Assembly (NCBI RefSeq): GCF_018687515.1
Contig: NZ_CP061294.1
Span: 930,001 to 994,000, forward strand
Direction: 5' to 3'
DNA from: Polynucleobacter sp. MWH-Spelu-300-X4
GTDB taxonomy: Bacteria > Pseudomonadota > Gammaproteobacteria > Burkholderiales > Burkholderiaceae
Length of the DNA stretch: 64,000 bases
Shown: in pieces, positions 1-64,000 of the stretch
Position numbering within the stretch: the stretch's first letter is position 1
How the letters are laid out: the number at the start of each line of letters is the position of its first letter
Notes under the pieces: generated by a model
The model's database searches: none
What the model saw: only the letters and a program-made list of their open reading frames with translations
What the model was told of the DNA's origin: nothing
Translations under genes and position numbers: made by a program

Positions 1-277
1 TATAAACTGCAACAGCTAACTGCTTTTTAGCATGATCTTGACCAATCACGTACTGATCTAGACTCGCTCGAATCTCATGGGGAGTCGGCAACCCGTCTCG
101 AGCATCTTCCTTGGGAGCATTTTTTGCCTCTTCAACTATGATGTCAGTACATAAGTCGATGCACTCATCGCAAATAAAGACTGATGGACCAGCAATTAGC
201 TTCTTTACCTCATGCTGGCTTTTGCCACAGAAGGAGCAATAAAGAGGCTTCTCACTTGAAGTAGTCGTATCACTCAT
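1..277 (-). CDS. clpX: ATP-dependent Clp protease ATP-binding subunit ClpX, N-terminal part (cut by window edge)
   Basis: ClpX is the AAA+ unfoldase that recognises substrates and feeds them to ClpP. Only the first 92 codons are inside the window, read from the ATG ending at 277. The N-terminal zinc-binding domain is clear: Cys14, Cys17, Cys36 and Cys39 form the C4 site, and residues 66-80 ([16 protein letters not shown]) are the usual linker into the AAA+ domain. The gene lies 12 nt downstream of clpP on the same strand, giving the classic tig-clpP-clpX order. The Walker motifs are outside the window, so completeness cannot be judged. Confidence 0.97.
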
Positions 278-289
278 AACTAATTAGTC

Positions 290-913
290 TTATCGCTTTT
301 CAATAACCTGATCAATCAAGCCATATTCTTTAGCCTGATCGGCAGACATAAAATTATCACGATCAGTATCTTTCGCAATAGTCTCAATGGTTTGCCCTGT
401 ACGATCTGACAACACTTTATTTAAACGCTCACGCAAATAAAGAATCTCACGCGCCTGAATTTCAATATCAGAAGCCTGACCACGGGCACCACCTAAAGGC
501 TGATGAATCATTACTCGGGAATTAGGCAACGAAAAACGTTTACCTTTTGCACCTGCAGCCAACAAGAAAGCTCCCATACTAGCAGCCATACCCATACATA
601 AAGTACTTACATCAGGTTTGATAAATTGCATGGTGTCGTAAATAGCTAAACCAGCAGATACTGAACCGCCAGGAGAATTGATATATAAAGAGATATCCTT
701 CTCGGGATTTTCACTCTCCAAGAAAAGTAACTGCGCAATCACCAAATTAGCAGTTTGGTCATTTACTTCCCCAACCAAAAAAACAACACGTTCTTTCAAT
801 AAACGTGAATAAATATCATAAGCACGCTCACCTCGCCCAGAAGTTTCAATCACCATAGGCACCATGCCTAAAGCTTGAGTATCAAGAGCATGATCAAATG
901 TGTTGCTGTTCAT
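290..913 (-). CDS. clpP: ATP-dependent Clp protease proteolytic subunit ClpP
   Basis: Serine protease subunit of the cytoplasmic ClpXP/ClpAP machine. I chose the ATG at 913 (207 aa, normal length) because GGAG lies just upstream. A longer frame to 943 adds ten residues without a good site. The catalytic triad is visible: Ser112 in GMAASMGAF, His137 in MIHQPLGG and Asp186 in the DTDRDNF segment. The N-terminal stretch before [10 protein letters not shown] is the usual short propeptide. It sits between tig and clpX on the same strand, 30 nt after tig, so the three are probably co-transcribed. Confidence 0.97.
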
Positions 914-943
914 TATTTTTTCTCCAAGCGCTAATTTCAGCAC

Positions 944-2278
944 TTAATTTAATTGGCTCAACTCTTCAAACGTCACAGCTTTATCTGCAACTTTTGCTAA
1001 ACCATTCACATATGCCACCACATTATTTTCTAAAACAAGCGCTTCAACATCTGCCAAACGCTTAGGGTCACTGTAATACCAACGCATCACTTCCTTAGGA
1101 TCTTCATAGCTAGAAGATTGTTCTTCAATTTCCGCCTTAATTTGCTCTGGCTTTGCTTCCAAGGACTGTTGTTTAACAAGCTCATTCAAAATCAAACCTA
1201 ACTTCACACGCTGCTCAGCTTGAGCAGTAAACAACTCAGCAGGAATAGGCGCATCCTTAGCATTAGGAATACCACGAGCCGCTAAATCTTGACGCGCATT
1301 AGCAATTAAACGCTCTTGCTCTTGTGCAGCCAAACCTTTTGGCACATCTAGTTCACAAACCTTTGTTAATGCTTCCATTACTTGGCTTTTTAATAATGCC
1401 TGTGTACGGCGCTTTACTTCACGAGTCAGATTAGTACGAATTTCTTCGCGCATTTTGGCCACACCTTCAGCGACACCCAAAGATTTAGCAAAATCATCAT
1501 CGACAGTTGGTAAATGTGGCCACTCAACTTTCTTCATAGTAATTGTGAAGTCAGCTGTTTTACCCGCCACATCCTTGCCGTGATAGTCAGCAGGAAATGC
1601 CAATGGGAAAGTTTTAGATTCACCAGCTTTAAGACCTGTTGCTGCCGCCTCAAACTCAGGCAACATACGACCTTCACCCAAAATAAATGCGAAATTCTCG
1701 GCTTTACCGCCAGCAAACTCAATGCCATCAATTTTGCCCACAAAGTCAACAGTTACTTGATCGCCAGTTTGTGCAGCGGTGTTATCACCGCCATTACCAT
1801 GAGCGCCAGCATCTCCACGCACATGAAAATGAACACGTTGCTTACGCAAAATTTCCAATGTCTTATCAATCTCAACATCATTGACATCTGTTGTATAGCG
1901 CGTGATTTCCGCCTTTGTTAAATCTCCAACTTTGACCTCTGGGAAAACTTCAAATGTGGCGTCATAAACAACAGGGTCAGCAGCAATCTCACTCTTTGGC
2001 TCCAAACGTGGCTGACCTGCAATTTTTAAACCTTCTTTTTGGCTCAATTCATAAAACAAATTAGAGGCGTGATCAAATTGAGTTTCAAAATCAACTTGCA
2101 TTCCATACTGAGCCTCAACCATCTTCATTGGCACTTTACCTGGGCGGAAACCAGCCATCTTCACAGTCTTAGATAGTTTTTGTAAACGTGCTGCGCGAGC
2201 TTTTTCAGTATCAGCCTTTGGAAAGCTAAGAGTAATTTTTCGATCTAAATTGCCAAGGTTTTCAATTGTTACAGACAT
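944..2278 (-). CDS. tig: Trigger factor (ribosome-associated chaperone and prolyl isomerase)
   Basis: Trigger factor binds the ribosomal exit tunnel and shields nascent chains. The start at 2278 gives 444 aa beginning [20 protein letters not shown], the normal family N-terminus. The open frame continues 17 codons upstream, but that extension is not family-like. The ribosome-binding signature GFRPGKVP is present near residue 42. A central FKBP-type isomerase domain follows at about residues 155-250 ([14 protein letters not shown]), then the helical C-terminal chaperone domain. First gene of tig-clpP-clpX. Confidence 0.96.
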
Positions 2279-2442
2279 GCTGGGTATCCCGTTTAAGCTA
2301 ATAAAAATTTTGGTTCTGTTTAAAGACAAAAAAGCAAAGCTAGGTAGCTCTCTTTAGCCTTAATTACAAAAGCTCATTATTCTACATGAGTAACAAAAGA
2401 AAAAGTCTTTTTAGAACCTTCTAGCCTAGACAAATCATAGAC

Positions 2443-3900
2443 TTACTGAGGCAACTCAACTAAGAATGTTGTTCCAATCCCCTTTGTGCTTTCAAAGGAA
2501 ATTAGACCACCATGCCCTCGAACAACAGTTTGACTCAACCAAAGCCCCACCCCCATTCCAGCAGCTTTACTGGTTTTAAACAACTGGAAAATAGAATCTT
2601 TAATATCGCCTGACATCCCCTCGGCGTTATCTTCAACCTTTAATTGTGCGAAATTACCCCCTGACTTCAATGAAATTTTCATATTTTTCATAGATTTACC
2701 GGAGTCAACAAGAGCATCTAAGGCATTATTCAATAAGTTTAGAACAACCTGCTGAAGCTGAGTTGCATCACCACGAACCTGAATCTTTTCATCAATATCT
2801 AATTCGATATTAATGTTTACTTGCTTAGTCTTAACCCTTACCAAATCTAAGGTATCAATAACAAGCTGACTTAAATCAAAAGGTGCAAAATCTACCCCTT
2901 CTGGATTGGCGAACATATTGCGCAACTTTCTAATGATTTCAGATGCGCGTTTATTGTCTTTAATCACAGAATCAATAATTTCTTTAGCCCTTAACGGATC
3001 CATTTGCATCTGCTCAAATTGATGCTCCATCAACTGAGCATTTAACCTAATAGCACCCAAAGGTTGATTTAATTCATGGGCAAAACTAGCTGCTAGAGCG
3101 CCCATACCGGCAGACTTATTGCTAAGAATCAGCTGGCGAATCATCTCTTCTCGCTCATCAATTAATACTTGAAGCTTTTGGCCATATTCAGCTAAATAAT
3201 TAGATCGTGCCTCTGATTTGCTCAAATCAGATTGAACTTTCAAATTACTCTCCTCTTTAATGGCTAAAAATACTTGTAAAAAACCCATATTTGAAAGAGT
3301 AATCGCTAGAATTTGGCCAACAATCATTACCCCTTGGTCCCATGTGGCTCCATAAACATCAGGACTACCCCATCCCGCATAAATTGCAAAAGCTCGCTGC
3401 CCCAAAGTACTACAAAAAACAAAGCCAGCAATTGCAATTAATAAACCGCCGGTGTATCGATGTTTTTTATAAATTTGATACCCCACAACACCATAATCAA
3501 GACAACCGATAACCCAATATGAAAAATACAAAAGCATGACAACTGTTAGTGGATACCCAGCCTCATGAAGATAAGCGCTCCAAGCCATATATACAGTGGC
3601 ACAGACTAAATTGAAATAGTGATACTTTTTCTGAGGGGCATCAAGGTACATTCGCAACGCAAATAACCTACCCAAATTACCTACAACCATTAAAAATGGA
3701 GCTATGTAATAAAACAAAAACTCAGACACTAAACCATGATTTGCAGACAAAACAACTGAAAAACCACTTAAAACCCCAGAGCCTGCCCAAATATCAACTT
3801 GTAGATTTTTTTGCCCTCTCAACACCATCCAAATAGCGCCATGTAGAACAAAATAAACTACACAAATAATCAAAATACTGGTTTGTATATCAAGCTTCAT
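2443..3900 (-). CDS. Orphan membrane-bound sensor histidine kinase with a multi-helix N-terminal sensor
   Basis: A 485-aa hybrid of a membrane sensor (about seven hydrophobic segments in residues 8-215), a short coiled coil (215-260) and a histidine kinase core. The phosphoacceptor is His275 in SFAHELNQPLGAI, followed by the N box (QVVLNLLNNALDAL), a slightly unusual G1 box (DNAEGM rather than DNGxG) and the G2 box (GMGVGLWLSQTVV). HELNQPL is typical of HPK4-type kinases such as DctB/FixL. No response regulator gene is adjacent, so its partner is unknown. The start ATG at 3900 has no strong ribosome-binding site. The ligand cannot be told from sequence. Confidence 0.85.
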   Translation of the reverse strand: MKLDIQTSILIICVVYFVLHGAIWMVLRGQKNLQVDIWAGSGVLSGFSVVLSANHGLVSEFLFYYIAPFLMVVGNLGRLFALRMYLDAPQKKYHYFNLVCATVYMAWSAYLHEAGYPLTVVMLLYFSYWVIGCLDYGVVGYQIYKKHRYTGGLLIAIAGFVFCSTLGQRAFAIYAGWGSPDVYGATWDQGVMIVGQILAITLSNMGFLQVFLAIKEESNLKVQSDLSKSEARSNYLAEYGQKLQVLIDEREEMIRQLILSNKSAGMGALAASFAHELNQPLGAIRLNAQLMEHQFEQMQMDPLRAKEIIDSVIKDNKRASEIIRKLRNMFANPEGVDFAPFDLSQLVIDTLDLVRVKTKQVNINIELDIDEKIQVRGDATQLQQVVLNLLNNALDALVDSGKSMKNMKISLKSGGNFAQLKVEDNAEGMSGDIKDSIFQLFKTSKAAGMGVGLWLSQTVVRGHGGLISFESTKGIGTTFLVELPQ

Positions 3901-4024
3901 ATGAAATATATTTTTAAACGACTTGGAATTGATACATACTAAAAAATAAAATAGTGAGCCACAAGATTAATTAACACATACAACGTATCATTCTTTAATT
4001 AATACTGATTAACAGAAGGCATCT

Positions 4025-4459
4025 ATGAATATATGGCAAGAATTTCGCGCCTTTGCAGTTAGAGGCAATGTGGTTGACCTAGCAGTTGGTGTAATTGTTG
4101 GTGGTGCTTTTGGCAAAATAGTCGACTCCCTCGTTGGCGATGTTGTCATGCCCATTGTTGCATGGCTTATTGGCGGAAAATTAGATTTCTCCAACTTATT
4201 CATTATTCTAGGGGATGCTCCTGAACATATTCCTAGAAATTTAGATGCCTTAAGAAAAGCAGGAGTGCCTTTATTCGCATACGGCAATTTCTTAACTATT
4301 ACCCTTAACTTTATAATCTTGGCATTCATAATTTTCCAAATGGTGAAAATTATTAATCGAATTAAACTTCAAGACGAAGCTAAAACAATTGCGGAACCTT
4401 CACCAACACCAGAAGATATTCAATTACTTAGAGAAATCAGAGATAGCTTAAAAAAATAA
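4025..4459 (+). CDS. mscL: Large-conductance mechanosensitive channel MscL
   Basis: Inner-membrane pentameric channel that opens under extreme tension and releases solutes during hypo-osmotic shock. The 144-aa product starts with the amphipathic S1 helix ([15 protein letters not shown]), then TM1 ([18 protein letters not shown]), a periplasmic loop, TM2 ([20 protein letters not shown]) and a charged C-terminal helix bundle. GAAGG lies upstream of the ATG. It is divergent from the histidine kinase and 9 nt ahead of the FKBP gene, with which it is probably co-transcribed. Confidence 0.97.
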
Positions 4460-4468
4460 GGAATTAAG

Positions 4469-4816
4469 ATGATTACAACACCATCAGGTTTACAGTATGA
4501 AGACACCATCACTGGCTCAGGAGAAGAAGCCAAAAAAGGTAACTATGTCTCCGTTCACTACACAGGTTGGTTATATGAGAATGGTCAGGTTGGTCAAAAA
4601 TTTGACTCAAGCAAAGACCGCAATGATCCGTTTGAGTTTCCATTAGGAGGCGGCATGGTTATCAAAGGCTGGGATGAAGGCGTCCAAGGCATGAAAATTG
4701 GTGGCACACGTCGCTTAATTATTCCTGCTGAATTAGGGTATGGTGCCTATGGTGCCGGCGGCGTTATTCCACCCAATGCAACTCTACTATTCGAAGTGGA
4801 GCTCTTAGGAGTTTAA
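4469..4816 (+). CDS. FKBP-type peptidyl-prolyl cis-trans isomerase
   Basis: A 115-aa single-domain cytoplasmic FKBP with no signal peptide. The core motifs are present: VSVHYTGWL, FDSSKDR, FPLGGGMVIKGWDEGVQGMKIGG, RRLIIPAELGYG and VIPPNATLLFEVELL. It catalyses proline isomerisation during folding; the specific client is unknown. It follows mscL closely and ends before a bidirectional terminator that separates it from convergent ispF. AAGGA lies upstream of the ATG. Confidence 0.95.
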   Translation: MITTPSGLQYEDTITGSGEEAKKGNYVSVHYTGWLYENGQVGQKFDSSKDRNDPFEFPLGGGMVIKGWDEGVQGMKIGGTRRLIIPAELGYGAYGAGGVIPPNATLLFEVELLGV

Positions 4817-4830
4817 GTTACTTAAGAAAT

Positions 4831-4870
4831 AAAAAAACGCTTGCAGATTATTAATCACAAGCGTTTTTTA
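4831..4870. terminator. Bidirectional rho-independent terminator between FKBP gene and ispF
   Basis: Perfect 12-bp inverted repeat AAAAAACGCTTG / CAAGCGTTTTTT at 4832-4843 and 4858-4869 with a 14-nt loop. It gives a T-run on both strands and fits two converging transcripts. Confidence 0.9.
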
Positions 4871-4872
4871 TT

Positions 4873-5373
4873 CTAATCTTTGTGTATTAAGGCAATGGCA
4901 TGCACAGCAATGCCTTCACCACGACCTAAATGACCTAAACCTTCATTTGTTTTAGCTTTAATATTCACATGACTCGCTGAAATACCAAGATCGCTAGCAA
5001 TATTTTTAATCATCTCTGGAATATAGGGTGCCATCTTCGGTGACTGACAAATAATCGTCGCATCCACATTACCCACCTGATACCCAGCGGCTTGAATTAA
5101 GGCCACTGTCCCCCTCAACAAAACACGGCTATCTGCACCTTTATAACGCTCATCAGTATCAGGAAAATGGCGTCCAATATCTCCTAAAGCTGCAGCTCCT
5201 AATAAAGCATCAGTTAATGCATGCAATAAAGCATCTGCATCAGAGTGTCCTAATAATCCATGGGTATGGGGAATATGCACACCGCCCAAAATTAAATTTC
5301 CAGATGGCACCAATGCATGCAAGTCATAACCCTGACCTACGCGAAATGGTATCGATGAATGCGCTGTTGTCAT
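4873..5373 (-). CDS. ispF: 2-C-methyl-D-erythritol 2,4-cyclodiphosphate synthase
   Basis: Fifth step of the non-mevalonate (MEP) isoprenoid pathway: converts the CDP-methylerythritol phosphate intermediate to the cyclodiphosphate with release of CMP. The 166-aa product has the metal-binding GQGYDLH motif near residue 15, the [18 protein letters not shown] segment, and the C-terminal [17 protein letters not shown] signature. Its ATG overlaps the TGA of ispD by 4 nt, so the two are translationally coupled. Confidence 0.97.
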
Positions 5374-6104
5374 GATATTTTTTTTAAATTAAGCAAGTCA
5401 TTCATTAAAGCCCAGTCTTGTGGATATGTCACCTTTAAATTACGCCACTCCCCAGGAACTAATAAAGGCTCAAACCCAGCTTGCTCCATAGCACTCGCTT
5501 CATCAGTTACATTTGAATGCCTCACAATAGCATCATCTAAAGCCCTCTTCAGGGCTTGGATACGGAACATTTGAGGTGTTTGCGCCAACCATAAGCCATC
5601 TCTTGGCAAAGTTTTAGCTATGCAATTAGTTGTTTTATCTGAAACCATCTTTAAAGTATCGGCTAAAGGCATCGCTAATATGCCCCCGGAAACATTCACG
5701 TCTTTTGTAACTACTGCAATTAAACGTCTCGCTGCCTCGACCGTTAAACCAGGTCTAGCTGCATCATGAACCAAGACCCAATCATTACCAGAAATACCTG
5801 TTTCAAGCATCGCACTCAAAGTATTTAAAACTGTCTGGTGGCGTGTAGCCCCGCCTGTTTCTTTAATACGAAGCCGTTCTTCATCCGGCCACATATCTTT
5901 CGAAAAGCCTTTAGCTTCAGCAGAAACTCCCACCCAAACCGTTTTGATTTCAGGCATCTGTAAAAAAGTACGTATTGAATGTAAGGCCATGGGCTGACCG
6001 GCCAACTCTTCGAACTGCTTGGGCACATTCAAGCCCATGCGTGAGCCACTGCCAGCACATGGAATTAATACATGGAGAGAATTAGGTATTTGTACTGAAT
6101 TCAT
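5370..6104 (-). CDS. ispD: 2-C-methyl-D-erythritol 4-phosphate cytidylyltransferase
   Basis: Third step of the MEP pathway: transfers CMP from CTP to methylerythritol phosphate. The 244-aa nucleotidyltransferase carries the N-terminal CTP-binding loop [17 protein letters not shown] and [10 protein letters not shown] with the metal-binding Asp. It is divergent from mfd with only 25 bp between start codons, and overlaps ispF by 4 nt downstream. Length is normal. Confidence 0.96.
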
Positions 6105-6114
6105 ATCGCAATTC

Positions 6115-6120
6115 TATAAT
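6115..6120 (+). promoter_or_regulatory. Candidate -10 element of the mfd promoter
   Basis: A perfect TATAAT lies 9 bp before the mfd ATG, with a weak TTGTAC -35 at 6090-6095 (19-bp spacing). If used, transcription would start within about 4 nt of the ATG, giving a nearly leaderless mRNA. Inference only. Confidence 0.4.
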
Positions 6121-6129
6121 GTCTAGCTT

Positions 6130-9100
6130 ATGCAGAAGTTATCGGCTGATTTACAAGCCCCATTAAGTTCGGTGACTTGGTCACCCCCCCTACCTGGACC
6201 GCGGGAGGGGCAACGTTTAACTATTTCAAACCTGATTGGCTCTGCTGATGCTGCGGTCATTGCGCAGCAAGCCTTACACCATCGAAAAGCATTTTCGGTC
6301 ATGGTTATTATTTGCGCAAATGCATTAGATGCCTCTCGCCTACAAGAAGAAATTCCCGCATTTGCCCCTAATTTATCAGTACGATTATTGCCCGACTGGG
6401 AAATTCTTCCTTATGATGCCTTCTCACCCCACCAGGACCTTGTTTCCGAACGCCTGGCCACCCTGCATGAGTTACTAATTGGCGCTTGCGATATTGTCCT
6501 TATTCCAGTTACAACAGCCCTTCAAAAATTAGGTCCTCCCAGCTTTCTAGCGGCTCACACTTTCTTTTTTAAGAAAGGCGATAAATTAGATGAGAAAGCT
6601 TTACGTCTTCAATTACAACAAGCGGGCTATGACCCAGTTAGCGCTGTTGTAAGACCAGGAGAATATAGTCTACGTGGTGGCCTAATCGATTTATTTCCAA
6701 TGGGCTCCGCCCTACCTTATCGCATTGATTTATTTGGGGACGAAATCGATCAAATTAGATCATTTGACCCAGATAGCCAAAGAAGTCTTTATCCAGTCCA
6801 AGAAGTTCGCCTGTTACCAGGTCACGAGTTTCCAATGGATGAGGCGGCTCGCACAGCTTTTCGCAGTCGTTGGCGTGAGGTCTTTGAGGGAGACCCCAGT
6901 CGATGTAGCATCTACAAAGATATAGGAACAGGTATCCCGAGTGCTGGCATTGAATCCTATTTACCCTTATTTTTTGATAATACCTCTACCGTTTTTGATT
7001 ATTTACCCAAAGAAAAAGGGGCCGTTTGGATGGGTATTCATGGCGACCTAGAAATTCAAATTAGAGGCTTTTGGCAAGATACACAACAACGTTATAACTT
7101 CCTTAGCCATGACTCTTCTAGACCTGTTTTAGAGCCCAAACAGCTCTACCTACAGCTTGATGAATTATTTACTTTATTAAAACCATACGCACGACTGGCC
7201 CTTGAAAAACACACTCAGAATATTGATGGTTCTGATAATGAGTTAGATACTCGATTTTTACCTTTGCCAAACATCTCCATCAATCGCAAAGAACAAGATC
7301 CCATATCAAAACTTAGGCAACTTACCCAAACAAGCCCTTATCAATTACTCATTAGCGCTGATAGTCCAGGCAGACGCGAAACCATCCGTCAGCTGCTAGA
7401 AGAAAATGGTCTAAAAATACAGGTATCAGATAGCCTAAGTGACTTTTTAAACAGTCAAACATCTTTAGGAATCACCCATAGTGCTATACATGATGGCTTT
7501 GTATCTAAAGCTGCACAAATTGCCATCATTACTGAGTCAGAATTATTTGCAGCAAGTGCTAGAACACGCCGCAAAGGTAAGGACAAAGAAGCTAGCAATG
7601 TAGATACGCTTGTTCGAGACCTTTCTGAGCTAAAAGTTGGAGACCCAGTGGTTCACGCAGAACATGGTATTGGTCGATACCAGGGTCTCATTCTGCTAGA
7701 CGTTGGTAATGGCGAAGAGGAATTTCTACATCTCCTTTATGCCCATGCTGCAACTTTATATGTACCTGTCCAGCAACTACAGCTTATTTCTCGTTATGCA
7801 GGAGCTGACCCTGATAGCGCCCCACTCCATCAATTAGGATCAGGTCAATGGGAGAAAGCCAAACGTAAAGCGGCTCAACAAATTAGAGACACAGCAGCAG
7901 AATTGCTTAACCTCTATGCAGCTAGAGCATTACGTCAAGGCCATGCATTTGAATTCTCTGCTCATGACTATGAAGCATTTTCCGAAAGTTTTGGCTTTGA
8001 AGAAACTGCAGACCAACAAGCAGCTATTGCAGCTGTGATTCAAGATATGACAAGTGGCAAACCAATGGATCGATTGGTTTGCGGTGATGTTGGCTTTGGC
8101 AAAACTGAAGTGGCTTTACGTGCAAGCTTCTTAGCCGTTATGGGCGGCAAACAAGTGGCCATCTTAGCCCCTACAACATTACTTGCAGAACAGCATGCTG
8201 AAACTTGGAAAAGCCGTTTTGCTGATTGGCCAGTAAAAATCGTTGAGCTTTCTCGATTTAAGACAACCAAAGAAATCAATGCTGCTTTAGATGCCATGGC
8301 TAGAGGTGAAGCAGATATTGTTATTGGCACCCACAAACTTTTTTCAGCAGACGTTAAATTCCCACGACTAGGGCTCGTGATCATTGACGAAGAGCATCGT
8401 TTTGGTGTGCGCCAAAAAGAGGCTCTCAAAACATTGCGGGCTGAAGTGGATATATTAACCTTAACCGCAACCCCAATCCCTAGAACATTGGGCATGGCGC
8501 TTGAAGGTCTGCGTGATTTTTCAGTCATAGCTACAGCTCCACAAAAACGCCTCGCCATTAAAACATTCGTACGACGCGAAAGTGACGGCATCATCAGAGA
8601 GGCAGTACTTCGTGAGATTAAACGTGGCGGACAAGTCTACTTCCTGCATAACGAAGTTGATACCATTGAAAACAGGAAACAATCTCTAGAAAAGCTATTA
8701 CCTGAAGCTCGCATTGTTGTCGCCCATGGTCAAATGCATGAAAGAGACTTAGAGCGAGTGATGCGTGACTTCGTAACACAACGCGCAAACATATTACTGT
8801 GTACAACCATTATTGAAACAGGCATTGATGTGCCAACCGCTAATACCATCATCATGCACCGCGCCGACAAGTTTGGTTTAGCCCAACTTCATCAACTACG
8901 TGGGCGCGTTGGACGCTCACATCATCAGGCCTACGCCTACTTAACCGTACCCGACCCTGATGCATTAACTAAACAGGCCAAATTACGTCTCGAAGCTATT
9001 CAAGCAATGGAAGAACTTGGCTCTGGTTTCTATTTAGCTATGCACGATCTAGAAATTCGTGGAGCTGGGGAAGTTTTGGGAGACAAACAGTCTGGAGACA

Positions 9101-9666
9101 TCTCTGAAATTGGCTTTCAACTCTATACAGAAATGCTCAACAAGGCTGTTAAGTCTCTTAAGAGCGGGAAAGAGCCTGACTTAATGGCGCCAATGGAAAT
9201 CATTACGGATATCACCCTAGGAGTTCCGGCGCTACTCACCAATGATTACTGCCCAGATGTTCACGAGCGGCTATCACTATACAAACGCTTAGCGAGCGTT
9301 GAAAGCCATGAAAAATTAATTGAAATTAGAGAAGAATTGGTTGATCGCTTTGGTGAATTACCAGAGCAAGCGCAATCTCTATTCGAAACTCACCGCCTAC
9401 GTTTAAACATGGCTCGTTTAGGCATCAAGAAAATTGACGCAAATCCAGTTCAGATTACTATTCAATTCATTCCTAACCCACCTATTGACCCAATTAAAAT
9501 TATCCAATTAGTACAAACCAATAAACGAGTGCAATTGAATGGTCAAGATAAGCTCAAAATATTGCCATCTGATAAAGAAGCATTTATTAGTCTAGCCCAA
9601 CGACTAGAAGCAATTCGTTACCTATTTAAGCACTTAGGCGATACTATCGCTAAAGACCCAACATAA
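6130..9666 (+). CDS. mfd: Transcription-repair coupling factor Mfd
   Basis: Displaces RNA polymerase stalled at lesions and recruits UvrA for nucleotide excision repair. The 1178-aa product has full length and the expected order: UvrB-like N-terminal module, the CarD-like RNA polymerase interaction domain (VGDPVVHAEHGIGRYQGL, about residue 505), then the RecG-like translocase with Walker A GDVGFGKTE (about 652), DEEH box (about 753), the LRGRVGRSHHQA motif (about 922), and the TRCF C-terminal domain. No ribosome-binding site is visible ahead of the ATG. serB follows after 8 nt. Confidence 0.98.
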   Translation: MQKLSADLQAPLSSVTWSPPLPGPREGQRLTISNLIGSADAAVIAQQALHHRKAFSVMVIICANALDASRLQEEIPAFAPNLSVRLLPDWEILPYDAFSPHQDLVSERLATLHELLIGACDIVLIPVTTALQKLGPPSFLAAHTFFFKKGDKLDEKALRLQLQQAGYDPVSAVVRPGEYSLRGGLIDLFPMGSALPYRIDLFGDEIDQIRSFDPDSQRSLYPVQEVRLLPGHEFPMDEAARTAFRSRWREVFEGDPSRCSIYKDIGTGIPSAGIESYLPLFFDNTSTVFDYLPKEKGAVWMGIHGDLEIQIRGFWQDTQQRYNFLSHDSSRPVLEPKQLYLQLDELFTLLKPYARLALEKHTQNIDGSDNELDTRFLPLPNISINRKEQDPISKLRQLTQTSPYQLLISADSPGRRETIRQLLEENGLKIQVSDSLSDFLNSQTSLGITHSAIHDGFVSKAAQIAIITESELFAASARTRRKGKDKEASNVDTLVRDLSELKVGDPVVHAEHGIGRYQGLILLDVGNGEEEFLHLLYAHAATLYVPVQQLQLISRYAGADPDSAPLHQLGSGQWEKAKRKAAQQIRDTAAELLNLYAARALRQGHAFEFSAHDYEAFSESFGFEETADQQAAIAAVIQDMTSGKPMDRLVCGDVGFGKTEVALRASFLAVMGGKQVAILAPTTLLAEQHAETWKSRFADWPVKIVELSRFKTTKEINAALDAMARGEADIVIGTHKLFSADVKFPRLGLVIIDEEHRFGVRQKEALKTLRAEVDILTLTATPIPRTLGMALEGLRDFSVIATAPQKRLAIKTFVRRESDGIIREAVLREIKRGGQVYFLHNEVDTIENRKQSLEKLLPEARIVVAHGQMHERDLERVMRDFVTQRANILLCTTIIETGIDVPTANTIIMHRADKFGLAQLHQLRGRVGRSHHQAYAYLTVPDPDALTKQAKLRLEAIQAMEELGSGFYLAMHDLEIRGAGEVLGDKQSGDISEIGFQLYTEMLNKAVKSLKSGKEPDLMAPMEIITDITLGVPALLTNDYCPDVHERLSLYKRLASVESHEKLIEIREELVDRFGELPEQAQSLFETHRLRLNMARLGIKKIDANPVQITIQFIPNPPIDPIKIIQLVQTNKRVQLNGQDKLKILPSDKEAFISLAQRLEAIRYLFKHLGDTIAKDPT

Positions 9667-9674
9667 GAGTTGAT

Positions 9675-10523
9675 ATGCAAATAGCCCTTTTTCACAAGAC
9701 AAATATCCAGGAATCTTTGATTCGTGAAATTGAAAAATCTCACGCTGTTAAAGCTATTAACCAAAAAACGCCTAAAACAACCTTAATTGAGTTAAATGAA
9801 ACTCTCAATATGACTCAAAGAGCTCATTTACGTCATTTGGGTGTTCTGCATGAAACTGATTTGGGATTTATACCCAAACATTTTCATTCATCACTGATCA
9901 AAGTTCTCGCAATGGATATGGATTCAACCATTATCAATATTGAATGTATTGATGAAATTGCTGACGCCGTTGGTAGAAAAAAAGAAGTTTCTGAAATTAC
10001 AGAAGCTGCTATGCGCGGTGAAATTAAAGATTTTAGCGAAAGCTTACGCCGACGAGTAGCTCTACTGAAAGGGGCCCCTGCATCAGCACTTGAAAAAGTT
10101 TTCAATGAGCGCCTCCGATTAAATGAAGGTGCTAAAGAGTTAATTGCAAAAGCCCATCAAAAAGGTATTTATACCCTCCTTGTATCAGGTGGATTTACTT
10201 TCTTCACGGAAAAACTTCAAAAAGAGCTAAATCTTTCAGAAACTCACGCAAATCAATTGGAAATCGTTGATGGAAAATTAACAGGTAAAGTTGTTGGCAA
10301 TATTGTTGATGGGGTAGCAAAAGCTGCTTATGTTGAGGCTTGTTGCATTAAGTTAGGCACTAATAAACATGCAGCTGTAACCATGGGTGATGGTTCTAAT
10401 GATCTACAGATGATGCATGGTGCCGGTCTGTCGATTGGCTATAAAGCAAAACCTGTCGTGAAAGATCAGGCAGATATTGCTTTTGACCATGTTGATTTAG
10501 ATGCCTGGTTAGATTTACTATAA
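9675..10523 (+). CDS. serB: Phosphoserine phosphatase SerB
   Basis: Last step of serine biosynthesis: hydrolyses O-phosphoserine. HAD-family enzyme of 282 aa. The catalytic motif MDMDSTIINIECIDEIAD gives nucleophile Asp81 and acid Asp83. Later motifs are VSGGFTFF (motif II), a conserved Lys and GDGSNDLQMM (motif IV). The N-terminal 75 residues are shorter than the E. coli ACT-like extension. It directly follows mfd and is closed by a terminator. Confidence 0.95.
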   Translation: MQIALFHKTNIQESLIREIEKSHAVKAINQKTPKTTLIELNETLNMTQRAHLRHLGVLHETDLGFIPKHFHSSLIKVLAMDMDSTIINIECIDEIADAVGRKKEVSEITEAAMRGEIKDFSESLRRRVALLKGAPASALEKVFNERLRLNEGAKELIAKAHQKGIYTLLVSGGFTFFTEKLQKELNLSETHANQLEIVDGKLTGKVVGNIVDGVAKAAYVEACCIKLGTNKHAAVTMGDGSNDLQMMHGAGLSIGYKAKPVVKDQADIAFDHVDLDAWLDLL

Positions 10524-10564
10524 ACAGGTAATAGCCACCTACGGCTAACACTCGAAGGTGAAAT

Positions 10565-10592
10565 AAAAAAGACCGCAAATGCGGCCTTTTTA
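10565..10592. terminator. Bidirectional rho-independent terminator between serB and phaA
   Basis: Short GC-rich hairpin built on CCGC-AAAT-GCGG (stem about 10571-10586), with an A-run on the left and a T-run on the right. It can stop both the serB transcript and the converging phaA transcript. Confidence 0.88.
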
Positions 10593-10607
10593 TATGGCAT
10601 CAGTTAA

Positions 10608-11789
10608 TCAAAGGCGCTCAAATATAACAGCGATACCTTGACCACCACCAATACACATAGTTACCAAAGCGTATTTACCACCCGTACGATGCAACTCATA
10701 AATAGCTTTTGTTGCAATGAACGCGCCTGAACAACCAACTGGGTGACCCAAGGCAATCGCTCCACCGTTTGGATTAGTCTTAGCCATATCCAAACCTAAA
10801 CCTTTAGACACAGCAATCGCCTGAGCAGCAAAAGCCTCATTTGACTCAACAACATCCATCTTGTCGATAGTCAAACCAGCACGTTGCAATGCAATCTTAG
10901 AAGCCGGAATTGGACCCTCACCCATAATATCGTTAGGAACCCCCGCTAAAGCATATGACACTAAACGAGCCATTGGTTTCTGACCTGACTTAGCTGCTGC
11001 CTCAGCAGAAGCCAACACAAAGAATGCCGCACCATCATTAATGCCTGAAGCATTACCAGCAGTAACAGAACCATCTTTCTTGAAAGCTGGCTTCATCTTA
11101 CCTAAGCTTTCCATCGTTGTATTAGCTTTTACATGCTCATCAGTATCAAACACAACATCACCCTTACGTGTTTGCATAGTAATTGGCACGATTTGAGATT
11201 TAAAACGACCTTCAGCAATCGCAGCAGCAGCTCGACGATGAGACTCAACGGCTAATGCATCTTGCTCTTCACGACTGATATTCCATTTAGTTGCCAGGTT
11301 CTCAGCTGTAATACCCATATGGCCAGCACCAAATGGGTCAGTTAACGTGGCAACCATCATATCAATCATTTTCGTGTCGCCCATACGAGCACCCGTACGC
11401 ATCGCAGGAGCTGCGTAAAGGCCTCGAGACATTACCTCCACACCACCACCGATACCATACTCACAATCGCCTAACATAATGGCTTGTGACGTTGTAACAA
11501 TACCTTGTAAACCAGAACTACATAAACGGTTCACCGCCATAGCCACTGAATCCATTGGCAAACCAGCCTGAATTGCTGCTACACGAGCAACATACGGAAA
11601 ACGGCTTTCTGTTGGAATACAGTTACCAACAGTTACATAATTAATCTGTTTAGGGTCAACGCCAGAACGGTTCACAGCTTCTTTCATCACTGTGCCAGCC
11701 AACTCTGAAGGCTCCATACCGCTTAAAGAACCACCAAAACCACCAATAGCAGAACGAACTGCACTTAATACAACAACATCACGTGCCAT
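10608..11789 (-). CDS. phaA: Acetyl-CoA C-acetyltransferase (beta-ketothiolase)
   Basis: Condenses two acetyl-CoA to acetoacetyl-CoA, the first step of polyhydroxybutyrate synthesis; it can also run in the degradative direction. The 393-aa biosynthetic-type thiolase has nucleophile Cys90 (NRLCSSGLQ), His349 (ALGHPVGCSG) and Cys379 (TMCIGGGQG). GGGAG lies before the ATG. It is last in the phaC-phaB-phaR-rimO-phaA order, but a 156-bp gap carrying its own candidate promoter and a 7-2-7 palindrome separates it from rimO. The pha assignment rests on context. Confidence 0.9.
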   Translation of the reverse strand: MARDVVVLSAVRSAIGGFGGSLSGMEPSELAGTVMKEAVNRSGVDPKQINYVTVGNCIPTESRFPYVARVAAIQAGLPMDSVAMAVNRLCSSGLQGIVTTSQAIMLGDCEYGIGGGVEVMSRGLYAAPAMRTGARMGDTKMIDMMVATLTDPFGAGHMGITAENLATKWNISREEQDALAVESHRRAAAAIAEGRFKSQIVPITMQTRKGDVVFDTDEHVKANTTMESLGKMKPAFKKDGSVTAGNASGINDGAAFFVLASAEAAAKSGQKPMARLVSYALAGVPNDIMGEGPIPASKIALQRAGLTIDKMDVVESNEAFAAQAIAVSKGLGLDMAKTNPNGGAIALGHPVGCSGAFIATKAIYELHRTGGKYALVTMCIGGGQGIAVIFERL

Positions 11790-11843
11790 CTGGAACTCCC
11801 TTAATCACTTTTAATTAATAGAAAAAACTAGTCTGTAGGGCTA

Positions 11844-11849
11844 ATCTTA
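11844..11849 (-). promoter_or_regulatory. Candidate -10 element of the phaA promoter
   Basis: On the minus strand TAAGAT lies about 55 bp upstream of the phaA ATG. No good -35 hexamer stands 16-18 bp further up, which would fit an activator-dependent promoter. Inference. Confidence 0.3.
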
Positions 11850-11885
11850 CGAGTAACTGTCTGAAAGCGTCTATTAGGGCTTACT

Positions 11886-11901
11886 AGGGGTATTTACCCA
11901 T
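11886..11901. promoter_or_regulatory. 7-2-7 inverted heptamer site (NarL/FixJ-type response regulator operator candidate)
   Basis: AGGGGTA-TT-TACCCAT: two heptamers matching the NarL-type consensus TACYYMT arranged tail to tail with a 2-nt spacer. It lies about 97 bp upstream of the phaA start and about 57 bp before the inferred transcription start, a normal activator distance. LuxR/NarL-family regulators bind such sites; which one acts here is unknown. Confidence 0.4.
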
Positions 11902-11945
11902 AAAAACCTTAAAAATACCAATACAACGAACCTCACAAACCCTAT

Positions 11946-13304
11946 TTATAACTGGGCAATCAAATCATGCCCTTGGGTACCAACCACTGTAGCCTTCACA
12001 AATTCCCCCACCCGATAACGCTTAGAAATTTTATCGGTTGGTAATAAATGAACAAGCCCGTCTATTTCAGGCGCGTCCGACTGACTACGCCCAACACCCC
12101 TTGAGCCATTGACTGAATCGACTAAAACGCGAATACGCTTGCCTACTTTGGCTTCCAATAGCTTTGCCGAAATCTCTTCAGCCACCGCCATAAATCTCGC
12201 CTGTCGCTCTTCACGCACCTCATCAGGCAAGGCACCCTCTAACTCATTAGCTTTAGCACCTTCGACTGGTGAATAAGCAAAACAACCCGCACGATCAATC
12301 TTTGCTTCACGCATGAACTCCAACAAATAGGCAAATTCAGCTTCTGTTTCACCAGGGAAACCCGCAATAAAAGTACTGCGAATTGTTAGATCTGGGCAAG
12401 CAGATCTCCAGGCCATGATGCGATCTAAATTTTTCTCACCACTGGCTGGACGTTTCATTCTCTTTAAAACATCTGGGTGTGCATGCTGCATAGGTATATC
12501 CAAATAAGGCAACACACCACTTCCTTCATCGGAAAATTGAGCCATTAAGGGCAAAATATCATCGACGTGTGGATATGGGTAAACATAATGTAAACGTACC
12601 CATGCATCATGTTGACGGGCAAGCTTACCCAGTGCTTCGACCATATCAAATAATTTAGCCTTAACGGGACGACCATCCCAAAAGCCAGTTCGATACTGAA
12701 CATCAACACCATAGGCACTAGTGTCTTGGGAAACCACTAACAACTCTTTAACACCAGCCTCAAATAGATGCTGCGCCTCTAACAAGACCTCGCCAATTGG
12801 CCTAGAAACCAAATCACCGCGCAAGCTTGGAATGATGCAAAAGGTACAACGATGATTACAGCCTTCAGAAATCTTTAGGTACGCATAATGCTTGGGCGTT
12901 AACTTAACTCCAGCAGCAGGCACTAAATCTGTAAATGGATCATGTGGCTTCGGTAAATGCTCATGTACCACAGCCAACACCTCATCAGTAGCGTGAGGCC
13001 CTGTCACCGCCAGCACTTTAGGATGAACTGAAGTAACCACATCAGAACCATCAATATTTTTTTTAGCTCCCAAGCAACCAGTAACAATTACCTTACCGTT
13101 CTCAGCTAAAGCTTCTCCAATTGCATCAAGACTTTCTTGAACTGCAGAATCAATAAAGCCGCAAGTATTAACCACGACTAAATCAGACCCACTGTAATCT
13201 TTAGCTATTTCATAGCCCTCAGCACGCAATTGAGTAACGATGCGCTCGGCATCAACCAAAGCCTTGGGGCACCCCAAGGAAACAAAACCAATTTTTCCGC
13301 TCAA
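11946..13304 (-). CDS. rimO: Ribosomal protein S12 methylthiotransferase RimO
   Basis: Radical-SAM enzyme that methylthiolates the conserved Asp of ribosomal protein S12. The 452-aa product has the N-terminal UPF0004 domain with Cys12, Cys48 and Cys77 for the auxiliary cluster, the radical-SAM Cys149/Cys153/Cys156 in [10 protein letters not shown], and a C-terminal TRAM domain. It starts with TTG placed directly after the TAA of phaR (TAATTG) with no gap, suggesting translational coupling. rimO has no obvious link to polyester metabolism; it is embedded in the cluster. Confidence 0.96.
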
Positions 13305-13865
13305 TTATTTATCGCTCTTTGTAGGTGGTGCAAAAGGAAACCCGCTAAACACGTTAGCTTGATCCTTCATCTTTTCTTGCATTTGAGCAAATAAATTTTT
13401 GCTCTGCTCCACGTAATTACCCATCACATTTTGCATCATTGGGTTTTGCATGTTCATAAATTGAGCCCAACTCTCAGGGGTAATATTGACACCACCTTGT
13501 TTAGATTGTTCAGCAAATTGGGTTTGCATATCAATAAACGACTGAATATTTTTTTCCAAATATCCACCCACCAAACCTTGCATTGAATGACCATAAAAAC
13601 GAATCATTTGAGAGAGCATCGGCGTTGTGAATAAAGGCACACCACCAGCCTCTTCTTCCAAAATAATTTGTAACAAAATAGCTCGGGTTAAATCTTCTTC
13701 TGTCTTAGCATCAACAACTTTAAACTCCTCTTGAGCCAAAACAAGATCTTTAACGTCGGACAATGTGACATAAGCACTAGTTTGTGTGTCATATAAGCGA
13801 CGATTAGGATATTTCTTAATCGTACGAACGCCACCAGATTTAGCAGATTGTTTTTTAGTAACCAT
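13305..13865 (-). CDS. phaR: Polyhydroxyalkanoate synthesis repressor PhaR
   Basis: DNA-binding regulator that represses phasin and pha genes and senses polymer granules. The 186-aa protein has the PHB/PHA accumulation regulator N-terminal domain (IKKYPNRRLYDTQTSAYVTLSDVKDLV, about residues 16-43), then the PHB_acc segments (GVPLFTTPMLSQMIRFYGHSMQG) and a Gln/Met-rich C-terminus. A strong hairpin stands 12 nt ahead of the ATG and no clear Shine-Dalgarno sequence is seen between them, so its translation may be regulated. Confidence 0.95.
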   Translation of the reverse strand: MVTKKQSAKSGGVRTIKKYPNRRLYDTQTSAYVTLSDVKDLVLAQEEFKVVDAKTEEDLTRAILLQIILEEEAGGVPLFTTPMLSQMIRFYGHSMQGLVGGYLEKNIQSFIDMQTQFAEQSKQGGVNITPESWAQFMNMQNPMMQNVMGNYVEQSKNLFAQMQEKMKDQANVFSGFPFAPPTKSDK

Positions 13866-13877
13866 AGTAATTAATTA

Positions 13878-13916
13878 GGGCTTGAATACCCACATTGTAT
13901 GTGTAAATTCAAGCCC
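13878..13916 (-). promoter_or_regulatory. Large hairpin in the phaB-phaR gap, just upstream of the phaR start
   Basis: Perfect 10-bp arms GGGCTTGAAT / ATTCAAGCCC plus an inner CACAT / ATGTG stem with a TGT loop. On the minus strand it is followed by TAATTAATTACT and then the phaR ATG, with no T-run, so it is a weak intrinsic terminator. It may be an operator, an attenuator or an mRNA processing element. Confidence 0.6.
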
Positions 13917-13963
13917 TCATGCTGCTTCGCAACAATACACCCCATTTTGAGGCAAATTGATGC

Positions 13964-14704
13964 TTAGCCCATATGCAAACCACCGTTTAATGAGAAGTCT
14001 GCACCCGTTGAGAAACCACCTTGATCAGAAGCTAACCAAGATACGATAGAGGCAATCTCATCTGGGGTACCCAAACGCTTAACAGGAATTGTAGAGATAA
14101 TTTTCTCCAAAACATCTTCACGAATTGCTGTCACCATATCAGTACCAATATAACCAGGAGACACTGTATTAACAGTTACACCCTTAGACGCAGTTTCTTG
14201 GGCTAAAGACATAGTGAAACCATGGATACCAGCTTTAGCTGTCGCATAGTTAGATTGGCCAAATTGACCCTTCTGACCATTAACAGATGAAATATTAATA
14301 ACACGACCCCAGCCAGCATCAACCATGCCATCAATGACCTGTTTTGTTACGTTGAATAAAGAGTTCAAGTTGGTATCGATAACCGCTCTCCAATCTTCTG
14401 GGGTCATCTTACGAAATACTGTATCGCGAGTAATACCAGCATTGTTCACAAGTACATCAACTTTACCGTGCTCTGCTTTAACTTTTTCAAAAGCAGCAAC
14501 AGTACTTGCCCAATCGCCAACGTTACCTTCTGATGCAACAAAATCAAAACCTAAAGCTTTTTGCTGAGCCAACCATTTATCTTTACGCGGTGAATTAGGA
14601 CCACAACCAGCGATGACCTTAAAACCATCTTTAGCCAAACGCTGACAAATAGCGGTACCGATACCACCCATACCACCTGTTACATACGCTACTTTCTGAC
14701 TCAT
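13964..14704 (-). CDS. phaB: Acetoacetyl-CoA reductase (NADPH) PhaB
   Basis: Reduces acetoacetyl-CoA to (R)-3-hydroxybutyryl-CoA, the monomer for polyhydroxybutyrate. The 246-aa short-chain dehydrogenase has the cofactor motif TGGMGGIG near residue 10, NNAG near residue 87, catalytic Ser (ISSVNGQKGQFGQ) and YATAK, and the PHB-reductase style end GADFSLNGGLHMG. AGGAG lies upstream of the ATG. It follows phaC by 54 nt. Confidence 0.96.
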   Translation of the reverse strand: MSQKVAYVTGGMGGIGTAICQRLAKDGFKVIAGCGPNSPRKDKWLAQQKALGFDFVASEGNVGDWASTVAAFEKVKAEHGKVDVLVNNAGITRDTVFRKMTPEDWRAVIDTNLNSLFNVTKQVIDGMVDAGWGRVINISSVNGQKGQFGQSNYATAKAGIHGFTMSLAQETASKGVTVNTVSPGYIGTDMVTAIREDVLEKIISTIPVKRLGTPDEIASIVSWLASDQGGFSTGADFSLNGGLHMG

Positions 14705-14758
14705 GCTGCTTCTCCTGTTATCGAATACAACTAATAAATATTTACAACTTTTAAAAAA

Positions 14759-16387
14759 TTAATCTTTAGCTTTCTCTTTTACATAACTACCTGGTGCTGG
14801 CTCAATCGCTTTGTATTTGCCACCACCATATGATTTAGGCGCTGCTTTTTGCTTACCACCCAATGGCGCCAACCAACCTGCCCAATCAGGCCACCAACTA
14901 CCCGCAATTTCTTTAGAGCCATCAAACCAAGCATCAGCTGTAGCAGGCAATTTGGCATTTGCCCAATAATTACGTTTTTTCTTAGCTGGTGGATTAATAA
15001 CACCTGCAATATGCCCAGATGCACCCAAGACAAAGTGTACTTTTGCACCTTTTAGGAGTTTGACGGACTCATAAGCAGACCACCAAGGAACAATATGATC
15101 TTCTCTTGACGCATATAGATAAACGGGACATTTAATTTTTCCTAAATCAATCTTTTCACCGCAAACTGTTAAGCGACCTGGAATCTTCAATTCATTTTGC
15201 AAATACATATGACGGAGATACCAAACATACATGGCACCTGGCAAATTCGTGGAATCACCATTCCAATACAACAAATCAAATGGTGGGGGTGAATTACCTT
15301 TTAAATAACTATCTACTACGTAATTCCAAACCAAATCATTGGGTCGCAAGAATGAGAACGTATTAGCCAGCTCTACGCCACGCAACATACCGCACTTGCC
15401 ATTTTTGCCACCAATGGTGTTTTCACGTAACTGAACTAAAGTTTCATCAACAAAAACATCCAAGATGCCTGTGTCTGAGAAATCTAGTAATGTCGTCAAA
15501 AGAGTTAAGCTAGCAGCTGGATGAATATCTCTTGCAGCTAAGACAGCTAATGCTGTTGTTGTGATTGTTCCACCTACACAGAAACCTAAAATATTAATTT
15601 GTTTCTGGCCGCTGATATCTTGAACAGTTTCGATAGCTTTAATAGCGCCATCACCGATGTAATCATCCCAAGTCGTATCGGCCATGCTTGGATCTGGATT
15701 CTTCCAAGAAACCAAATAAACCGTATGTCCTTGCTCCACTAAATAACGAACCACCGAGTTATCTGGCTGCAGATCAAGAATGTAATATTTATTGATACAA
15801 GGCGGAATCATCAAGTAAGGGCGTTCATACACCTTTGCAGTTAAAGGCTTGTACTGAATCAGCTGGAAGAGCTCGCATTGAAAAACAACAGCGCCTTCAG
15901 TGGTCGCCATATTTTTACCAACCTCAAAAGCAGTCTCATCTGTCTGAGATACCTTGCCCTTACCTAAATCTTGAAGGGCATTCAAAATACCAGTGCGAAG
16001 TGACTCACCCTTGGTATCCAATAAACGCTGAATAGCATCAGGATTAGTCGCCAAAAAATTTGAAGGGGACATCGCATCAATCATTTGCTCAGTTGTAAAG
16101 CGAATACGCTGACGAACTTTAGCTTCCGCCTCAACAGCATCAGCTAAATTAAGCAAGTGTCGAGAGTTTAATAAATAAAAATTAACAGTAGCTTGGTTCC
16201 ATGGACTCTTCCATGCATCACTAGAAAAACGGCGATCCTTAATTTCTATACCAGCCGGATTTAACCAAAGAGCTGCCAAATCTTTCGCATACTGTTGCTC
16301 AATTTCAACCAACTTCTCTGGCGGAATTAAAGCCATATGCTGCGGAGCGAGGCTGGGACCTGGGCCGAAGCCTTGCATGTTCACCAT
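14759..16387 (-). CDS. phaC: Class I poly(3-hydroxyalkanoate) synthase PhaC
   Basis: Polymerises (R)-3-hydroxybutyryl-CoA at the granule surface. The 542-aa product has the PhaC N-terminal domain followed by the alpha/beta-hydrolase core. The lipase-like box GFCVGGT holds nucleophile Cys270; Asp430 (SREDHIVPW) and His459 (GASGHIAGV) complete the triad. It is a single-subunit type, a little shorter than the Cupriavidus enzyme at its N-terminus. TAGGA lies before the ATG. First of the pha genes; the 123-bp leader at 16388-16510 has AT-rich promoter-like segments. Confidence 0.97.
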   Translation of the reverse strand: MVNMQGFGPGPSLAPQHMALIPPEKLVEIEQQYAKDLAALWLNPAGIEIKDRRFSSDAWKSPWNQATVNFYLLNSRHLLNLADAVEAEAKVRQRIRFTTEQMIDAMSPSNFLATNPDAIQRLLDTKGESLRTGILNALQDLGKGKVSQTDETAFEVGKNMATTEGAVVFQCELFQLIQYKPLTAKVYERPYLMIPPCINKYYILDLQPDNSVVRYLVEQGHTVYLVSWKNPDPSMADTTWDDYIGDGAIKAIETVQDISGQKQINILGFCVGGTITTTALAVLAARDIHPAASLTLLTTLLDFSDTGILDVFVDETLVQLRENTIGGKNGKCGMLRGVELANTFSFLRPNDLVWNYVVDSYLKGNSPPPFDLLYWNGDSTNLPGAMYVWYLRHMYLQNELKIPGRLTVCGEKIDLGKIKCPVYLYASREDHIVPWWSAYESVKLLKGAKVHFVLGASGHIAGVINPPAKKKRNYWANAKLPATADAWFDGSKEIAGSWWPDWAGWLAPLGGKQKAAPKSYGGGKYKAIEPAPGSYVKEKAKD

Positions 16388-16510
16388 AGAATTTCCTAAA
16401 TAATTATTAAAAACTTATCCCTACAGCTACATTCTGAGGTGTTATGCAGGAATTAGTTATAAGAATTAACCCTATCTTAAACTTCCTCCAAACTTACGAA
16501 CTTATGATGA

Positions 16511-17278
16511 TTAAGAAGGGTTGAGCCAAATAAAACTAGCCATACGACCAGTCTGTTGATTTCTTCTGTAAGAGTAAAACCTCTGGTCCAAATAAGTACA
16601 TTCAGCACCACTGGCAACCTCAGTAATACCCAATCTAGCAAGCCGCTGCTTCGCTAACTTATATAAATCTGCTAAGTATTTACCTTCCTTGCCTAGTGGC
16701 TCAAAAGCTAAATCATCTTCAGGGAATAGCTGAATAAAAGCCGCCCTAACCTCAGACCCTACCTCAAACGCTGTAGGACCTATCGCTGGTCCTAAATACG
16801 CCCTAAAATTAGATGCGTCAGAATCCCCAACCTTTTTCAACATAGCACTAACAGTCTGCTCTACAACGCCTGCACACAAACCCCTCCACCCAGCGTGAGC
16901 AACGCCAACCACTCTAGCATTCCAATCGCATAACAATACAGGCAAACAGTCTGCTGTCATGACGCCCAAAACGCGCCTAGGCACCGTTGTAACAGCAGCA
17001 TCTGCAACAGGCACATGATCCGAATCCCACTGATCCGCATCGAACACCTCAACCCCATGAACTTGGGTTAACCAGACAGGCTGAGAAGGCAATACTGCCT
17101 GCAACATAGATCGGTTAGCTAGTACATCAACGAGGTCATCCCCCACATGCAAAGCTAAATTAAATTCATCATAAGGTGGCAAACTGCGGCCGCCAAAACG
17201 AGTAGTGATACAAGTCTTTACTCGCTCCTGTGCCTGCCCCCCAAGCGGCCAAGGGGGATATAAATATGAATTAGACAT
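16511..17278 (-). CDS. pgeF: Peptidoglycan editing factor PgeF / YfiH-type multicopper oxidase-like protein
   Basis: Family COG1496 (DUF152), known for polyphenol oxidase or purine nucleoside phosphorylase activity, and for removing mis-inserted serine from peptidoglycan precursors in E. coli. The metal-binding residues appear as QVHG, TADCLPVLL and VGVAHAGWRGL. I chose the ATG ending at 17278 (255 aa), which overlaps rluD by 8 nt; the frame extends 13 codons further with other ATGs. It is coupled to rluD, an arrangement common in proteobacteria. Confidence 0.9.
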   Translation of the reverse strand: MSNSYLYPPWPLGGQAQERVKTCITTRFGGRSLPPYDEFNLALHVGDDLVDVLANRSMLQAVLPSQPVWLTQVHGVEVFDADQWDSDHVPVADAAVTTVPRRVLGVMTADCLPVLLCDWNARVVGVAHAGWRGLCAGVVEQTVSAMLKKVGDSDASNFRAYLGPAIGPTAFEVGSEVRAAFIQLFPEDDLAFEPLGKEGKYLADLYKLAKQRLARLGITEVASGAECTYLDQRFYSYRRNQQTGRMASFIWLNPS

Positions 17279-18296
17279 CCAATGCATCCCAATCAGGCCA
17301 AAGCTGATCTTTTGCAAAACCTAATGCCAAACCTAAATCTTCCATATCTTTTGGTAAATGAGCCGTCCAAATCATTGACTCTCCTGTTTTAGGATGTTTA
17401 ATTCCCAAGACAGCCGCATGCAACGCTTGACCAGGTCTTGTAAATTCAAGCTGATGAGCATCAACAGGAAGCCTCTTCTTATAAACAGGATCGCCCAATA
17501 AAGGATTGCCCAAAGACTCTAAATGCACACGAATTTGATGGGTTCGCCCCGTCTCTAAGCGACAAGCGATTAAAGATATTTTGGCTCCACCAAACTCCAC
17601 CATACCCAACGGATGTACATGGGTCACAGCAGGTTTACTGGCCGACCCTGTCATCAATGCCATTTTTAACCTATCCCTTGGATCCCTGCCAATTGAGGCA
17701 TGAACTGTTTGAGCCTTAACCAAACCCCATGCAAAAGCCAAATAACGCCTCATAACTTGCCTAGACTGCAACTGCCTCACTAAATCAGTTTGAGCTTCTA
17801 AAGTCTTAGCGACCATTAATAGGCCAGATGTATCCTTGTCTAATCGATGAACGATGCCAGCTCTAGGCACCTCTGAAATCTCTGGATAGTGAAATAACAA
17901 GGCATTCAGCAAGGTTCCTGACCAATTACCTGCCGCGGGGTGAACCACCATGCCTGCAGGCTTATGAATCACTAATAGCTCAGAATCCTCGTAAACAATA
18001 TCCAAAGGGATATTTTCGGCCACATAAGCCTGTTCCTCTGCGGTGGGCTGAGGCAAAACCTCAATTAACTCACCAGCCTTCGCAGAATGACGAATTTTTA
18101 GCTTTTGACCAGCTGAAGTAACAAAACCAGCCTCAATCCAAGATTGCAATCGATTACGTGAATGTTGAGGAATTAATTGGGCTAGAACCTTATCCAAACG
18201 TTCACCAGACAATATATCTGGTACAACAACTGTAATAAGTTCTTCCTCATCGATATAATCTGATGCATTGATTTCTGGAGAATCTGGTAATGCCAA
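17271..18296 (-). CDS. rluD: 23S rRNA pseudouridine synthase RluD
   Basis: Makes pseudouridines in helix 69 of 23S rRNA. The 341-aa product has an N-terminal S4-like RNA-binding domain (ERLDKVLAQLIPQHSRNRLQSWIEAG), then the catalytic domain with HRLDKDTSGLLMVAK containing the catalytic Asp. The start appears to be TTG at 18296, preceded by an AAGGAAGGG ribosome-binding site; no ATG or GTG start is available. Only 20 bp separate it from divergent bamD, so the promoters must lie inside the neighbouring gene. Confidence 0.94.
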   Translation of the reverse strand: MALPDSPEINASDYIDEEELITVVVPDILSGERLDKVLAQLIPQHSRNRLQSWIEAGFVTSAGQKLKIRHSAKAGELIEVLPQPTAEEQAYVAENIPLDIVYEDSELLVIHKPAGMVVHPAAGNWSGTLLNALLFHYPEISEVPRAGIVHRLDKDTSGLLMVAKTLEAQTDLVRQLQSRQVMRRYLAFAWGLVKAQTVHASIGRDPRDRLKMALMTGSASKPAVTHVHPLGMVEFGGAKISLIACRLETGRTHQIRVHLESLGNPLLGDPVYKKRLPVDAHQLEFTRPGQALHAAVLGIKHPKTGESMIWTAHLPKDMEDLGLALGFAKDQLWPDWDALDV

Positions 18297-18316
18297 AATT
18301 TTGGGCCCTTCCTTGT

Positions 18317-19165
18317 ATGAACATCGCTAGTTTAAGTCGCATTTCTATTCGCCTAGCATCACCTTTAGCTTTAGCCTGTATTGTGACATCAACCGCCCTC
18401 TTATCAGGTTGCGCAGGGGATCCTACAGATGAAACAGCAGGCTGGTCTCAAAATAAACTCTATACCGAAGCAAAAGACGCTATGGATGGAGGGGACTACC
18501 CAAAATGCGTTAAATACTTTGAAAAATTAGAAGCTCGCTATCCTTTTGGCCCATATGCACAACAATCACAAATTAACGTCGCATATTGCCACTGGAAAGA
18601 TGGTGAGTTAGCTCAAGCAATTCCTGCTGTTGATCGCTTCATCCAGCTTCACCCAGGACACCCCAATATTGATTACGCCTATTATCTAAAAGGCTTAATT
18701 ACTTTTAATGACAATATGGGCTTCCTTGGAAAATTAACGGGCCAAGACTTAAGTGAACGTGACCCTAAAGCTGCGCGAGATGCTTTTGAAGCCTTCAAAA
18801 TATTAACTACTCGCTATCCCGATAGCACGTATACACCCGATGCTTTAGATCGCATGCGTTATATCGTAAATGCCTTAGCGGATAGCGATGTGAATACAGC
18901 TCGTTATTATTTCCGACGTGGCGCCTACTTAGCTGCTGTTAATCGCGCGCAACGTGCCATGACAGACTATGATCGTGCACCAGCTATCGAGGAAGCTCTA
19001 TACATTCTTTATAAATCTTATGATGCTTTAGGCATGAAAGACTTGAGTAATGATGCGCTACGTGTCTTAAAGCTAAACTATCCTCAAAGCAAAATTACTG
19101 AAACTGGGAAGCGCACCAATACAGAAGATACCACTCCGCCATGGTGGCAAATTTGGCGCAAATAA
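18317..19165 (+). CDS. bamD: Outer membrane protein assembly factor BamD (lipoprotein)
   Basis: Essential lipoprotein of the BAM complex that inserts beta-barrels. I chose the ATG at 18317 (282 aa); it yields a signal peptide ending in the lipobox LLSGC. The mature part has TPR-like repeats (YTEAKDAMDGGDYPKCVKYFEKLEARYPFGP and similar pairs), as in BamD/ComL. It is divergent from rluD, an arrangement common in proteobacteria. The end is marked by a terminator. Confidence 0.95.
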   Translation: MNIASLSRISIRLASPLALACIVTSTALLSGCAGDPTDETAGWSQNKLYTEAKDAMDGGDYPKCVKYFEKLEARYPFGPYAQQSQINVAYCHWKDGELAQAIPAVDRFIQLHPGHPNIDYAYYLKGLITFNDNMGFLGKLTGQDLSERDPKAARDAFEAFKILTTRYPDSTYTPDALDRMRYIVNALADSDVNTARYYFRRGAYLAAVNRAQRAMTDYDRAPAIEEALYILYKSYDALGMKDLSNDALRVLKLNYPQSKITETGKRTNTEDTTPPWWQIWRK

Positions 19166-19196
19166 AACCAGTTCTTGCATCATAAAAATTATGTAA

Positions 19197-19224
19197 TAAA
19201 AAAGAGGGCTTTCCCTCTTTTTTA
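19197..19224. terminator. Bidirectional rho-independent terminator between bamD and alr
   Basis: AAAGAGGG-CTTT-CCCTCTTT hairpin (stem arms 19201-19208 and 19213-19220) flanked by an A-run on the left and a T-run on the right. It serves both converging genes. Confidence 0.9.
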
Positions 19225-19247
19225 TGATGCTTTCACTTTAACCAGAA

Positions 19248-20396
19248 TTAATCAACAATAGAACGCTTCACTCGCGGTGCTACTGCGCATAAAAGCTCAT
19301 ACCCAATCGTGCCAGCAGCTTGAGCGACACGATCAACCGGTAAATAATCACCCCACATCTCAACGACAGTTCCAATATCAGCATGTGGCATATCGGTCAC
19401 ATCAATCGTTATCATATCCATGGATACCTGACCGGCTATTGGGCAAATTTGACCACTTTCCAACCCCTGTTTACCCGACACCCAAACAGGCGTCCCATCT
19501 GGCGCATGCCTTGGATAACCATCCGCATAACCACAAGCAATTACAGCAATACGTATAGGTACATCTGTTTGATAACGAGCCCCATAACCCACCGCATCCC
19601 CCGCTTCCAAATGTTGAATAGCGATAATTTGCGTACGAAGGCTCATGACTGGCTTTAATTTTGCATGTTCAATATCTTCATACTTACCTGAAGGAGATGC
19701 CCCATACAACATAATCCCAGGACGAATCCAATCAGACTGAACTATATGGTGATGCCATAAAATAGCTGCGGAGTTAGATAAAGATGTTTCTCCCGGCAAC
19801 CCTTCAATTGCTTGACTAAACACCTCCAACTGCATATCCACACTCGGTTGCTTATCCACATAATCGGCATTAGCAAAATGCGTCATATGAGCCACTTGAT
19901 AGCCGGCCGAATGCAAGCGATGAAAAACTTCACGATACACCTCAGGCTCAAAACCCAAGCGATTCATACCCGTATTCATTTTCATGAATACCCGCATAGC
20001 CATTGGCTTAGATGACTGCTTAGCCTCTGCGAGATTCTCTAACCAATCGACCTGATCTAAATGATGTACAACACAATCACAACCCAAATCAATCGCAGTA
20101 AAAACATCCTCTTGGCTAAATAACCCCTCTAATAACAAAATTGGCTTCACCCACCCCTGCTCCCGAAGAATAGATGCTTCCGCAAGATCCAACAAAGCTA
20201 AACCATCAGCCTGAATAAGAGCAGAATTCACCATCACCAAGCCATGTCCATAAGCATTAGCCTTCACCACCGCCCATATTTTCGAGGTTGGCATGATTTC
20301 CCGGACACGTTGCAAGTTATGACGCAAGGCATCAGAATTTAAGAGGGCATGTATCGGTCTAGACAGAGTTTTCTCACTTTCGTGTTTTAATGACAC
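19248..20396 (-). CDS. alr: Alanine racemase
   Basis: PLP enzyme making D-alanine for peptidoglycan. I placed the start at GTG 20396 (382 aa); the frame runs further to a TTG that lies inside the divergent lplT-like gene and is unlikely. The PLP lysine is Lys45 in VVKANAYGHG; the second catalytic base is the Tyr in VGYGARYQTD. Other family motifs (HMTHFANAD, GVTLYG-like GIMLYGASPSG, GQVSMDMITIDVT) are present. Only 20 bp separate it from the divergent transporter gene. Confidence 0.93.
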   Translation of the reverse strand: MSLKHESEKTLSRPIHALLNSDALRHNLQRVREIMPTSKIWAVVKANAYGHGLVMVNSALIQADGLALLDLAEASILREQGWVKPILLLEGLFSQEDVFTAIDLGCDCVVHHLDQVDWLENLAEAKQSSKPMAMRVFMKMNTGMNRLGFEPEVYREVFHRLHSAGYQVAHMTHFANADYVDKQPSVDMQLEVFSQAIEGLPGETSLSNSAAILWHHHIVQSDWIRPGIMLYGASPSGKYEDIEHAKLKPVMSLRTQIIAIQHLEAGDAVGYGARYQTDVPIRIAVIACGYADGYPRHAPDGTPVWVSGKQGLESGQICPIAGQVSMDMITIDVTDMPHADIGTVVEMWGDYLPVDRVAQAAGTIGYELLCAVAPRVKRSIVD

Positions 20397-20416
20397 TTCA
20401 TAACTGAATTGTACGA

Positions 20417-21733
20417 ATGAAACCAGGTTTTTACACAATTATGGCGGCGCAATTTTTTTCGTCGCTTGCCGATAATGCATTGCTGATTGCAGCAATAGCA
20501 TTACTTTACCAACTTCAGGCTCCAGCCTGGATGACTCCCCTTTTAAAACTCTTCTTCGTCTTATCTTATGTTGTACTTGCAGCTTTTGTAGGCGCATTTG
20601 CTGACTCAAGGCCTAAAGGCAATGTAATGTTTCTAACCAACAGTATAAAAATTATTGGTTGTTTAGCGATGCTCTTTAGCGCTCACCCCCTTATGGCATA
20701 TGCCATAGTAGGACTTGGCGCGGCAGCCTACTCTCCTGCTAAATATGGCATTTTGACTGAATTACTACCTCCAGAAAAATTAGTGGCTGCCAACGGTTGG
20801 ATTGAGGGTCTAACTGTAGGATCAATTATTTTAGGGACTGTCTTTGGTGGAATGCTTATTTCCAACCAAATTTCAACATTTTTACTATCTTTTGATTTCC
20901 CATTTATCGATACCAGCATTGATACAGCCCCTGAAGCAGCCATATGTATCATTGCATTTATCTACCTAATTGCAGCTGCATTTAATTTAAAAATACCCGA
21001 TACAGGTGTTAAATACCCAAAACAGGGAAAAAATCCCATTCAACTTATCAAAGATTTTGAATACTGCTTCACCACTCTTTGGAAAGATCGTCTAGGACAA
21101 ATTTCTCTGGCAGTAACCACACTCTTCTGGGGGGCTGGTGCCACGCTTCAATTTATCGTTCTTAAATGGGCTGAATCAGCACTTGGCATGACTCTTTCTG
21201 AGGGCGCCATCTTGCAAGCGGTTGTCGCGTTTGGCGTGGCGGGTGGCGCAGTATGGGCAGCATGGAAAGTACCACTTAAAAAATCACTTGATGTACTCAA
21301 ATATGGCGTCATGATGGGAGCTCTTGTCATGCTCATGGCCATTTTCAAGAAAGATCTCCTGCCTCATATTGATATAAATTTTGGCATTTTTCAGATACCA
21401 CTCTATTTGCTTGTAACTTATATCTTCCTTATCGCCATTGGCTGGATGTCTGGTTTTTTCGTTGTTCCCATGAATGCCCTCCTACAGCATCGAGGCCATG
21501 TTCTTTTATCTGCGGGACACTCTATTGCTGTACAAAACTTCAATGAAAATCTTTCTGTACTAGCGATGCTTTGCATCTACTCTTTACTCATATGGCTGAA
21601 TGTTCCGGTCACCATTGTCATATTAATTTTTGGTAGCTGTGTTTGTCTTCTGATGCTAAAAATCATGAGTTGGCACGAAAGAAACCAAAGTGAATATGAC
21701 TCACTGCATCTGATAGGTGAACAGAAACACTAA
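20417..21733 (+). CDS. lplT: LplT-like lysophospholipid transporter (MFS)
   Basis: A 438-aa major facilitator protein with about 12 transmembrane segments. The N-terminus (FYTIMAAQFFSSLADNALLIAAIALL), AYSPAKYGILTELLPPEKLVAANGWIEG and GFFVVPMNALLQHRGHVLLSAGHSIAVQNFNEN match the LplT family, which flips lysophosphatidylethanolamine inward. The usual acyltransferase partner Aas is not adjacent. There is no obvious ribosome-binding site and little room for a promoter in the 20-bp gap from alr. Confidence 0.88.
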   Translation: MKPGFYTIMAAQFFSSLADNALLIAAIALLYQLQAPAWMTPLLKLFFVLSYVVLAAFVGAFADSRPKGNVMFLTNSIKIIGCLAMLFSAHPLMAYAIVGLGAAAYSPAKYGILTELLPPEKLVAANGWIEGLTVGSIILGTVFGGMLISNQISTFLLSFDFPFIDTSIDTAPEAAICIIAFIYLIAAAFNLKIPDTGVKYPKQGKNPIQLIKDFEYCFTTLWKDRLGQISLAVTTLFWGAGATLQFIVLKWAESALGMTLSEGAILQAVVAFGVAGGAVWAAWKVPLKKSLDVLKYGVMMGALVMLMAIFKKDLLPHIDINFGIFQIPLYLLVTYIFLIAIGWMSGFFVVPMNALLQHRGHVLLSAGHSIAVQNFNENLSVLAMLCIYSLLIWLNVPVTIVILIFGSCVCLLMLKIMSWHERNQSEYDSLHLIGEQKH

Positions 21734-21827
21734 TCCGCACAACTGCACACAACCCTTCCAATAATAAGGGCATTACGAATAGTTAAAAATGCTATCGTAA
21801 ATCCAACATCCATTAAAAAATATTTAC

Positions 21828-22574
21828 ATGATTGACTTTCTACTAGACCCTAACACGATCATTGCTTTTTTCACTTTGGCAGCTCTAGAAATCGTTTTAG
21901 GTATTGATAACATCATTTTTATAAGCGTATTAGCCAATCGTCTACCCCACAACATGCGTGATCGCGTGAGGCGCCTAGGCTTACTTTTCGCATTAGTAAC
22001 AAGAGTCCTCCTTCTTTTGAGTCTCAGTTGGGTAATGGGATTAACAGCGACACTCTTTACCCTATTCAATCAGGATATTAGCGGCAGAGACCTTATTCTT
22101 TTATTGGGCGGATTATTTTTATTATGGAAAGCCTCAAAAGAAATCTATCTTGAAGTAGAGGCTGAAGAAGAAACATCAGACGAAATATCTAGCACTACCG
22201 AAAAAGACAATTCGGCCAAAGTATTTTGGTCTGCCGTCATCCAAATTGGAATTTTAGATATTGTTTTTTCTTTGGACAGCGTCATTACGGCCGTAGGACT
22301 CGTTGATGATATCTCCATCATGATTGCAGCTGTTCTCGCTTCTGTTGCAGTTATGTTGTTTGCGGCAAAACCGATTGGGGACTTCGTTCACCATCACCCA
22401 TCCATTAAAGTTCTAGCCTTATCATTTTTAACGATTGTTGGCTTAGTGTTGATTGCCGAGAGCATGGATGTTCATATCCCCAAAGGATATGTTTACTTTG
22501 CAATGGCATTCTCTCTAACAGTTGAATTCTTAAATATTCGAGCCCGCACGAAGAAAAATAAATTATCCGACTAA
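21828..22574 (+). CDS. TerC family integral membrane protein
   Basis: A 248-aa membrane protein of the TerC/YgaP-like family with paired metal-motif helices: ALEIVLGIDNIIFISVLANRLP and GILDIVFSLDSVITAVG. Family members are linked to tellurium resistance and manganese export; the substrate here is unknown. An acidic cytoplasmic loop (residues 108-128) links the halves. Its stop codon overlaps the 3' end of the convergent glycosylase-like gene by 12 nt. No yybP-ykoY riboswitch is seen upstream. Confidence 0.9.
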   Translation: MIDFLLDPNTIIAFFTLAALEIVLGIDNIIFISVLANRLPHNMRDRVRRLGLLFALVTRVLLLLSLSWVMGLTATLFTLFNQDISGRDLILLLGGLFLLWKASKEIYLEVEAEEETSDEISSTTEKDNSAKVFWSAVIQIGILDIVFSLDSVITAVGLVDDISIMIAAVLASVAVMLFAAKPIGDFVHHHPSIKVLALSFLTIVGLVLIAESMDVHIPKGYVYFAMAFSLTVEFLNIRARTKKNKLSD

Positions 22575-23048
22575 AGAGCGCGCCAAAATAAGGTCTTGCC
22601 AAGCGCGGGCCTTATCCGCAGGTTTTTTTAAAAGATGGTCTGGGTGATAACTCAACACAAGGGGTAACTCTTCCCCATTTATCTCGAGTGAATGAACAGC
22701 ACCTCTTAACTCATCGAATGGTTCTTGCAATTGCAATAACTTCTTCCCCTGCTCAACACCCATCGCAACAAGCACTTGTCCAAACACTTGACCAGAAAGA
22801 GCTTCAGCACTAGTTATCAATTGAATATCTGCCCGTTTTAACATTAAAGATGCCAACATCTTATCGAACAAAATATTTGCATCACCACTTAATTGATCAA
22901 CAATAAAAGTCCAAACCACATGGTCCCCAGTAGCAACACTTTCATCTTGAGAGCTAATTTTTGAGGGGACCGCTTGAGATTCAATATCGTCAGAAGCTAC
23001 TACCCACGTACTAATACCCATCGCATTTAAATAATCAATTTGACTCAC
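22563..23048 (-). CDS. Degenerate family-4 uracil-DNA glycosylase-like protein (HolD-position gene)
   Basis: A 161-aa protein with GTG start just after rimI. Its C-terminus (LVLSYHPDHLLKKPADKARAWQDLILA) strongly resembles family-4 uracil-DNA glycosylases, which occupy this place beside rimI in Burkholderiales. But it has no cysteine at all, so the 4Fe-4S cluster is impossible, and the GEAPG active-site motif and NxxKCRPP region are gone. The N-terminus (YLNAMGISTWV) resembles both the glycosylase N-terminus and HolD. It may be a non-catalytic descendant, possibly a replisome psi-like subunit, or a decaying gene. The function is unproven. Confidence 0.6.
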   Translation of the reverse strand: MSQIDYLNAMGISTWVVASDDIESQAVPSKISSQDESVATGDHVVWTFIVDQLSGDANILFDKMLASLMLKRADIQLITSAEALSGQVFGQVLVAMGVEQGKKLLQLQEPFDELRGAVHSLEINGEELPLVLSYHPDHLLKKPADKARAWQDLILARSLVG

Positions 23049-23054
23049 TACAAA

Positions 23055-23525
23055 TCACTCTTTCTTTAAGTCTTTCATCATGACCTTAGCATCTTCTCTT
23101 ACCCCATCATGAGCTGGGTAATACTCCTTGCGTATGCCAACCTGACAATATCCTAATTTCTCATACAAGCCAATAGCTTGCTTATTACTGAACCGCACCT
23201 CTAAAAATATTTTAAAAAGCTCTCTACTAATGGCTAAATCTTCGACAGTCTGCAGAATTCTCTCGGCAAGACCTCGTCGACGGTATAAAGGGTTAACAGT
23301 AATATTTAATAAATTTAGCTCATCAACGCCAGGCATTAAAACGCAGTACGCTAGCAAGGGATCTTTTTCATCATCTCCCTCAGCTAGCTCTCGCAAACAA
23401 TAAGCCCAATAACCTGCTGTTAAAGAATCTGTAAAATTACCTTTAGTCCAAGGAGCCACATGAGTCAAGTCTTCAAGAGCTATCACATCATCTAAATCAC
23501 GGACTGCCATTGGCAATAAACGCAT
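23055..23525 (-). CDS. rimI: Ribosomal-protein-alanine N-acetyltransferase RimI
   Basis: GNAT acetyltransferase that acetylates the N-terminus of ribosomal protein S18. I prefer the ATG at 23525 (156 aa) because AGGTG lies 6 nt upstream; the frame extends three codons to a GTG. Motifs: EDLTHVAPWTKGNF, NLLNITVNPLYRRRGLAERIL (acetyl-CoA loop), FLEVRFSNKQAIGLYEKLGYCQVGIRKEYYPA. Placed between tsaB and the glycosylase-like gene, as is usual. Confidence 0.95.
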   Translation of the reverse strand: MRLLPMAVRDLDDVIALEDLTHVAPWTKGNFTDSLTAGYWAYCLRELAEGDDEKDPLLAYCVLMPGVDELNLLNITVNPLYRRRGLAERILQTVEDLAISRELFKIFLEVRFSNKQAIGLYEKLGYCQVGIRKEYYPAHDGVREDAKVMMKDLKKE

Positions 23526-23537
23526 CTGCAGCACCTA

Positions 23538-24275
23538 TCATCCTTGGCTATTTTGAGCACGCTCAGCAATCGTTTGAGCCACCTTATCTCGAACATAAAT
23601 GGGCTGCAGATCCATAGCACTAACTTGAAGACCTTTTCGTAAAGCATCCAAGCCCAATGTAGCAATTGATCTAGCATGAGGAACCACTAATGCATCAACA
23701 GCTATAGCTTGCGACATCAAATTTGACATAGCTTCTGGATAAGCAGTGACTGCATTACCTAATAAATAAAAACCCGATGAAGGCGGCTCTACTGTCTCAG
23801 GGGCGGATAAATAGATATCACCCAAGCAAACTGGTAAGCCATCTGCAGATACTTCATAACTAGCCCAGTAAACCTCATTCATTCTGGCATCAGTTGCAAC
23901 AAGTAAGTGCGCTCCTGAAGGAATATTAAGGGAACGAATACCCTCTAATGCAACTGCATCCAAACAAATAACCGGTAGACAAGGCAAATCGCCGCCCAAA
24001 GCCATACCTTGACCAATACCCACACCAATACGAATGCCTGTAAAGGCCCCAGGACCTATACCAACGGCAATACCTTCTAAATCTCTAAAACTTAGCTGGG
24101 CCTCATCTAATAAGGCCTCCACCCAATCTAGGGCATGCTGGCTAGATTCTGGGCCAAGGTTCTCATGACGTACTAAAGAAAAAGGAGCTTCTTGCCCATG
24201 AGCAGAAACTCCTCCAAATTGAACCAAAGCCACAGAACACCATTGTGTTGAGGTGTCGATGGCCAAAATGGTCAA
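23538..24275 (-). CDS. tsaB: tRNA threonylcarbamoyladenosine biosynthesis protein TsaB
   Basis: Partner of TsaD in making t6A37 on ANN-decoding tRNAs. The 245-aa product begins MTILAIDTSTQWCSVAL, the canonical N-terminus, with a TTG start directly after the TAA of aceB (TAATTG). The ASKHA-fold signature GIAVGIGPGAFTGIRIG is intact. It is followed closely by rimI. Confidence 0.95.
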   Translation of the reverse strand: MTILAIDTSTQWCSVALVQFGGVSAHGQEAPFSLVRHENLGPESSQHALDWVEALLDEAQLSFRDLEGIAVGIGPGAFTGIRIGVGIGQGMALGGDLPCLPVICLDAVALEGIRSLNIPSGAHLLVATDARMNEVYWASYEVSADGLPVCLGDIYLSAPETVEPPSSGFYLLGNAVTAYPEAMSNLMSQAIAVDALVVPHARSIATLGLDALRKGLQVSAMDLQPIYVRDKVAQTIAERAQNSQG

Positions 24276-25853
24276 TTAAATCTCCTCGTACAAAGGTAAC
24301 GTCAAGAACTCTTCAAATTTCTCGCTAGTACTCATCGTGTCAAAAATCTCAGCTGCACGATCCCAATGACCAGTTGCACCTGAAGCTTTTACTTTAGGAA
24401 GTTCTTCAGCAATTAACTGACGGACCAACTCTGCAGTTACCTTTGTACCATCTTCCAATTTACCTTTTGGAGAACGGATCCATTGCCATACTTGTGAACG
24501 ACTAATCTCAGCAGTAGCTGCATCTTCCATCAAGTTATGAATAGGTACACATCCATTACCAGCTAACCATGCGCCCAAATAATGAATACCGACATTGATA
24601 TTCATACGCAAACCCGCCTCAGTAATTGGTGTTTCTGGCTGGAAATCCAATAACTGCTCAGCAGTCACATTAACTTCTGGCTTTTGCTTATCAAATTGAT
24701 TCGGTCTATCACCCAACACCGCCTTAAATTCAGCCATAGCAGGCTCAACTAGACCTGGATGAGCAACCCAACCACCGTCATAGCCATCTGTTGCATCACG
24801 CTTCTTATCATTAATAATGCCTTGCATAGCAATCGCATTTTTTTCCGGGTCATTCTTAATAGGAATTAAAGCGCTCATACCACCCATAGCTGGTGCGCCA
24901 CGCTTATGACATGTCTTCAACAACAATAATGCATAAGCACGCATAAATGGGGATGTCATTGTCACTTTGGCGCGATCTGCCAAACAGAAATTTTTATCCA
25001 CTTTAAATTTCTTGATACAAGAGAAAATATAGTCCCAACGGCCAGCATTTAAGCCAGCACTATGCTCACGCAACTCGTAAAGGATCTCATCCATTTCAAA
25101 GGCAGCCAAAATGGTTTCAATCAACACAGTCGCTTTGATCGTCCCACGTGGCAGACCAATCTCATCTTGAGCCATGCAGAAAATATCATTCCACAAACGC
25201 GCTTCTAAATGACTTTCCATTTTTGGCAAATAGAAAAACGGGCCAGCGCCACGAGCAATTTGCTCTTTAGCGTTATGAAATAAGAACAAAGCAAAATCAA
25301 AAATACCACCTGAAATACGCTGACCATCAATAGTTACATGTTTTTCATCCAAATGCCAACCGCGTGGACGCACTTGCAATGTAGCAATCTTGTCATTTAA
25401 TTTATAAATTTTGCCATTTTGTTCTAAAGACAACTCGCGACGAACGGCCTTTTTCATATTAATTTGACCTTGAATTTGATTCGTCCAGCTTGGGCTATTT
25501 GAATCTTCAAAATCAGTCATATAAGAGTCTGCACCTGAATTGAAAGCGTTGATCACCATTTTCGCTTCAACAGGGCCAGTAATTTCAACTCGACGACATT
25601 GCAACGCTGCAGGGATTGGCGCAACTTTCCAATCACCCTCGCGAATATGTTTTGTTTCAGCTAAAAAGTCAGGTCTCTCGCCTGCATCTAAACGCTTAGT
25701 ACGTTCAACACGGGCTTTTAGCAATTCTTGGCGACGTGGCTCAAAAGCACGGTGCAACTTAGCGACTAAGGCTAAAGCTTCTGGGGTCAAAATTGTGGCA
25801 AATTCTGGGGTAATTTCGGCATTAATTGCCATACCTTGGGGCAAATTAGACAT
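24276..25853 (-). CDS. aceB: Malate synthase A
   Basis: Glyoxylate shunt enzyme: acetyl-CoA plus glyoxylate to malate. The 525-aa product is of normal A-type length. Visible motifs include DFEDSNSPSWTNQIQGQIN, RPRGWHLDEKH (active-site Arg region), LPKMESHLEARLWND, TVLIETILAAFEMDEIL with the metal-binding Glu, and GRWDYIFSCIKKF. Isocitrate lyase is not in the window. AGGAG lies upstream of the ATG. The leader carries a 19-bp inverted repeat that could be an operator. Confidence 0.97.
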   Translation of the reverse strand: MSNLPQGMAINAEITPEFATILTPEALALVAKLHRAFEPRRQELLKARVERTKRLDAGERPDFLAETKHIREGDWKVAPIPAALQCRRVEITGPVEAKMVINAFNSGADSYMTDFEDSNSPSWTNQIQGQINMKKAVRRELSLEQNGKIYKLNDKIATLQVRPRGWHLDEKHVTIDGQRISGGIFDFALFLFHNAKEQIARGAGPFFYLPKMESHLEARLWNDIFCMAQDEIGLPRGTIKATVLIETILAAFEMDEILYELREHSAGLNAGRWDYIFSCIKKFKVDKNFCLADRAKVTMTSPFMRAYALLLLKTCHKRGAPAMGGMSALIPIKNDPEKNAIAMQGIINDKKRDATDGYDGGWVAHPGLVEPAMAEFKAVLGDRPNQFDKQKPEVNVTAEQLLDFQPETPITEAGLRMNINVGIHYLGAWLAGNGCVPIHNLMEDAATAEISRSQVWQWIRSPKGKLEDGTKVTAELVRQLIAEELPKVKASGATGHWDRAAEIFDTMSTSEKFEEFLTLPLYEEI

Positions 25854-25891
25854 TAAAGCTCCTGAAAAAACAAATAGTTAGAGATTTAGCA

Positions 25892-25910
25892 AACAAATTA
25901 CAAATTTGTT
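25892..25910. promoter_or_regulatory. Inverted repeat in the aceB leader (operator candidate)
   Basis: Perfect AACAAATT-ACA-AATTTGTT, 39-57 bp upstream of the aceB ATG and just after a CATAAT -10-like hexamer on the minus strand. This position would suit a repressor. The cognate regulator is not known. Confidence 0.4.
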
Positions 25911-25933
25911 AAACCTCTATTATGCCTTTTCCA

Positions 25934-25977
25934 TAAAAAATGTCCCAAACAACTCCTAAGAGCTCATTTGGGACATC
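25934..25977 (-). terminator. Rho-independent terminator of the mcm-meaB-pccB-pccA-epi operon
   Basis: Ten-bp perfect stem ATGTCCCAAA / TTTGGGACAT (25940-25949, 25967-25976), followed on the minus strand by T6. It sits right after the last gene of the propionate operon. Confidence 0.88.
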
Positions 25978-25994
25978 AGTTATGACGCCTAAAA

Positions 25995-26456
25995 TTAACC
26001 TAAAGCTGCAATTACCTCTGGCGGAGCTTGCACCAATTCAATCAAAACACCCTCCCCACCAATTGGAAATTCATCATTTCCTTTTGGATGCAAAAAGGTA
26101 ATGTCATATCCTGCCGCACCTTTACGAATACCGCCAGGAGCAAAACGAACTCCCTGAGCAGTTAACCACTCAACAGCTAAGGGTAAGTTATCCACCCATA
26201 AACCAATATGATTCAAAGGAGTTGCATGAACAGCCGGTTTTTTTTCAGGATCGATAGGCTGCATCAAATCAACTTCAACCTTATAAGGGCCCTTACCCAT
26301 AGCACAGATATCCTCATCCACGTTTTCACGTTCTGACTGAAAGGTGCCAGTAACTGCGAGGCCAAACATCTCAACCCACAACTTCTGAAGTTTCGATTTA
26401 TCTGGACCACCAATAGCAACCTGCTGGATACCTAATATTTTGAATGGTTTTGTCAT
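25995..26456 (-). CDS. Methylmalonyl-CoA epimerase-like VOC protein
   Basis: A 153-aa glyoxalase/VOC-fold protein. It would interconvert (2S)- and (2R)-methylmalonyl-CoA between propionyl-CoA carboxylase and methylmalonyl-CoA mutase. Metal-ligand-type residues occur in IQQVAIGG (Gln in place of the usual His), [10 protein letters not shown] and VLIELVQ. It is 9 nt behind pccA, and the whole operon supports the assignment. The first metal site is not the canonical His, so some doubt remains. Confidence 0.8.
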
Positions 26457-26465
26457 AAGAACACC

Positions 26466-28463
26466 TTACTCAAAACGCAAGATAGGTTGATCGACAGCTA
26501 GGCTCTCACCTTTGGCAGCCATCACTTCAGCCACTACACCATCTTGAGCCGCGACTAAAACGTTTTCCATCTTCATAGCTTCAATAGCAGCTAAACGTTG
26601 GCCTGCCTCAACTTTCTGACCAACTGTCACAGCAACATCCACCAATAAACCTGGCATTGGAGAAAGTAAGAATTTAGACATATCAGGCGGTTCTTTGAAA
26701 GGCATCAGTTTTTGCATCTCAGCGCCTCTCATAGTCAACACCAAGCTATCTACGCGCACACCATCAAATTGAATACGGTAGAACAAACCATTGCGATCTA
26801 GCTGGGCGGAAATTTCTTTTCCATTCACAACAGCGTTGTAAACGATATTTCCAGGAGTCCAATCTGTATCAATGGCGTACACCTGACCACCTACTGTTAC
26901 CTCATAGCCTCTAGCTGCCTCTTCCACAGAAGTTGACACATAATCCATCTTGCCAGGCTCACCAGAACCCACGACAAACTCATGAGGAATCTTTACCTCA
27001 TGACCTTCTAATTGCCCATAAATACCGGCAGCACGATCCAAATAACGGCGATGAATCGCAGTTGCTAAAGCATCCATCAAACCAGGATCACTCGCTTTAA
27101 CATCACTTGCGCGGAACCCATGTGGAAATTCTTCAGCAATAAATCCTGTATTGAAATCACCAGAAATAAAGCGAGGATGCTGCATCAAGGCAGATTGGAA
27201 AGGGATGTTTGAATGGATGCCGCGAATCACAAACTTATTCAACGCTGCACGCATTTTTGTAATGGCATCCATACGATCTTTACCATGAACAATTAGCTTA
27301 GCAATCATTGAGTCGTAATACATCGGAATCTCACCACCCTCATAGACTCCCGTATCAACACGCACACCATCAACTTCCTCTGGTGGTTGATATCTCACCA
27401 AACGACCTGTTGATGGCAGGAAGTTACGGTAAGGGTCATCTGCATTAATACGGCACTCCATCGACCAACCATTACGTTTAATATCCGCTTGACCAAATGA
27501 GAGCTTTTCACCAGAAGCAACGCGAATCATTTGCTCAACCAAATCTAAACCAGTAATGGATTCAGTAACAGGATGCTCCACCTGTAAACGAGTATTCATT
27601 TCAAGGAAATAGAAAGACTGATCTTTACCTACCACGAACTCAACCGTACCAGCAGATTGGTACTTCACGGCCTTAGCTAAAGCAACAGCCTGTTCACCCA
27701 TTGCTTTACGAGTTTCCTCGCTAATAAATGGTGATGGAGCTTCCTCAATCACTTTTTGGTGACGACGCTGAATTGAGCACTCGCGCTCCCACAAGTAAAC
27801 CGCATTACCGTGAGAGTCACCCAAGACCTGAATCTCAATATGACGAGGTTCTTCAACAAACTTCTCAATAAAGACACGATCATCACCAAAGCTATTACGC
27901 GCTTCATTTTTACAGGCTGAGAAACCTTCAAACGCTTCCTTATCATTGAAAGCAACGCGTAAACCTTTACCACCGCCACCAGCAGATGCCTTAATCATGA
28001 CTGGGTAACCAATACCTTTAGCAATCTCAACAGCTGATTCAGGTGTATCAATCGCATCGTTATAACCAGGAATTGTGTTTACTTTTGCCTCATTCGCCAA
28101 TTTTTTAGAAGCAATTTTGTCACCCATTGCAGCGATTGAGTAATGCTTAGGGCCAATGAAAGTGATACCTTCTTCTTCTAAACGTTTTGCAAAAGCCTCG
28201 TTCTCCGACAAAAACCCATAGCCAGGATGAACCGCTTCAGCCCCTGTATCTTTACAAGCTTTAATGATGTTATCCATCACTAAATAAGATTCGCGAGAAG
28301 GTGCTGGGCCAATACAGACAGCTTCATCAGCTAATTCAACATGACGTGCATCCTTATCCGCTTCAGAGTAAACGGCAACTGTTTTGATGCCCATTTTTCG
28401 GGCTGTTTTGATAACGCGGCAAGCAATCTCACCACGGTTAGCAATTAGAATCTTTTTAAACAT
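26466..28463 (-). CDS. pccA: Propionyl-CoA carboxylase alpha subunit (biotin carboxylase plus BCCP)
   Basis: A 665-aa biotin-dependent subunit. The ATP-grasp biotin carboxylase domain (residues 1-450) shows KILIANRGEIACRVI, GGGGKGLR and EMNTRLQVEHPVTE. A linker domain follows, and the C-terminal biotinyl domain carries AIEAMKMEN with the biotinylated lysine about 35 residues before the end. AGGA lies before the ATG. It is downstream of pccB by 17 nt. Use of propionyl-CoA is inferred from the mutase and epimerase in the operon. Confidence 0.94.
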   Translation of the reverse strand: MFKKILIANRGEIACRVIKTARKMGIKTVAVYSEADKDARHVELADEAVCIGPAPSRESYLVMDNIIKACKDTGAEAVHPGYGFLSENEAFAKRLEEEGITFIGPKHYSIAAMGDKIASKKLANEAKVNTIPGYNDAIDTPESAVEIAKGIGYPVMIKASAGGGGKGLRVAFNDKEAFEGFSACKNEARNSFGDDRVFIEKFVEEPRHIEIQVLGDSHGNAVYLWERECSIQRRHQKVIEEAPSPFISEETRKAMGEQAVALAKAVKYQSAGTVEFVVGKDQSFYFLEMNTRLQVEHPVTESITGLDLVEQMIRVASGEKLSFGQADIKRNGWSMECRINADDPYRNFLPSTGRLVRYQPPEEVDGVRVDTGVYEGGEIPMYYDSMIAKLIVHGKDRMDAITKMRAALNKFVIRGIHSNIPFQSALMQHPRFISGDFNTGFIAEEFPHGFRASDVKASDPGLMDALATAIHRRYLDRAAGIYGQLEGHEVKIPHEFVVGSGEPGKMDYVSTSVEEAARGYEVTVGGQVYAIDTDWTPGNIVYNAVVNGKEISAQLDRNGLFYRIQFDGVRVDSLVLTMRGAEMQKLMPFKEPPDMSKFLLSPMPGLLVDVAVTVGQKVEAGQRLAAIEAMKMENVLVAAQDGVVAEVMAAKGESLAVDQPILRFE

Positions 28464-28480
28464 GTTCTTTTCCTAATCGA

Positions 28481-30013
28481 TTAGAGGGGGATATTGCCGT
28501 GTTTGCGCCATGGATTTTCCAAATCCTTATCTTTAAGCATTGCCAAAGAACGCGCTACACGTTTACGTGTTTCATGAGGCATGATCACATCATCGATGTA
28601 ACCACGACGACCCGCCACAAATGGGTTAGCGAATTTAGACTTATATTCAGCCTCGCGTTCAGCTAACTTAGCAGGATCTCCTTTCTCTTCACGGAAGATA
28701 ATCTCAACCGCCCCCTTAGGACCCATCACGGCAATCTCAGCTGATGGCCATGCAAAATTCACATCACCGCGCAAATGCTTAGATGCCATCACATCATATG
28801 CACCACCATAAGCTTTGCGTGTAATTACTGTAATTTTTGGAACCGTACATTCAGCATAAGCGTAAAGTAGCTTTGCGCCATGCTTAATAATGCCACCATA
28901 CTCTTGAGCTGTACCCGGCATGAAACCTGGCACATCAACAAAAGTAACGACTGGAATATTAAAAGCATCACAGAAACGGACGAAACGTGCCGCTTTAATT
29001 GATGACTTAATATCCAAACAACCAGCAAGCACTAATGGTTGATTAGCGACAATACCAACTGTCTGGCCCTCAACACGAGCAAACCCAATAATGATATTTT
29101 TAGCGTAATCAGGCTGTAATTCGAAGAAATCTCCATCATCAACAGTCTTACTAATTAACTCATGCATATCGTATGGTTTATTAGCGTTGTCTGGCACCAA
29201 TGTATCTAATGAATAATCCAAACGCTCACCACTATCGGCACCCTTACGGACAGGTGGTTTTTCTTTATTCGAAAGAGGTAAATAATTGAAGAAGCGACGC
29301 AACATCATGATGGCTTCAACATCGTTCTCAAATGAACGGTCACACACACCCGATTTAGTAGAGTGAGTTATCGCTCCACCTAACTCCTCAGCTGTCACCT
29401 CTTCATGTGTCACAGTCTTTACAACTTCAGGACCGGTTACAAACATATAAGAGCTATCTTTCACCATAAAGATGAAATCAGTTAATGCTGGTGAATACAC
29501 AGCACCGCCAGCACTAGGCCCCATAATCAATGAAATCTGAGGAATCACACCAGATGCAGAAACGTTGCGCTGGAAAATTTCAGCGTAACCACCTAGCGAT
29601 GCTACACCCTCTTGAATACGTGCACCACCAGAGTCATTAAGACCAATCACTGGTGCGCCAACCTTCATTGCCTGATCCATCACCTTACAAATTTTCTCAG
29701 CGTGCGCTTCCGATAAAGAACCACCGAAAACAGTGAAGTCTTGCGAGAATACGAATACCAAACGGCCATTGATCATGCCATAACCTGTTACAACACCATC
29801 ACCAGGCACAGACTCATTAGCCATACCAAAGTCATTACAACGATGTTCAACAAACATATCCCACTCTTCGAAAGAGCCTTCATCTAATAAAAGCTCAATA
29901 CGCTCGCGCGCAGTCAATTTACCTTTGCCATGTTGGGCATTGATACGTTTTTGACCACCCCCTAAGCGTGCCTGCTCGCGCTTGGCTTCCAGTTGCTTAA
30001 TGATGTCATGCAT
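28481..30013 (-). CDS. pccB: Propionyl-CoA carboxylase beta subunit (carboxyltransferase)
   Basis: A 510-aa carboxyltransferase with two crotonase-like halves. Motifs include [66 protein letters not shown] (acyl-CoA oxyanion hole) and [31 protein letters not shown]. It transfers carboxyl from biotin to propionyl-CoA. GGGAGAG precedes the ATG. Operon order mcm-meaB-pccB-pccA-epi. Confidence 0.95.
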
Positions 30014-30064
30014 AAAATGCTCTCCCTTGTTTCTAAATCATCAAAATTAAATCAATACTGCTTC

Positions 30065-31084
30065 TTATTTCATCAAATCTAAAAGCCGTCTAGCCGCTAC
30101 TGATGCTGCAACTTGACCATCATTGACTGCCTGACTTAACTTAGGCAATAACGCCTGAACGGCTTGATTAGATCTAAAATTTTGTTTCAATCCTGCTTCG
30201 ATACGCTCCCACATCCAAGACTGAGCTTGTTGCTTTCTGCGTAGTTGAAATTGACCATTCTTTTTTTGAATATTTTCAAAATTAGTAACGGCACCCCAAA
30301 ACTCAGCAATACCCTCTGACTTTAAAGCGCTCATAGGCATCACATGGGGGTGCCATAAAGAATCGTCATGATGCGCATGCTCAGGGTTACCATGCATTCC
30401 TAACAAACGTAGGGAACTCACAATTTGAAGTTGAGCCCTCATGGCTGCGTCTGGGTCAAGATCTACTTTATTAATAACCACCAAGTCAGCCAATTCCATC
30501 ACACCTTTTTTAATGGCCTGAAGATCATCACCTGCATTAGGAAGCTGCAATAACACAAACATATCTGTCATATTAGCGACAGCTGTTTCACTTTGCCCTA
30601 CTCCTACTGTTTCAACAATCACTACATCATGGCCAGCGGCCTCAGCCACCAACATTGCCTCACGAGTCTTTTCAGCAACGCCGCCCAATGTTCCGGAAGA
30701 AGGGCTTGGGCGGATAAAAGCTTTTTCATTTACTGATAAAAACTCCATCCGAGTCTTATCACCCAAAATAGAGCCGCCCGAGACACTCGAAGAAGGGTCA
30801 ATAGCTAAAACAGCAACCCGATGACCTTTACCAATTAGATAAAGCCCTAAAGCCTCAATAAATGTTGACTTACCAACACCGGGAACACCAGAAATACCTA
30901 ATCTAAAAGAATTGCCACTTTTAGGGAGAATTGCATTTAGCAGTTCATCTGCACGCAAACGATGATCTGCTCGAGTTGACTCAAGCAAAGTAATCGCCTT
31001 AGCAACTGAACGACGCTGAGATGGCCCAGGTATAGCCTCTGGGCCACATATCGCATCTACCAAGGATTGATCTTGTAATTCCAC
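30065..31084 (-). CDS. meaB: Methylmalonyl-CoA mutase-associated GTPase MeaB
   Basis: G3E-type P-loop GTPase that chaperones loading and repair of adenosylcobalamin on the mutase. The 339-aa product has Walker [11 protein letters not shown] (about residue 63), the [18 protein letters not shown] switch region, ETVGVGQSE and the NKVDLD guanine motif. The start is GTG at 31084 with a 15-nt gap from mcm. Its place between mutase and carboxylase genes is strong support. Confidence 0.95.
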
Positions 31085-31099
31085 AGGCGTCTAGATGGC

Positions 31100-33268
31100 T
31101 TATTTTTTAGCTTTACGAATTTGCTCTAAAACATCTTTAGCAGATGCAGGAATAGGCGTACCTGGACCATAAATTCCTTTTACACCAGCCTCATAAAGCT
31201 CTTCATAATCTTGACGGGGAATCACTCCACCAACGAAAACAATAATGTCATCAGCGCCTTGCTTTTTCAATTCAGCAATAATTGCTGGAACCAAAGTTTT
31301 ATGACCAGCAGCTAGCGTAGAAATACCTACCGCATGCACATCATTTTCAATAGCTTGGCGAGCACACTCTTCAGGGGTCTGGAATAAAGGCCCCATATCT
31401 ACGTCAAAGCCTAAATCAGCAAATGCAGTGGCAACCACTTTCGCACCTCGATCATGTCCATCCTGCCCCAATTTCGCAATCATCACACGTGGGTGACGGC
31501 CTTCTTGCTTAGCGAAGTCGGCAATTTCTGTTTTTAATTTATCCCAGCCTTCTGCTGAGTCATAAGCAGCTGCATACACTCCGGTCACCTTTTGAGTATC
31601 AGCGCGATGGCGCCCAAAAACTTTCTCTAATGCATCAGACACTTCTCCAACCGTTGCTCTTAAACGAATCGCATCAATTGCCAAACCTAATAAATTACCT
31701 GTATTAGTCTCAGCTGCTTTCGTCAACGCATCTAATGCCGCCTGTACTTTAGCGTTATCACGCTTAGCCTTAACGTCTTTCAAGCGAGCGATTTGAGAAT
31801 CACGCACCTTATTGTTATCAATTGCCAAAATATCAATACTGTCTTCTTTGGCTAACTTGTACTTATTAACACCAACAATGACATCTTTACCAGAGTCAAT
31901 ACGAGCCTGCTTTTCAGCAGCTGCGGCTTCAATCTTTAATTTAGCCCAACCACTTTCCACTGCTTTTGTCATACCACCCATGGCTTCAACTTCTTGGATG
32001 ATTTCTAAAGCCTTATCAGCCATATCCTGAGTTAACTTTTCCATCATATAAGAACCAGCCCAAGGATCAATCACATTCGTAATATGAGTTTCCTCTTGAA
32101 TGATTAACTGTGTATTACGTGCAATACGTGCTGAGAATTCAGTTGGTAAAGCAATTGCCTCATCGAATGAATTAGTATGCAATGACTGTGTACCACCGAA
32201 TACCGCAGCCATAGCCTCAACAGTAGTACGCACCACGTTGTTATAAGGATCTTGTTCTGTTAAAGACCAGCCAGATGTTTGGCAATGTGTGCGCAACATC
32301 AATGATTTAGGATTCTTTGGACTGAACTCCTTCATCACTTTCCACCACAAAAGACGAGCAGCGCGCAACTTGGCAACCTCAAGATAGAAATTCATGCCAA
32401 TAGCAAAGAAGAAAGATAAACGACCAGCGAAGTCATCAACATCTAAACCTTTGCTAAGAGCAGTTTTCACATATTCTTTACCATCAGCAATCGTGAAAGC
32501 CAACTCTAAAGCTTGGTTAGCTCCGGCTTCCTGCATGTGGTAACCAGAAATAGAAATTGAGTTGAACTTAGGCATGTACTGAGAGGTGTACTCAATAATG
32601 TCGCCAATAATTCTCATTGATGGCTCTGGTGGATAAATATAGGTATTACGCACCATGAACTCTTTCAAAATATCATTCTGAATAGTTCCTGATAACTGAT
32701 CCTGCTTAACACCTTGCTCTTCTGCGGCAACAACATAGCCGGCCAAGATAGGTAATACCGCACCATTCATTGTCATAGAAACAGAAACCTTATCCAACGG
32801 AATCTCGTTGAACAAAATCTTCATATCTTCAACAGAATCAATTGCAACCCCTGCTTTTCCCACATCACCAGTTACACGCGGATGATCTGAGTCGTAACCT
32901 CTGTGTGTTGCCAAATCGAACGCAACAGAAACACCTTGCCCCCCAGCAGCCAAAGCTTTACGGTAAAAAGCATTAGATTCCTCTGCAGTTGAAAAACCTG
33001 CGTATTGACGTATAGTCCACGGGCGCACTGAGTACATAGTTGCCTGAGGACCACGAACAAACGGCTCAAAACCAGGCAAAGTATTAGCAAACGGTAATCC
33101 TTCCGCATCTGCTGCGGTATACAAAGCTTTTAATTGAATATCGTCTGGCGTCTTCCAACCTAAAGCATCGATATCACCATTAGGCGCGGACTTTCCTGCT
33201 GACTTATTCCAAGCCTCCATATTAGGTGTAGAAAACTCTGGCCACTTGTTATTGTTTGCTTTGCTCAT
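31100..33268 (-). CDS. Adenosylcobalamin-dependent methylmalonyl-CoA mutase
   Basis: Isomerises (R)-methylmalonyl-CoA to succinyl-CoA. The 722-aa single-chain (homodimeric, ScpA/MutB-like) form has the TIM-barrel substrate domain with [20 protein letters not shown], and the C-terminal B12 domain with [22 protein letters not shown] (DxHxxG base-off motif). CGGAGAA precedes the ATG. First gene of the operon; divergent from a GntR regulator with 91 bp between starts. B12 must be made or imported by genes outside the window. Confidence 0.97.
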
Positions 33269-33317
33269 TATTTCTCCGCAGACACATTATTCGATAGTTA
33301 TATTGGACTCAATGGGG

Positions 33318-33347
33318 TTGACAGATACCTGACAAATTTGCTTTAAT
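33318..33347 (+). promoter_or_regulatory. Promoter of the gntR-type gene
   Basis: A perfect -35 TTGACA (33318-33323) is 18 bp upstream of a TTTAAT -10 (33342-33347). The inferred start falls within the 22-bp palindrome and within about 8 nt of the ATG. Confidence 0.6.
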
Positions 33348-33368
33348 GAATTCATAATTATGAATTCA
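33347..33368. promoter_or_regulatory. Perfect 22-bp palindrome over the gntR start codon (autoregulatory operator candidate)
   Basis: Half-site TGAATTCATAA repeated exactly in inverse (TTATGAATTCA), with two GAATTC cores. It overlaps the end of the -10 hexamer, the inferred transcription start and the ATG at 33360. It lies 79-100 bp upstream of mcm, so one bound dimer could control both directions. Confidence 0.6.
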
Positions 33369-34004
33369 AAAATATCATTAGCCCCGCGCCCATTATACGA
33401 GGAAGTCGCAGAAAGATTGCGATCAAGCATTTTTTCTCATGAATTAACCCCAGGAAGCTGGATTGATGAGCAAGCTATTGCTGCCCAATACGGCATTAGT
33501 CGCACACCCATGCGCGAGGCAATTAAAGTATTAGCTGCTGAAGGCCTCATTACTATGAAAATGAGGCGTGGCGCTTATGTGACGGAAGTTAGTAAATCGG
33601 ATACCAGTGAAATATTCACAGTGCTAGCTCTTCTAGAAGGGCAAGCTTGTCGAGAAACTGCTACTAAAGCTACTGAAAAACAGCTACAAGACCTAGATTC
33701 CATACACATGAAGCTAGAAAGAGCCGCAGCAGATCGTGATTTAGATCTATTTTTTGCAGTCAACCAGGCTTTTCACGACAAAATTCAAGAAATTTGCAAT
33801 AACTCATGGATGACGGGAGTTATTAATGATTTAAGAAAAGTTCTTAAACTCCAACGTAGAGACTCATTAAGTAAGCGTGGACGACTAGAAAGTTCGCTCC
33901 AAGAACACAGGAAATTACTTAGCGCCCTACTTGCTAGAGACCCAGATCTCTCAGAAAAACTGATGAAAGAGCATCTACTTAAAGGGCAGCAAGCCGCAAA
34001 ATAG
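33360..34004 (+). CDS. GntR family (FadR/VanR-type) transcriptional regulator
   Basis: A 214-aa regulator: N-terminal winged helix (YEEVAERLRSSIFSHELTPGSWIDEQAIAAQYGISRTPMREAIKVLAAEGLI, about residues 13-64) and a C-terminal helical FCD ligand-binding domain with metal-site-type residues (FFAVNQAFHDKI, EHRKLLSAL). It is divergent from the methylmalonyl-CoA operon and is its probable regulator. The ATG is inside a perfect palindrome. The effector is unknown; an acyl-CoA or organic acid is plausible. Confidence 0.88.
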   Translation: MNSKISLAPRPLYEEVAERLRSSIFSHELTPGSWIDEQAIAAQYGISRTPMREAIKVLAAEGLITMKMRRGAYVTEVSKSDTSEIFTVLALLEGQACRETATKATEKQLQDLDSIHMKLERAAADRDLDLFFAVNQAFHDKIQEICNNSWMTGVINDLRKVLKLQRRDSLSKRGRLESSLQEHRKLLSALLARDPDLSEKLMKEHLLKGQQAAK

Positions 34005-34014
34005 TACTCTAGAA

Positions 34015-34051
34015 AATAAAAAAGCCACTCTAAAACTCATAGAGTGGCTTT
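34015..34051. terminator. Bidirectional rho-independent terminator between gntR-type gene and cytochrome c genes
   Basis: Perfect 12-bp stem AAAGCCACTCTA / TAGAGTGGCTTT (34021-34032, 34040-34051) with a 7-nt loop. The T-run is strongest on the minus strand, closing the cytochrome pair. Confidence 0.9.
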
Positions 34052-34067
34052 CATAAAGCTAAAAAAC

Positions 34068-34409
34068 TTACTTCTTCATCACCAAAGTGCCAGGTAGACT
34101 AGAAATGTAAGCAGCTATATCTTGTAAATCCTTATTGCTAAGTGCAGCAACTTGTCCAGCCATGATGGCGTTGTTACGGCCAACATTTGGATGATTAACT
34201 GTTTTATAAGCTTTTAAGGCATGAAATAAATAATCGGCATGCTGACCAGCCAACTTAGGATACTCAGGAGCAACAGGCTTATTCAACCCCTCACCATGGC
34301 AAGCAGCGCAGTTGCCTTTAGCAACAAGCTCTTGGCCTTTATTAACATCAGCAGCCTGGGCAGCGAAAGCAAAAGAAGCTAAAGTCGCAGCAATCAAAAG
34401 ACGTTTCAT
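34068..34409 (-). CDS. Small periplasmic class I cytochrome c
   Basis: A 113-aa exported monoheme cytochrome. Signal peptide MKRLLIAATLASFAFAAQA, haem site CAACH (Cys34, Cys37, His38) and a probable axial Met in AIMAGQ near residue 84. GAGGAG precedes the ATG. It is paired with a second small cytochrome 11 nt upstream. Likely an electron carrier for a periplasmic or terminal oxidase route; the partner is unknown. Confidence 0.9.
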   Translation of the reverse strand: MKRLLIAATLASFAFAAQAADVNKGQELVAKGNCAACHGEGLNKPVAPEYPKLAGQHADYLFHALKAYKTVNHPNVGRNNAIMAGQVAALSNKDLQDIAAYISSLPGTLVMKK

Positions 34410-34420
34410 ATCGACTCCTC

Positions 34421-34774
34421 TTACTTCAATTTATTAATAGTTGTTGCAGACGTTTGCGCTGCATAATATTCGCTAATGTCAGCCATATCTTTATCAGACA
34501 AACTAGCAGCAATACTTCTCATCGTTGGGTGCTTACGATCACCTTTTTTATAGGCTTGTAATGCAGCCACGATATAGCCAGCACTTTGACCGCCCAATAA
34601 AGGAACGGAATAAATTTCTGGAAAGCTAGCACGGTAACCTGGAATAGCATGGCAACCAATGCACATCGCCACCTTAGCTTCAGCAGCTTTAGCGTCACCG
34701 GTAATTGTTTCAGCATTTACAGCCGTGCCAACTAAAGTCATAGCGGCAACAGCAACAGTTAATAGTTTTTTCAT
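34421..34774 (-). CDS. Small periplasmic class I cytochrome c (second of pair)
   Basis: A 117-aa exported monoheme cytochrome. I chose the ATG at 34774; the frame extends three codons to a TTG. Signal peptide to about residue 21 (AVNA), haem site CIGCH (Cys38, Cys41, His42), and a probable axial Met in HPTMRSIA. It is like its neighbour in layout (AxxxGG/AGYxxxALxAYKxGxRxHPxM pattern), so the two may come from a duplication. An FNR-like box lies just upstream. Confidence 0.9.
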   Translation of the reverse strand: MKKLLTVAVAAMTLVGTAVNAETITGDAKAAEAKVAMCIGCHAIPGYRASFPEIYSVPLLGGQSAGYIVAALQAYKKGDRKHPTMRSIAASLSDKDMADISEYYAAQTSATTINKLK

Positions 34775-34786
34775 AGTGACCAAATA

Positions 34787-34800
34787 TTGAGTTAGATCAA
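34787..34800. promoter_or_regulatory. FNR/ANR-like box ahead of the cytochrome c pair
   Basis: TTGAG-TTAG-ATCAA matches 9 of 10 conserved positions of TTGAT-N4-ATCAA. It lies 13 nt upstream of the first cytochrome start and downstream of a possible AGTATA/TATACT -10 element at 34818-34823, which would make it a repressing site. Sequence match only. Confidence 0.4.
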
Positions 34801-35003
34801 AAAAATTGTTCGATGCGAGTATAGCGGAGACTTGACCAAATTTGACTTACAAATCTCATTTTTCAGTAATTTTTGAGCATTTTCCCTAACTTTTTATGGA
34901 AAACTTTACCTAAATCGCCCTCTAAACAGCCTACCTTACTCTGCTATAACGGTCCGTCAAATAAGCTAAGCAATACAATCATAAAAAATTAACGGAGAAA
35001 AGC

Positions 35004-35462
35004 ATGTCGAAAATTGCACAACGTTTAGCAGAGCTTCAAATTAGCCTACCTACAGCTGGGGCTCCTGCCGCAGCCTATGTGATGTCTGCCCAAACAGGTA
35101 ACACCTTGTTTTTATCTGGTCATATTGCAAAAAAAGATGGGAAACCTCTTGCGGGCAAATTAGGCCTCAACATGAATACAGAAGAAGGCAAGGCCGCTGC
35201 TCGTAGCATTGCAATTGATCTTATGGCAACGATGCAGGCTCATTTGGGTAACCTAGATCGTGTCAAACGCATCGTTAAAGTCATGAGCCTTGTGAACTCT
35301 ACCCAAGAATACACCGAGCATCATTTAGTAACAAACGGTTGCTCAGAACTATTATTTGAGGTCTTTGGTGAGGCAGGCAAGCATGCTCGTAGCGCCTTTG
35401 GCGTGGCGCAAATCCCACTAGGAGCATGCGTTGAAATTGAATTAATTGCTGAAGTTGAATAA
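35004..35462 (+). CDS. RidA/YjgF/YER057c family protein
   Basis: A 152-aa member of the long RidA-like branch (TxxPxAAYVMSAQTGNTLFLSGHIAKKDG, LMATMQAHLGNLDRVKRIVKVMSLVNST, HARSAFGVAQIPLGACVEIELIAEVE). True RidA hydrolyses reactive enamine/imine intermediates through a conserved Arg; here the corresponding region reads KHARSAFGVAQIPLGACVEIE with that Arg retained. CGGAGA precedes the ATG. Its TAA is followed directly by the ATG of a crotonase gene. Confidence 0.88.
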   Translation: MSKIAQRLAELQISLPTAGAPAAAYVMSAQTGNTLFLSGHIAKKDGKPLAGKLGLNMNTEEGKAAARSIAIDLMATMQAHLGNLDRVKRIVKVMSLVNSTQEYTEHHLVTNGCSELLFEVFGEAGKHARSAFGVAQIPLGACVEIELIAEVE

Positions 35463-36215
35463 ATGCATCCTAGCCTTCACATTCAAGGTTCTGTTGCAAC
35501 CATTACGCTGCAAAACCCTGAGCTAGCTAATAGATTAAGCGTTACAGACCTTGAAGCTATTCAATCACACATTAACGCAGTTAATAAAAACCCTGATATT
35601 TTGGCTCTAAAGCTCCAATCAACTGGTGACTATTTTTGTTCGGGCTTTGATATCAGCAGTCTAGATAAAGGCGCTGAAGAAAAATCACTTTTATTTGAGG
35701 TCATCGTGAATGCCTTTGAAGACTGTCGCCCCATCACAGTTGCAGTAATCCAAGGCGGTGTTTATGGCGGTGCCACCGATATGGCTTTGGCATGTGACTT
35801 TCGTATTGGCAGCACTGCGACAGAAATGTTCATGCCAGCTGCAAAATTAGGTATCCACTTTTATCAAAGAGGTCTTGAACGTTATGTATCTCGCTTAGGC
35901 ATTGATACAGCTAAACGTCTTTTACTATGTGCTGAAAAAATTCAATCTGAAGAAATGAAAACATTAGGGTTCTTAACAAGCTTAACTTCCCCAGAGCACC
36001 TGACGCAAACAGCGGACGATTTAATAACCAACCTATTAAAAATGGCACCACTTTCATTGCTAGGCATGAAAAAACATCTAAATCTAATTGCGCGTGGCTG
36101 TTTAGATATTAATGAACTAGCTAAAGACATTGCTCAAGCCCAAAACTCTCAAGACCTTCAGGAAGGTCGGGCCGCCTGGAGTGAAAAGCGTCCACCCCAA
36201 TTTACTGGTCGTTAA
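35463..36215 (+). CDS. Enoyl-CoA hydratase/isomerase family protein
   Basis: A 250-aa crotonase-fold protein. The oxyanion-hole segments are present (DYFCSGFDISSL and IQGGVYGGATDMALACDFRIGS). The usual catalytic Glu residues of hydratases are not both obvious (MFMPAAKLGIHF), so exact activity is open. It starts immediately after the RidA-like stop codon and is probably co-transcribed. It ends 11 nt from the convergent membrane gene. Confidence 0.82.
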   Translation: MHPSLHIQGSVATITLQNPELANRLSVTDLEAIQSHINAVNKNPDILALKLQSTGDYFCSGFDISSLDKGAEEKSLLFEVIVNAFEDCRPITVAVIQGGVYGGATDMALACDFRIGSTATEMFMPAAKLGIHFYQRGLERYVSRLGIDTAKRLLLCAEKIQSEEMKTLGFLTSLTSPEHLTQTADDLITNLLKMAPLSLLGMKKHLNLIARGCLDINELAKDIAQAQNSQDLQEGRAAWSEKRPPQFTGR

Positions 36216-36226
36216 TAGAATGATTT

Positions 36227-36688
36227 CTAGGTATTTTTATACCTAGCCATTACTGCCGCAGCCCTTCTTCCACGTAAGATATGCCAAGGGAATAGTATTA
36301 ATAAAAAAATACCCAAGACAATATGAACCCAACGGGCTTCATCATGAAATGAAGCAGCACCGTAATAAAGTACCATCACACTACCTAAAAGTAATCCCAA
36401 TAAAAAAGTCGAAAGGCCTCCACCGCCACGATTTCTTTTAGCCTTCCACGCTACTGAAATATGTTGCGGCAATGCAGCCCCTATCAATAGCAAACTTAGC
36501 ATCGCAGTCACGCCATGCAAAACCCACCAAACCTTTAATTGTGGGGGCATCCATTCTAATAAATCAGCTAAAACAAACCAGACAAACCCAGAACTAACGC
36601 ACAGCGAAAAAAGCACATAACTAGTCCATCTTTGCCACTTAGCCATACGCCCCAAACGCAGGCGACCGTGATTAGTTGAAGAACTCAC
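36227..36688 (-). CDS. Four-helix membrane protein (DUF4405 / cytochrome b-like), last gene of Fur-linked operon
   Basis: A 153-aa inner-membrane protein with four hydrophobic segments (about 20-42, 52-74, 90-112, 119-138). Histidines occur in helices (VLHGVTAML, WVHIVLG, PWHIL), suggesting possible b-haem ligation. GTG start overlapping the ApbE stop by 4 nt. In this operon it could pass electrons from the quinone pool or cytoplasm to the flavinylated periplasmic protein. The domain name is a tentative recognition. A CTAGGTAT/ATACCTAG hairpin overlaps its stop codon. Confidence 0.6.
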   Translation of the reverse strand: MSSSTNHGRLRLGRMAKWQRWTSYVLFSLCVSSGFVWFVLADLLEWMPPQLKVWWVLHGVTAMLSLLLIGAALPQHISVAWKAKRNRGGGGLSTFLLGLLLGSVMVLYYGAASFHDEARWVHIVLGIFLLILFPWHILRGRRAAAVMARYKNT

Positions 36689-37512
36689 AAAATCACCCCA
36701 ACCGCTTCATATTTTTTTAAATACATGGCATTTACATCTTGATGAATGGCCAAGGCCTTTGTTAAACCATCAGCAACCACACACCTTTTAGCCATTACTG
36801 AATAGCTTTGGTTTTTCAACATAGATTGTTTTCTTTTAGGTATAACTAATGCCGATTGCTTTTTATAAAGACTTTTATCTTTAGAGTAATAAATGCCCGA
36901 CGTCGCAATTGAGCCATCTGATAGCTGACCAATATGAATTAATTGATGTGGCCTTAACGGATGTTTAATATAAATATCTTCAGCCTGATTACCCAAGATC
37001 CTCATATCACCACCCGCATTCACCACGGCATGAGTGATGCCATAATTGATTAAAACCTGAACTGCCTTATCAACTGCATAACCTTTTGCAATACCTCCCA
37101 AATCCAAACAAAGTGGCTTCCTAAAACTAACAGCATAGTTAGTTTTAAAATCCAAATCCCTCAAAGTACCTCGCTCAACCTCATCTATCTGATAGGTTTC
37201 TGGAAGCAATCCCCATTTTTGCAACTCAGGGGCAACTGAACAATCAAAGGCACCTTCGGTATCTTCGAATAACTGTTTAGCCATCACCAATACTTCATAG
37301 GTATAAGGATGAACTATGACATCTTTTTCATAAGCATGATGATTGATACAACTCAAATCACTACTAGGCACATGAAAAGACATCAATTTTTCAACTAATT
37401 TAATCTCTTTAAATGCATGATTAAAAACATCGCTCACATGTTTATCTAAATACTTATTAGGAATAGTAATTTCCACAAAAGTTCCTAACAAAGCTTGGCA
37501 ACGCTTCACCAT
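36685..37512 (-). CDS. apbE: FAD:protein FMN transferase (ApbE family)
   Basis: Transfers FMN from FAD onto a Thr/Ser of target proteins. The 275-aa product has RCQALLGTFVEI, LDLGGIAKGYAVDKAV, VNAGGDMRILG and the C-terminal VVADGLTKALAI with metal-site residues. Unlike classical ApbE it has no signal peptide or lipobox: the family core starts at residue 3. It overlaps the FMN-binding protein gene by 1 nt (TAATG), which provides its likely substrate. Confidence 0.9.
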   Translation of the reverse strand: MVKRCQALLGTFVEITIPNKYLDKHVSDVFNHAFKEIKLVEKLMSFHVPSSDLSCINHHAYEKDVIVHPYTYEVLVMAKQLFEDTEGAFDCSVAPELQKWGLLPETYQIDEVERGTLRDLDFKTNYAVSFRKPLCLDLGGIAKGYAVDKAVQVLINYGITHAVVNAGGDMRILGNQAEDIYIKHPLRPHQLIHIGQLSDGSIATSGIYYSKDKSLYKKQSALVIPKRKQSMLKNQSYSVMAKRCVVADGLTKALAIHQDVNAMYLKKYEAVGVIL

Positions 37513-38048
37513 TAGATATTCTTTAAAGCCAAGTCATGCATCACCATCAAACGTTTAACGCCATCAGTCAAATGTTTGGAAGATAAAGTGGCCCCTGAAA
37601 TATTCTGAATATCTTGATTTAACTTCAGCGGAGAGGCTACTTTCTTACCAACAAACTGTTGGCGCCACGATGCTTCAGAAACTTCAAAACCGTAAGACTC
37701 CCTATACTCAAGAATCTCCAATTGCTTAATGCTGCCATCAGGATTAATCCCTACTGCATAGGTAATCATTTCATGTTTGCCTACAACCTCATCAACAATG
37801 AACCATCCGCCGTTAGGAGTCTTCCATATGCGACTGGAATCAAAGGGATGAGTCACTGAAGATGCCTGCTGCATCTTTTCTTGTATAGGCTTTGTCAAAA
37901 TAATTGGGCGATGCTGCATATCCGTTGTACCAAACATTATTTTTTTAGCTTGATCAATAGATAAATACACCTTGGCATGGGCTACCATCGGTATAGTAGC
38001 CATACCCAATGCCAAGCCTGAAATCAAAGGATTAGGTATCCATTTCAT
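37512..38048 (-). CDS. Periplasmic FMN-binding domain protein (predicted flavinylated)
   Basis: A 178-aa exported protein: signal peptide to about residue 25 (MVAHA), then an FMN_bind (NqrC/RnfG-like) domain. The flavinylation motif is SGATLSS at 151-157, with Thr154 the predicted FMN attachment site by analogy with NqrC. Start ATG overlaps the barrel gene by 4 nt. It is the only ApbE-type substrate in the neighbourhood. Likely role: periplasmic electron carrier. Confidence 0.88.
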   Translation of the reverse strand: MKWIPNPLISGLALGMATIPMVAHAKVYLSIDQAKKIMFGTTDMQHRPIILTKPIQEKMQQASSVTHPFDSSRIWKTPNGGWFIVDEVVGKHEMITYAVGINPDGSIKQLEILEYRESYGFEVSEASWRQQFVGKKVASPLKLNQDIQNISGATLSSKHLTDGVKRLMVMHDLALKNI

Positions 38049-38935
38049 TTAAAAGGCACTCCAACTTTAACGATGAATTGATTTTTCCCGTGACTATCCC
38101 AGACCTTTCCATCTGAACACTCACCAACACCATCCCCAAAACATTTACCGCCTATTTGATAACGCCAAGCAGCAGTTACCCACCAGTCTTTTTCAGCATA
38201 ATGAAGATTGGGTCCTATGAAATTTGCTCTTTGAGTATGCGTATCAAAGTTATAACCCGTGAAATCATTGTGAAAACGTCCTTCGATTCCCGCGAACCAC
38301 TTTGGAGCAAAACGATAGGTTGCACCATACAAAACATCAATCATTGATTCTTTTGATGGTGTGGTTCCAGCAAACTTATATTTCTCCATTTCAGCAATCA
38401 CATTGACTGCAAGAACTAAGCGATCATCTAAGAAATTAGACTGCATTAAAAGACGCGTCTCTAATGCATCCGCAAACTTACCTTTACTCATCTCGGCATA
38501 GAGGCCAACACCAACAGGGCTAAGAACTGGATTTAATACACGCCAAACTCCCTCTACAGACGCTCCCTCAAATTGAGTTTTATTAAATGCATGTCCACTA
38601 GCAGATTCAGGAACGCCAAAACCTCCTGTACATGGAGATGGATCAGCTCCACAATTTGTATAGTTATGATTTGCATTAACCGAGTAACCATTGAGATACC
38701 CTGTTAACTGAAAATCATTTGTCACACCATACTCAAGACCTGTTTTTGTTTTCCACAAGTCATAGGTACCAGCAGCTTGGCCCTTCGTTAAATCAACTTT
38801 TTGCTCAAACTCTAAAGTTCCTTTAGGTTGTAGATCTAAGGTATACAACCATCCAAAACTCCCTTCGCCAGCCATCACTGGCGCAGTTAAAGCCATTAAA
38901 CAAGCAACGCTTACTAACTTTTTATTTCCTCGCAT
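38045..38935 (-). CDS. Predicted outer-membrane beta-barrel protein (DUF6662-like)
   Basis: A 296-aa exported protein with signal peptide (cleavage near residue 22, PVMAGEG) and alternating strands rich in aromatic residues (TLEFEQKVDLTKGQ, YGVTNDFQLTGYLNGYSVNANHNYTN, WWVTAAWRYQIGG) ending in FIVKVGVPFK, typical of small outer-membrane barrels. Four Cys (two short pairs) may form loop disulfides. First gene of the operon; AAAGGATGG precedes the ATG and a near-consensus Fur box is 37 bp upstream. The family name is tentative; the function is unknown. Confidence 0.7.
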   Translation of the reverse strand: MRGNKKLVSVACLMALTAPVMAGEGSFGWLYTLDLQPKGTLEFEQKVDLTKGQAAGTYDLWKTKTGLEYGVTNDFQLTGYLNGYSVNANHNYTNCGADPSPCTGGFGVPESASGHAFNKTQFEGASVEGVWRVLNPVLSPVGVGLYAEMSKGKFADALETRLLMQSNFLDDRLVLAVNVIAEMEKYKFAGTTPSKESMIDVLYGATYRFAPKWFAGIEGRFHNDFTGYNFDTHTQRANFIGPNLHYAEKDWWVTAAWRYQIGGKCFGDGVGECSDGKVWDSHGKNQFIVKVGVPFK

Positions 38936-38971
38936 ACCATCCTTTTTCTAATTGTTGATTGATCATTAAAT

Positions 38972-38990
38972 GATAATGATTATCATTAAC
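38972..38990 (-). promoter_or_regulatory. Fur box upstream of the barrel-FMN_bind-apbE-membrane operon
   Basis: On the minus strand GTTAATGATAATCATTATC matches 18 of 19 positions of the classical Fur consensus GATAATGATAATCATTATC. It lies 37 bp upstream of the barrel gene ATG. This predicts iron-repressed transcription. Confidence 0.85.
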
Positions 38991-39005
38991 AAGTCAAGGG
39001 TGGGC

Positions 39006-39032
39006 AAAAAAATACCCCCAATTAATGGGGGC
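39006..39032 (-). terminator. Rho-independent terminator of parE-parC
   Basis: CCCCCA-ATTAA-TGGGGG stem (39015-39020, 39026-39031), followed on the minus strand by TA and seven T. It separates parC from the Fur box 16 bp beyond. Confidence 0.88.
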
Positions 39033-39053
39033 ATTCTAGGAAACTAACAACAA

Positions 39054-41465
39054 TTAACTAGTAACGACAGCTGTTAATTTTGCATCCTTTAGTTTAGGTT
39101 CAAGAGCATGGCCTTTCCTTGCCCGATGAGCAGCAAAAGATTTTAAAGTTTTGCCATCTAAAGCTGCTTCAGTTGGTTTACCTGCTCTACCAAGACCCGA
39201 TAGCACAGCACCAGCATCACCAACTGCTATAGCAGATTGGAGTTTTTCACCCTTTTCTAGATCCATCAAAATAACGCCCTTACCACCTGTTGGTAAACGC
39301 TTTAAATCATCTAATGGAAATACTAATAAACGACCCAACTCTGATAAGCACGCAACAGATTTCATACCTTCATGGACTTTAGCTGGAGGTAACGGAGCAT
39401 CTCCAGGAGCAAATTTTGTATCAACCCCCACAAAGGCCTTGCCAGCTTTATTACGCGTAGTCATATCAGCAACATTCGCCAAGAATCCATTACCGGATCT
39501 CATCGATAAGAGCAATAAATCATCAGCATGACCAGCGTAGTAAGCAACCATCTGAGTACCGGCAGCCAAATTAACATAACCAGTCAACGGTGATCCATCA
39601 CCCCTAGCGCCAGGAAGATCACTAGCTGGAATTGTATAAACGCGACCATTGCTACCGAAGGCCAAAACAACATCCGTTGTACGACACTCAAAAGCCCCAT
39701 ACATACCATCACCAGCTTTAAACCCAAATTGCTGAGGATCATGTCCATGACCTTGACGCGCACGCACCCAACCACGCTGAGAAATAATAACTGTCACAGG
39801 TTCATCAATGACCTTAGCTTCTGCAATCGCTTTTTTCTCTTCCTGAATGACCGTGCGGCGTTCGTCACCAAACGTCTTCATATCAGATTCAATTTCTTTT
39901 ACGATACGTTTACGCATCGCAGCATCACTTCCTAAAAGCGTCTCTAAATCATCTTTTTCAGATTTCAGCTCTTTAAGTTCTTGTTCAATTTTGATCGCCT
40001 CTAAACGAGCCAATTGACGCAAGCGAATATCAAGAATATCTTCAGCCTGACGCTCTGATAACTTAAATTCCTTGATTAAGTCAGCTTTAGGCTCATCACT
40101 ACCACGAATGATCTTAATAACTTTATCAATATTGAGAAGGACCATCTGACGGCCCTCCAAAATATGCATGCGATCATTAACTTTCGATAAACGATGTTCT
40201 GTTCTACGAGTAACAGTCGCTACACGGAACTCAATCCACTCTCTCAAAATCTCGCTTAAACCTTTTTGACGAGGACGGCCATCATTACCAATCATCACCA
40301 AATTAATAGGCGCATTCGACTCAAGTGATGTATGCGCCAATAGAGTTGTCACAAACTCATTCACATCAATGTTTTTTGTTTTAGGCTCAAAAACCAAACG
40401 AACTGCTGCATCTTTACTTGACTCATCGCGAACAGAATCCAACACAGACAAAATTGTTTGCTTTAAATTATTTTGATCAGCCGTCAAAGTCTTCTTACCA
40501 ACTTTAACTTTTGGATTAGTCAGCTCTTCAATTTCCTGCAACACTTTTTGAGTGGATGTTGCTGGTGGCATTTCGGTAATCACCAATTGCCATTGCCCTC
40601 TCGCCATTTCCTCAATCATCCAACGTGCTCGAACTTTTAAGCTTCCACGGCCCGTTTCATAGATTTGAGAAATCTCAGTAGCAGAAGAAATAATCTGTCC
40701 GCCACCCGGGAAATCTGGTCCTGGCACATGAGTCATCAATTCTTCATGACTCAATTTAGGATTTTTCATTAATGCAATCGTAGCGCCCGCGATCTCATTC
40801 AAATTATGAGATGGCACTTCAGTCGCCATACCCACAGCGATACCAGATGCTCCATTTAACAAAACAAATGGTAAACGAGCTGGCAAAAGCTTAGGCTCCT
40901 GCATCGATCCATCATAGTTTGGAATGAAATCAACGGTTCCCTCATCAATTTCATCCAATAACAAACTTGCAATTTTGGTTAATCTTGCCTCGGTATAACG
41001 CATGGCTGCTGCACCATCACCATCACGAGAACCAAAATTACCTTGACCATCAATTAACGGATAACGCAACGAGAAGTCTTGCGCCAGACGAACTAATGCA
41101 TCGTAAGCAGATTGGTCGCCATGCGGATGGAATTTACCCAACACATCACCAACTACACGAGCACTTTTTACTGGTTTTGCATCAGAACGAAGATTCATCT
41201 CGTTCATCGCAAAAAGAATTCGTCGTTGAACTGGCTTTTGACCATCTGCCACTTCAGGAAGCGCACGCCCCTTCACCACGCTAATAGCGTAATCAAGATA
41301 AGCGCGCTCGGCATAGGTCGCCAATGTTAACGAATCAACATCAGAACTACTCGGCACAATTCTTGGTTCACTAACCTGAGTAGATAGATCCCCAGACGAA
41401 CCACCTTCACTCATATCACTGAATAAATCAGGTTCTTGGTTAGACGTATTTTTCTTTTTAGTCAT
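39054..41465 (-). CDS. parC: DNA topoisomerase IV subunit A
   Basis: DNA cleavage/religation subunit of topoisomerase IV, which decatenates chromosomes. The 803-aa product has the [23 protein letters not shown] region, [47 protein letters not shown] (quinolone region) and the catalytic Tyr in [11 protein letters not shown]. The C-terminal beta-pinwheel is shorter than in GyrA. It follows parE by 26 nt on the same strand, which fixes it as ParC. Confidence 0.96.
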
Positions 41466-41491
41466 GTTTAATTTTTTCTTAGGCTTCGGAC

Positions 41492-43483
41492 TTAAATATC
41501 AGCTTCAACTTCGTTACCGCGCTCTTCCAACCATGTTTTCCGTGCGCCAGACTCTGATTTACCCATCAACATATCCATTGTCTTAACAGTCTCAACCTCA
41601 CCAAATTCGCCTTCAGTTACAGGTAATAAACGACGTGTATCTGGATTTAATGTTGTATCCCAAAGTTGTTCTGCATTCATCTCACCCAAACCCTTGAAGC
41701 GGCTAATTTGCCAACTACCTTCACGCAAACCATCTTTACGCAATTTATCTTCAATCGACTTCAACTCACCTTCATCCAAAGCATAGAGTTTTTGAGCTGG
41801 CTTCTTACCTCTTGCAGGAGCATCAACCCTAAATAAAGGAGGCCTTGCAATATACACATGCCCTCTCTCCATTAACTTAGGGAAATGCTTATAGAACAAC
41901 GTTAACAGCAATACTTGAATATGAGCACCGTCAACGTCCGCATCAGAAAGAATACAAATCTTTCCGTAACGCAAGTTACTTAAATCAGGCTCATCCTTAT
42001 TACCATGAGGATCCACGCCAATAGCTACAGCAATATCATGGACCTCATTATTTGCAAATAAACGGTCTCTTTCCGCTTCCCAAGTATTCAGAACCTTACC
42101 GCGCAAGGGAAGAATTGCTTGATACTCTTTATTGCGCCCCATCTTGGCAGAACCACCAGCTGAATCACCCTCAACAAGAAAAATTTCATTATTAGCGATA
42201 TCTTCACTCTCACAATCAGTGAGTTTCCCAGGTAACACTGCCACACCTGATGATTTTTTCTTTTCTACTTTTTGACCAGCACGCGTTCTAGCTTGCGCCT
42301 GCTTAATCACAAGTTCCGCTAACTTTTTGCCGTAATCAACATGTTGATTCAACCAAAGATCTAGTGCTGACTTCACAAAACCTGAAACTAAACGAACTGC
42401 ATCGCGAGAATTTAAACGCTCTTTAATTTGACCTTGGAACTGAGGATCCAATACCTTCGCTGAAAGCACAAATGAAGCACGCGCAAAAACGTCTTCAGGC
42501 ATCAACTTCACGCCCTTAGGTTGCAACGCATGAATATCAATAAAACTTTTCACTGCATTAAAAAGGCCCTCACGTAAACCACTCTCATGAGTACCACCTG
42601 CAGGTGTCGGTATCAAATTCACATAACTTTCACGAACAGGTGCACCTTCCTCTGTCCATGCCACAACCCAACTAGCCCCTTCGCCTTCTGCAAATGAATC
42701 TTCACCCGCACGATTAGGATCAGCAAAATGCTCACCATCAAAAGCTGGGATTACAACAGGGCTATGGCCACCTTGAGCCATTGCCTCATCTAAATAACCC
42801 TTCAACCCTTGGGCATAAAGCCAAGTTTGAGGCTCGCCGCCCTTTTCTTGAATCAAGGTCACTTTAACGCCAGGCAATAACACCGCTTTCGAGCGCAATA
42901 AACGCTGTAGTTCGGCTAATGGAATGCTGGCGCTATCAAAATACTTGCCATCAGGCCATGCGCGCACCTTTGTACCATTGGGACGATCTCCCATCGGAGC
43001 AATTTTGGTCTTCAGTGGCTCAACGACAAAACCTGCTTCAAATGCCAAAGTAGAAACTTGTTTATCACGCCAAACTGTAACTTCCATTCTCTTCGATAAG
43101 GCATTAGTAACAGAAACACCTACACCATGTAGACCGCCAGAGAAAGCATAAGCACCACCAGAGCCCTTTTCAAATTTGCCACCAGCATGCAGCTGCGTAA
43201 ATACAAGCTCTACAACAGGTCTTTTTTCCTCTGGATGCATCCCCACAGGAATACCTCGGCCATCATCTTCCACGCTAACACTGCCATCCGTGTGCAAAGT
43301 CACCATGATGTGCTTACCGTGGCCACCTAAGGCCTCATCGGATGCGTTATCGATAACCTCTTGGATCATATGCAAGGGGTTATCGGTCCGCGTGTACATA
43401 CCGGGACGTTGTTTGACAGGTTCAAGGCCCTTCAGGACTTTGATCGACGATTCGCTATATTGGTCTGATTTTTTTGTTGCCAT
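41492..43483 (-). CDS. parE: DNA topoisomerase IV subunit B
   Basis: ATPase subunit of topoisomerase IV. I chose the ATG at 43483 (663 aa, beginning [31 protein letters not shown]); the frame runs 18 codons further without family similarity. GHKL motifs: [42 protein letters not shown]. The TOPRIM motif is [14 protein letters not shown]. Only 27 bp separate it from the divergent CoA-transferase gene. Confidence 0.96.
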
Positions 43484-43510
43484 GGCGAAGAATTGTATCC
43501 ACATGCGAAA

Positions 43511-44740
43511 ATGAACTCCATGGGAGCACTTAATCACCTTCGAGTTTTAGACCTTAGTCGAGTACTAGCTGGCCCTTGGTGTGGGCAGAACCTAGCTGAC
43601 CTAGGAGCCGATGTAATCAAGGTTGAGCGGCCAATCGCGGGCGATGACACACGCCAATGGGGCCCTCCTTTTTTGAGAAATTCTGAGGGCCAAGAGACCA
43701 CAGAATCTGCTTTTTATTTAGCCATTAATCGCAATAAAAGATCGATTACTTTGGATATTTCGACCAAAGAAGGTCAAGAAATCATCAAAAAATTGGTTTT
43801 AGACAGCGATATAGTCCTTGAAAACTACAAAGTAGGCCAATTGAAGAAATACGGCCTAGATTATGACAGCCTAAAAAAGATTAAAAATGATCTAATCTAT
43901 TGTTCTATAACAGGTTTTGGTCAAACAGGCCCTTTTGCACATCGACCTGGCTACGATGTTGTCGTTCAAGGTATGGGGGGCTTCATGAGCGTTACAGGTG
44001 AAAAAGACGAGTTACCTGGCGGTGGTCCTCAAAAAGCAGGCGTAGCAATTGCAGACCTATTTACAGGCATGTATGCCACCTCCGCAGTACTAGCAGCCGT
44101 AGTACACAGAGATCGTACAGGCGAAGGGCAATGCATTGATTTAGCTCTTTTAGATGTGCAAATAGCTACTATGGCCAATGTTGCTAGCAACTACCTAATA
44201 AGCGGCGTATCACCTAAGCGGTGGGGTAACGCTAGTCCCAATATTGTGCCCTACCAAACATTTAAAGCTGCTGATGGCTGGATCATTGTTGCTGCTGGCA
44301 ATGACAGTCAATTTAGGCATTTTGTTCAGACAGGTGGCGAAGCCCATCTAGCCGATAACCCGCTTTATGCCACCAACCCAGAAAGAATTAGACATCGAGA
44401 TAGCCTTATCCCTCTTCTACAGGCGATGACACTTAAAAAAACTAAATCCGAATGGATTGAAGCATTAGACCATGCCAATGTTCCTTGTGGCCCCATTAAT
44501 GACTTTGAAGAAGTCTTTGCCAATGAGCAAGTTATCGCAAGAAATATCAAAATGGAAATGACTCATCCAACGGGAGGAACAGTTCCTTTAGTCCGAAGCC
44601 CCATGAGATTAAGCGCAACACCTGTTGTTGAAAATAGGCCGCCGCCCCTGCTCGGGCAACATACAAGCGAAATTCTTAAAGAGCGATTAGGATTAAGCGA
44701 TGCTGACATTCAAGCGTTAAAAAATAAAGGTGTTATTTGA
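43511..44740 (+). CDS. CaiB/BaiF (class III) CoA-transferase
   Basis: A 409-aa formyl-CoA transferase-type protein: LRVLDLSRVLAGPWCGQNLADLGADVIKVERP, TGFGQTGPFAHRPGYDVVVQGMGG, and Asp182 in VAIADLFTG at the catalytic aspartate position. It moves CoA between organic acids; the substrate is not evident. The start may be 43511 or the ATG at 43520; neither has a clear ribosome-binding site. It is followed 42 nt later by an OFA-like MFS carrier, so the pair may import and activate a carboxylic acid. Confidence 0.88.
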   Translation: MNSMGALNHLRVLDLSRVLAGPWCGQNLADLGADVIKVERPIAGDDTRQWGPPFLRNSEGQETTESAFYLAINRNKRSITLDISTKEGQEIIKKLVLDSDIVLENYKVGQLKKYGLDYDSLKKIKNDLIYCSITGFGQTGPFAHRPGYDVVVQGMGGFMSVTGEKDELPGGGPQKAGVAIADLFTGMYATSAVLAAVVHRDRTGEGQCIDLALLDVQIATMANVASNYLISGVSPKRWGNASPNIVPYQTFKAADGWIIVAAGNDSQFRHFVQTGGEAHLADNPLYATNPERIRHRDSLIPLLQAMTLKKTKSEWIEALDHANVPCGPINDFEEVFANEQVIARNIKMEMTHPTGGTVPLVRSPMRLSATPVVENRPPPLLGQHTSEILKERLGLSDADIQALKNKGVI

Positions 44741-44782
44741 TTTTTAATCATTACTCATAACCGATTAAATTCCAGGAAAATT

Positions 44783-46015
44783 TTGAATAACCGTTCACTC
44801 AGCCTCACAAAAATATTAATTGCCGGCGGGTTACTCGTCACCCTATCCATGGGTATTCGACACGGCTTTGGTTTATTTAATTTATCAATTACCCAGCTCA
44901 ACGGTTGGGGACGTGAAACATTTGCCTTAGCTATGGCTTTGCAAAACCTTACCTGGGGCATCACACAACCATTATTTGGAGGTCTTTCCGATCGTTTGGG
45001 CTCTTTCAAGGTTCTTTTAATTGGCGGCCTACTCTATACTGCCGGATTAGCTGGTATGGCAACCGCTAGTTCATCTTTAATGTTTATTTTATTTGGCGGC
45101 ATCATGATCGGAATAGCCCAATCATGCACCACTTATATTGTTGTTTATGGTGTTATTGGCAGAAACTGTCCAGAAGAAAAAAGAGTATGGGCTATGGGTG
45201 TTGCTGCAGCCATGGGTTCATTTGGCCAGTTTTTAATGATTCCAGTTGATCAAACCTTAATTTCTTATTTTGGCCCGCAAGATGCGCTCTTAGCGCTTTC
45301 TGTTCTTGCCATGTTGATCTTGCCACTCTCTTACCTACTTCGCGAAGGCAAGACTAAACCCACTCTCAAACAACAAGAGCAAACAGCCATCGAAGCGATT
45401 AAAGAGGCTTTTCAGGAGAAAAATTTCCTATTAATTAATTTAGGTTACTTTGTTTGCGGCTTTCAAGTTGTTTTTATTGGCGTTCACTTTCCAGCATACC
45501 TACGTGACATGTCAAAAATTTACCCAGGTATCAGCAACCCTGAATTGGCCACCATTGCTTTAGCATTGATTGGTTTATTTAATGTACTTGGCACTTACTA
45601 TGCGGGGGTACTCGGTCAAAAATTCCCTAAACGCTTAATTCTTGCAGCCATCTATGTTTCTCGCTCAATTGCGATTAGCATTTTCTTATTGCTTCCGATT
45701 AGCTCAAGCTCTGTGTACATTTTCTCTGCAGTCATGGGAGTTCTATGGCTCTCAACAGTCCCCGTTACAAACGCACTTATTACACAAATATTTGGCATCA
45801 AACACATGGCTATGCTTTCTGGGTTCGCCTTTCTATCACACCAAATTGGCAGTTTCTTAGGCGTGTATTTAGGCGGCTATTTATATGACAGAATGGGGAG
45901 CTATAACATCGTTTGGCTCATTGCAATTGCTTTAGGCATTTTTGCCGGGGCAGTTAATATACCCATCAAAGAATCGGCTATCGTTAGACCCCATATCGTT
46001 CCAAGCACGAATTAG
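44783..46015 (+). CDS. MFS transporter (oxalate/formate antiporter-like)
   Basis: A 410-aa, 12-helix major facilitator protein. The pattern ITQLNGWGRETFALAMALQNLTWGITQPLFGGLSDRLGSFKVLLIGGLLY with the loop 2-3 motif GGLSDRLG, and GVLWLSTVPVTNALITQIFGIKHMAMLSGFAFLSHQIGSFLGVYLGGYLYD, fits carboxylate carriers of the OFA/MCT type. The start is TTG at 44783 with AGGA six bases upstream. Its neighbour CoA-transferase suggests an organic acid substrate. Confidence 0.82.
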   Translation: MNNRSLSLTKILIAGGLLVTLSMGIRHGFGLFNLSITQLNGWGRETFALAMALQNLTWGITQPLFGGLSDRLGSFKVLLIGGLLYTAGLAGMATASSSLMFILFGGIMIGIAQSCTTYIVVYGVIGRNCPEEKRVWAMGVAAAMGSFGQFLMIPVDQTLISYFGPQDALLALSVLAMLILPLSYLLREGKTKPTLKQQEQTAIEAIKEAFQEKNFLLINLGYFVCGFQVVFIGVHFPAYLRDMSKIYPGISNPELATIALALIGLFNVLGTYYAGVLGQKFPKRLILAAIYVSRSIAISIFLLLPISSSSVYIFSAVMGVLWLSTVPVTNALITQIFGIKHMAMLSGFAFLSHQIGSFLGVYLGGYLYDRMGSYNIVWLIAIALGIFAGAVNIPIKESAIVRPHIVPSTN

Positions 46016-46017
46016 TT

Positions 46018-46152
46018 ATGTCTTTCTTAACAAAGTTAATTCTAATAAAATTAGCAATCGTATTAATTTTGGGCTTGGTTTTTATGGCGTATTTCAACCC
46101 GACTTTAATTGTAGATATAGCAAATACTGTGCTTACTCTCTGCGGATGGTAA
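46018..46152 (+). CDS. Small single-helix membrane protein (44 aa)
   Basis: A 44-codon frame with ATG three bases after the MFS stop and ending 20 bp before tRNA-Arg. The product has one transmembrane helix (LTKLILIKLAIVLILGLVFMAYF) then a short soluble tail (NPTLIVDIANTVLTLCGW). The layout recalls short hypothetical proteins of Burkholderiales that end in VDLA...W-type tails. The function is unknown. No strong ribosome-binding site; coupling to the MFS stop is possible. Confidence 0.5.
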   Translation: MSFLTKLILIKLAIVLILGLVFMAYFNPTLIVDIANTVLTLCGW

Positions 46153-46172
46153 GCTAGCGCCCTATTTTGATG

Positions 46173-46247
46173 CTCGCCATAGTACAGTGGATAGTACAAC
46201 TGCCTCCTAAGCGGTAGACACAGGTTCGATTCCTGTTGGCGGGACCA
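46173..46247 (+). tRNA. tRNA-Arg(CCT)
   Basis: Cloverleaf read by eye: acceptor CTCGCCA / TGGCGGG, D arm GTAC...GTAC, anticodon arm ACTGC-CTCCTAA-GCGGT with anticodon CCT, T arm ACAGG-TTCGATT-CCTGT, discriminator A and encoded CCA. It decodes AGG. Confidence 0.93.
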
Positions 46248-46269
46248 AGCCACACTCTTGAAAGATCAC

Positions 46270-46749
46270 ATGTCAGAAAATTTATCGATTGATCACCTCA
46301 TATCGCTTCTAAAAGAAAAAATTGGGGTTATCTTCAACGCGGACAATACAGATGCTTTTGAAGCCCATCTAGAACATCTATCTAGCAATGACACACAAGC
46401 GATTGTTGAAAGAGTCTCTCTTTTATTTGCTTATTGGTCAAATATTAATTTGATTGCAGAAGCACATGACCCACTCCAAACCGAGTTAACTAAATCCATT
46501 TCAGTAATTCAAGCTTACAAAGCATCTATCACAACTGAATTAGGATTTTTATGCCCCATGCTCATCGCTGAAGCAACTGGCAAAGAGGTTCAAATTGATA
46601 CACCTGAACAATTTGAGCTTTTTAAGAAATTACTTAAGGGCGTAGATAACTTTGTACGTGAGAAAAAACTATCAGATGAACAAGCCAACGTATTACTGAT
46701 GGATTCTTTGCACAAATATTTATTTAGATTAGATGACCCTGCGCCCTAA
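46270..46749 (+). CDS. Unrecognised soluble alpha-helical protein
   Basis: A 159-aa acidic, mostly helical protein beginning MSENLSIDHLISLLKEKIGVIF. I recognise no domain. No signal peptide or transmembrane helix is present. I chose the ATG at 46270; the frame extends four codons to a TTG. It starts 22 nt after tRNA-Arg and ends 12 nt from the convergent MarR-like gene. Amino-acid composition looks like a real protein (few rare codons, amphipathic periodicity). Confidence 0.6.
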   Translation: MSENLSIDHLISLLKEKIGVIFNADNTDAFEAHLEHLSSNDTQAIVERVSLLFAYWSNINLIAEAHDPLQTELTKSISVIQAYKASITTELGFLCPMLIAEATGKEVQIDTPEQFELFKKLLKGVDNFVREKKLSDEQANVLLMDSLHKYLFRLDDPAP

Positions 46750-46761
46750 GGCATCAAAACT

Positions 46762-47115
46762 TTAAATACCGGTAACAGCAGCCACCAAATTATTGCTTAA
46801 CTGTTCGAAATACTTATAAGCCTTAGCTGTTGGAATAACTTTTTTAATACGAGCATCTTTTTGAACATCTAAGCTCACATACCCCATGGCCACCATCTTT
46901 TTAATACGGGCATGCAATGTCGCTGGCGACCCAATATCACTCATTGAAATAATTTCTGAGACGGTTAAATACTCTTTTGTGGCGTAAGTATGTAAACAAA
47001 TAGTTTCCAAGATTTGTTTAGCTGTACTATCCAAATCCTTTGAACCATTTTCAGCTAGAACCTTAACCAAATTAAGGAATCTAAAATAAATATCAGGGCT
47101 CTGATTTTTAGTCAT
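46762..47115 (-). CDS. Winged-helix (MarR-like) transcriptional regulator
   Basis: A 117-aa small HTH protein: KEYLTVSEIISMSDIGSPATLHARIKKMVAMGYVSLDVQKDARIKKVIPTAKAYKYFEQL shows the recognition helix and wing of a MarR-like fold. It lacks long dimerisation extensions. It is divergent from the membrane protein at 47292 with 176 bp between them, and may control it. The ligand is unknown. Confidence 0.75.
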   Translation of the reverse strand: MTKNQSPDIYFRFLNLVKVLAENGSKDLDSTAKQILETICLHTYATKEYLTVSEIISMSDIGSPATLHARIKKMVAMGYVSLDVQKDARIKKVIPTAKAYKYFEQLSNNLVAAVTGI

Positions 47116-47210
47116 GTTGAGGATTATTGTAACCTTTAAAGTGCTAAAAATTACAACTAGATTTTATTGAAAAAACCAATATTTTTACAGAATATTAATA
47201 TTGCCCTACT

Positions 47211-47241
47211 CTGATAGAGGTAAGCCCCTATAGCTAATCAG
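47211..47241 (+). promoter_or_regulatory. Hairpin in the leader of the 47292 membrane gene
   Basis: Outer CTGAT / ATCAG arms enclose a second imperfect stem (ATAGAGG / CCCCTAT). It lies 51 bp upstream of the ATG. It matches no riboswitch I know; it may be an operator or an RNA element. Confidence 0.3.
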
Positions 47242-47291
47242 GTCCTTTTAATTTAATTTGTTATTAATTAAGAAGGATATAAAAGTAAGCT

Positions 47292-47867
47292 ATGTCGGTC
47301 AATTTTGCCAAGAACCCAACTCTTCAAAGACTGCTCATGGTTCTGGTGTCTTTATCGCTTTACTTCATTTCCCTAGAAATAACTAAGCTATCCCCAGAAG
47401 TCCTTGTTCATGATGATTGGATTTATCTTATTTTTTTACCTGCTGGCAGCCGGCTTCTTAGCATCATGCTATTTGGTATTTGGGGAGCTATCGGGGACTG
47501 CATCGCTTTATTCATCTCAGCCATCAATATCTTACCGGATCAAAATATCAGCATCTGGCTAACTTTTGCGACAAGTAGTAGCCTAGCTAGCTTAATTGCC
47601 ATTAGATTTACGATGAAACAATTGAGTATTCATCTAGATTTAAGCAATCTCAAATATTGGCAGATTCCCGTTTTATCCGTGATCAGCAACCTCATTCATG
47701 CTTTTGTTACCCAATTCACACTGAGTTATTTTTTACAAAAACATTACAGTTTTTATATCAGAGATAGCCTTGCCATGGCACTTGGAGATTTTTTAGGAAC
47801 CATGCTAATTATTGGCGTTGCAACTGTAGGCATTAAATTATTTAAAGCAGAGAAAACTAACTTCTAA
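47292..47867 (+). CDS. Uncharacterised integral membrane protein
   Basis: A 191-aa protein with about five or six transmembrane segments. The stretch WIYLIFLPAGSRLLSIMLFGIWGAIGDCIALF recalls the N-terminal part of MASE1 sensor domains or small-molecule S-component-like proteins, but the resemblance is weak. No catalytic domain follows. AGAAGGA lies 14 nt before the ATG. Divergent from the MarR-like regulator. The function is unknown. Confidence 0.6.
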   Translation: MSVNFAKNPTLQRLLMVLVSLSLYFISLEITKLSPEVLVHDDWIYLIFLPAGSRLLSIMLFGIWGAIGDCIALFISAINILPDQNISIWLTFATSSSLASLIAIRFTMKQLSIHLDLSNLKYWQIPVLSVISNLIHAFVTQFTLSYFLQKHYSFYIRDSLAMALGDFLGTMLIIGVATVGIKLFKAEKTNF

Positions 47868-47868
47868 A

Positions 47869-48012
47869 TTACTTTGACCTTCTAAGCTTCCACACTTGGA
47901 CATTAGCGCGTAGCACCAATAGTGCATAACGATTTAAAGGATAACCAGCCAATTTCCAAAAATGATGCCAAACACCCAAGGCATACAACAAAGATCCAGG
48001 TTTAATCTTCAT
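47869..48012 (-). CDS. Small basic protein (47 aa)
   Basis: A 47-codon frame starting at the ATG ending at 48012, with a strong GGGGG ribosome-binding site 8 nt upstream and 15 nt behind the lipoprotein gene stop. Product: MKIKPGSLLYALGVWHHFWK then LAGYPLNRYALLVLRANVQVWKLRRSK, aromatic in the first half and basic at the end. Probably co-transcribed with the lipoprotein. I recognise no family. Confidence 0.5.
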   Translation of the reverse strand: MKIKPGSLLYALGVWHHFWKLAGYPLNRYALLVLRANVQVWKLRRSK

Positions 48013-48027
48013 AAGAACTACCCCCTG

Positions 48028-48462
48028 CTATTTTCCAACTGGAGGAATAACTGTACTTCTTGGAGCAACGGTAAGCGTAACTGAAGCTTTACCACCAAAT
48101 GACCCTTCTTCAATTTCAATGGTTGCTGTTCTATCTTTTTTAATAAACACCAAAATACTATTTTTAGTTTTTGTTGAAGAAACTAAGGTCCACCCAGATT
48201 TTTGATACTGATCTCTAAAGAAATTAAAAGTTTCCGTACCATTTTGAGCAGAATTAATTGCCACGCGACCTGCCCAACCATCACCACTACCCAAAATCAA
48301 AGACTTTTCATTATCAATGCGTGACCCACCAGGCAAAGGCATATCACCCAGCAATTTATTTTGAACATCCGACAGGCTTTCACCATCAGCATTAGTTAAG
48401 GGAGCTGAAGCACAAGCAACAAGCCCGATACTTAAAAATAGTGCTATTAATAATTTATTCAT
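48028..48462 (-). CDS. Predicted lipoprotein of unknown function
   Basis: A 144-aa protein with a lipoprotein signal (MNKLLIALFLSIGLVACAS, lipid-bearing Cys17). The mature part has an alpha/beta pattern (GWAGRVAINSAQNGTETFNFFRDQYQKSGWTLVSST), like DUF4810- or BamC-type small domains, with low confidence. It is followed by the 47-aa gene. No signal-specific promoter motif is obvious in the 375-bp gap upstream. Confidence 0.65.
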   Translation of the reverse strand: MNKLLIALFLSIGLVACASAPLTNADGESLSDVQNKLLGDMPLPGGSRIDNEKSLILGSGDGWAGRVAINSAQNGTETFNFFRDQYQKSGWTLVSSTKTKNSILVFIKKDRTATIEIEEGSFGGKASVTLTVAPRSTVIPPVGK

Positions 48463-48837
48463 TGATTTTTATCCACAAAATACAAAGCGATAACAGTAAT
48501 GTAATCGCATTTGCTGCAACAATGAGCTGCACCTCAATTATGCAACCATAAATCAACCCAAGGTAACCATTGTTAATGTTGCGGCTAAGTAGCCGAGCAT
48601 AGATTCCATAAAAACATTTATAAAAATTATCTTTCAGATTAATGTCAATAGGGGTAAAAAATTATTTTTCTCAAAATTTTTCAAAACTTATCCACAGCTT
48701 CTGTGGACTACTACCTCTAAAAAATAGAAAAAGTCTTATACAACATGGCTTGAAGTTGCTTGCCCAAAAAATAGGCAGATCATTTTTAAATTAAGTGAAA
48801 AATAATTTAACAAATGTAATTCTCAAAAATATTTTTC
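48463..48837. other. 375-bp gene-free AT-rich gap with two perfect DnaA boxes and small hairpins
   Basis: No convincing reading frame is seen. TTATCCACA occurs at 48469-48477 and 48688-48696, both on the plus strand. The second is part of a TCCACAG-CTT-CTGTGGA hairpin. A CGGCTA-AG-TAGCCG inverted repeat lies near 48591. The right half is very AT-rich. No dnaA, dnaN or rnpA is nearby, so it is not an obvious oriC. Confidence 0.5.
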
Positions 48838-49272
48838 TTAAACAACTTGACACAGAAAAATCTTGCCTTCTTTTTCCTCTACATCCAGCTTAATAAGAGT
48901 AGCGCCTCGTGGGCAAGGCCCAGAAATGCATTCTCCCGTATCTGGTAAATATTGAGCATCATGAGATGCACAAATAAGCGCTGTTTTATCTTGTGTAAAA
49001 AATTTACCTGGCTGCCAATCCAATTCCATCGCCACATGAGCACAACGATTAAGGTAAGCATGAGCTATACCATCGTGACGAATCAAAAAAGCAGGCAATG
49101 TTTCATCAACTCTATGGTCTACACCACCTACTCTTTGTGCAATATCGGAAGCTCTCACCTGAAATCTAAAACCATCCTCTCCATCAACCAATAAATCTGA
49201 TGGGCAAATGGAGTGGCCGGACTGCACTAAAGGTTCAAAATCTTCAGACTCGGAAATGGCTTCTTGACTCAT
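48838..49272 (-). CDS. Rieske [2Fe-2S] ferredoxin-like protein
   Basis: A 144-aa single-domain Rieske protein. The cluster ligands are clear: RCAHVAMEL (Cys-X-His) and CASHDAQYLPDTGECISGPC (Cys-X2-His). No signal peptide. Family members serve as electron donors to ring-hydroxylating oxygenases or are stand-alone soluble proteins. No oxygenase is adjacent. Divergent from the Nudix gene with 100 bp between starts. The N-terminal 40 residues are variable. Confidence 0.88.
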   Translation of the reverse strand: MSQEAISESEDFEPLVQSGHSICPSDLLVDGEDGFRFQVRASDIAQRVGGVDHRVDETLPAFLIRHDGIAHAYLNRCAHVAMELDWQPGKFFTQDKTALICASHDAQYLPDTGECISGPCPRGATLIKLDVEEKEGKIFLCQVV

Positions 49273-49317
49273 ATCTCTATATTTTTCGTTAATAATGTGA
49301 ATGTTAGATTGATTATG

Positions 49318-49334
49318 AAGCTAATGGTTAGCTT
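49318..49334. promoter_or_regulatory. Inverted repeat in the Rieske-Nudix divergent gap
   Basis: AAGCTAA-TGG-TTAGCTT, a perfect 7-bp inverted repeat 39-55 bp ahead of the Nudix ATG. It could be an operator. No TPP riboswitch is present here. Confidence 0.3.
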
Positions 49335-49372
49335 TAGACGATAATCAAGCGATATTTAAGAATATTGTAGAT

Positions 49373-50188
49373 ATGTCATTAATTTCCGCCACAACTAGAG
49401 CTGCACTCGAGGAGTTACTTGAAACTTCTATAAGACCAGTTCCCCATCATTGGTTGAGCGTTCGCTATGGCGTTCATATTATTGGCCATATTCAGCCAGA
49501 TTATGTGCCCATTATTGAGCGTTATATTGAAGAAACGGAAAGTAATGCACTTGTTCGTTTTGGCGAGCATCTTCAATTAGAAAAATTACCACCTAGCCTA
49601 TTAAGCCAAGAATTAAGAGATTTAGCAGAGTTTCTCAAAAAAGAAGGCTTAGTTCCTGGTTGGCGAGGTGAAGAATTTGCTTGGGTTGATGAACTAGGCC
49701 ATGAGCGTTTTAGAGTTGAACGAGCTATTTTTAGATCTTTAGGCTTTCATAGCAGAGCCTGTCATATCAATGGCTATACCCAAAATAAAGAAATCTGGCT
49801 GGGAAAACGTAGCATGACCAAAGCCACAGACCCCAACATGTTGGATAACATTGCCGCAGGCGGCATTAGTGCTGATGAAACGCCACAACAATGTGCTCTT
49901 CGAGAGCTTTGGGAAGAATCCGGCATTCCAGAAAATTTAGCTAGATTGATTGACCCGATTGGCGTTATCCATGTCAAACGTGTTGTAGAGCCCAAAGGCC
50001 TACACGATGAGAGCCTGTTTATTTTCGACCTAGAACTTCCTGATGACTTTAATCCTCAAAATAATGATGGTGAAGTTGAAGGGTTTATACGCCTACCTTT
50101 CGCAAGCGCTGCAGAATTAATCTTAGAAGGTGCGCTCACCCCCGATGCTGCAGCTGTGACTGCTGATTTCTTGCTAAGAAAAGCCTAA
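49373..50188 (+). CDS. Nudix hydrolase with DUF4743 (TNR3-type, thiamine-linked)
   Basis: A 271-aa protein: N-terminal DUF4743 region (about 1-120) then a Nudix domain with a perfect box GGISADETPQQCALRELWEESGI. This architecture matches the yeast TNR3 N-terminal domain and its relatives, reported to hydrolyse damaged thiamine diphosphate forms such as oxythiamine diphosphate. The next genes (PnuC/PnuT transporter, NadR-like kinase) and the downstream TPP riboswitch support a thiamine role. The stop is 9 nt before the transporter ATG. Confidence 0.88.
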   Translation: MSLISATTRAALEELLETSIRPVPHHWLSVRYGVHIIGHIQPDYVPIIERYIEETESNALVRFGEHLQLEKLPPSLLSQELRDLAEFLKKEGLVPGWRGEEFAWVDELGHERFRVERAIFRSLGFHSRACHINGYTQNKEIWLGKRSMTKATDPNMLDNIAAGGISADETPQQCALRELWEESGIPENLARLIDPIGVIHVKRVVEPKGLHDESLFIFDLELPDDFNPQNNDGEVEGFIRLPFASAAELILEGALTPDAAAVTADFLLRKA

Positions 50189-50197
50189 TCAGTTCTA

Positions 50198-50761
50198 ATG
50201 AATTTAGAAATCATTGCTTTTGTACTGTCATTGTTTTGCGTGGCATTAAATGCTAAAGGCCATGTTCTAACGTGGCCCTTAGCAATTATCAGCTCCTTAG
50301 CCTATAGCTGGGTGTTTCAAGATGCCAAGCTATTTGGTGATGCCGCCCTTCAATTAGTTTTTGTCGTTTTAGCCATCTATGGCTGGGTTAAATGGTTTAA
50401 AAAAACAACTTCATCTATAGCGTTTAGCCACATCAAAGCCAAATCAATCACTTATATGGCCATAGCTTGCTTGGCTTTATTCGTATTGATTAAATTTGCT
50501 TTAATTCAATACACCAGCTCAGACGTACCAACCATCGATGCATTCTTAACAGCAGCTAGTTTGGTGGCAACTTATATGAGCGCTCATAAGTGGATTGAGA
50601 ATTGGCTAGTTTGGGCTTTCGTTGATGTTATTTATATTGGGCTTTATATATTTAAGGGCTTGTATTTAACAGCTGTGCTGTATGGGCTATTTATTGCTTT
50701 ATGTGTTTTAGGCTGGCACCAATGGTCAAAGCTGATGGGCTCAGAAGGTAACAAAGCATGA
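50198..50761 (+). CDS. pnuT: PnuC/PnuT family vitamin transporter (predicted thiamine)
   Basis: A 187-aa inner-membrane protein with about seven helices of the PnuC fold (FCVALNAKGHVLTWPLAIISSLAYSWVFQDAKLFGDAALQLVFVVLAIYGWVKW; WIENWLVWAFVDVIYIGLYIFKGLYLTAVLYGLFIALCVLGWHQW). PnuC family members carry nicotinamide riboside, riboflavin or thiamine by facilitated diffusion with phosphorylation trapping. Thiamine is favoured by the TPP-riboswitch neighbour. It overlaps the kinase gene by 4 nt. Confidence 0.85.
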   Translation: MNLEIIAFVLSLFCVALNAKGHVLTWPLAIISSLAYSWVFQDAKLFGDAALQLVFVVLAIYGWVKWFKKTTSSIAFSHIKAKSITYMAIACLALFVLIKFALIQYTSSDVPTIDAFLTAASLVATYMSAHKWIENWLVWAFVDVIYIGLYIFKGLYLTAVLYGLFIALCVLGWHQWSKLMGSEGNKA

Positions 50762-51330
50762 GCCACATTATCAAAGTTGCCATTATTGGTGCCGAATGTA
50801 CTGGCAAGACAACCTTAGCTCAAAATTTAACTGCTCTGTATCAAACAAAATATCCTGCAGCGTTTGTGCCTGAGGCACTACGTTTATTTGTGGAGAATGA
50901 AAAAAGAACGCCTAAAGCAGAAGAACAAGCATTCATCGCCCTTGAACAAAAGAATCTTGAAAAAGAACTGGCTTCGAAATTAATTCTTGAGCATGAGAAC
51001 CCTGAGCTTGTATTTTTATTTTGCGACACAACACCTTTGCTAACAGGTATTTATAGCGAAGTTGTGTTTGGGGCTACCGACCAGGGTGTTAAGAAAATTG
51101 CCCAAAATCATGACTACGATTTAACACTTTTCACGCAAATTGATTTTCCATGGAAAAGCGATGGTATCCAACGCGATGGCCCACTCGCTCAAGCCAAGGT
51201 TCATTACAGAATCCAGGCTAAATTAGATAGCCTCAAGATTCCCTATCGCATAGTGAGCGGTGGTGTTCAAAAACGCCTTCAAATAACAGAAAAATACATC
51301 CAAGAACTGCTGACATCACTCGAATACTAA
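50758..51330 (+). CDS. NadR-like P-loop kinase (predicted thiamine kinase)
   Basis: A 190-aa AAA_28 (NadR/Ttd14-type) P-loop protein. Walker A is IIGAECTGKTTLA; further motifs are FVPEALRLFVEN, FCDTTPLLTGIYSEVVFG and TQIDFPWKSDGIQRDGP. NadR kinases phosphorylate nicotinamide riboside, but the NMN adenylyltransferase domain is absent and the gene is coupled to a PnuT-type transporter beside a TPP riboswitch. The likely job is to trap imported thiamine (or its pyrimidine/thiazole) by phosphorylation. Nicotinamide riboside remains the main alternative. Confidence 0.8.
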   Translation: MSHIIKVAIIGAECTGKTTLAQNLTALYQTKYPAAFVPEALRLFVENEKRTPKAEEQAFIALEQKNLEKELASKLILEHENPELVFLFCDTTPLLTGIYSEVVFGATDQGVKKIAQNHDYDLTLFTQIDFPWKSDGIQRDGPLAQAKVHYRIQAKLDSLKIPYRIVSGGVQKRLQITEKYIQELLTSLEY

Positions 51331-51337
51331 AAGTATT

Positions 51338-51343
51338 TATAAT
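51338..51343 (+). promoter_or_regulatory. -10 element of the riboswitch/TonB-receptor transcript
   Basis: Perfect TATAAT 8 bp after the kinase stop and about 28 bp upstream of the riboswitch. No good -35 is seen at the normal distance. Inference that the receptor has its own promoter. Confidence 0.4.
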
Positions 51344-51370
51344 ATGACTATCTAGAAGTTTTAGATATTA

Positions 51371-51456
51371 GCTCGGGGTCCTGCATCTAGCCTTATCGGA
51401 TGTGGGTGAGAAATACCCGTTGAACCTGATCTCGATAATGCGAGCGCAGGGAAGCG
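51371..51456 (+). ncRNA. TPP riboswitch (THI element)
   Basis: The conserved blocks are present in order: CTCGGGGTCC, then GGTGAGAAATACCC, TTGAACCTGATCTCGATAATGCGAGCGCAGGGAAGC. This matches the THI-box core that binds thiamine diphosphate. It lies 50 nt upstream of the TonB-dependent receptor ATG. Confidence 0.96.
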
Positions 51457-51479
51457 TCCAAAATCGCATCCCAAACTCG

Positions 51480-51510
51480 CCATCGTTTAAATAAGGAGTA
51501 TTAACGATGG
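51480..51510 (+). promoter_or_regulatory. Start-codon-sequestering hairpin of the riboswitch expression platform
   Basis: Perfect 8-bp inverted repeat CCATCGTT (51480-51487) / AACGATGG (51503-51510). The AAGGAG ribosome-binding site lies in the 15-nt loop, and the ATG at 51507 is in the stem. It suggests translational shut-off when TPP is bound. Confidence 0.75.
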
Positions 51511-53672
51511 CTTATATGCCAAAACTAAACCGTATTGCAGGCGCTTGCGCCCTGCTATTTATCATCAACTCTCAAGTTTCTGCCGAAGAAGCCCAGTTAT
51601 CCCCCGTGGTGGTGACTGGTGAAAAAGGCACTGGTTATGTGGCAAAAAGTGCCATGATTGCAGGCCCTGGCGGTACTCAAGAAGTTAACTTAAAAGACTT
51701 ACCTGCATCAGTAACAGTTATTACACGTGATCTTTTAGACGATAAACAAGTAAAGGTTATGTCTGAAGCTGTTCGCTTAGATGCCTCAATTGGCGACTAC
51801 TATTCACCTGTTGGCTATTATGAAAATTTATATGTCCGTGGTTTTCAATTGGACCCAGCAACAAGTTTTAGAGTAAACGGTTTAACGGTTACCGGCGAAC
51901 AAAATTTCGCATTTGAAAATAAAGAACGTATGGAAATTCTTAAGGGTGTTAGCGCTCTCGAGGTAGGCGCAGCGTCACCTGGAGGAATCGTTAATTTTGT
52001 AACTAAGCGCCCTAAAGAAGTAACATCATTTACTGTCGGCACTGGTGAAAGAGGCACCGCCTATACCGCAGTTGATTACGGAACTTTTTTTGATGAGGCT
52101 AAAACCCTAGGTATTCGCATTAATGCAGCACATGAGAATATCAGGCCATTTGTTGCTGGCGCTGAAGGTAAACGAGATTTTGCAAGCATAGCTATCGATG
52201 CAAAAATAAGTAATCAAACTAAAGTTGAGCTTGATTTTGAGTATCAAAACAAAAGTGAAAGATCAGTTCCTTCTTTGATGATGTTGGGAGATGCCCCTAA
52301 TATGAGCTTTCCCAATGTGCCAGCGGATATCATGCTTGGACGCTATTCATGGGTACCGCCAACGGACATTATTTCAACCAATGCAAGCCTAAAAATTACT
52401 CATGAAATTGACAACTCACTGAAAGGATTTTTTAACTTAGGTCATAGTGAAGTAAAAATAAATGATCAGTCTCTTTATGCCTATGGGTGCACAGACTCCT
52501 CCTCTGTATGGCATATAAATTTCTGCTCCAATGGTAACTATGATGCTTATGACTTTAGAAGCTTAGGGGAAATAAGAAGAAACGATCAAATTCAAACCGG
52601 TCTAACAGGGAACCATCAGTGGTTAGGCATGAAACACTCTTGGACAATTGGAATTGATGAGTTAATTCGGTCTGTATACAAGGGAAATTCGATCTATTAC
52701 TGGGTTGGAACAGATAATTTAAGCCAGCCTTCTAACATTATGCCAACGCCAGCACCTGCAGGTACTGTTTATAAAATTCTTGATCACTCCCAATCAAGCA
52801 TATTCCTGAATGATCAAATAGACTTAAACAGCCAAGCAAAGTTATTTGCTGGTCTAAGAGCTATGCAAATGCGCCAAAAAGCATACGAAGTAACCACTGG
52901 AGATGCATATGCTGAACTAAACAAATGGTGGCTCTTGCCTCAAATTGGTTTAAGTTATGCACTAACTCCTCAAATAACTAACTATGTAAGTTACAGTAAA
53001 GGAGTTGAACCTGGAACTATTGCCTTATCTGACAGCTTTGTAAATCGAATAGTCATGCCTCCTAAACAAACAGAGCAATATGAAATAGGTAGCAAATTAT
53101 TGATTAACGCTGATTCGCTGTTGAGCTTTGCTCTTTTTCAAATGAGACGACCTAATGAGTTTTCTTTATACGATAGCGGCATACTCTACAAACTCTATCA
53201 AGAAGGCACGGTAACTAATCGTGGAGCAGAAATTTCACTGGCTCAAAAAGTTACTAATCGTCTAAATTTACTCGCTAGCGCCATGTATTTGAGAGCTGAT
53301 CAATCAGGCGCAGTCACTGACCCGACTCAAAATGGCAAACAAGCTATTGGCATCCCACACTGGAGAAGCATTGTTAACGCTGATTATTTGATACCTAACT
53401 ACGAACGCTTAAGTATTCAAGGTAGCTGGACTTATAGCTCAGGGAAGCCAATCGACATGCAAAACACAATGCAAGCGCCAAGTTACAACAAGTTTGATGC
53501 AGGCCTAAAGTATCTTGATAGAGTTGGTAAAGCCCAAGCTACTTATCGCATATTTGTAGAAAACATTTTTAATAAGTTCTATTGGCGAGATGTAAGTCAA
53601 AGCTTTGGCGCTAATATGCTTTACCCCGGAGCCCCAAGAATCATCAGAGCTACAGCCACTTTTGATTTTTAA
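51507..53672 (+). CDS. TonB-dependent outer-membrane receptor, predicted thiamine importer
   Basis: A 721-aa outer-membrane receptor. Signal peptide cleaved near residue 26 (SQVSA-EEA), a TonB-box-like LSPVVVTG at about 31-38, the plug domain (LPASVTVITRDLL; LYVRGFQLDP; MEILKGVSALEVGAASPGGIVNFVTKRP) and a 22-strand barrel ending in Phe (TATFDF). The plug resembles ferric siderophore receptors, but control by a TPP riboswitch points to thiamine or a thiamine precursor. AAGGAG precedes the ATG. Its stop abuts the convergent GNAT gene. Confidence 0.92.
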   Translation: MAYMPKLNRIAGACALLFIINSQVSAEEAQLSPVVVTGEKGTGYVAKSAMIAGPGGTQEVNLKDLPASVTVITRDLLDDKQVKVMSEAVRLDASIGDYYSPVGYYENLYVRGFQLDPATSFRVNGLTVTGEQNFAFENKERMEILKGVSALEVGAASPGGIVNFVTKRPKEVTSFTVGTGERGTAYTAVDYGTFFDEAKTLGIRINAAHENIRPFVAGAEGKRDFASIAIDAKISNQTKVELDFEYQNKSERSVPSLMMLGDAPNMSFPNVPADIMLGRYSWVPPTDIISTNASLKITHEIDNSLKGFFNLGHSEVKINDQSLYAYGCTDSSSVWHINFCSNGNYDAYDFRSLGEIRRNDQIQTGLTGNHQWLGMKHSWTIGIDELIRSVYKGNSIYYWVGTDNLSQPSNIMPTPAPAGTVYKILDHSQSSIFLNDQIDLNSQAKLFAGLRAMQMRQKAYEVTTGDAYAELNKWWLLPQIGLSYALTPQITNYVSYSKGVEPGTIALSDSFVNRIVMPPKQTEQYEIGSKLLINADSLLSFALFQMRRPNEFSLYDSGILYKLYQEGTVTNRGAEISLAQKVTNRLNLLASAMYLRADQSGAVTDPTQNGKQAIGIPHWRSIVNADYLIPNYERLSIQGSWTYSSGKPIDMQNTMQAPSYNKFDAGLKYLDRVGKAQATYRIFVENIFNKFYWRDVSQSFGANMLYPGAPRIIRATATFDF

Positions 53673-54098
53673 TCAAATCTCTAAGCGCATTTCAACATGA
53701 TCAATACCCACTTCATCGAAGATCGGGCCATGAGGTTCAAAGCCTGATTGAGCATAAAAAGAAATTGCGTGAACTTGGGCGTGCAAGATAAATTCTTGTA
53801 CGCCTTTTTCTTTTCCAACCTCTATTAACTTCAAAAGAATTGCCTTACCAAACCCCCTCCCTCGATGAGAGGCATCTATAGCCATACGCCCTATTCTTGC
53901 TTTTGCGCCATTAATAATTAAGCGTCCCGTGCCTACAGCAACACCATCAACTGTTAATACAGCATGCCAAGCTACCGTATCAAGATGATCCCACTCCTCT
54001 TCTTCGGGGATAGATTGAGCCTTAACAAAAGCTTCATACCGAATAGGCTTAACGAAATCTTTTGCCAAGTTCCAGGTAGTTACTTCTAAATTCATCAT
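53673..54098 (-). CDS. GNAT family N-acetyltransferase
   Basis: A 141-aa acetyltransferase. I chose the ATG ending at 54098 because it overlaps the TGA of the DUF486 gene by 4 nt (ATGA). Motifs: DTVAWHAVLTVDGVAVGTGRLIINGAKARIGRMAIDASHRGRGFGKAILLKLI (acetyl-CoA loop RGRGFGK) and AQVHAISFYAQSGFEPHGPIFDEVGIDHVEM. It resembles ElaA/YjcF-type GNATs. The substrate is unknown. Confidence 0.88.
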   Translation of the reverse strand: MMNLEVTTWNLAKDFVKPIRYEAFVKAQSIPEEEEWDHLDTVAWHAVLTVDGVAVGTGRLIINGAKARIGRMAIDASHRGRGFGKAILLKLIEVGKEKGVQEFILHAQVHAISFYAQSGFEPHGPIFDEVGIDHVEMRLEI

Positions 54099-54445
54099 CT
54101 GAATATAAAGTACACAGCACCCAAAAGACATAATCCAGCCCAAATAAAATCAATCTTAAATGGCTGCCCCATATATAAAACTGAAAATGGCACAAAAACA
54201 GCTAAGGTAATAATTTCTTGCGTAATCTTTAACTGAGCTAAATTGAAATGCTCAAAACCAATTCGATTGGCTGGCACCTGTAATGCATATTCAAAAAATG
54301 CAATCCCCCAACTTAAAATTGCAGCTATCCACCAAGGTTTATCGGATAAGTTTTTGAGATGGGCATACCAAGCAAAAGTCATAAAGACATTTGACATAAC
54401 GAGTAAGCCTACAAAACTGATAGGGGCCAAGATAGTTGATTGCAT
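54095..54445 (-). CDS. DMT family (DUF486) small membrane protein
   Basis: A 116-aa protein with four hydrophobic helices, matching DUF486, a small member of the drug/metabolite transporter superfamily (TFAWYAHLKNLSDKPWWIAAILSWGIAFFEYALQVPANRIG...). The substrate is unknown. Translationally coupled to the GNAT gene by a 4-nt overlap. Confidence 0.85.
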   Translation of the reverse strand: MQSTILAPISFVGLLVMSNVFMTFAWYAHLKNLSDKPWWIAAILSWGIAFFEYALQVPANRIGFEHFNLAQLKITQEIITLAVFVPFSVLYMGQPFKIDFIWAGLCLLGAVYFIFR

Positions 54446-54500
54446 TTTTCCAGTCAGATGAATGAGTTATAGGGGATATTAAAACAAAGACATGGAAAAT

Positions 54501-54529
54501 TTGGCATCTTTTAAAAATAAGGCTATAAT
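54501..54529 (+). promoter_or_regulatory. Promoter of tRNA-Asn
   Basis: TTGGCA (-35, 54501-54506), 17-bp spacer, TATAAT (-10, 54524-54529). The tRNA starts 11 bp after the -10. A strong sigma-70 match. Confidence 0.75.
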
Positions 54530-54539
54530 CTCGGTCTAT

Positions 54540-54615
54540 TCCTCGATAGCTCAGTCGGTAGAGCGCCGGACTGTTAATCCGTAGGTCCCTGGTTCGAGCC
54601 CAGGTCGAGGAGCCA
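54540..54615 (+). tRNA. tRNA-Asn(GTT)
   Basis: 76 nt including CCA. Acceptor TCCTCGA / TCGAGGA, anticodon loop CTGTTAA with anticodon GTT, T arm CCTGG-TTCGAGC-CCAGG, discriminator G and encoded CCA. Confidence 0.97.
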
Positions 54616-54625
54616 AATAACTAAG

Positions 54626-54656
54626 AAGCTTCTAAGGTGTATTTAGAGGCTTTTTT
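54626..54656 (+). terminator. Rho-independent terminator after tRNA-Asn
   Basis: AAGCTTCTAA / TTAGAGGCTT stem with one G-T pair and a 7-nt loop, then six T. It lies just before tRNA-Leu. Confidence 0.8.
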
Positions 54657-54660
54657 ATTA

Positions 54661-54744
54661 GCCCTGGTGGTGGAATGGTAGACACGCCGGTCTTAGAAGC
54701 CGGTGCCGAGAGGCGTGAGAGTTCGAGTCTCTCCTGGGGCACCA
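54661..54744 (+). tRNA. tRNA-Leu(TAG)
   Basis: 84 nt with a long variable arm (class II). Acceptor GCCCTGG / CTGGGGC, anticodon loop CTTAGAA with anticodon TAG, T arm GAGAG-TTCGAGT-CTCTC, encoded CCA. It starts right after the upstream terminator, so it may have little promoter of its own. Confidence 0.96.
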
Positions 54745-54764
54745 TCAAATACAAATAATCTCAG

Positions 54765-55571
54765 TTACGGATGTATATCTAAGGCCAATAACTCAGCCTC
54801 CGTAAACCCTGCAGCTTTTCTAGCCAAATAATTAAAAGGCCCTCTTAATTTAGGTGCCTCATATTTTTCCATCAAATCAGCATAAGCCTTAATGGGATCA
54901 ACAGACTCTCGTTGGCATAAATAGTTAAACCAATAATTGCCAATTTGCACATGCCCCACTTCATCATTCAGAATAATTTGTAAGATTTTGACTGTTTCAG
55001 GGTCATTTGCTTGAGCCAATTTCTCTTGAATAGGCGGTAAAGCATCTAACCCTCTTGATTCCATCGTGCGCGGCACTAAAGCCATCCTAGCTAATAAAGA
55101 ATCGGTGGTCTTACTCACCATCTCCCATAAGCTGTTATGTGCTGGGAAATCCCCATACTGAAAGCCTTGAACCTTGAGATGCTGATTTAATAAATCAAAG
55201 TGATAAGCCTCTTCTTGAGCAACCCTCAACCAATCTTCGTAATATTGCTGAGGCATATGAGGAAAACGCCAAATAGCATCTAAAGCCAAATTAATCGCAT
55301 TGAACTCTATATGCGCCAATGCGTGGATTAAGACAGCTCTACCCTCTTGTGTATGCATCGATCGACGCTTCACCAACCCTGGGTTCACCAATATAGGGTT
55401 CTCCGGCCGACCAGGAATCACAACCCCATCATCGGTGATACTTCTACTCACATCTAAAGCAACATGACCATTTAAATAGTCTTCGCGCAAACGGGCAACA
55501 CCCTGCCCCTTTAAGGTTGGGTCTGAGATACTTAACAGATGGAGTGCCGTTAACCTAAGCTCTTGATGCAT
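54765..55571 (-). CDS. DUF455 ferritin-like domain protein
   Basis: A 268-aa protein of the DUF455 family with ferritin-like helices. Carboxylate/His pairs are visible: HIEFNAINLALDAIWRF, EEAYHFDLLNQHL and NDEVGHVQIGNYWF, typical of a di-iron or metal site. Members occur widely in proteobacteria; the reaction is not established (related to MiaE-like enzymes). The start ATG at 55571 is 65 nt from the TfoX-like gene. Confidence 0.88.
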   Translation of the reverse strand: MHQELRLTALHLLSISDPTLKGQGVARLREDYLNGHVALDVSRSITDDGVVIPGRPENPILVNPGLVKRRSMHTQEGRAVLIHALAHIEFNAINLALDAIWRFPHMPQQYYEDWLRVAQEEAYHFDLLNQHLKVQGFQYGDFPAHNSLWEMVSKTTDSLLARMALVPRTMESRGLDALPPIQEKLAQANDPETVKILQIILNDEVGHVQIGNYWFNYLCQRESVDPIKAYADLMEKYEAPKLRGPFNYLARKAAGFTEAELLALDIHP

Positions 55572-55636
55572 GAGCCCAATTATCCACTTTCCGAAACAAC
55601 CTTCATAGATAAAGGATGCAACTCAGCTAATAACTC

Positions 55637-55978
55637 TCAGGCATTCTTAACCCTTAGGGCCGCTCCCAATGCTTTTCTAGCCCACTCAATTGCCATCGGC
55701 GGCTCATCATATATATCCAATGGCACCTCAAAGAAAGATAGCTCTATTGTTTTCTTTTTACCTACTTTATCTATCCGTTCATAAGAGAATGGCCTCAATG
55801 AGCGCTTAGAAAAGTCTGAGCTTGTTAAATGATCCACCTTAAGATAAAGAACACCACCAATAAAAATAGCGAACATCACACCATCTTTAAAGACCCCATA
55901 ACCCCCAAACATTTTTCGAATATTTAAAGGTTGTAATGGTTCCCATAACTCAAGAATTAGTTCTAACTGCTGATCCAT
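55637..55978 (-). CDS. TfoX N-terminal domain protein
   Basis: A 113-aa protein with the TfoX/Sxy N-terminal fold (IRKMFGGYGVFKDGVMFAIFIGGVLYLKVD; RPFSYERIDKVGKKKTIELSFFEVP). The C-terminal TfoX domain of competence regulators is absent, as in many short relatives. Role unknown; a link to competence is possible but not shown. Divergent from the DUF1653 gene. Confidence 0.88.
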   Translation of the reverse strand: MDQQLELILELWEPLQPLNIRKMFGGYGVFKDGVMFAIFIGGVLYLKVDHLTSSDFSKRSLRPFSYERIDKVGKKKTIELSFFEVPLDIYDEPPMAIEWARKALGAALRVKNA

Positions 55979-56028
55979 GTGAATATCTTATATGATGATT
56001 ACCTCACCAACAATTTGATTCAGCACCC

Positions 56029-56238
56029 ATGAACCTTCTTCAAAGCTCTCAAGGCAAGTTCCCCCCAGGCAGCCAACTTAAACATTTAAAAACTGGTGGG
56101 CACTATCGTGTGATTGGCCTAGCAAAAATTGAAGCCACCTTAGAAATAGCTTATGTCTATGAATCATTACAAACTAAAGACTACTGGATTAGGCCGCAAG
56201 CAGAAATGGAAGATGGCCGATTTGAACTCTGTATTTAA
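56029..56238 (+). CDS. DUF1653 protein
   Basis: A 69-aa protein typical of DUF1653: KFPPGSQLKHLKTGGHYRVIGLAKIEATLEIAYVYESLQTKDYWIRPQAEMEDGRF, with the HxKTGxxYxV and WxRP blocks. Small SH3-like beta fold is expected. The function is unknown. The stop overlaps the convergent EamA transporter by 4 nt. Confidence 0.88.
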   Translation: MNLLQSSQGKFPPGSQLKHLKTGGHYRVIGLAKIEATLEIAYVYESLQTKDYWIRPQAEMEDGRFELCI

Positions 56239-57140
56239 CGTAGTTTAATTTTTGATGAAACCAATATACCTAACAAAATTAAACAAAAAGCCAAAGCATG
56301 AAATAACTGAGGCATCTCGCCAAGTAAAACAGCAGACATAACTGCTGCGAATACAGGCGTTAAATTAGAAAAAAATGATGCGACAGCAGGGCCGGCCTCC
56401 TGAACCCCCAAACCCCAACATCTAAAGGCAATAATGGATGGCCCAATCGCGATGTAAATCAACAAAGCCAATACCCAAGCGTTGAACTGAAAATGAAAAG
56501 TACCTGTCATTGCTTCCACACCTGAAAAAGCAATCGATGAAATTAAACCAAAAATAACTTGTGCCAACAAGAATTCAGCCCAATGCCACTGACGCTCGTT
56601 GCTTGAACCAGGCTTCGTTAACATCCAGCTATAAAAACCCCAGATAATGGTTCCAAACAAGATAAATAAATCTCCAACGACCAGATGGATATTTAACAAT
56701 GCCGATATTTCACCGCGAGACAGAACCACCATCACCCCTAAAATGGAAATAAAGGCGCCAACAAGCTGACGCCATTCAGGGCGAACATCATAAAAAACTG
56801 CACCAATCAACAACATCCAGATAGGCATTGATGCTGCAATCAAAGTCACATTAATAGGTGTTGATGTTTGCAAAGATAAATATTGGAGCGTGTTGTACCC
56901 ACCCACAGCAAACAAGCCCAAAAGAAAAAAACGTGTCTTATGTTTCCATAAAGGGCTTTGCTTCTTAAGAATTCGCCAGCCTAAGGGAAGCAAAACTAAA
57001 GCGGCAAAAATCCAACGAAACAGATTTAACGTCATAGGAGAAACAATACCAACTGACATACGCCCCAAAACCGCATTGCTTGCCCACAACAAAGGAGACA
57101 AACTCATCAAAAAAATAATGCGAGGAGACAAATGGGTCAT
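56235..57140 (-). CDS. EamA (DMT family) inner-membrane transporter
   Basis: A 301-aa drug/metabolite transporter with ten helices in two EamA repeats (WASNAVLGRMSVGIVSPMTLNLFRWIFAALVLLPLGW; LLNIHLVVGDLFILFGTIIWGFYSWMLTKP). The substrate is not known; relatives export amino acids or metabolites. Divergent from slyX. Confidence 0.88.
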   Translation of the reverse strand: MTHLSPRIIFLMSLSPLLWASNAVLGRMSVGIVSPMTLNLFRWIFAALVLLPLGWRILKKQSPLWKHKTRFFLLGLFAVGGYNTLQYLSLQTSTPINVTLIAASMPIWMLLIGAVFYDVRPEWRQLVGAFISILGVMVVLSRGEISALLNIHLVVGDLFILFGTIIWGFYSWMLTKPGSSNERQWHWAEFLLAQVIFGLISSIAFSGVEAMTGTFHFQFNAWVLALLIYIAIGPSIIAFRCWGLGVQEAGPAVASFFSNLTPVFAAVMSAVLLGEMPQLFHALAFCLILLGILVSSKIKLR

Positions 57141-57262
57141 TTTTAATTAGCTTCTTCAACTGAAGTGCCTATCATAATGCTTCAAATCTACATTTGCTCG
57201 ATGAGCCCCTAATCAGCTATGCTTACACGTATCAAGCTTTTATAAAGCATTAAAGGGAATAT

Positions 57263-57472
57263 ATGTCAGTTGATGAGCGCATCACCAATCTTGAAATCAA
57301 ACTTAGCTTCACTGAAGACTTAATTGAAGAGCTCAATCAAACTGTTTACAAACAACAGCAGCAAATCGAGTTGCTTTACAAAGAAATTAAAGCACTAAAA
57401 ATACAAATGGCTAATAGCATGCCAGTTGAAGGAGGCAGTAGCCTGCGCGACGAAATACCGCCACACTATTAG
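57263..57472 (+). CDS. slyX: SlyX-like coiled-coil protein
   Basis: A 69-aa coiled-coil protein: MSVDERITNLEIKLSFTEDL then IEELNQTVYKQQQQIELLYKEIKALK, ending in DEIPPHY, the family tail (PPHY). AAGGGAA precedes the ATG. The function of SlyX is unknown. Convergent with the YaeQ gene. Confidence 0.92.
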   Translation: MSVDERITNLEIKLSFTEDLIEELNQTVYKQQQQIELLYKEIKALKIQMANSMPVEGGSSLRDEIPPHY

Positions 57473-57486
57473 CCCGCTAACTTAGC

Positions 57487-58047
57487 TTACTTCCAACGCT
57501 CACAAGTTACTTCAAGCGTCCCCTTCTCGCAGCTCAACATCAAATGGCCATCTTGTATGGTTGCTTGTATTTGCATAGTTCGCTCTGCCCACATCGCTAA
57601 CTGTTGAGAAATATCAGCACTCACCCGATACACAGACAACTTATCCATTCTAGTTAACTTGTTCTCTATTCCCTTCCACCAAACCTCTGCAGCATGGTGA
57701 TAAGCATAGACAACTACTTTTTCAGATTTAGAACAGGCTCTGCTCAAAGGCTTTTCTTCTGGTTGCCCCACCTCTACCCATAGCTTAGTTTGCCCAGTAA
57801 AGTCTTTTAACCAAACATCCGGCTCATCAGGATCCGATAATCCGGCACCAAACACCAACTGACCATCCCCATTACAAAGATCATTTAAAAAATGAGCGTT
57901 AAAAGATAATGCCAATAAACGCATCATCATGCGCTCATCTGTTTCACTAGGATGTCTAGCCAAGGTCAAACTGTGATCAGCGTAGTAACCATGATCAATA
58001 TCAGCCACAGACAGATTGACTTTAAATATAGTTGCTTTAGTGGCCAT
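57487..58047 (-). CDS. yaeQ: YaeQ family protein
   Basis: A 186-aa YaeQ protein (MATKATIFKVNLSVADIDHGYYADHSLTLARHPSETDERMMMRLLALSFNA; GLSDPDEPDVWLKDFTGQTKLWVEVGQPEEK). The fold is a variant of the PD-(D/E)XK nuclease superfamily. Some members suppress RfaH-like phenotypes; the biochemical role is not settled. Divergent from the DarP-like gene with 53 bp between starts. Confidence 0.93.
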   Translation of the reverse strand: MATKATIFKVNLSVADIDHGYYADHSLTLARHPSETDERMMMRLLALSFNAHFLNDLCNGDGQLVFGAGLSDPDEPDVWLKDFTGQTKLWVEVGQPEEKPLSRACSKSEKVVVYAYHHAAEVWWKGIENKLTRMDKLSVYRVSADISQQLAMWAERTMQIQATIQDGHLMLSCEKGTLEVTCERWK

Positions 58048-58100
58048 AAGGTATTTTTACTTTTCTATCAGTATTTGCAGGAGTCTGCGAAAATAGCATT

Positions 58101-58427
58101 ATGAAGCAATCAAATTACCAGGAAGAAGATCCAGCGTTTGAAAAACCGAGCAAATCGGAAATTAAACGCCGTCTAGAAGCTCGCCATAACTTAGCTGAGG
58201 AAATTAGCCAATTAACCCCAGATAAATGGAAACAAATGCCTTTGCCAGAGGACTTTCTAGAGGCTCTTCATCAAACTGCTCATGTTCGCAGTCATGGTGG
58301 CATACGCCGTCATATCGCTTATTTAGGAAAATTGATGGGAGGACTTGAAGAATCCGAAGTTCAAGCCATCAAACAAGCGTTTATTACTATTGTTGGCGTC
58401 AAAAAAGCCACCAGAATGAAAATTTAA
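58101..58427 (+). CDS. DarP/YjgA-like (DUF615) protein, C-terminally truncated
   Basis: A 108-aa protein with the DarP N-terminal region: [65 protein letters not shown]. DarP (YjgA) promotes late 50S subunit assembly and is normally about 180 aa. Here the C-terminal half, including the conserved LWPDADRQxLRxLIRxA-type region, is missing. Only 64 bp remain before ygiQ, so a frameshift alone cannot explain it; the sequence has been lost or the gene is naturally short. Confidence 0.75.
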
Positions 58428-58491
58428 GACCCACCGTTGCTCCATAAGCCATAACAAGCAAGAAAAGCTTAAAAAGCCTAAAATTACGCCT

Positions 58492-60789
58492 GTGAATGCC
58501 CCCGTACCTCTATCGCTAATTCCAAGCGCTCCAACACTCGATTCTTTCCCTAAATACTGGGCTGAGTGCTTTGGCACATCTACTTTCTTACCTATGAGCA
58601 AGAAAGAAATGGATCAGCTTGGTTGGGATAGTTGCGACATCATCATTGTTACTGGCGATGCCTATGTGGATCACCCTAGTTTTGGCATGGCCATTATTGG
58701 TCGATTATTAGAGTCACAGGGTTTTAGAGTTGGCATCATTGCTCAACCTGACTGGCAATCTGCAGACCCATTTAAAGGATTGGGCAAACCCAACCTCTTC
58801 TTTGGTGTAGCCGCTGGCAACATGGACTCCATGATCAATCGCTATACGGCTGATCGCAAAGTTCGTAGTGACGATGCTTACACTCCTGGTGGCATTGGCG
58901 GCAAACGCCCAGATCGTTGCTCCCTTGTTTACGCACAACGATGCCGAGAAGCCTACCCCGAAGTTCCTATTGTGATGGGTGGCATTGAAGCATCATTACG
59001 CCGTATTGCGCACTATGATTATTGGCAAGACAAAGTACGTCGCTCAATTCTGATTGACGCTAAAGCAGACATTCTTTTATACGGTAATGCCGAAAGAGCT
59101 GTTGTTGAAATCGCCCATCGCCTAGCCAAAGGCGAAGAAATTGGCCAAATCAACAATATCAGAGGAACAGCTTTTGTAAGACGACATCCAGCTCCTGGAT
59201 TTACAGAAATTGATTCAAGTACCGTTGATATCCCTGGCACGATTGATGCCCCTATCAACCCTTACTTAACTCCTGATGAGCAAGCTCAAAATCAAGGTAC
59301 TAGCTGCAAAAAAACAGATGGTTCACTAGATAACGCTACAACTCAAGCGGTGCAAATTATTCCAAGCCCTAAAAAACGCTTAGAAAGAGACACCACAGTT
59401 ATTCGCCTACCGAGCTATGAGGCGGTAAAAAGAGATCCTGTTTTATATGCTCACGCAAATCGCGTGCTGCATCTTGAAACAAACCCGGGCAATGCAAGAG
59501 CTTTGGTGCAGCAACATGGTGAAGGTGCATCTATTCGTGATGTTTGGCTAAACCCTCCTGCTGTCCCTCTTACAACCCAAGAAATGGATCTGGTTTTTGA
59601 TTTACCTTATGCACGAGCTCCGCATCCATCATATGGAGATGCCAAAATTCCAGCATGGGACATGATTCGTTTTTCAGTCAATATCATGCGTGGTTGCTTT
59701 GGCGGCTGTACTTTCTGCTCTATTACTGAACACGAAGGTCGCATTATTCAAAATAGATCATCTAACTCCATCATCAAAGAAATTGAAGATATTAGAGATA
59801 AAGTTCCTGGCTTTACCGGCATCATTTCTGACTTAGGTGGACCAACGGCGAACATGTATCGCATCGCGTGCAAATCAAAAGAAATTGAAGCCCACTGCCG
59901 CAAACCATCCTGTGTCTACCCAGATATTTGCCCTAATTTAAATACAGACCATACGCCACTAATCCAACTCTATCGTCGCGCTAGAGCACTCCCAGGAATT
60001 AAAAAAATATTAATTGGCTCAGGCCTTCGCTATGACCTAGCAGTCAAAGCTCCTGCTTATATCAAAGAACTAGTTAGCCATCATGTCGGGGGCTACCTGA
60101 AGATCGCGCCAGAGCACACAGAACAAGGCCCTTTATCGAAAATGATGAAGCCTGGAATGGGTGCTTACGATAAATTCAAAGAGTTATTTGATAAATACTC
60201 AAAAGAAGCTGGCAAAGAACAATATTTAATTCCTTACTTTATTGCAGCTCATCCTGGTACCAGTGATGAAGACATGATGCGCCTAGCTGTTTGGCTAAAG
60301 AAAAATGGCTTTAGAGCGGATCAAGTTCAAACTTTTTACCCCTCTCCTATGGCCACCGCCACAGCGATGTATCACACCAACAAAAATCCTCTACGCAAAG
60401 TCACAAGAGATAGTGAAACAGTGGATATTGTTCGTGGCGAAAAACGTCGTCGTTTACATAAAGCTTTCTTGCGTTATCACGATGCTAATAACTGGCCTCT
60501 TTTACGTGAAGCATTAAAGAAAATGGGGCGCGCTGATCTTATTGGCAATGGTAAGCACCATTTAATTCCGAACTATCAACCAACAACGGATGGCAGCTAT
60601 CAAAGTCCTCGTCGAAAAAACTCATCGCTAGGAAAAGCAGTCGCTCCTGTAGCACATAACCCACGGGACTTTTCAGTGCCACAAAAGCCTGCTCGCGGAA
60701 AAATGCTCACTCAACATACTGGCCTACCACCACGCGCAGGCACGACCAATAAAAATAAAGCCAGAACAAAATCTCCACAAAAAAAATAA
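58492..60789 (+). CDS. ygiQ: YgiQ family radical SAM protein (UPF0313)
   Basis: A 765-aa radical-SAM protein with GTG start. N-terminal cobalamin-like UPF0313 domain ([31 protein letters not shown]), the cluster motif [19 protein letters not shown], and a basic, low-complexity C-terminal tail ([12 protein letters not shown]). The reaction is unknown. It is closed by a terminator right at its stop. Confidence 0.95.
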
Positions 60790-60814
60790 CCCGCTCATCA
60801 TCTAGCGGGTTTTT
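60789..60814 (+). terminator. Rho-independent terminator of ygiQ
   Basis: ACCCGCT (60789-60795) / AGCGGGT (60804-60810) stem with an 8-nt loop, followed by TTTTT. It begins at the last base of the ygiQ stop codon. Confidence 0.9.
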
Positions 60815-60848
60815 AAATATACTTACATGGTCTTAGGTATCCCTCATA

Positions 60849-61016
60849 CTAGGTCTTAAAATCTGACTTAAGCATATCTTGATTCTCTTCTTTAGGACTT
60901 TTATCTTTTGACTCATCATTAGATTTAGAGCGGCTTGCTTCAGCATAACAAAAAATACAAAATGCAAATAGCATAGCAACACCAAGTATTAAAAATCCAA
61001 AAACTTCTCTATTCAT
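60849..61016 (-). CDS. Small single-helix membrane protein (55 aa)
   Basis: From the ATG ending at 61016, which overlaps the stop of the preceding small gene by 4 nt (ATGA). One transmembrane helix (VFGFLILGVAMLFAFCIFCYA) and a charged, Lys/Glu/Ser-rich tail. No family recognised. The overlap with its neighbour is the main sign that it is real. Confidence 0.45.
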   Translation of the reverse strand: MNREVFGFLILGVAMLFAFCIFCYAEASRSKSNDESKDKSPKEENQDMLKSDFKT

Positions 61017-61216
61017 TCTTTTTCCTTCAAGATATAGCTTCCCATCAGAAATAAACATGTTGAAGCCAGCAAAAGAGCTAAAGTTTTTAACTCATACATC
61101 ACAATTTCAATATCAGAAAATGACATACCGATGGCTGCAATCAATGCAGTCAATGACAATGAGTGCAAATATTTCGAATAAGCATCAATTTGCTCTTTAT
61201 TTGCATTACGAAACAA
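61013..61216 (-). CDS. Small two-helix membrane protein
   Basis: A frame of up to 67 aa: MFRNANKEQIDAYSKYLHSL then two hydrophobic helices (LTALIAAIGMSF; LKTLALLLASTCLFLMGSYIL) and a KEKE tail. The farthest start is a TTG at 61216 with no clear ribosome-binding site, so the true start is uncertain. It is coupled by 4 nt to the next small membrane gene, so the pair may form one unit. Confidence 0.45.
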   Translation of the reverse strand: MFRNANKEQIDAYSKYLHSLSLTALIAAIGMSFSDIEIVMYELKTLALLLASTCLFLMGSYILKEKE

Positions 61217-61312
61217 CTTAAATACGCATTTGAATTTTTATCCCCTCCAATCGTTGAAAGAGAATCATGTTGCTTATGATTATTATAAGTAATTACATCT
61301 AAGCCTTTATGG

Positions 61313-61630
61313 TTAATTGGCCAAGTGAAATGTCTCCTGAATAACTTCAGAACTCACACCAGACACTCTCACTCTTTTTAATCGACTTAAATCTCCAGCC
61401 AATAACTCAACAGATGTGCGACTAATATGAAGTTGCTTTGATATCCAAAATACCAGAGCTTCATTAGCCTTACCTTCAACTGGCGGTGCTGCAAGCCTAA
61501 TTTTTAAACGTCCGTCATGCTCACCCTGAACTTCAGTTTTCTTAGCTCCTGGCTGGCAATAGAGAGCCAAAACATAGGCGTTTGATTGACCAGAATCTTC
61601 TTTTAACCAAACCGGTAAATGTGAACTCAT
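61313..61630 (-). CDS. DUF167 (YggU/UPF0235) family protein
   Basis: A 105-aa protein from the ATG ending at 61630: YVLALYCQPGAKKTEVQGEHDGRLKIRLAAPPVEGKANEALVFWISKQLHISRTSVELLAGDLSRLKRVRVSGV shows the DUF167 blocks QPGAKKT and APPVEGKAN. The frame extends ten codons upstream without family similarity. Role unknown. Divergent from the amidase gene. Confidence 0.9.
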   Translation of the reverse strand: MSSHLPVWLKEDSGQSNAYVLALYCQPGAKKTEVQGEHDGRLKIRLAAPPVEGKANEALVFWISKQLHISRTSVELLAGDLSRLKRVRVSGVSSEVIQETFHLAN

Positions 61631-61675
61631 ACGTCTATTTGAGCACAAAGTTTTCATCAAGGGTAAGATAATCCC

Positions 61676-62962
61676 ATGACAGCCCCCTATCTTCTATCAG
61701 CAACAGATGCCATTAAAAAAATCCAGTCAAATGAACTGACAGCTGAGCAGCTAGTTCGAGCATGCATCGAGCACATAGAAGAAAAAGAACCCATAACGCA
61801 TGCTTGGGTTTCAAACAATTTTCCTGCTGCCATTGAACGAGCAAGGTATTTAGATCGATCTGCTAATCAAGGTATGTTGCATGGCATTCCATTTGGCGCC
61901 AAAGACTTATTTGATACCCATGACTTTGCAACATCTTATGGGTCACCCATTTACGCCAACAATCGACCTAGTGCAGATGCCGTACATATTGCTATGATGC
62001 GACAAGCTGGAGGTGTTTTATTAGGGAAAACCGTTACAACTGAATTTGCAACTTTCAAGGGCGGACCAACGACCAACCCAGCCAACCCTAAACATACCCC
62101 AGGAGGCTCTTCTAGTGGTTCGGCTGCTGCTGTGGCTGATTTCATGGTTCCATTAGCCACAGGCAGTCAAACTGCTGGATCCATTATTAGACCAGCTTCC
62201 TTTTGTGGTGTCATTGGCTACAAACCCACTTTTGGAAAAATTAGTTTAGGTGGATCTAAATCCTTATCGCCGTCATTAGACACTTTAGGTAGTTTTAGCA
62301 GAACAGTAGAAGATGCAGCTTTATGCGTTGCTGCCATGACAGGCGACCGGGAGTTAGCAAATATTAAAAATATTAATGCGCACATCAAAATTGCCACATG
62401 CTTAACAGCTGATGGCTCGCTTGCATCCAAAGAAACAATTGATGCCATCTATCAATCCAGCATCGACATAGGTAAGCTCTTCAATACTCCGATTGCAGAC
62501 TATAAACTGCCCGCCCTATTTTCTGACATGTCAGAACGACACAGTCGCATCATGTCATTTGAAGCAACAAAAAGTTTTACTTTTGAACAAAACAATTATT
62601 CAGAGCAATTAAGCCAACAATTAAAAGGCTTAATTAAACTAGGCAATGCTATTAGCTATGAAAGCTACTCCAAAGATTTAGAAATCGCGCAGACAGCGCA
62701 AATGGAACTAAATCGATTATTCAACCACGATGTAGACATACTCATTACACCAAGCGCTATTGGTGAAGCCCCCAAAGGGCTGGCCCAAACCGGCGATCCA
62801 ATTTTTTGCCGAACGTGGACGCTCATGGGCCTACCTTGCATCACGCTTCCACTGCATCTGGGCCCCAACGGTTTACCCATTGGCATTCAATTAGTAGCGG
62901 GGAAAGGACGTGATTCACTACTTTTATCAGTAGCTCATACGATGATGAATCTTCAAAGATAA
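61676..62962 (+). CDS. Amidase (amidase signature family)
   Basis: A 428-aa amidase-signature enzyme with the Ser-cisSer-Lys triad: Lys76 in PFGAKDLFD, GGSSSGSAAAV with the cis-Ser near 147, and nucleophile Ser169 in GSQTAGSIIRPA. It resembles GatA but lacks a GatB/GatC neighbour, so it is more likely a stand-alone amidase acting on small amides. Its stop overlaps lrgB by 10 nt (convergent). Confidence 0.9.
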   Translation: MTAPYLLSATDAIKKIQSNELTAEQLVRACIEHIEEKEPITHAWVSNNFPAAIERARYLDRSANQGMLHGIPFGAKDLFDTHDFATSYGSPIYANNRPSADAVHIAMMRQAGGVLLGKTVTTEFATFKGGPTTNPANPKHTPGGSSSGSAAAVADFMVPLATGSQTAGSIIRPASFCGVIGYKPTFGKISLGGSKSLSPSLDTLGSFSRTVEDAALCVAAMTGDRELANIKNINAHIKIATCLTADGSLASKETIDAIYQSSIDIGKLFNTPIADYKLPALFSDMSERHSRIMSFEATKSFTFEQNNYSEQLSQQLKGLIKLGNAISYESYSKDLEIAQTAQMELNRLFNHDVDILITPSAIGEAPKGLAQTGDPIFCRTWTLMGLPCITLPLHLGPNGLPIGIQLVAGKGRDSLLLSVAHTMMNLQR

Positions 62963-63684
62963 TTCTTCAAAAGAGGAATCAGTAAAGCTCCTAGAATGCC
63001 ATGCAAGCCCATCGCCAAACTAGCATAAGTGCCTGCCTCTGGATGAACGGCAAACGCCCTTGATGTCCCAATGCCATGCGCTGCAGTTCCCATGGCAAAG
63101 CCTCGTTGCCACCATTGTTTCATCCCCAGTAGATTTAGGATCGTACTACCTAACATTGCCCCTAAGATACCAGTTACGATGGCAAAAACAGCTGTTAGCG
63201 TGGGCGAAACACCTAATCTCTCTGCGATACCCATTGCGATTGGCGCTGTCACAGACTTAGGATAAAAAGCTCCAATAATTGCAGCATCCGCCCCCAACAA
63301 TGTCGCAACACCAACAGCACTAACAATTGAGACCACTCCACCACACAGCAAGGCAACTAGCAATGGAATCAATCTAGATCTCAAAGAGCTAATACCACGA
63401 TAAATAGGAACAGCTAAAGATACCGTTGCCGTTCCCAATAGAAAATGAACAAACTGAGCGCCCTCAAAATATGTTTGATAAGGCATATCAACGACATATA
63501 AACAAATAGCTACCAATAACACCGCAATAGCTACCGGATTAGCCAATGGATACTTATCAGTCTTCTGGTAACACAAATGTCCAACTTGGTAGGCAGTCAA
63601 AGTCAAAATCAAAGCAAATAAAGGACTACCCGATAGGTATACCCATATCTCTGCAATTTTTAGGCCATCAGGAGTCATGAGCAT
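62953..63684 (-). CDS. lrgB: LrgB/CidB family membrane protein
   Basis: A 243-aa protein with about seven hydrophobic segments and the LrgB motifs FYPKSVTAPIAMGIAERLG and FAMGTAAHGIGTSRAFAVHPEAGTYASLAMGLHGILGALLIPLL. In firmicutes LrgAB/CidAB act as holin-like modulators of lysis; plant and bacterial relatives transport glycolate or pyruvate. It overlaps lrgA by 17 nt (an ATG two codons later, at 63678, would overlap less). Confidence 0.92.
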   Translation of the reverse strand: MLMTPDGLKIAEIWVYLSGSPLFALILTLTAYQVGHLCYQKTDKYPLANPVAIAVLLVAICLYVVDMPYQTYFEGAQFVHFLLGTATVSLAVPIYRGISSLRSRLIPLLVALLCGGVVSIVSAVGVATLLGADAAIIGAFYPKSVTAPIAMGIAERLGVSPTLTAVFAIVTGILGAMLGSTILNLLGMKQWWQRGFAMGTAAHGIGTSRAFAVHPEAGTYASLAMGLHGILGALLIPLLKNYL

Positions 63685-64000
63685 CCCTTTTTGCAGTAAA
63701 ACGCAAAACCAGAGCCGTCACAGCAATCGTTGACACAACACTTACTAATAACGCCGCTATAACAGACCAAGCATGAGCACGAAGCTGAGGCAAAAATAAA
63801 ACAACTCCGACAGCTGCTGGAATAAACAACACTCCTAAATGCTGACTAAACGCATCAGATACTAAAGATAGGGAGGCATTAACGTGCCTCCGCACCAATA
63901 AAAATATCAACAGAAATATCAACCCTAAAACTGGGCCGGGAATAATAGGCAATAAAAAATGGGAGACTAACTCTCCTAAACCTTGCCAAAGAAGTATCTG
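63668..64000 (-). CDS. lrgA: LrgA/CidA family membrane protein (5' end beyond the window)
   Basis: The frame is open to the window edge. The readable part starts QILLWQGLGELVSHFL, then LPIIPGPVLGLIFLLIFLLVRR, the core LrgA motif, with further helices and the tail RFTAKRDAHDS. The TTG at 63952 is not a credible start because the coding similarity continues upstream of it. Partner of LrgB; overlapping genes fit a co-translated pair. Function in this organism may be solute (pyruvate or glycolate) transport. Confidence 0.9.
   Translation of the reverse strand, partial: QILLWQGLGELVSHFLLPIIPGPVLGLIFLLIFLLVRRHVNASLSLVSDAFSQHLGVLFIPAAVGVVLFLPQLRAHAWSVIAALLVSVVSTIAVTALVLRFTAKRDAHDS

Follow-up and report, generated by a model that had tools for sequence, protein, structure and literature searches.

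Four open reading frames on the forward strand (271, 187, 190, and 721 amino acids) and an RNA leader make up a compact locus in the window, which is the 64,000-nucleotide stretch of the Polynucleobacter sp. MWH-Spelu-300-X4 genome that we analyzed. Its features are:

49373..50188, + strand: Nudix hydrolase, possibly Tnr3/NUDT20-like (271 amino acids; NUDIX domain)
50198..50761, + strand: PnuC-family inner-membrane transporter, read from its context as the thiamine transporter PnuT (187 amino acids; PF04973)
50758..51330, + strand: stand-alone P-loop kinase of the NadR type, with just the RNK domain; read as a thiamine kinase (190 amino acids; AAA_28, part of TIGR01526, conserved motifs)
51364..51469, + strand: TPP riboswitch aptamer (THI element; RF00059)
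51479..51511, + strand: proposed expression platform, a hairpin over the ribosome site (predicted fold, invariant arms; putative function)
51507..53672, + strand: TonB-dependent receptor, read as an outer-membrane thiamine receptor (OMthi/Omr1-like; 721 amino acids; plug and barrel domains)

The preliminary description had placed a Nudix hydrolase, a PnuC/PnuT transporter, a NadR-type kinase, a TPP riboswitch, and a TonB receptor here, and domain and Rfam matches confirm all five. The Nudix, transporter, and kinase genes are tightly packed (a 9-base gap and then a 4-base overlap), and the riboswitch lies 3' of these three genes and directly 5' of the receptor gene.

The kinase has a P-loop kinase domain (AAA_28, PF13521; 101.1 bits versus a Pfam cut-off of 27). 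It does not reach the cut-off of the NadR equivalog TIGR01526 (52.1 bits versus 341.15) and aligns solely to positions 164-318 of this 325-position model, which bears out the earlier statement that it lacks the NMN adenylyltransferase domain. The gene encodes a Walker A motif (GAECTGKT, at 50788-50811) and an FCDTTP motif (at 51019-51036), and the protein shares the Walker A, E39, R42, DT, W132, and D135 positions with the RNK domain of E. coli NadR. One motif position sets it apart from the canonical NadR kinases that we examined. The conserved DT is followed by T in the window kinase and by T, S, A, G, or C throughout the 80 relatives that we fetched, but by D in NadR from E. coli and H. influenzae and by N in 9x6f. 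Unlike NadR from E. coli, from H. influenzae (1lw7), or from L. lactis (as described in an excerpt of PMC7221760), the locus kinase stands alone, with neither an adenylyltransferase nor a DNA-binding domain, and it is linked to thiamine genes. The kinase itself gave no match to the models for the thiamine kinase ThiK (TIGR02721) or for thiamine pyrophosphokinase (TPK, PF04263).

The transporter contains the NMN_transporter domain (PF04973; 167.2 bits versus a Pfam cut-off of 27.3) and also passes the NCBIfam equivalog for PnuC, the nicotinamide riboside transporter (TIGR01528; 67.4 bits versus a cut-off of 42.45). PnuC and NadR are the classical pair for salvaging nicotinamide riboside. We considered that the transporter and the kinase might be an ordinary pair of this kind that lies beside a thiamine receptor by chance, as the equivalog match and the homology of the kinase to the RNK domain of NadR would suggest. 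The genomic context speaks for reading the transporter as PnuT, with a putative specificity for thiamine, while the PnuC cut-off is passed as well.

The riboswitch matches RF00059 over model positions 1-105 with 65.8 bits (the gathering threshold is 54.3), and the outer P1 pairs of the aptamer are partly non-standard. It is the sole TPP riboswitch match in the 1,785,745-base genome. Because it lies directly before the receptor gene, its position implies that it controls the receptor; going by the sequence, it would bind TPP and lower the receptor's expression. The tie to thiamine that had been drawn from the riboswitch therefore stands for the receptor, but the case that it controls the three upstream genes is weaker than claimed, because it lies behind them. 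Between the aptamer and the receptor, a GCCATCG/CGATGGC hairpin encloses an AAGGAG ribosome site (51493-51498), and its 3' arm contains the start codon. The hairpin is present in both the minimum-energy fold and the centroid, and it may control the translation of the receptor. Both of its arms are invariant in 10 of 10 aligned leaders (the window and 9 other loci), so there is no evidence from covariation. Promoter-like sites were fewer than in shuffled sequences, and terminator-like sites were about as frequent as in the shuffles. The receptor has plug (50.5 bits) and barrel (122.2 bits) domains from Pfam, and it passes TIGR01783, which models a subfamily of siderophore receptors (277.8 bits versus a cut-off of 223.5).

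The first gene encodes a Nudix hydrolase (NUDIX domain, 57.5 bits versus a Pfam cut-off of 21.1; similar to PDB 3dup, E = 9.9e-30), and a pattern search found a complete Nudix box, G(x5)E(x7)REUxEExGU, at 49859-49927. It had been described as a TNR3-type enzyme with a role in damage control. The assignment to the Nudix hydrolases holds, but the rest is weaker than claimed: the match to the N-terminal domain DUF4743, which we take to be the mark of the Tnr3/NUDT20/YJR142W family, is below the cut-off (19.6 versus 25 bits), and the gene is linked to the cluster in just 10 of 80 loci, all of them from Polynucleobacter. An excerpt of PMC5158307 describes Tnr3/NUDT20/YJR142W enzymes as acting on oxo- and oxythiamine diphosphate. 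The complete Nudix box and the weak N-terminal match are what the locus enzyme shares with that family; its activity is putative, and it probably removes oxidized or otherwise damaged thiamine diphosphates.

Linkage was examined in 80 fetched kinase loci, with up to 6 kb on each side of the kinase. In 77 of the 80, pnuT lies no more than 500 bases from the kinase, and the fetched DNA of 46 includes a TPP riboswitch. (Our pattern-based riboswitch calls were checked with Rfam in 24 of the 80 loci; all 12 positives were confirmed and none of the 12 negatives matched.) In 45 of these 46 loci, no more than 400 bases separate the riboswitch from a homologue of the receptor, and in the other one the contig ends inside the receptor. 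The Nudix, pnuT, and kinase genes and the riboswitch occur together in all 10 fetched Polynucleobacter contigs that bear the kinase. The fetched DNA of the remaining 34 loci shows no TPP riboswitch, and that of two loci from Comamonas contains neither pnuT nor a riboswitch. In Undibacterium, a large conserved protein beside the kinase looked by its size like a receptor, and it proved to be a sigma-70 factor.

These data make it unlikely that the transporter and the kinase are a nicotinamide riboside pair. Linkage of the kinase to a TPP riboswitch and receptor recurs in Methylobacillus and in multiple genera within the Burkholderiales, while none of the 15 neighboring proteins that we scanned from riboswitch-poor loci (a subset of the neighbors) is a recognized NAD gene. 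Furthermore, nadA is present in all 15 genomes tested, 11 of which bear the kinase, and thiC and thiE were undetected in every kinase bearer of the genus survey that follows.

We surveyed 81 Polynucleobacter genomes, of which 67 are of good quality. The kinase was found in 8 of the 81, and matches to thiC and thiE are missing from all 8; among the 73 genomes without the kinase, just one has neither match, and that assembly is 56% complete. Within the good-quality genomes, thiE was undetected in exactly six, which are the six kinase bearers. The 11 kinases from Polynucleobacter in our tree form one clade, so the kinase may have been gained and the thiamine genes lost in one and the same event, and the 81 genomes do not count as independent cases. 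Conversely, decay of the pathway is not always accompanied by the kinase: in G221, thiC has eight in-frame stops and thiE has one, yet this genome has no kinase.

The preliminary description had proposed to check whether the genome lacks thiC, thiE, or other kinases. The genome of MWH-Spelu-300-X4 has no match to thiC, thiE, ThiK, or TPK, but it does encode ThiL, which converts thiamine monophosphate (TMP) to TPP. We tested 9 kinase bearers of the genus for ThiL, and 8 scored above the cut-off (the exception, G257, is 78% complete). The TPK domain was not found in MWH-Spelu-300-X4 or in 20 relatives (21 genomes; 3 of the relatives have the kinase). ThiK was not above the cut-off in any of 14 genomes, 11 of which bear the kinase. 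This model is narrow: of 14 control genomes, just 1 gave a score above the cut-off, so the search could have overlooked a divergent ThiK. Because ThiL is retained without matches to ThiE, ThiK, or TPK, the missing step is from thiamine to TMP. Taken together with the pairing of the kinase with PnuT near TPP riboswitches, the missing thiC and thiE support the earlier view of the locus as a whole as a thiamine salvage locus.

It is very improbable that the cluster instead salvages a precursor or relative of thiamine (such as hydroxyethylthiazole or a thiamine derivative), with that compound as the kinase's substrate. The sequence does not fix the substrate of the receptor or the transporter, but none of the 8 surveyed genomes with the kinase has a match to ThiE, which joins the pyrimidine and the thiazole, so precursors alone would not be usable. 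Most improbable is the original suggestion that the kinase replaces thiamine pyrophosphokinase and forms TPP directly, which would account for the missing TPK but would leave ThiL, retained without ThiE, with no substrate, and NadR-type kinases transfer one phosphate; we correct it to a thiamine kinase that probably supplies TMP to ThiL.

Overall, we consider it likely that the locus serves to salvage vitamin B1 in a small freshwater Polynucleobacter that has apparently lost the ability to make thiamine, and that its kinase makes TMP for ThiL; we infer all of the substrates. Thiamine would cross the outer membrane through the TonB receptor, whose expression TPP would lower via the riboswitch in its leader, and would equilibrate over the inner membrane by way of PnuT. 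The kinase would then phosphorylate the hydroxyethyl group of thiamine, and the resulting TMP would be trapped in the cell. ThiL, which is encoded elsewhere in the genome, would add the second phosphate to give TPP, and the Nudix enzyme would clear damaged thiamine diphosphates. Some points count against this scheme: the transporter passes the PnuC equivalog, the riboswitch precedes the receptor alone, and other kinases or uptake of TMP may be at work.

The transport and riboswitch part of the scheme is already known. According to an excerpt of PMC5613172, Bacteroidetes have an OMthi-pnuT-tnr3 thiamine operon (in B. thetaiotaomicron, BT2390 and BT2396-BT2397). The TPP riboswitch, the TonB receptor, and PnuT are common to both systems. 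The Tnr3 component is alike in name, but in the excerpt on the Bacteroidetes operon Tnr3 is called thiamine pyrophosphorylase, whereas this Polynucleobacter has a separate NadR-type kinase and ThiL and no match to TPK.

In E. coli, the thiamine kinase ThiK (YcfN) acts first and then ThiL. This is the same order of reactions that we propose (thiamine to TMP to TPP), but the locus kinase does not match ThiK. We did not find a thiamine role for a NadR-type kinase in the literature that we searched. On balance, we favor the idea that a PnuT-paired branch of the NadR RNK family, found in Burkholderiales and Methylophilaceae, switched to thiamine and is the unrecognized thiamine kinase of these betaproteobacteria. 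Besides ThiK-ThiL and TPK, this kinase and ThiL would then be a third, non-homologous way to make TPP from thiamine, and the kinase would have allowed some Polynucleobacter to drop thiamine synthesis altogether. If so, it fills the missing kinase step by which betaproteobacteria of fresh water and soil salvage B1, the NadR kinase family gains a substrate, and some genes that are annotated in the pnuC-nadR style in fact belong to thiamine metabolism. It would also predict which free-living Polynucleobacter rely on other organisms for vitamin B1.

As to the chemistry, the conversion of thiamine to TMP is the transfer of a single phosphate, like the reaction of NadR kinases on nicotinamide riboside.

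A preliminary description had placed four genes and a TPP riboswitch at this locus. This is confirmed, because four genes with the expected Pfam domains and a riboswitch scoring 65.8 bits against Rfam (cut-off 54.3) were found there:

49373-50188, + strand: Nudix hydrolase gene (NUDIX domain)
50198-50761, + strand: putative pnuT transporter gene (NMN_transporter domain)
50758-51330, + strand: kinase gene (AAA_28 domain)
51364-51469: TPP riboswitch
51479-51485 paired with 51505-51511: predicted leader hairpin GCCATCG/CGATGGC (minimum-energy fold and centroid)
51507-53672, + strand: TonB receptor gene

The Nudix, pnuT and kinase genes are packed like one operon, and the only riboswitch lies behind this trio, 33 bases past the kinase stop and 37 bases ahead of the receptor start. 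No second TPP riboswitch was found in the whole genome (complete; 1,785,745 bases), of which the window is a part. (At 47292-47867, + strand, the window also encodes a 191-amino-acid protein that looks by eye like a membrane protein and has no Pfam or NCBIfam match.)

ThiL converts TMP to TPP, and ThiE is the usual source of TMP. ThiL was above its cut-off in eight of nine kinase-bearing genomes, namely the source genome (G000) and its relatives G156, G203, G206, G127, G230, G232 and G241; in G257 (78% complete), the matches were weaker, at the level of paralogues. ThiE was unmatched in the genomes tested for ThiL (G127 was outside the thiE search). Thiamine pyrophosphokinase was unmatched in the source genome and 20 relatives, including the kinase bearers G156, G203 and G206. 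As for other kinases, no ThiK match passed the cut-off in 14 genomes, of which 11 bear the kinase, but this model is narrow, with just 1 of 14 controls over the cut-off; a single weak partial match was in genome G292. Because all three enzymes went undetected in these searches, ThiL needs TMP from elsewhere. NadR-type kinases move one phosphate to a primary hydroxyl, and the kinase of the locus, being of this type, is a fitting candidate for the supplier of TMP. We therefore correct the original proposal, a substitute for thiamine pyrophosphokinase, to a putative thiamine kinase acting ahead of ThiL. Furthermore, nadA was found in all 15 genomes tested, 11 of which carry the kinase, so loss of the nadA step does not explain the kinase pattern.

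We scored a draw of 81 genomes of the genus for the kinase, thiC and thiE. The kinase was present in eight (G000, G156, G203, G206, G230, G232, G241 and G257, in the last of which a 22-residue piece sits at the edge of a contig). thiC was without a match in 13 genomes and thiE in 11; both were unmatched in nine, which are the eight kinase bearers, the source genome included, and G274 (56% complete). The suggested check for missing thiC and thiE thus came out as anticipated. In the 67 genomes of good quality (completeness at least 90%, contamination at most 5%), the genomes without a thiE match were exactly the six kinase bearers, and those without a thiC match were these six plus G228. If genomes were independent, chance would give this agreement of thiE and kinase about once in 100 million (1/C(67,6)), but they are not independent, because the 11 Polynucleobacter kinases form one clade in the tree (local support 0.992). 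The riboswitch lies beside the kinase in all seven full loci of the draw (L097-L103); the stretch around the edge piece (L104) has none. One genome of the genus, G221 (1.6 Mb), counts against a strict rule tying loss of thiC and thiE to the kinase: its thiC (C1:620626-621993) has eight in-frame stops and its thiE (C1:618256-618798) has one, and it has no kinase. We scored it as having both genes; thiamine synthesis seems to be decaying there although no salvage kinase is present.

One scan of genome contigs gave 507 kinase relatives, and the best 80 of the 507 were used, among which Polynucleobacter were the closest named relatives. In these 80 loci, pnuT lay no more than 500 bases from the kinase in 77, a TPP riboswitch was in the fetched stretch in 46, and a receptor homologue was present in 46 (L016 has the riboswitch and its contig ends within the receptor; L057 has the receptor and no riboswitch in its short contig). 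At 46 of the 80 loci this bears out the expectation that such kinases lie near TPP riboswitches elsewhere. The Nudix gene was at 10 of the 80, every one from Polynucleobacter. The riboswitch calls come from a permissive sequence pattern. Of the calls checked with Rfam, all 12 positives were confirmed and none of the 12 negatives matched. In 45 of the 46 riboswitch-bearing loci the riboswitch was under 400 bases from the receptor start, and the chance of a TPP riboswitch in a 12.5-kb stretch is below 1% by arithmetic (about two per genome of about 4.5 Mb). A small control gave 0 of 7 other NadR-like kinase loci with a TPP riboswitch (L005-L011, from the same GTDB family as the source, about 1.5 kb either side) versus 3 of 3 Polynucleobacter loci (L012 left out); this control set is of mixed kind, since L005 and L006 group by tree with the new family and not with canonical kinases.

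Undibacterium accounts for 21 of the 34 riboswitch-negative loci (21 of the 25 loci of that genus). All 15 genomes searched whole (L043 left out) have TPP riboswitches; 12 of these are from riboswitch-negative loci, and 11 of the 12 have two and the other has one. We read six of the 26 riboswitch loci from this search: three are ahead of a thiC-like frame and three ahead of a TonB receptor frame. These frames were named by eye except at L121, whose receptor frame is 31% identical to the window receptor over 456 residues. (In the stretches fetched for two kinase relatives from Comamonas, L063 and L074, there is neither pnuT nor a TPP riboswitch.)

The remaining neighbours were clustered, and a Pfam scan covered 15 neighbour proteins, chiefly at loci with no riboswitch close by. 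These 15 included no recognised NAD gene and no common partner; among them are a sigma-70 factor, a different TonB receptor and a haem-binding ChaN-like protein, and in Noviherbaspirillum a uracil phosphoribosyltransferase adjoins pnuT. In family F4 (14 loci, 11 riboswitch-negative), a further TonB receptor, of a different kind, is found upstream of pnuT-kinase with one gene between (Undibacterium; for example, L031:2412-4658), and it may be unrelated.

The kinase is a stand-alone protein of 190 amino acids with a Walker A motif (residues 11-18) and the motif FCDTTP (residues 88-93). Its match to the NadR model covers just the kinase part (positions 164-318 of 325), as expected for a NadR-like kinase without the NMN adenylyltransferase part, and the score of 52.1 bits is far under the equivalog cut-off of 341. 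By sequence it has two solved relatives, 9x6f and 1lw7, both NadR-type. In an alignment, the residue after the common DT is D in E. coli NadR and in three orphan NadR-like kinases from the GTDB family of the source (L007-L009); the same position holds D in H. influenzae NadR and N in 9x6f. The 80 relatives carry T (51), S (16), A (7), G (5) or C (1) there. We read this alteration as a sign that the substrate may have changed.

Excerpts of previous studies describe TonB receptors under TPP control in Bacteroides, together with PnuT and Tnr3 (PMC5613172), and interpret PnuC-like genes after TPP riboswitches in the freshwater acI Actinobacteria as PnuT (PMC5301498). The transport and riboswitch part is already known. 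A thiamine role for a NadR-type kinase would apparently be new: in the portions of the literature searched, which leave out a 2002 comparative paper, we found no assignment of thiamine as a substrate of these kinases.

The Nudix gene had been described as TNR3-type. Its Nudix box is complete and, among solved structures, 3dup is the nearest to it in sequence, but the N-terminal domain, which we take to mark the thiamine-linked family, gave a weak match only. A damage-control role on thiamine diphosphates would be plausible; according to passages of PMC5158307, oxo- and oxythiamine diphosphate are substrates of the yeast and plant members, and genetic evidence backs this.

The leader hairpin encloses the ribosome site, and the start codon of the receptor is inside its 3' arm. 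Both arms have the same sequence in all 10 aligned leaders (the window and nine loci, L016 left out), with a variable loop. By hand we found a possible alternative pairing of aptamer bases GATG...GTGAG (51399-51410) with CTCGCCATC (51476-51484), which, in the absence of TPP, could open up the start site. A pattern scan of the leader region found no terminator-like site. Since the hairpin encloses the ribosome site and the alternative pairing could free the start, it is reasonable to infer that TPP represses translation of the receptor. Across the Polynucleobacter loci L015-L024, the receptor behind the riboswitch (L016, which is cut off, excluded) is 35-63% identical to the window receptor and is more variable than the Nudix gene (71-76% identity), as if receptors had been exchanged.
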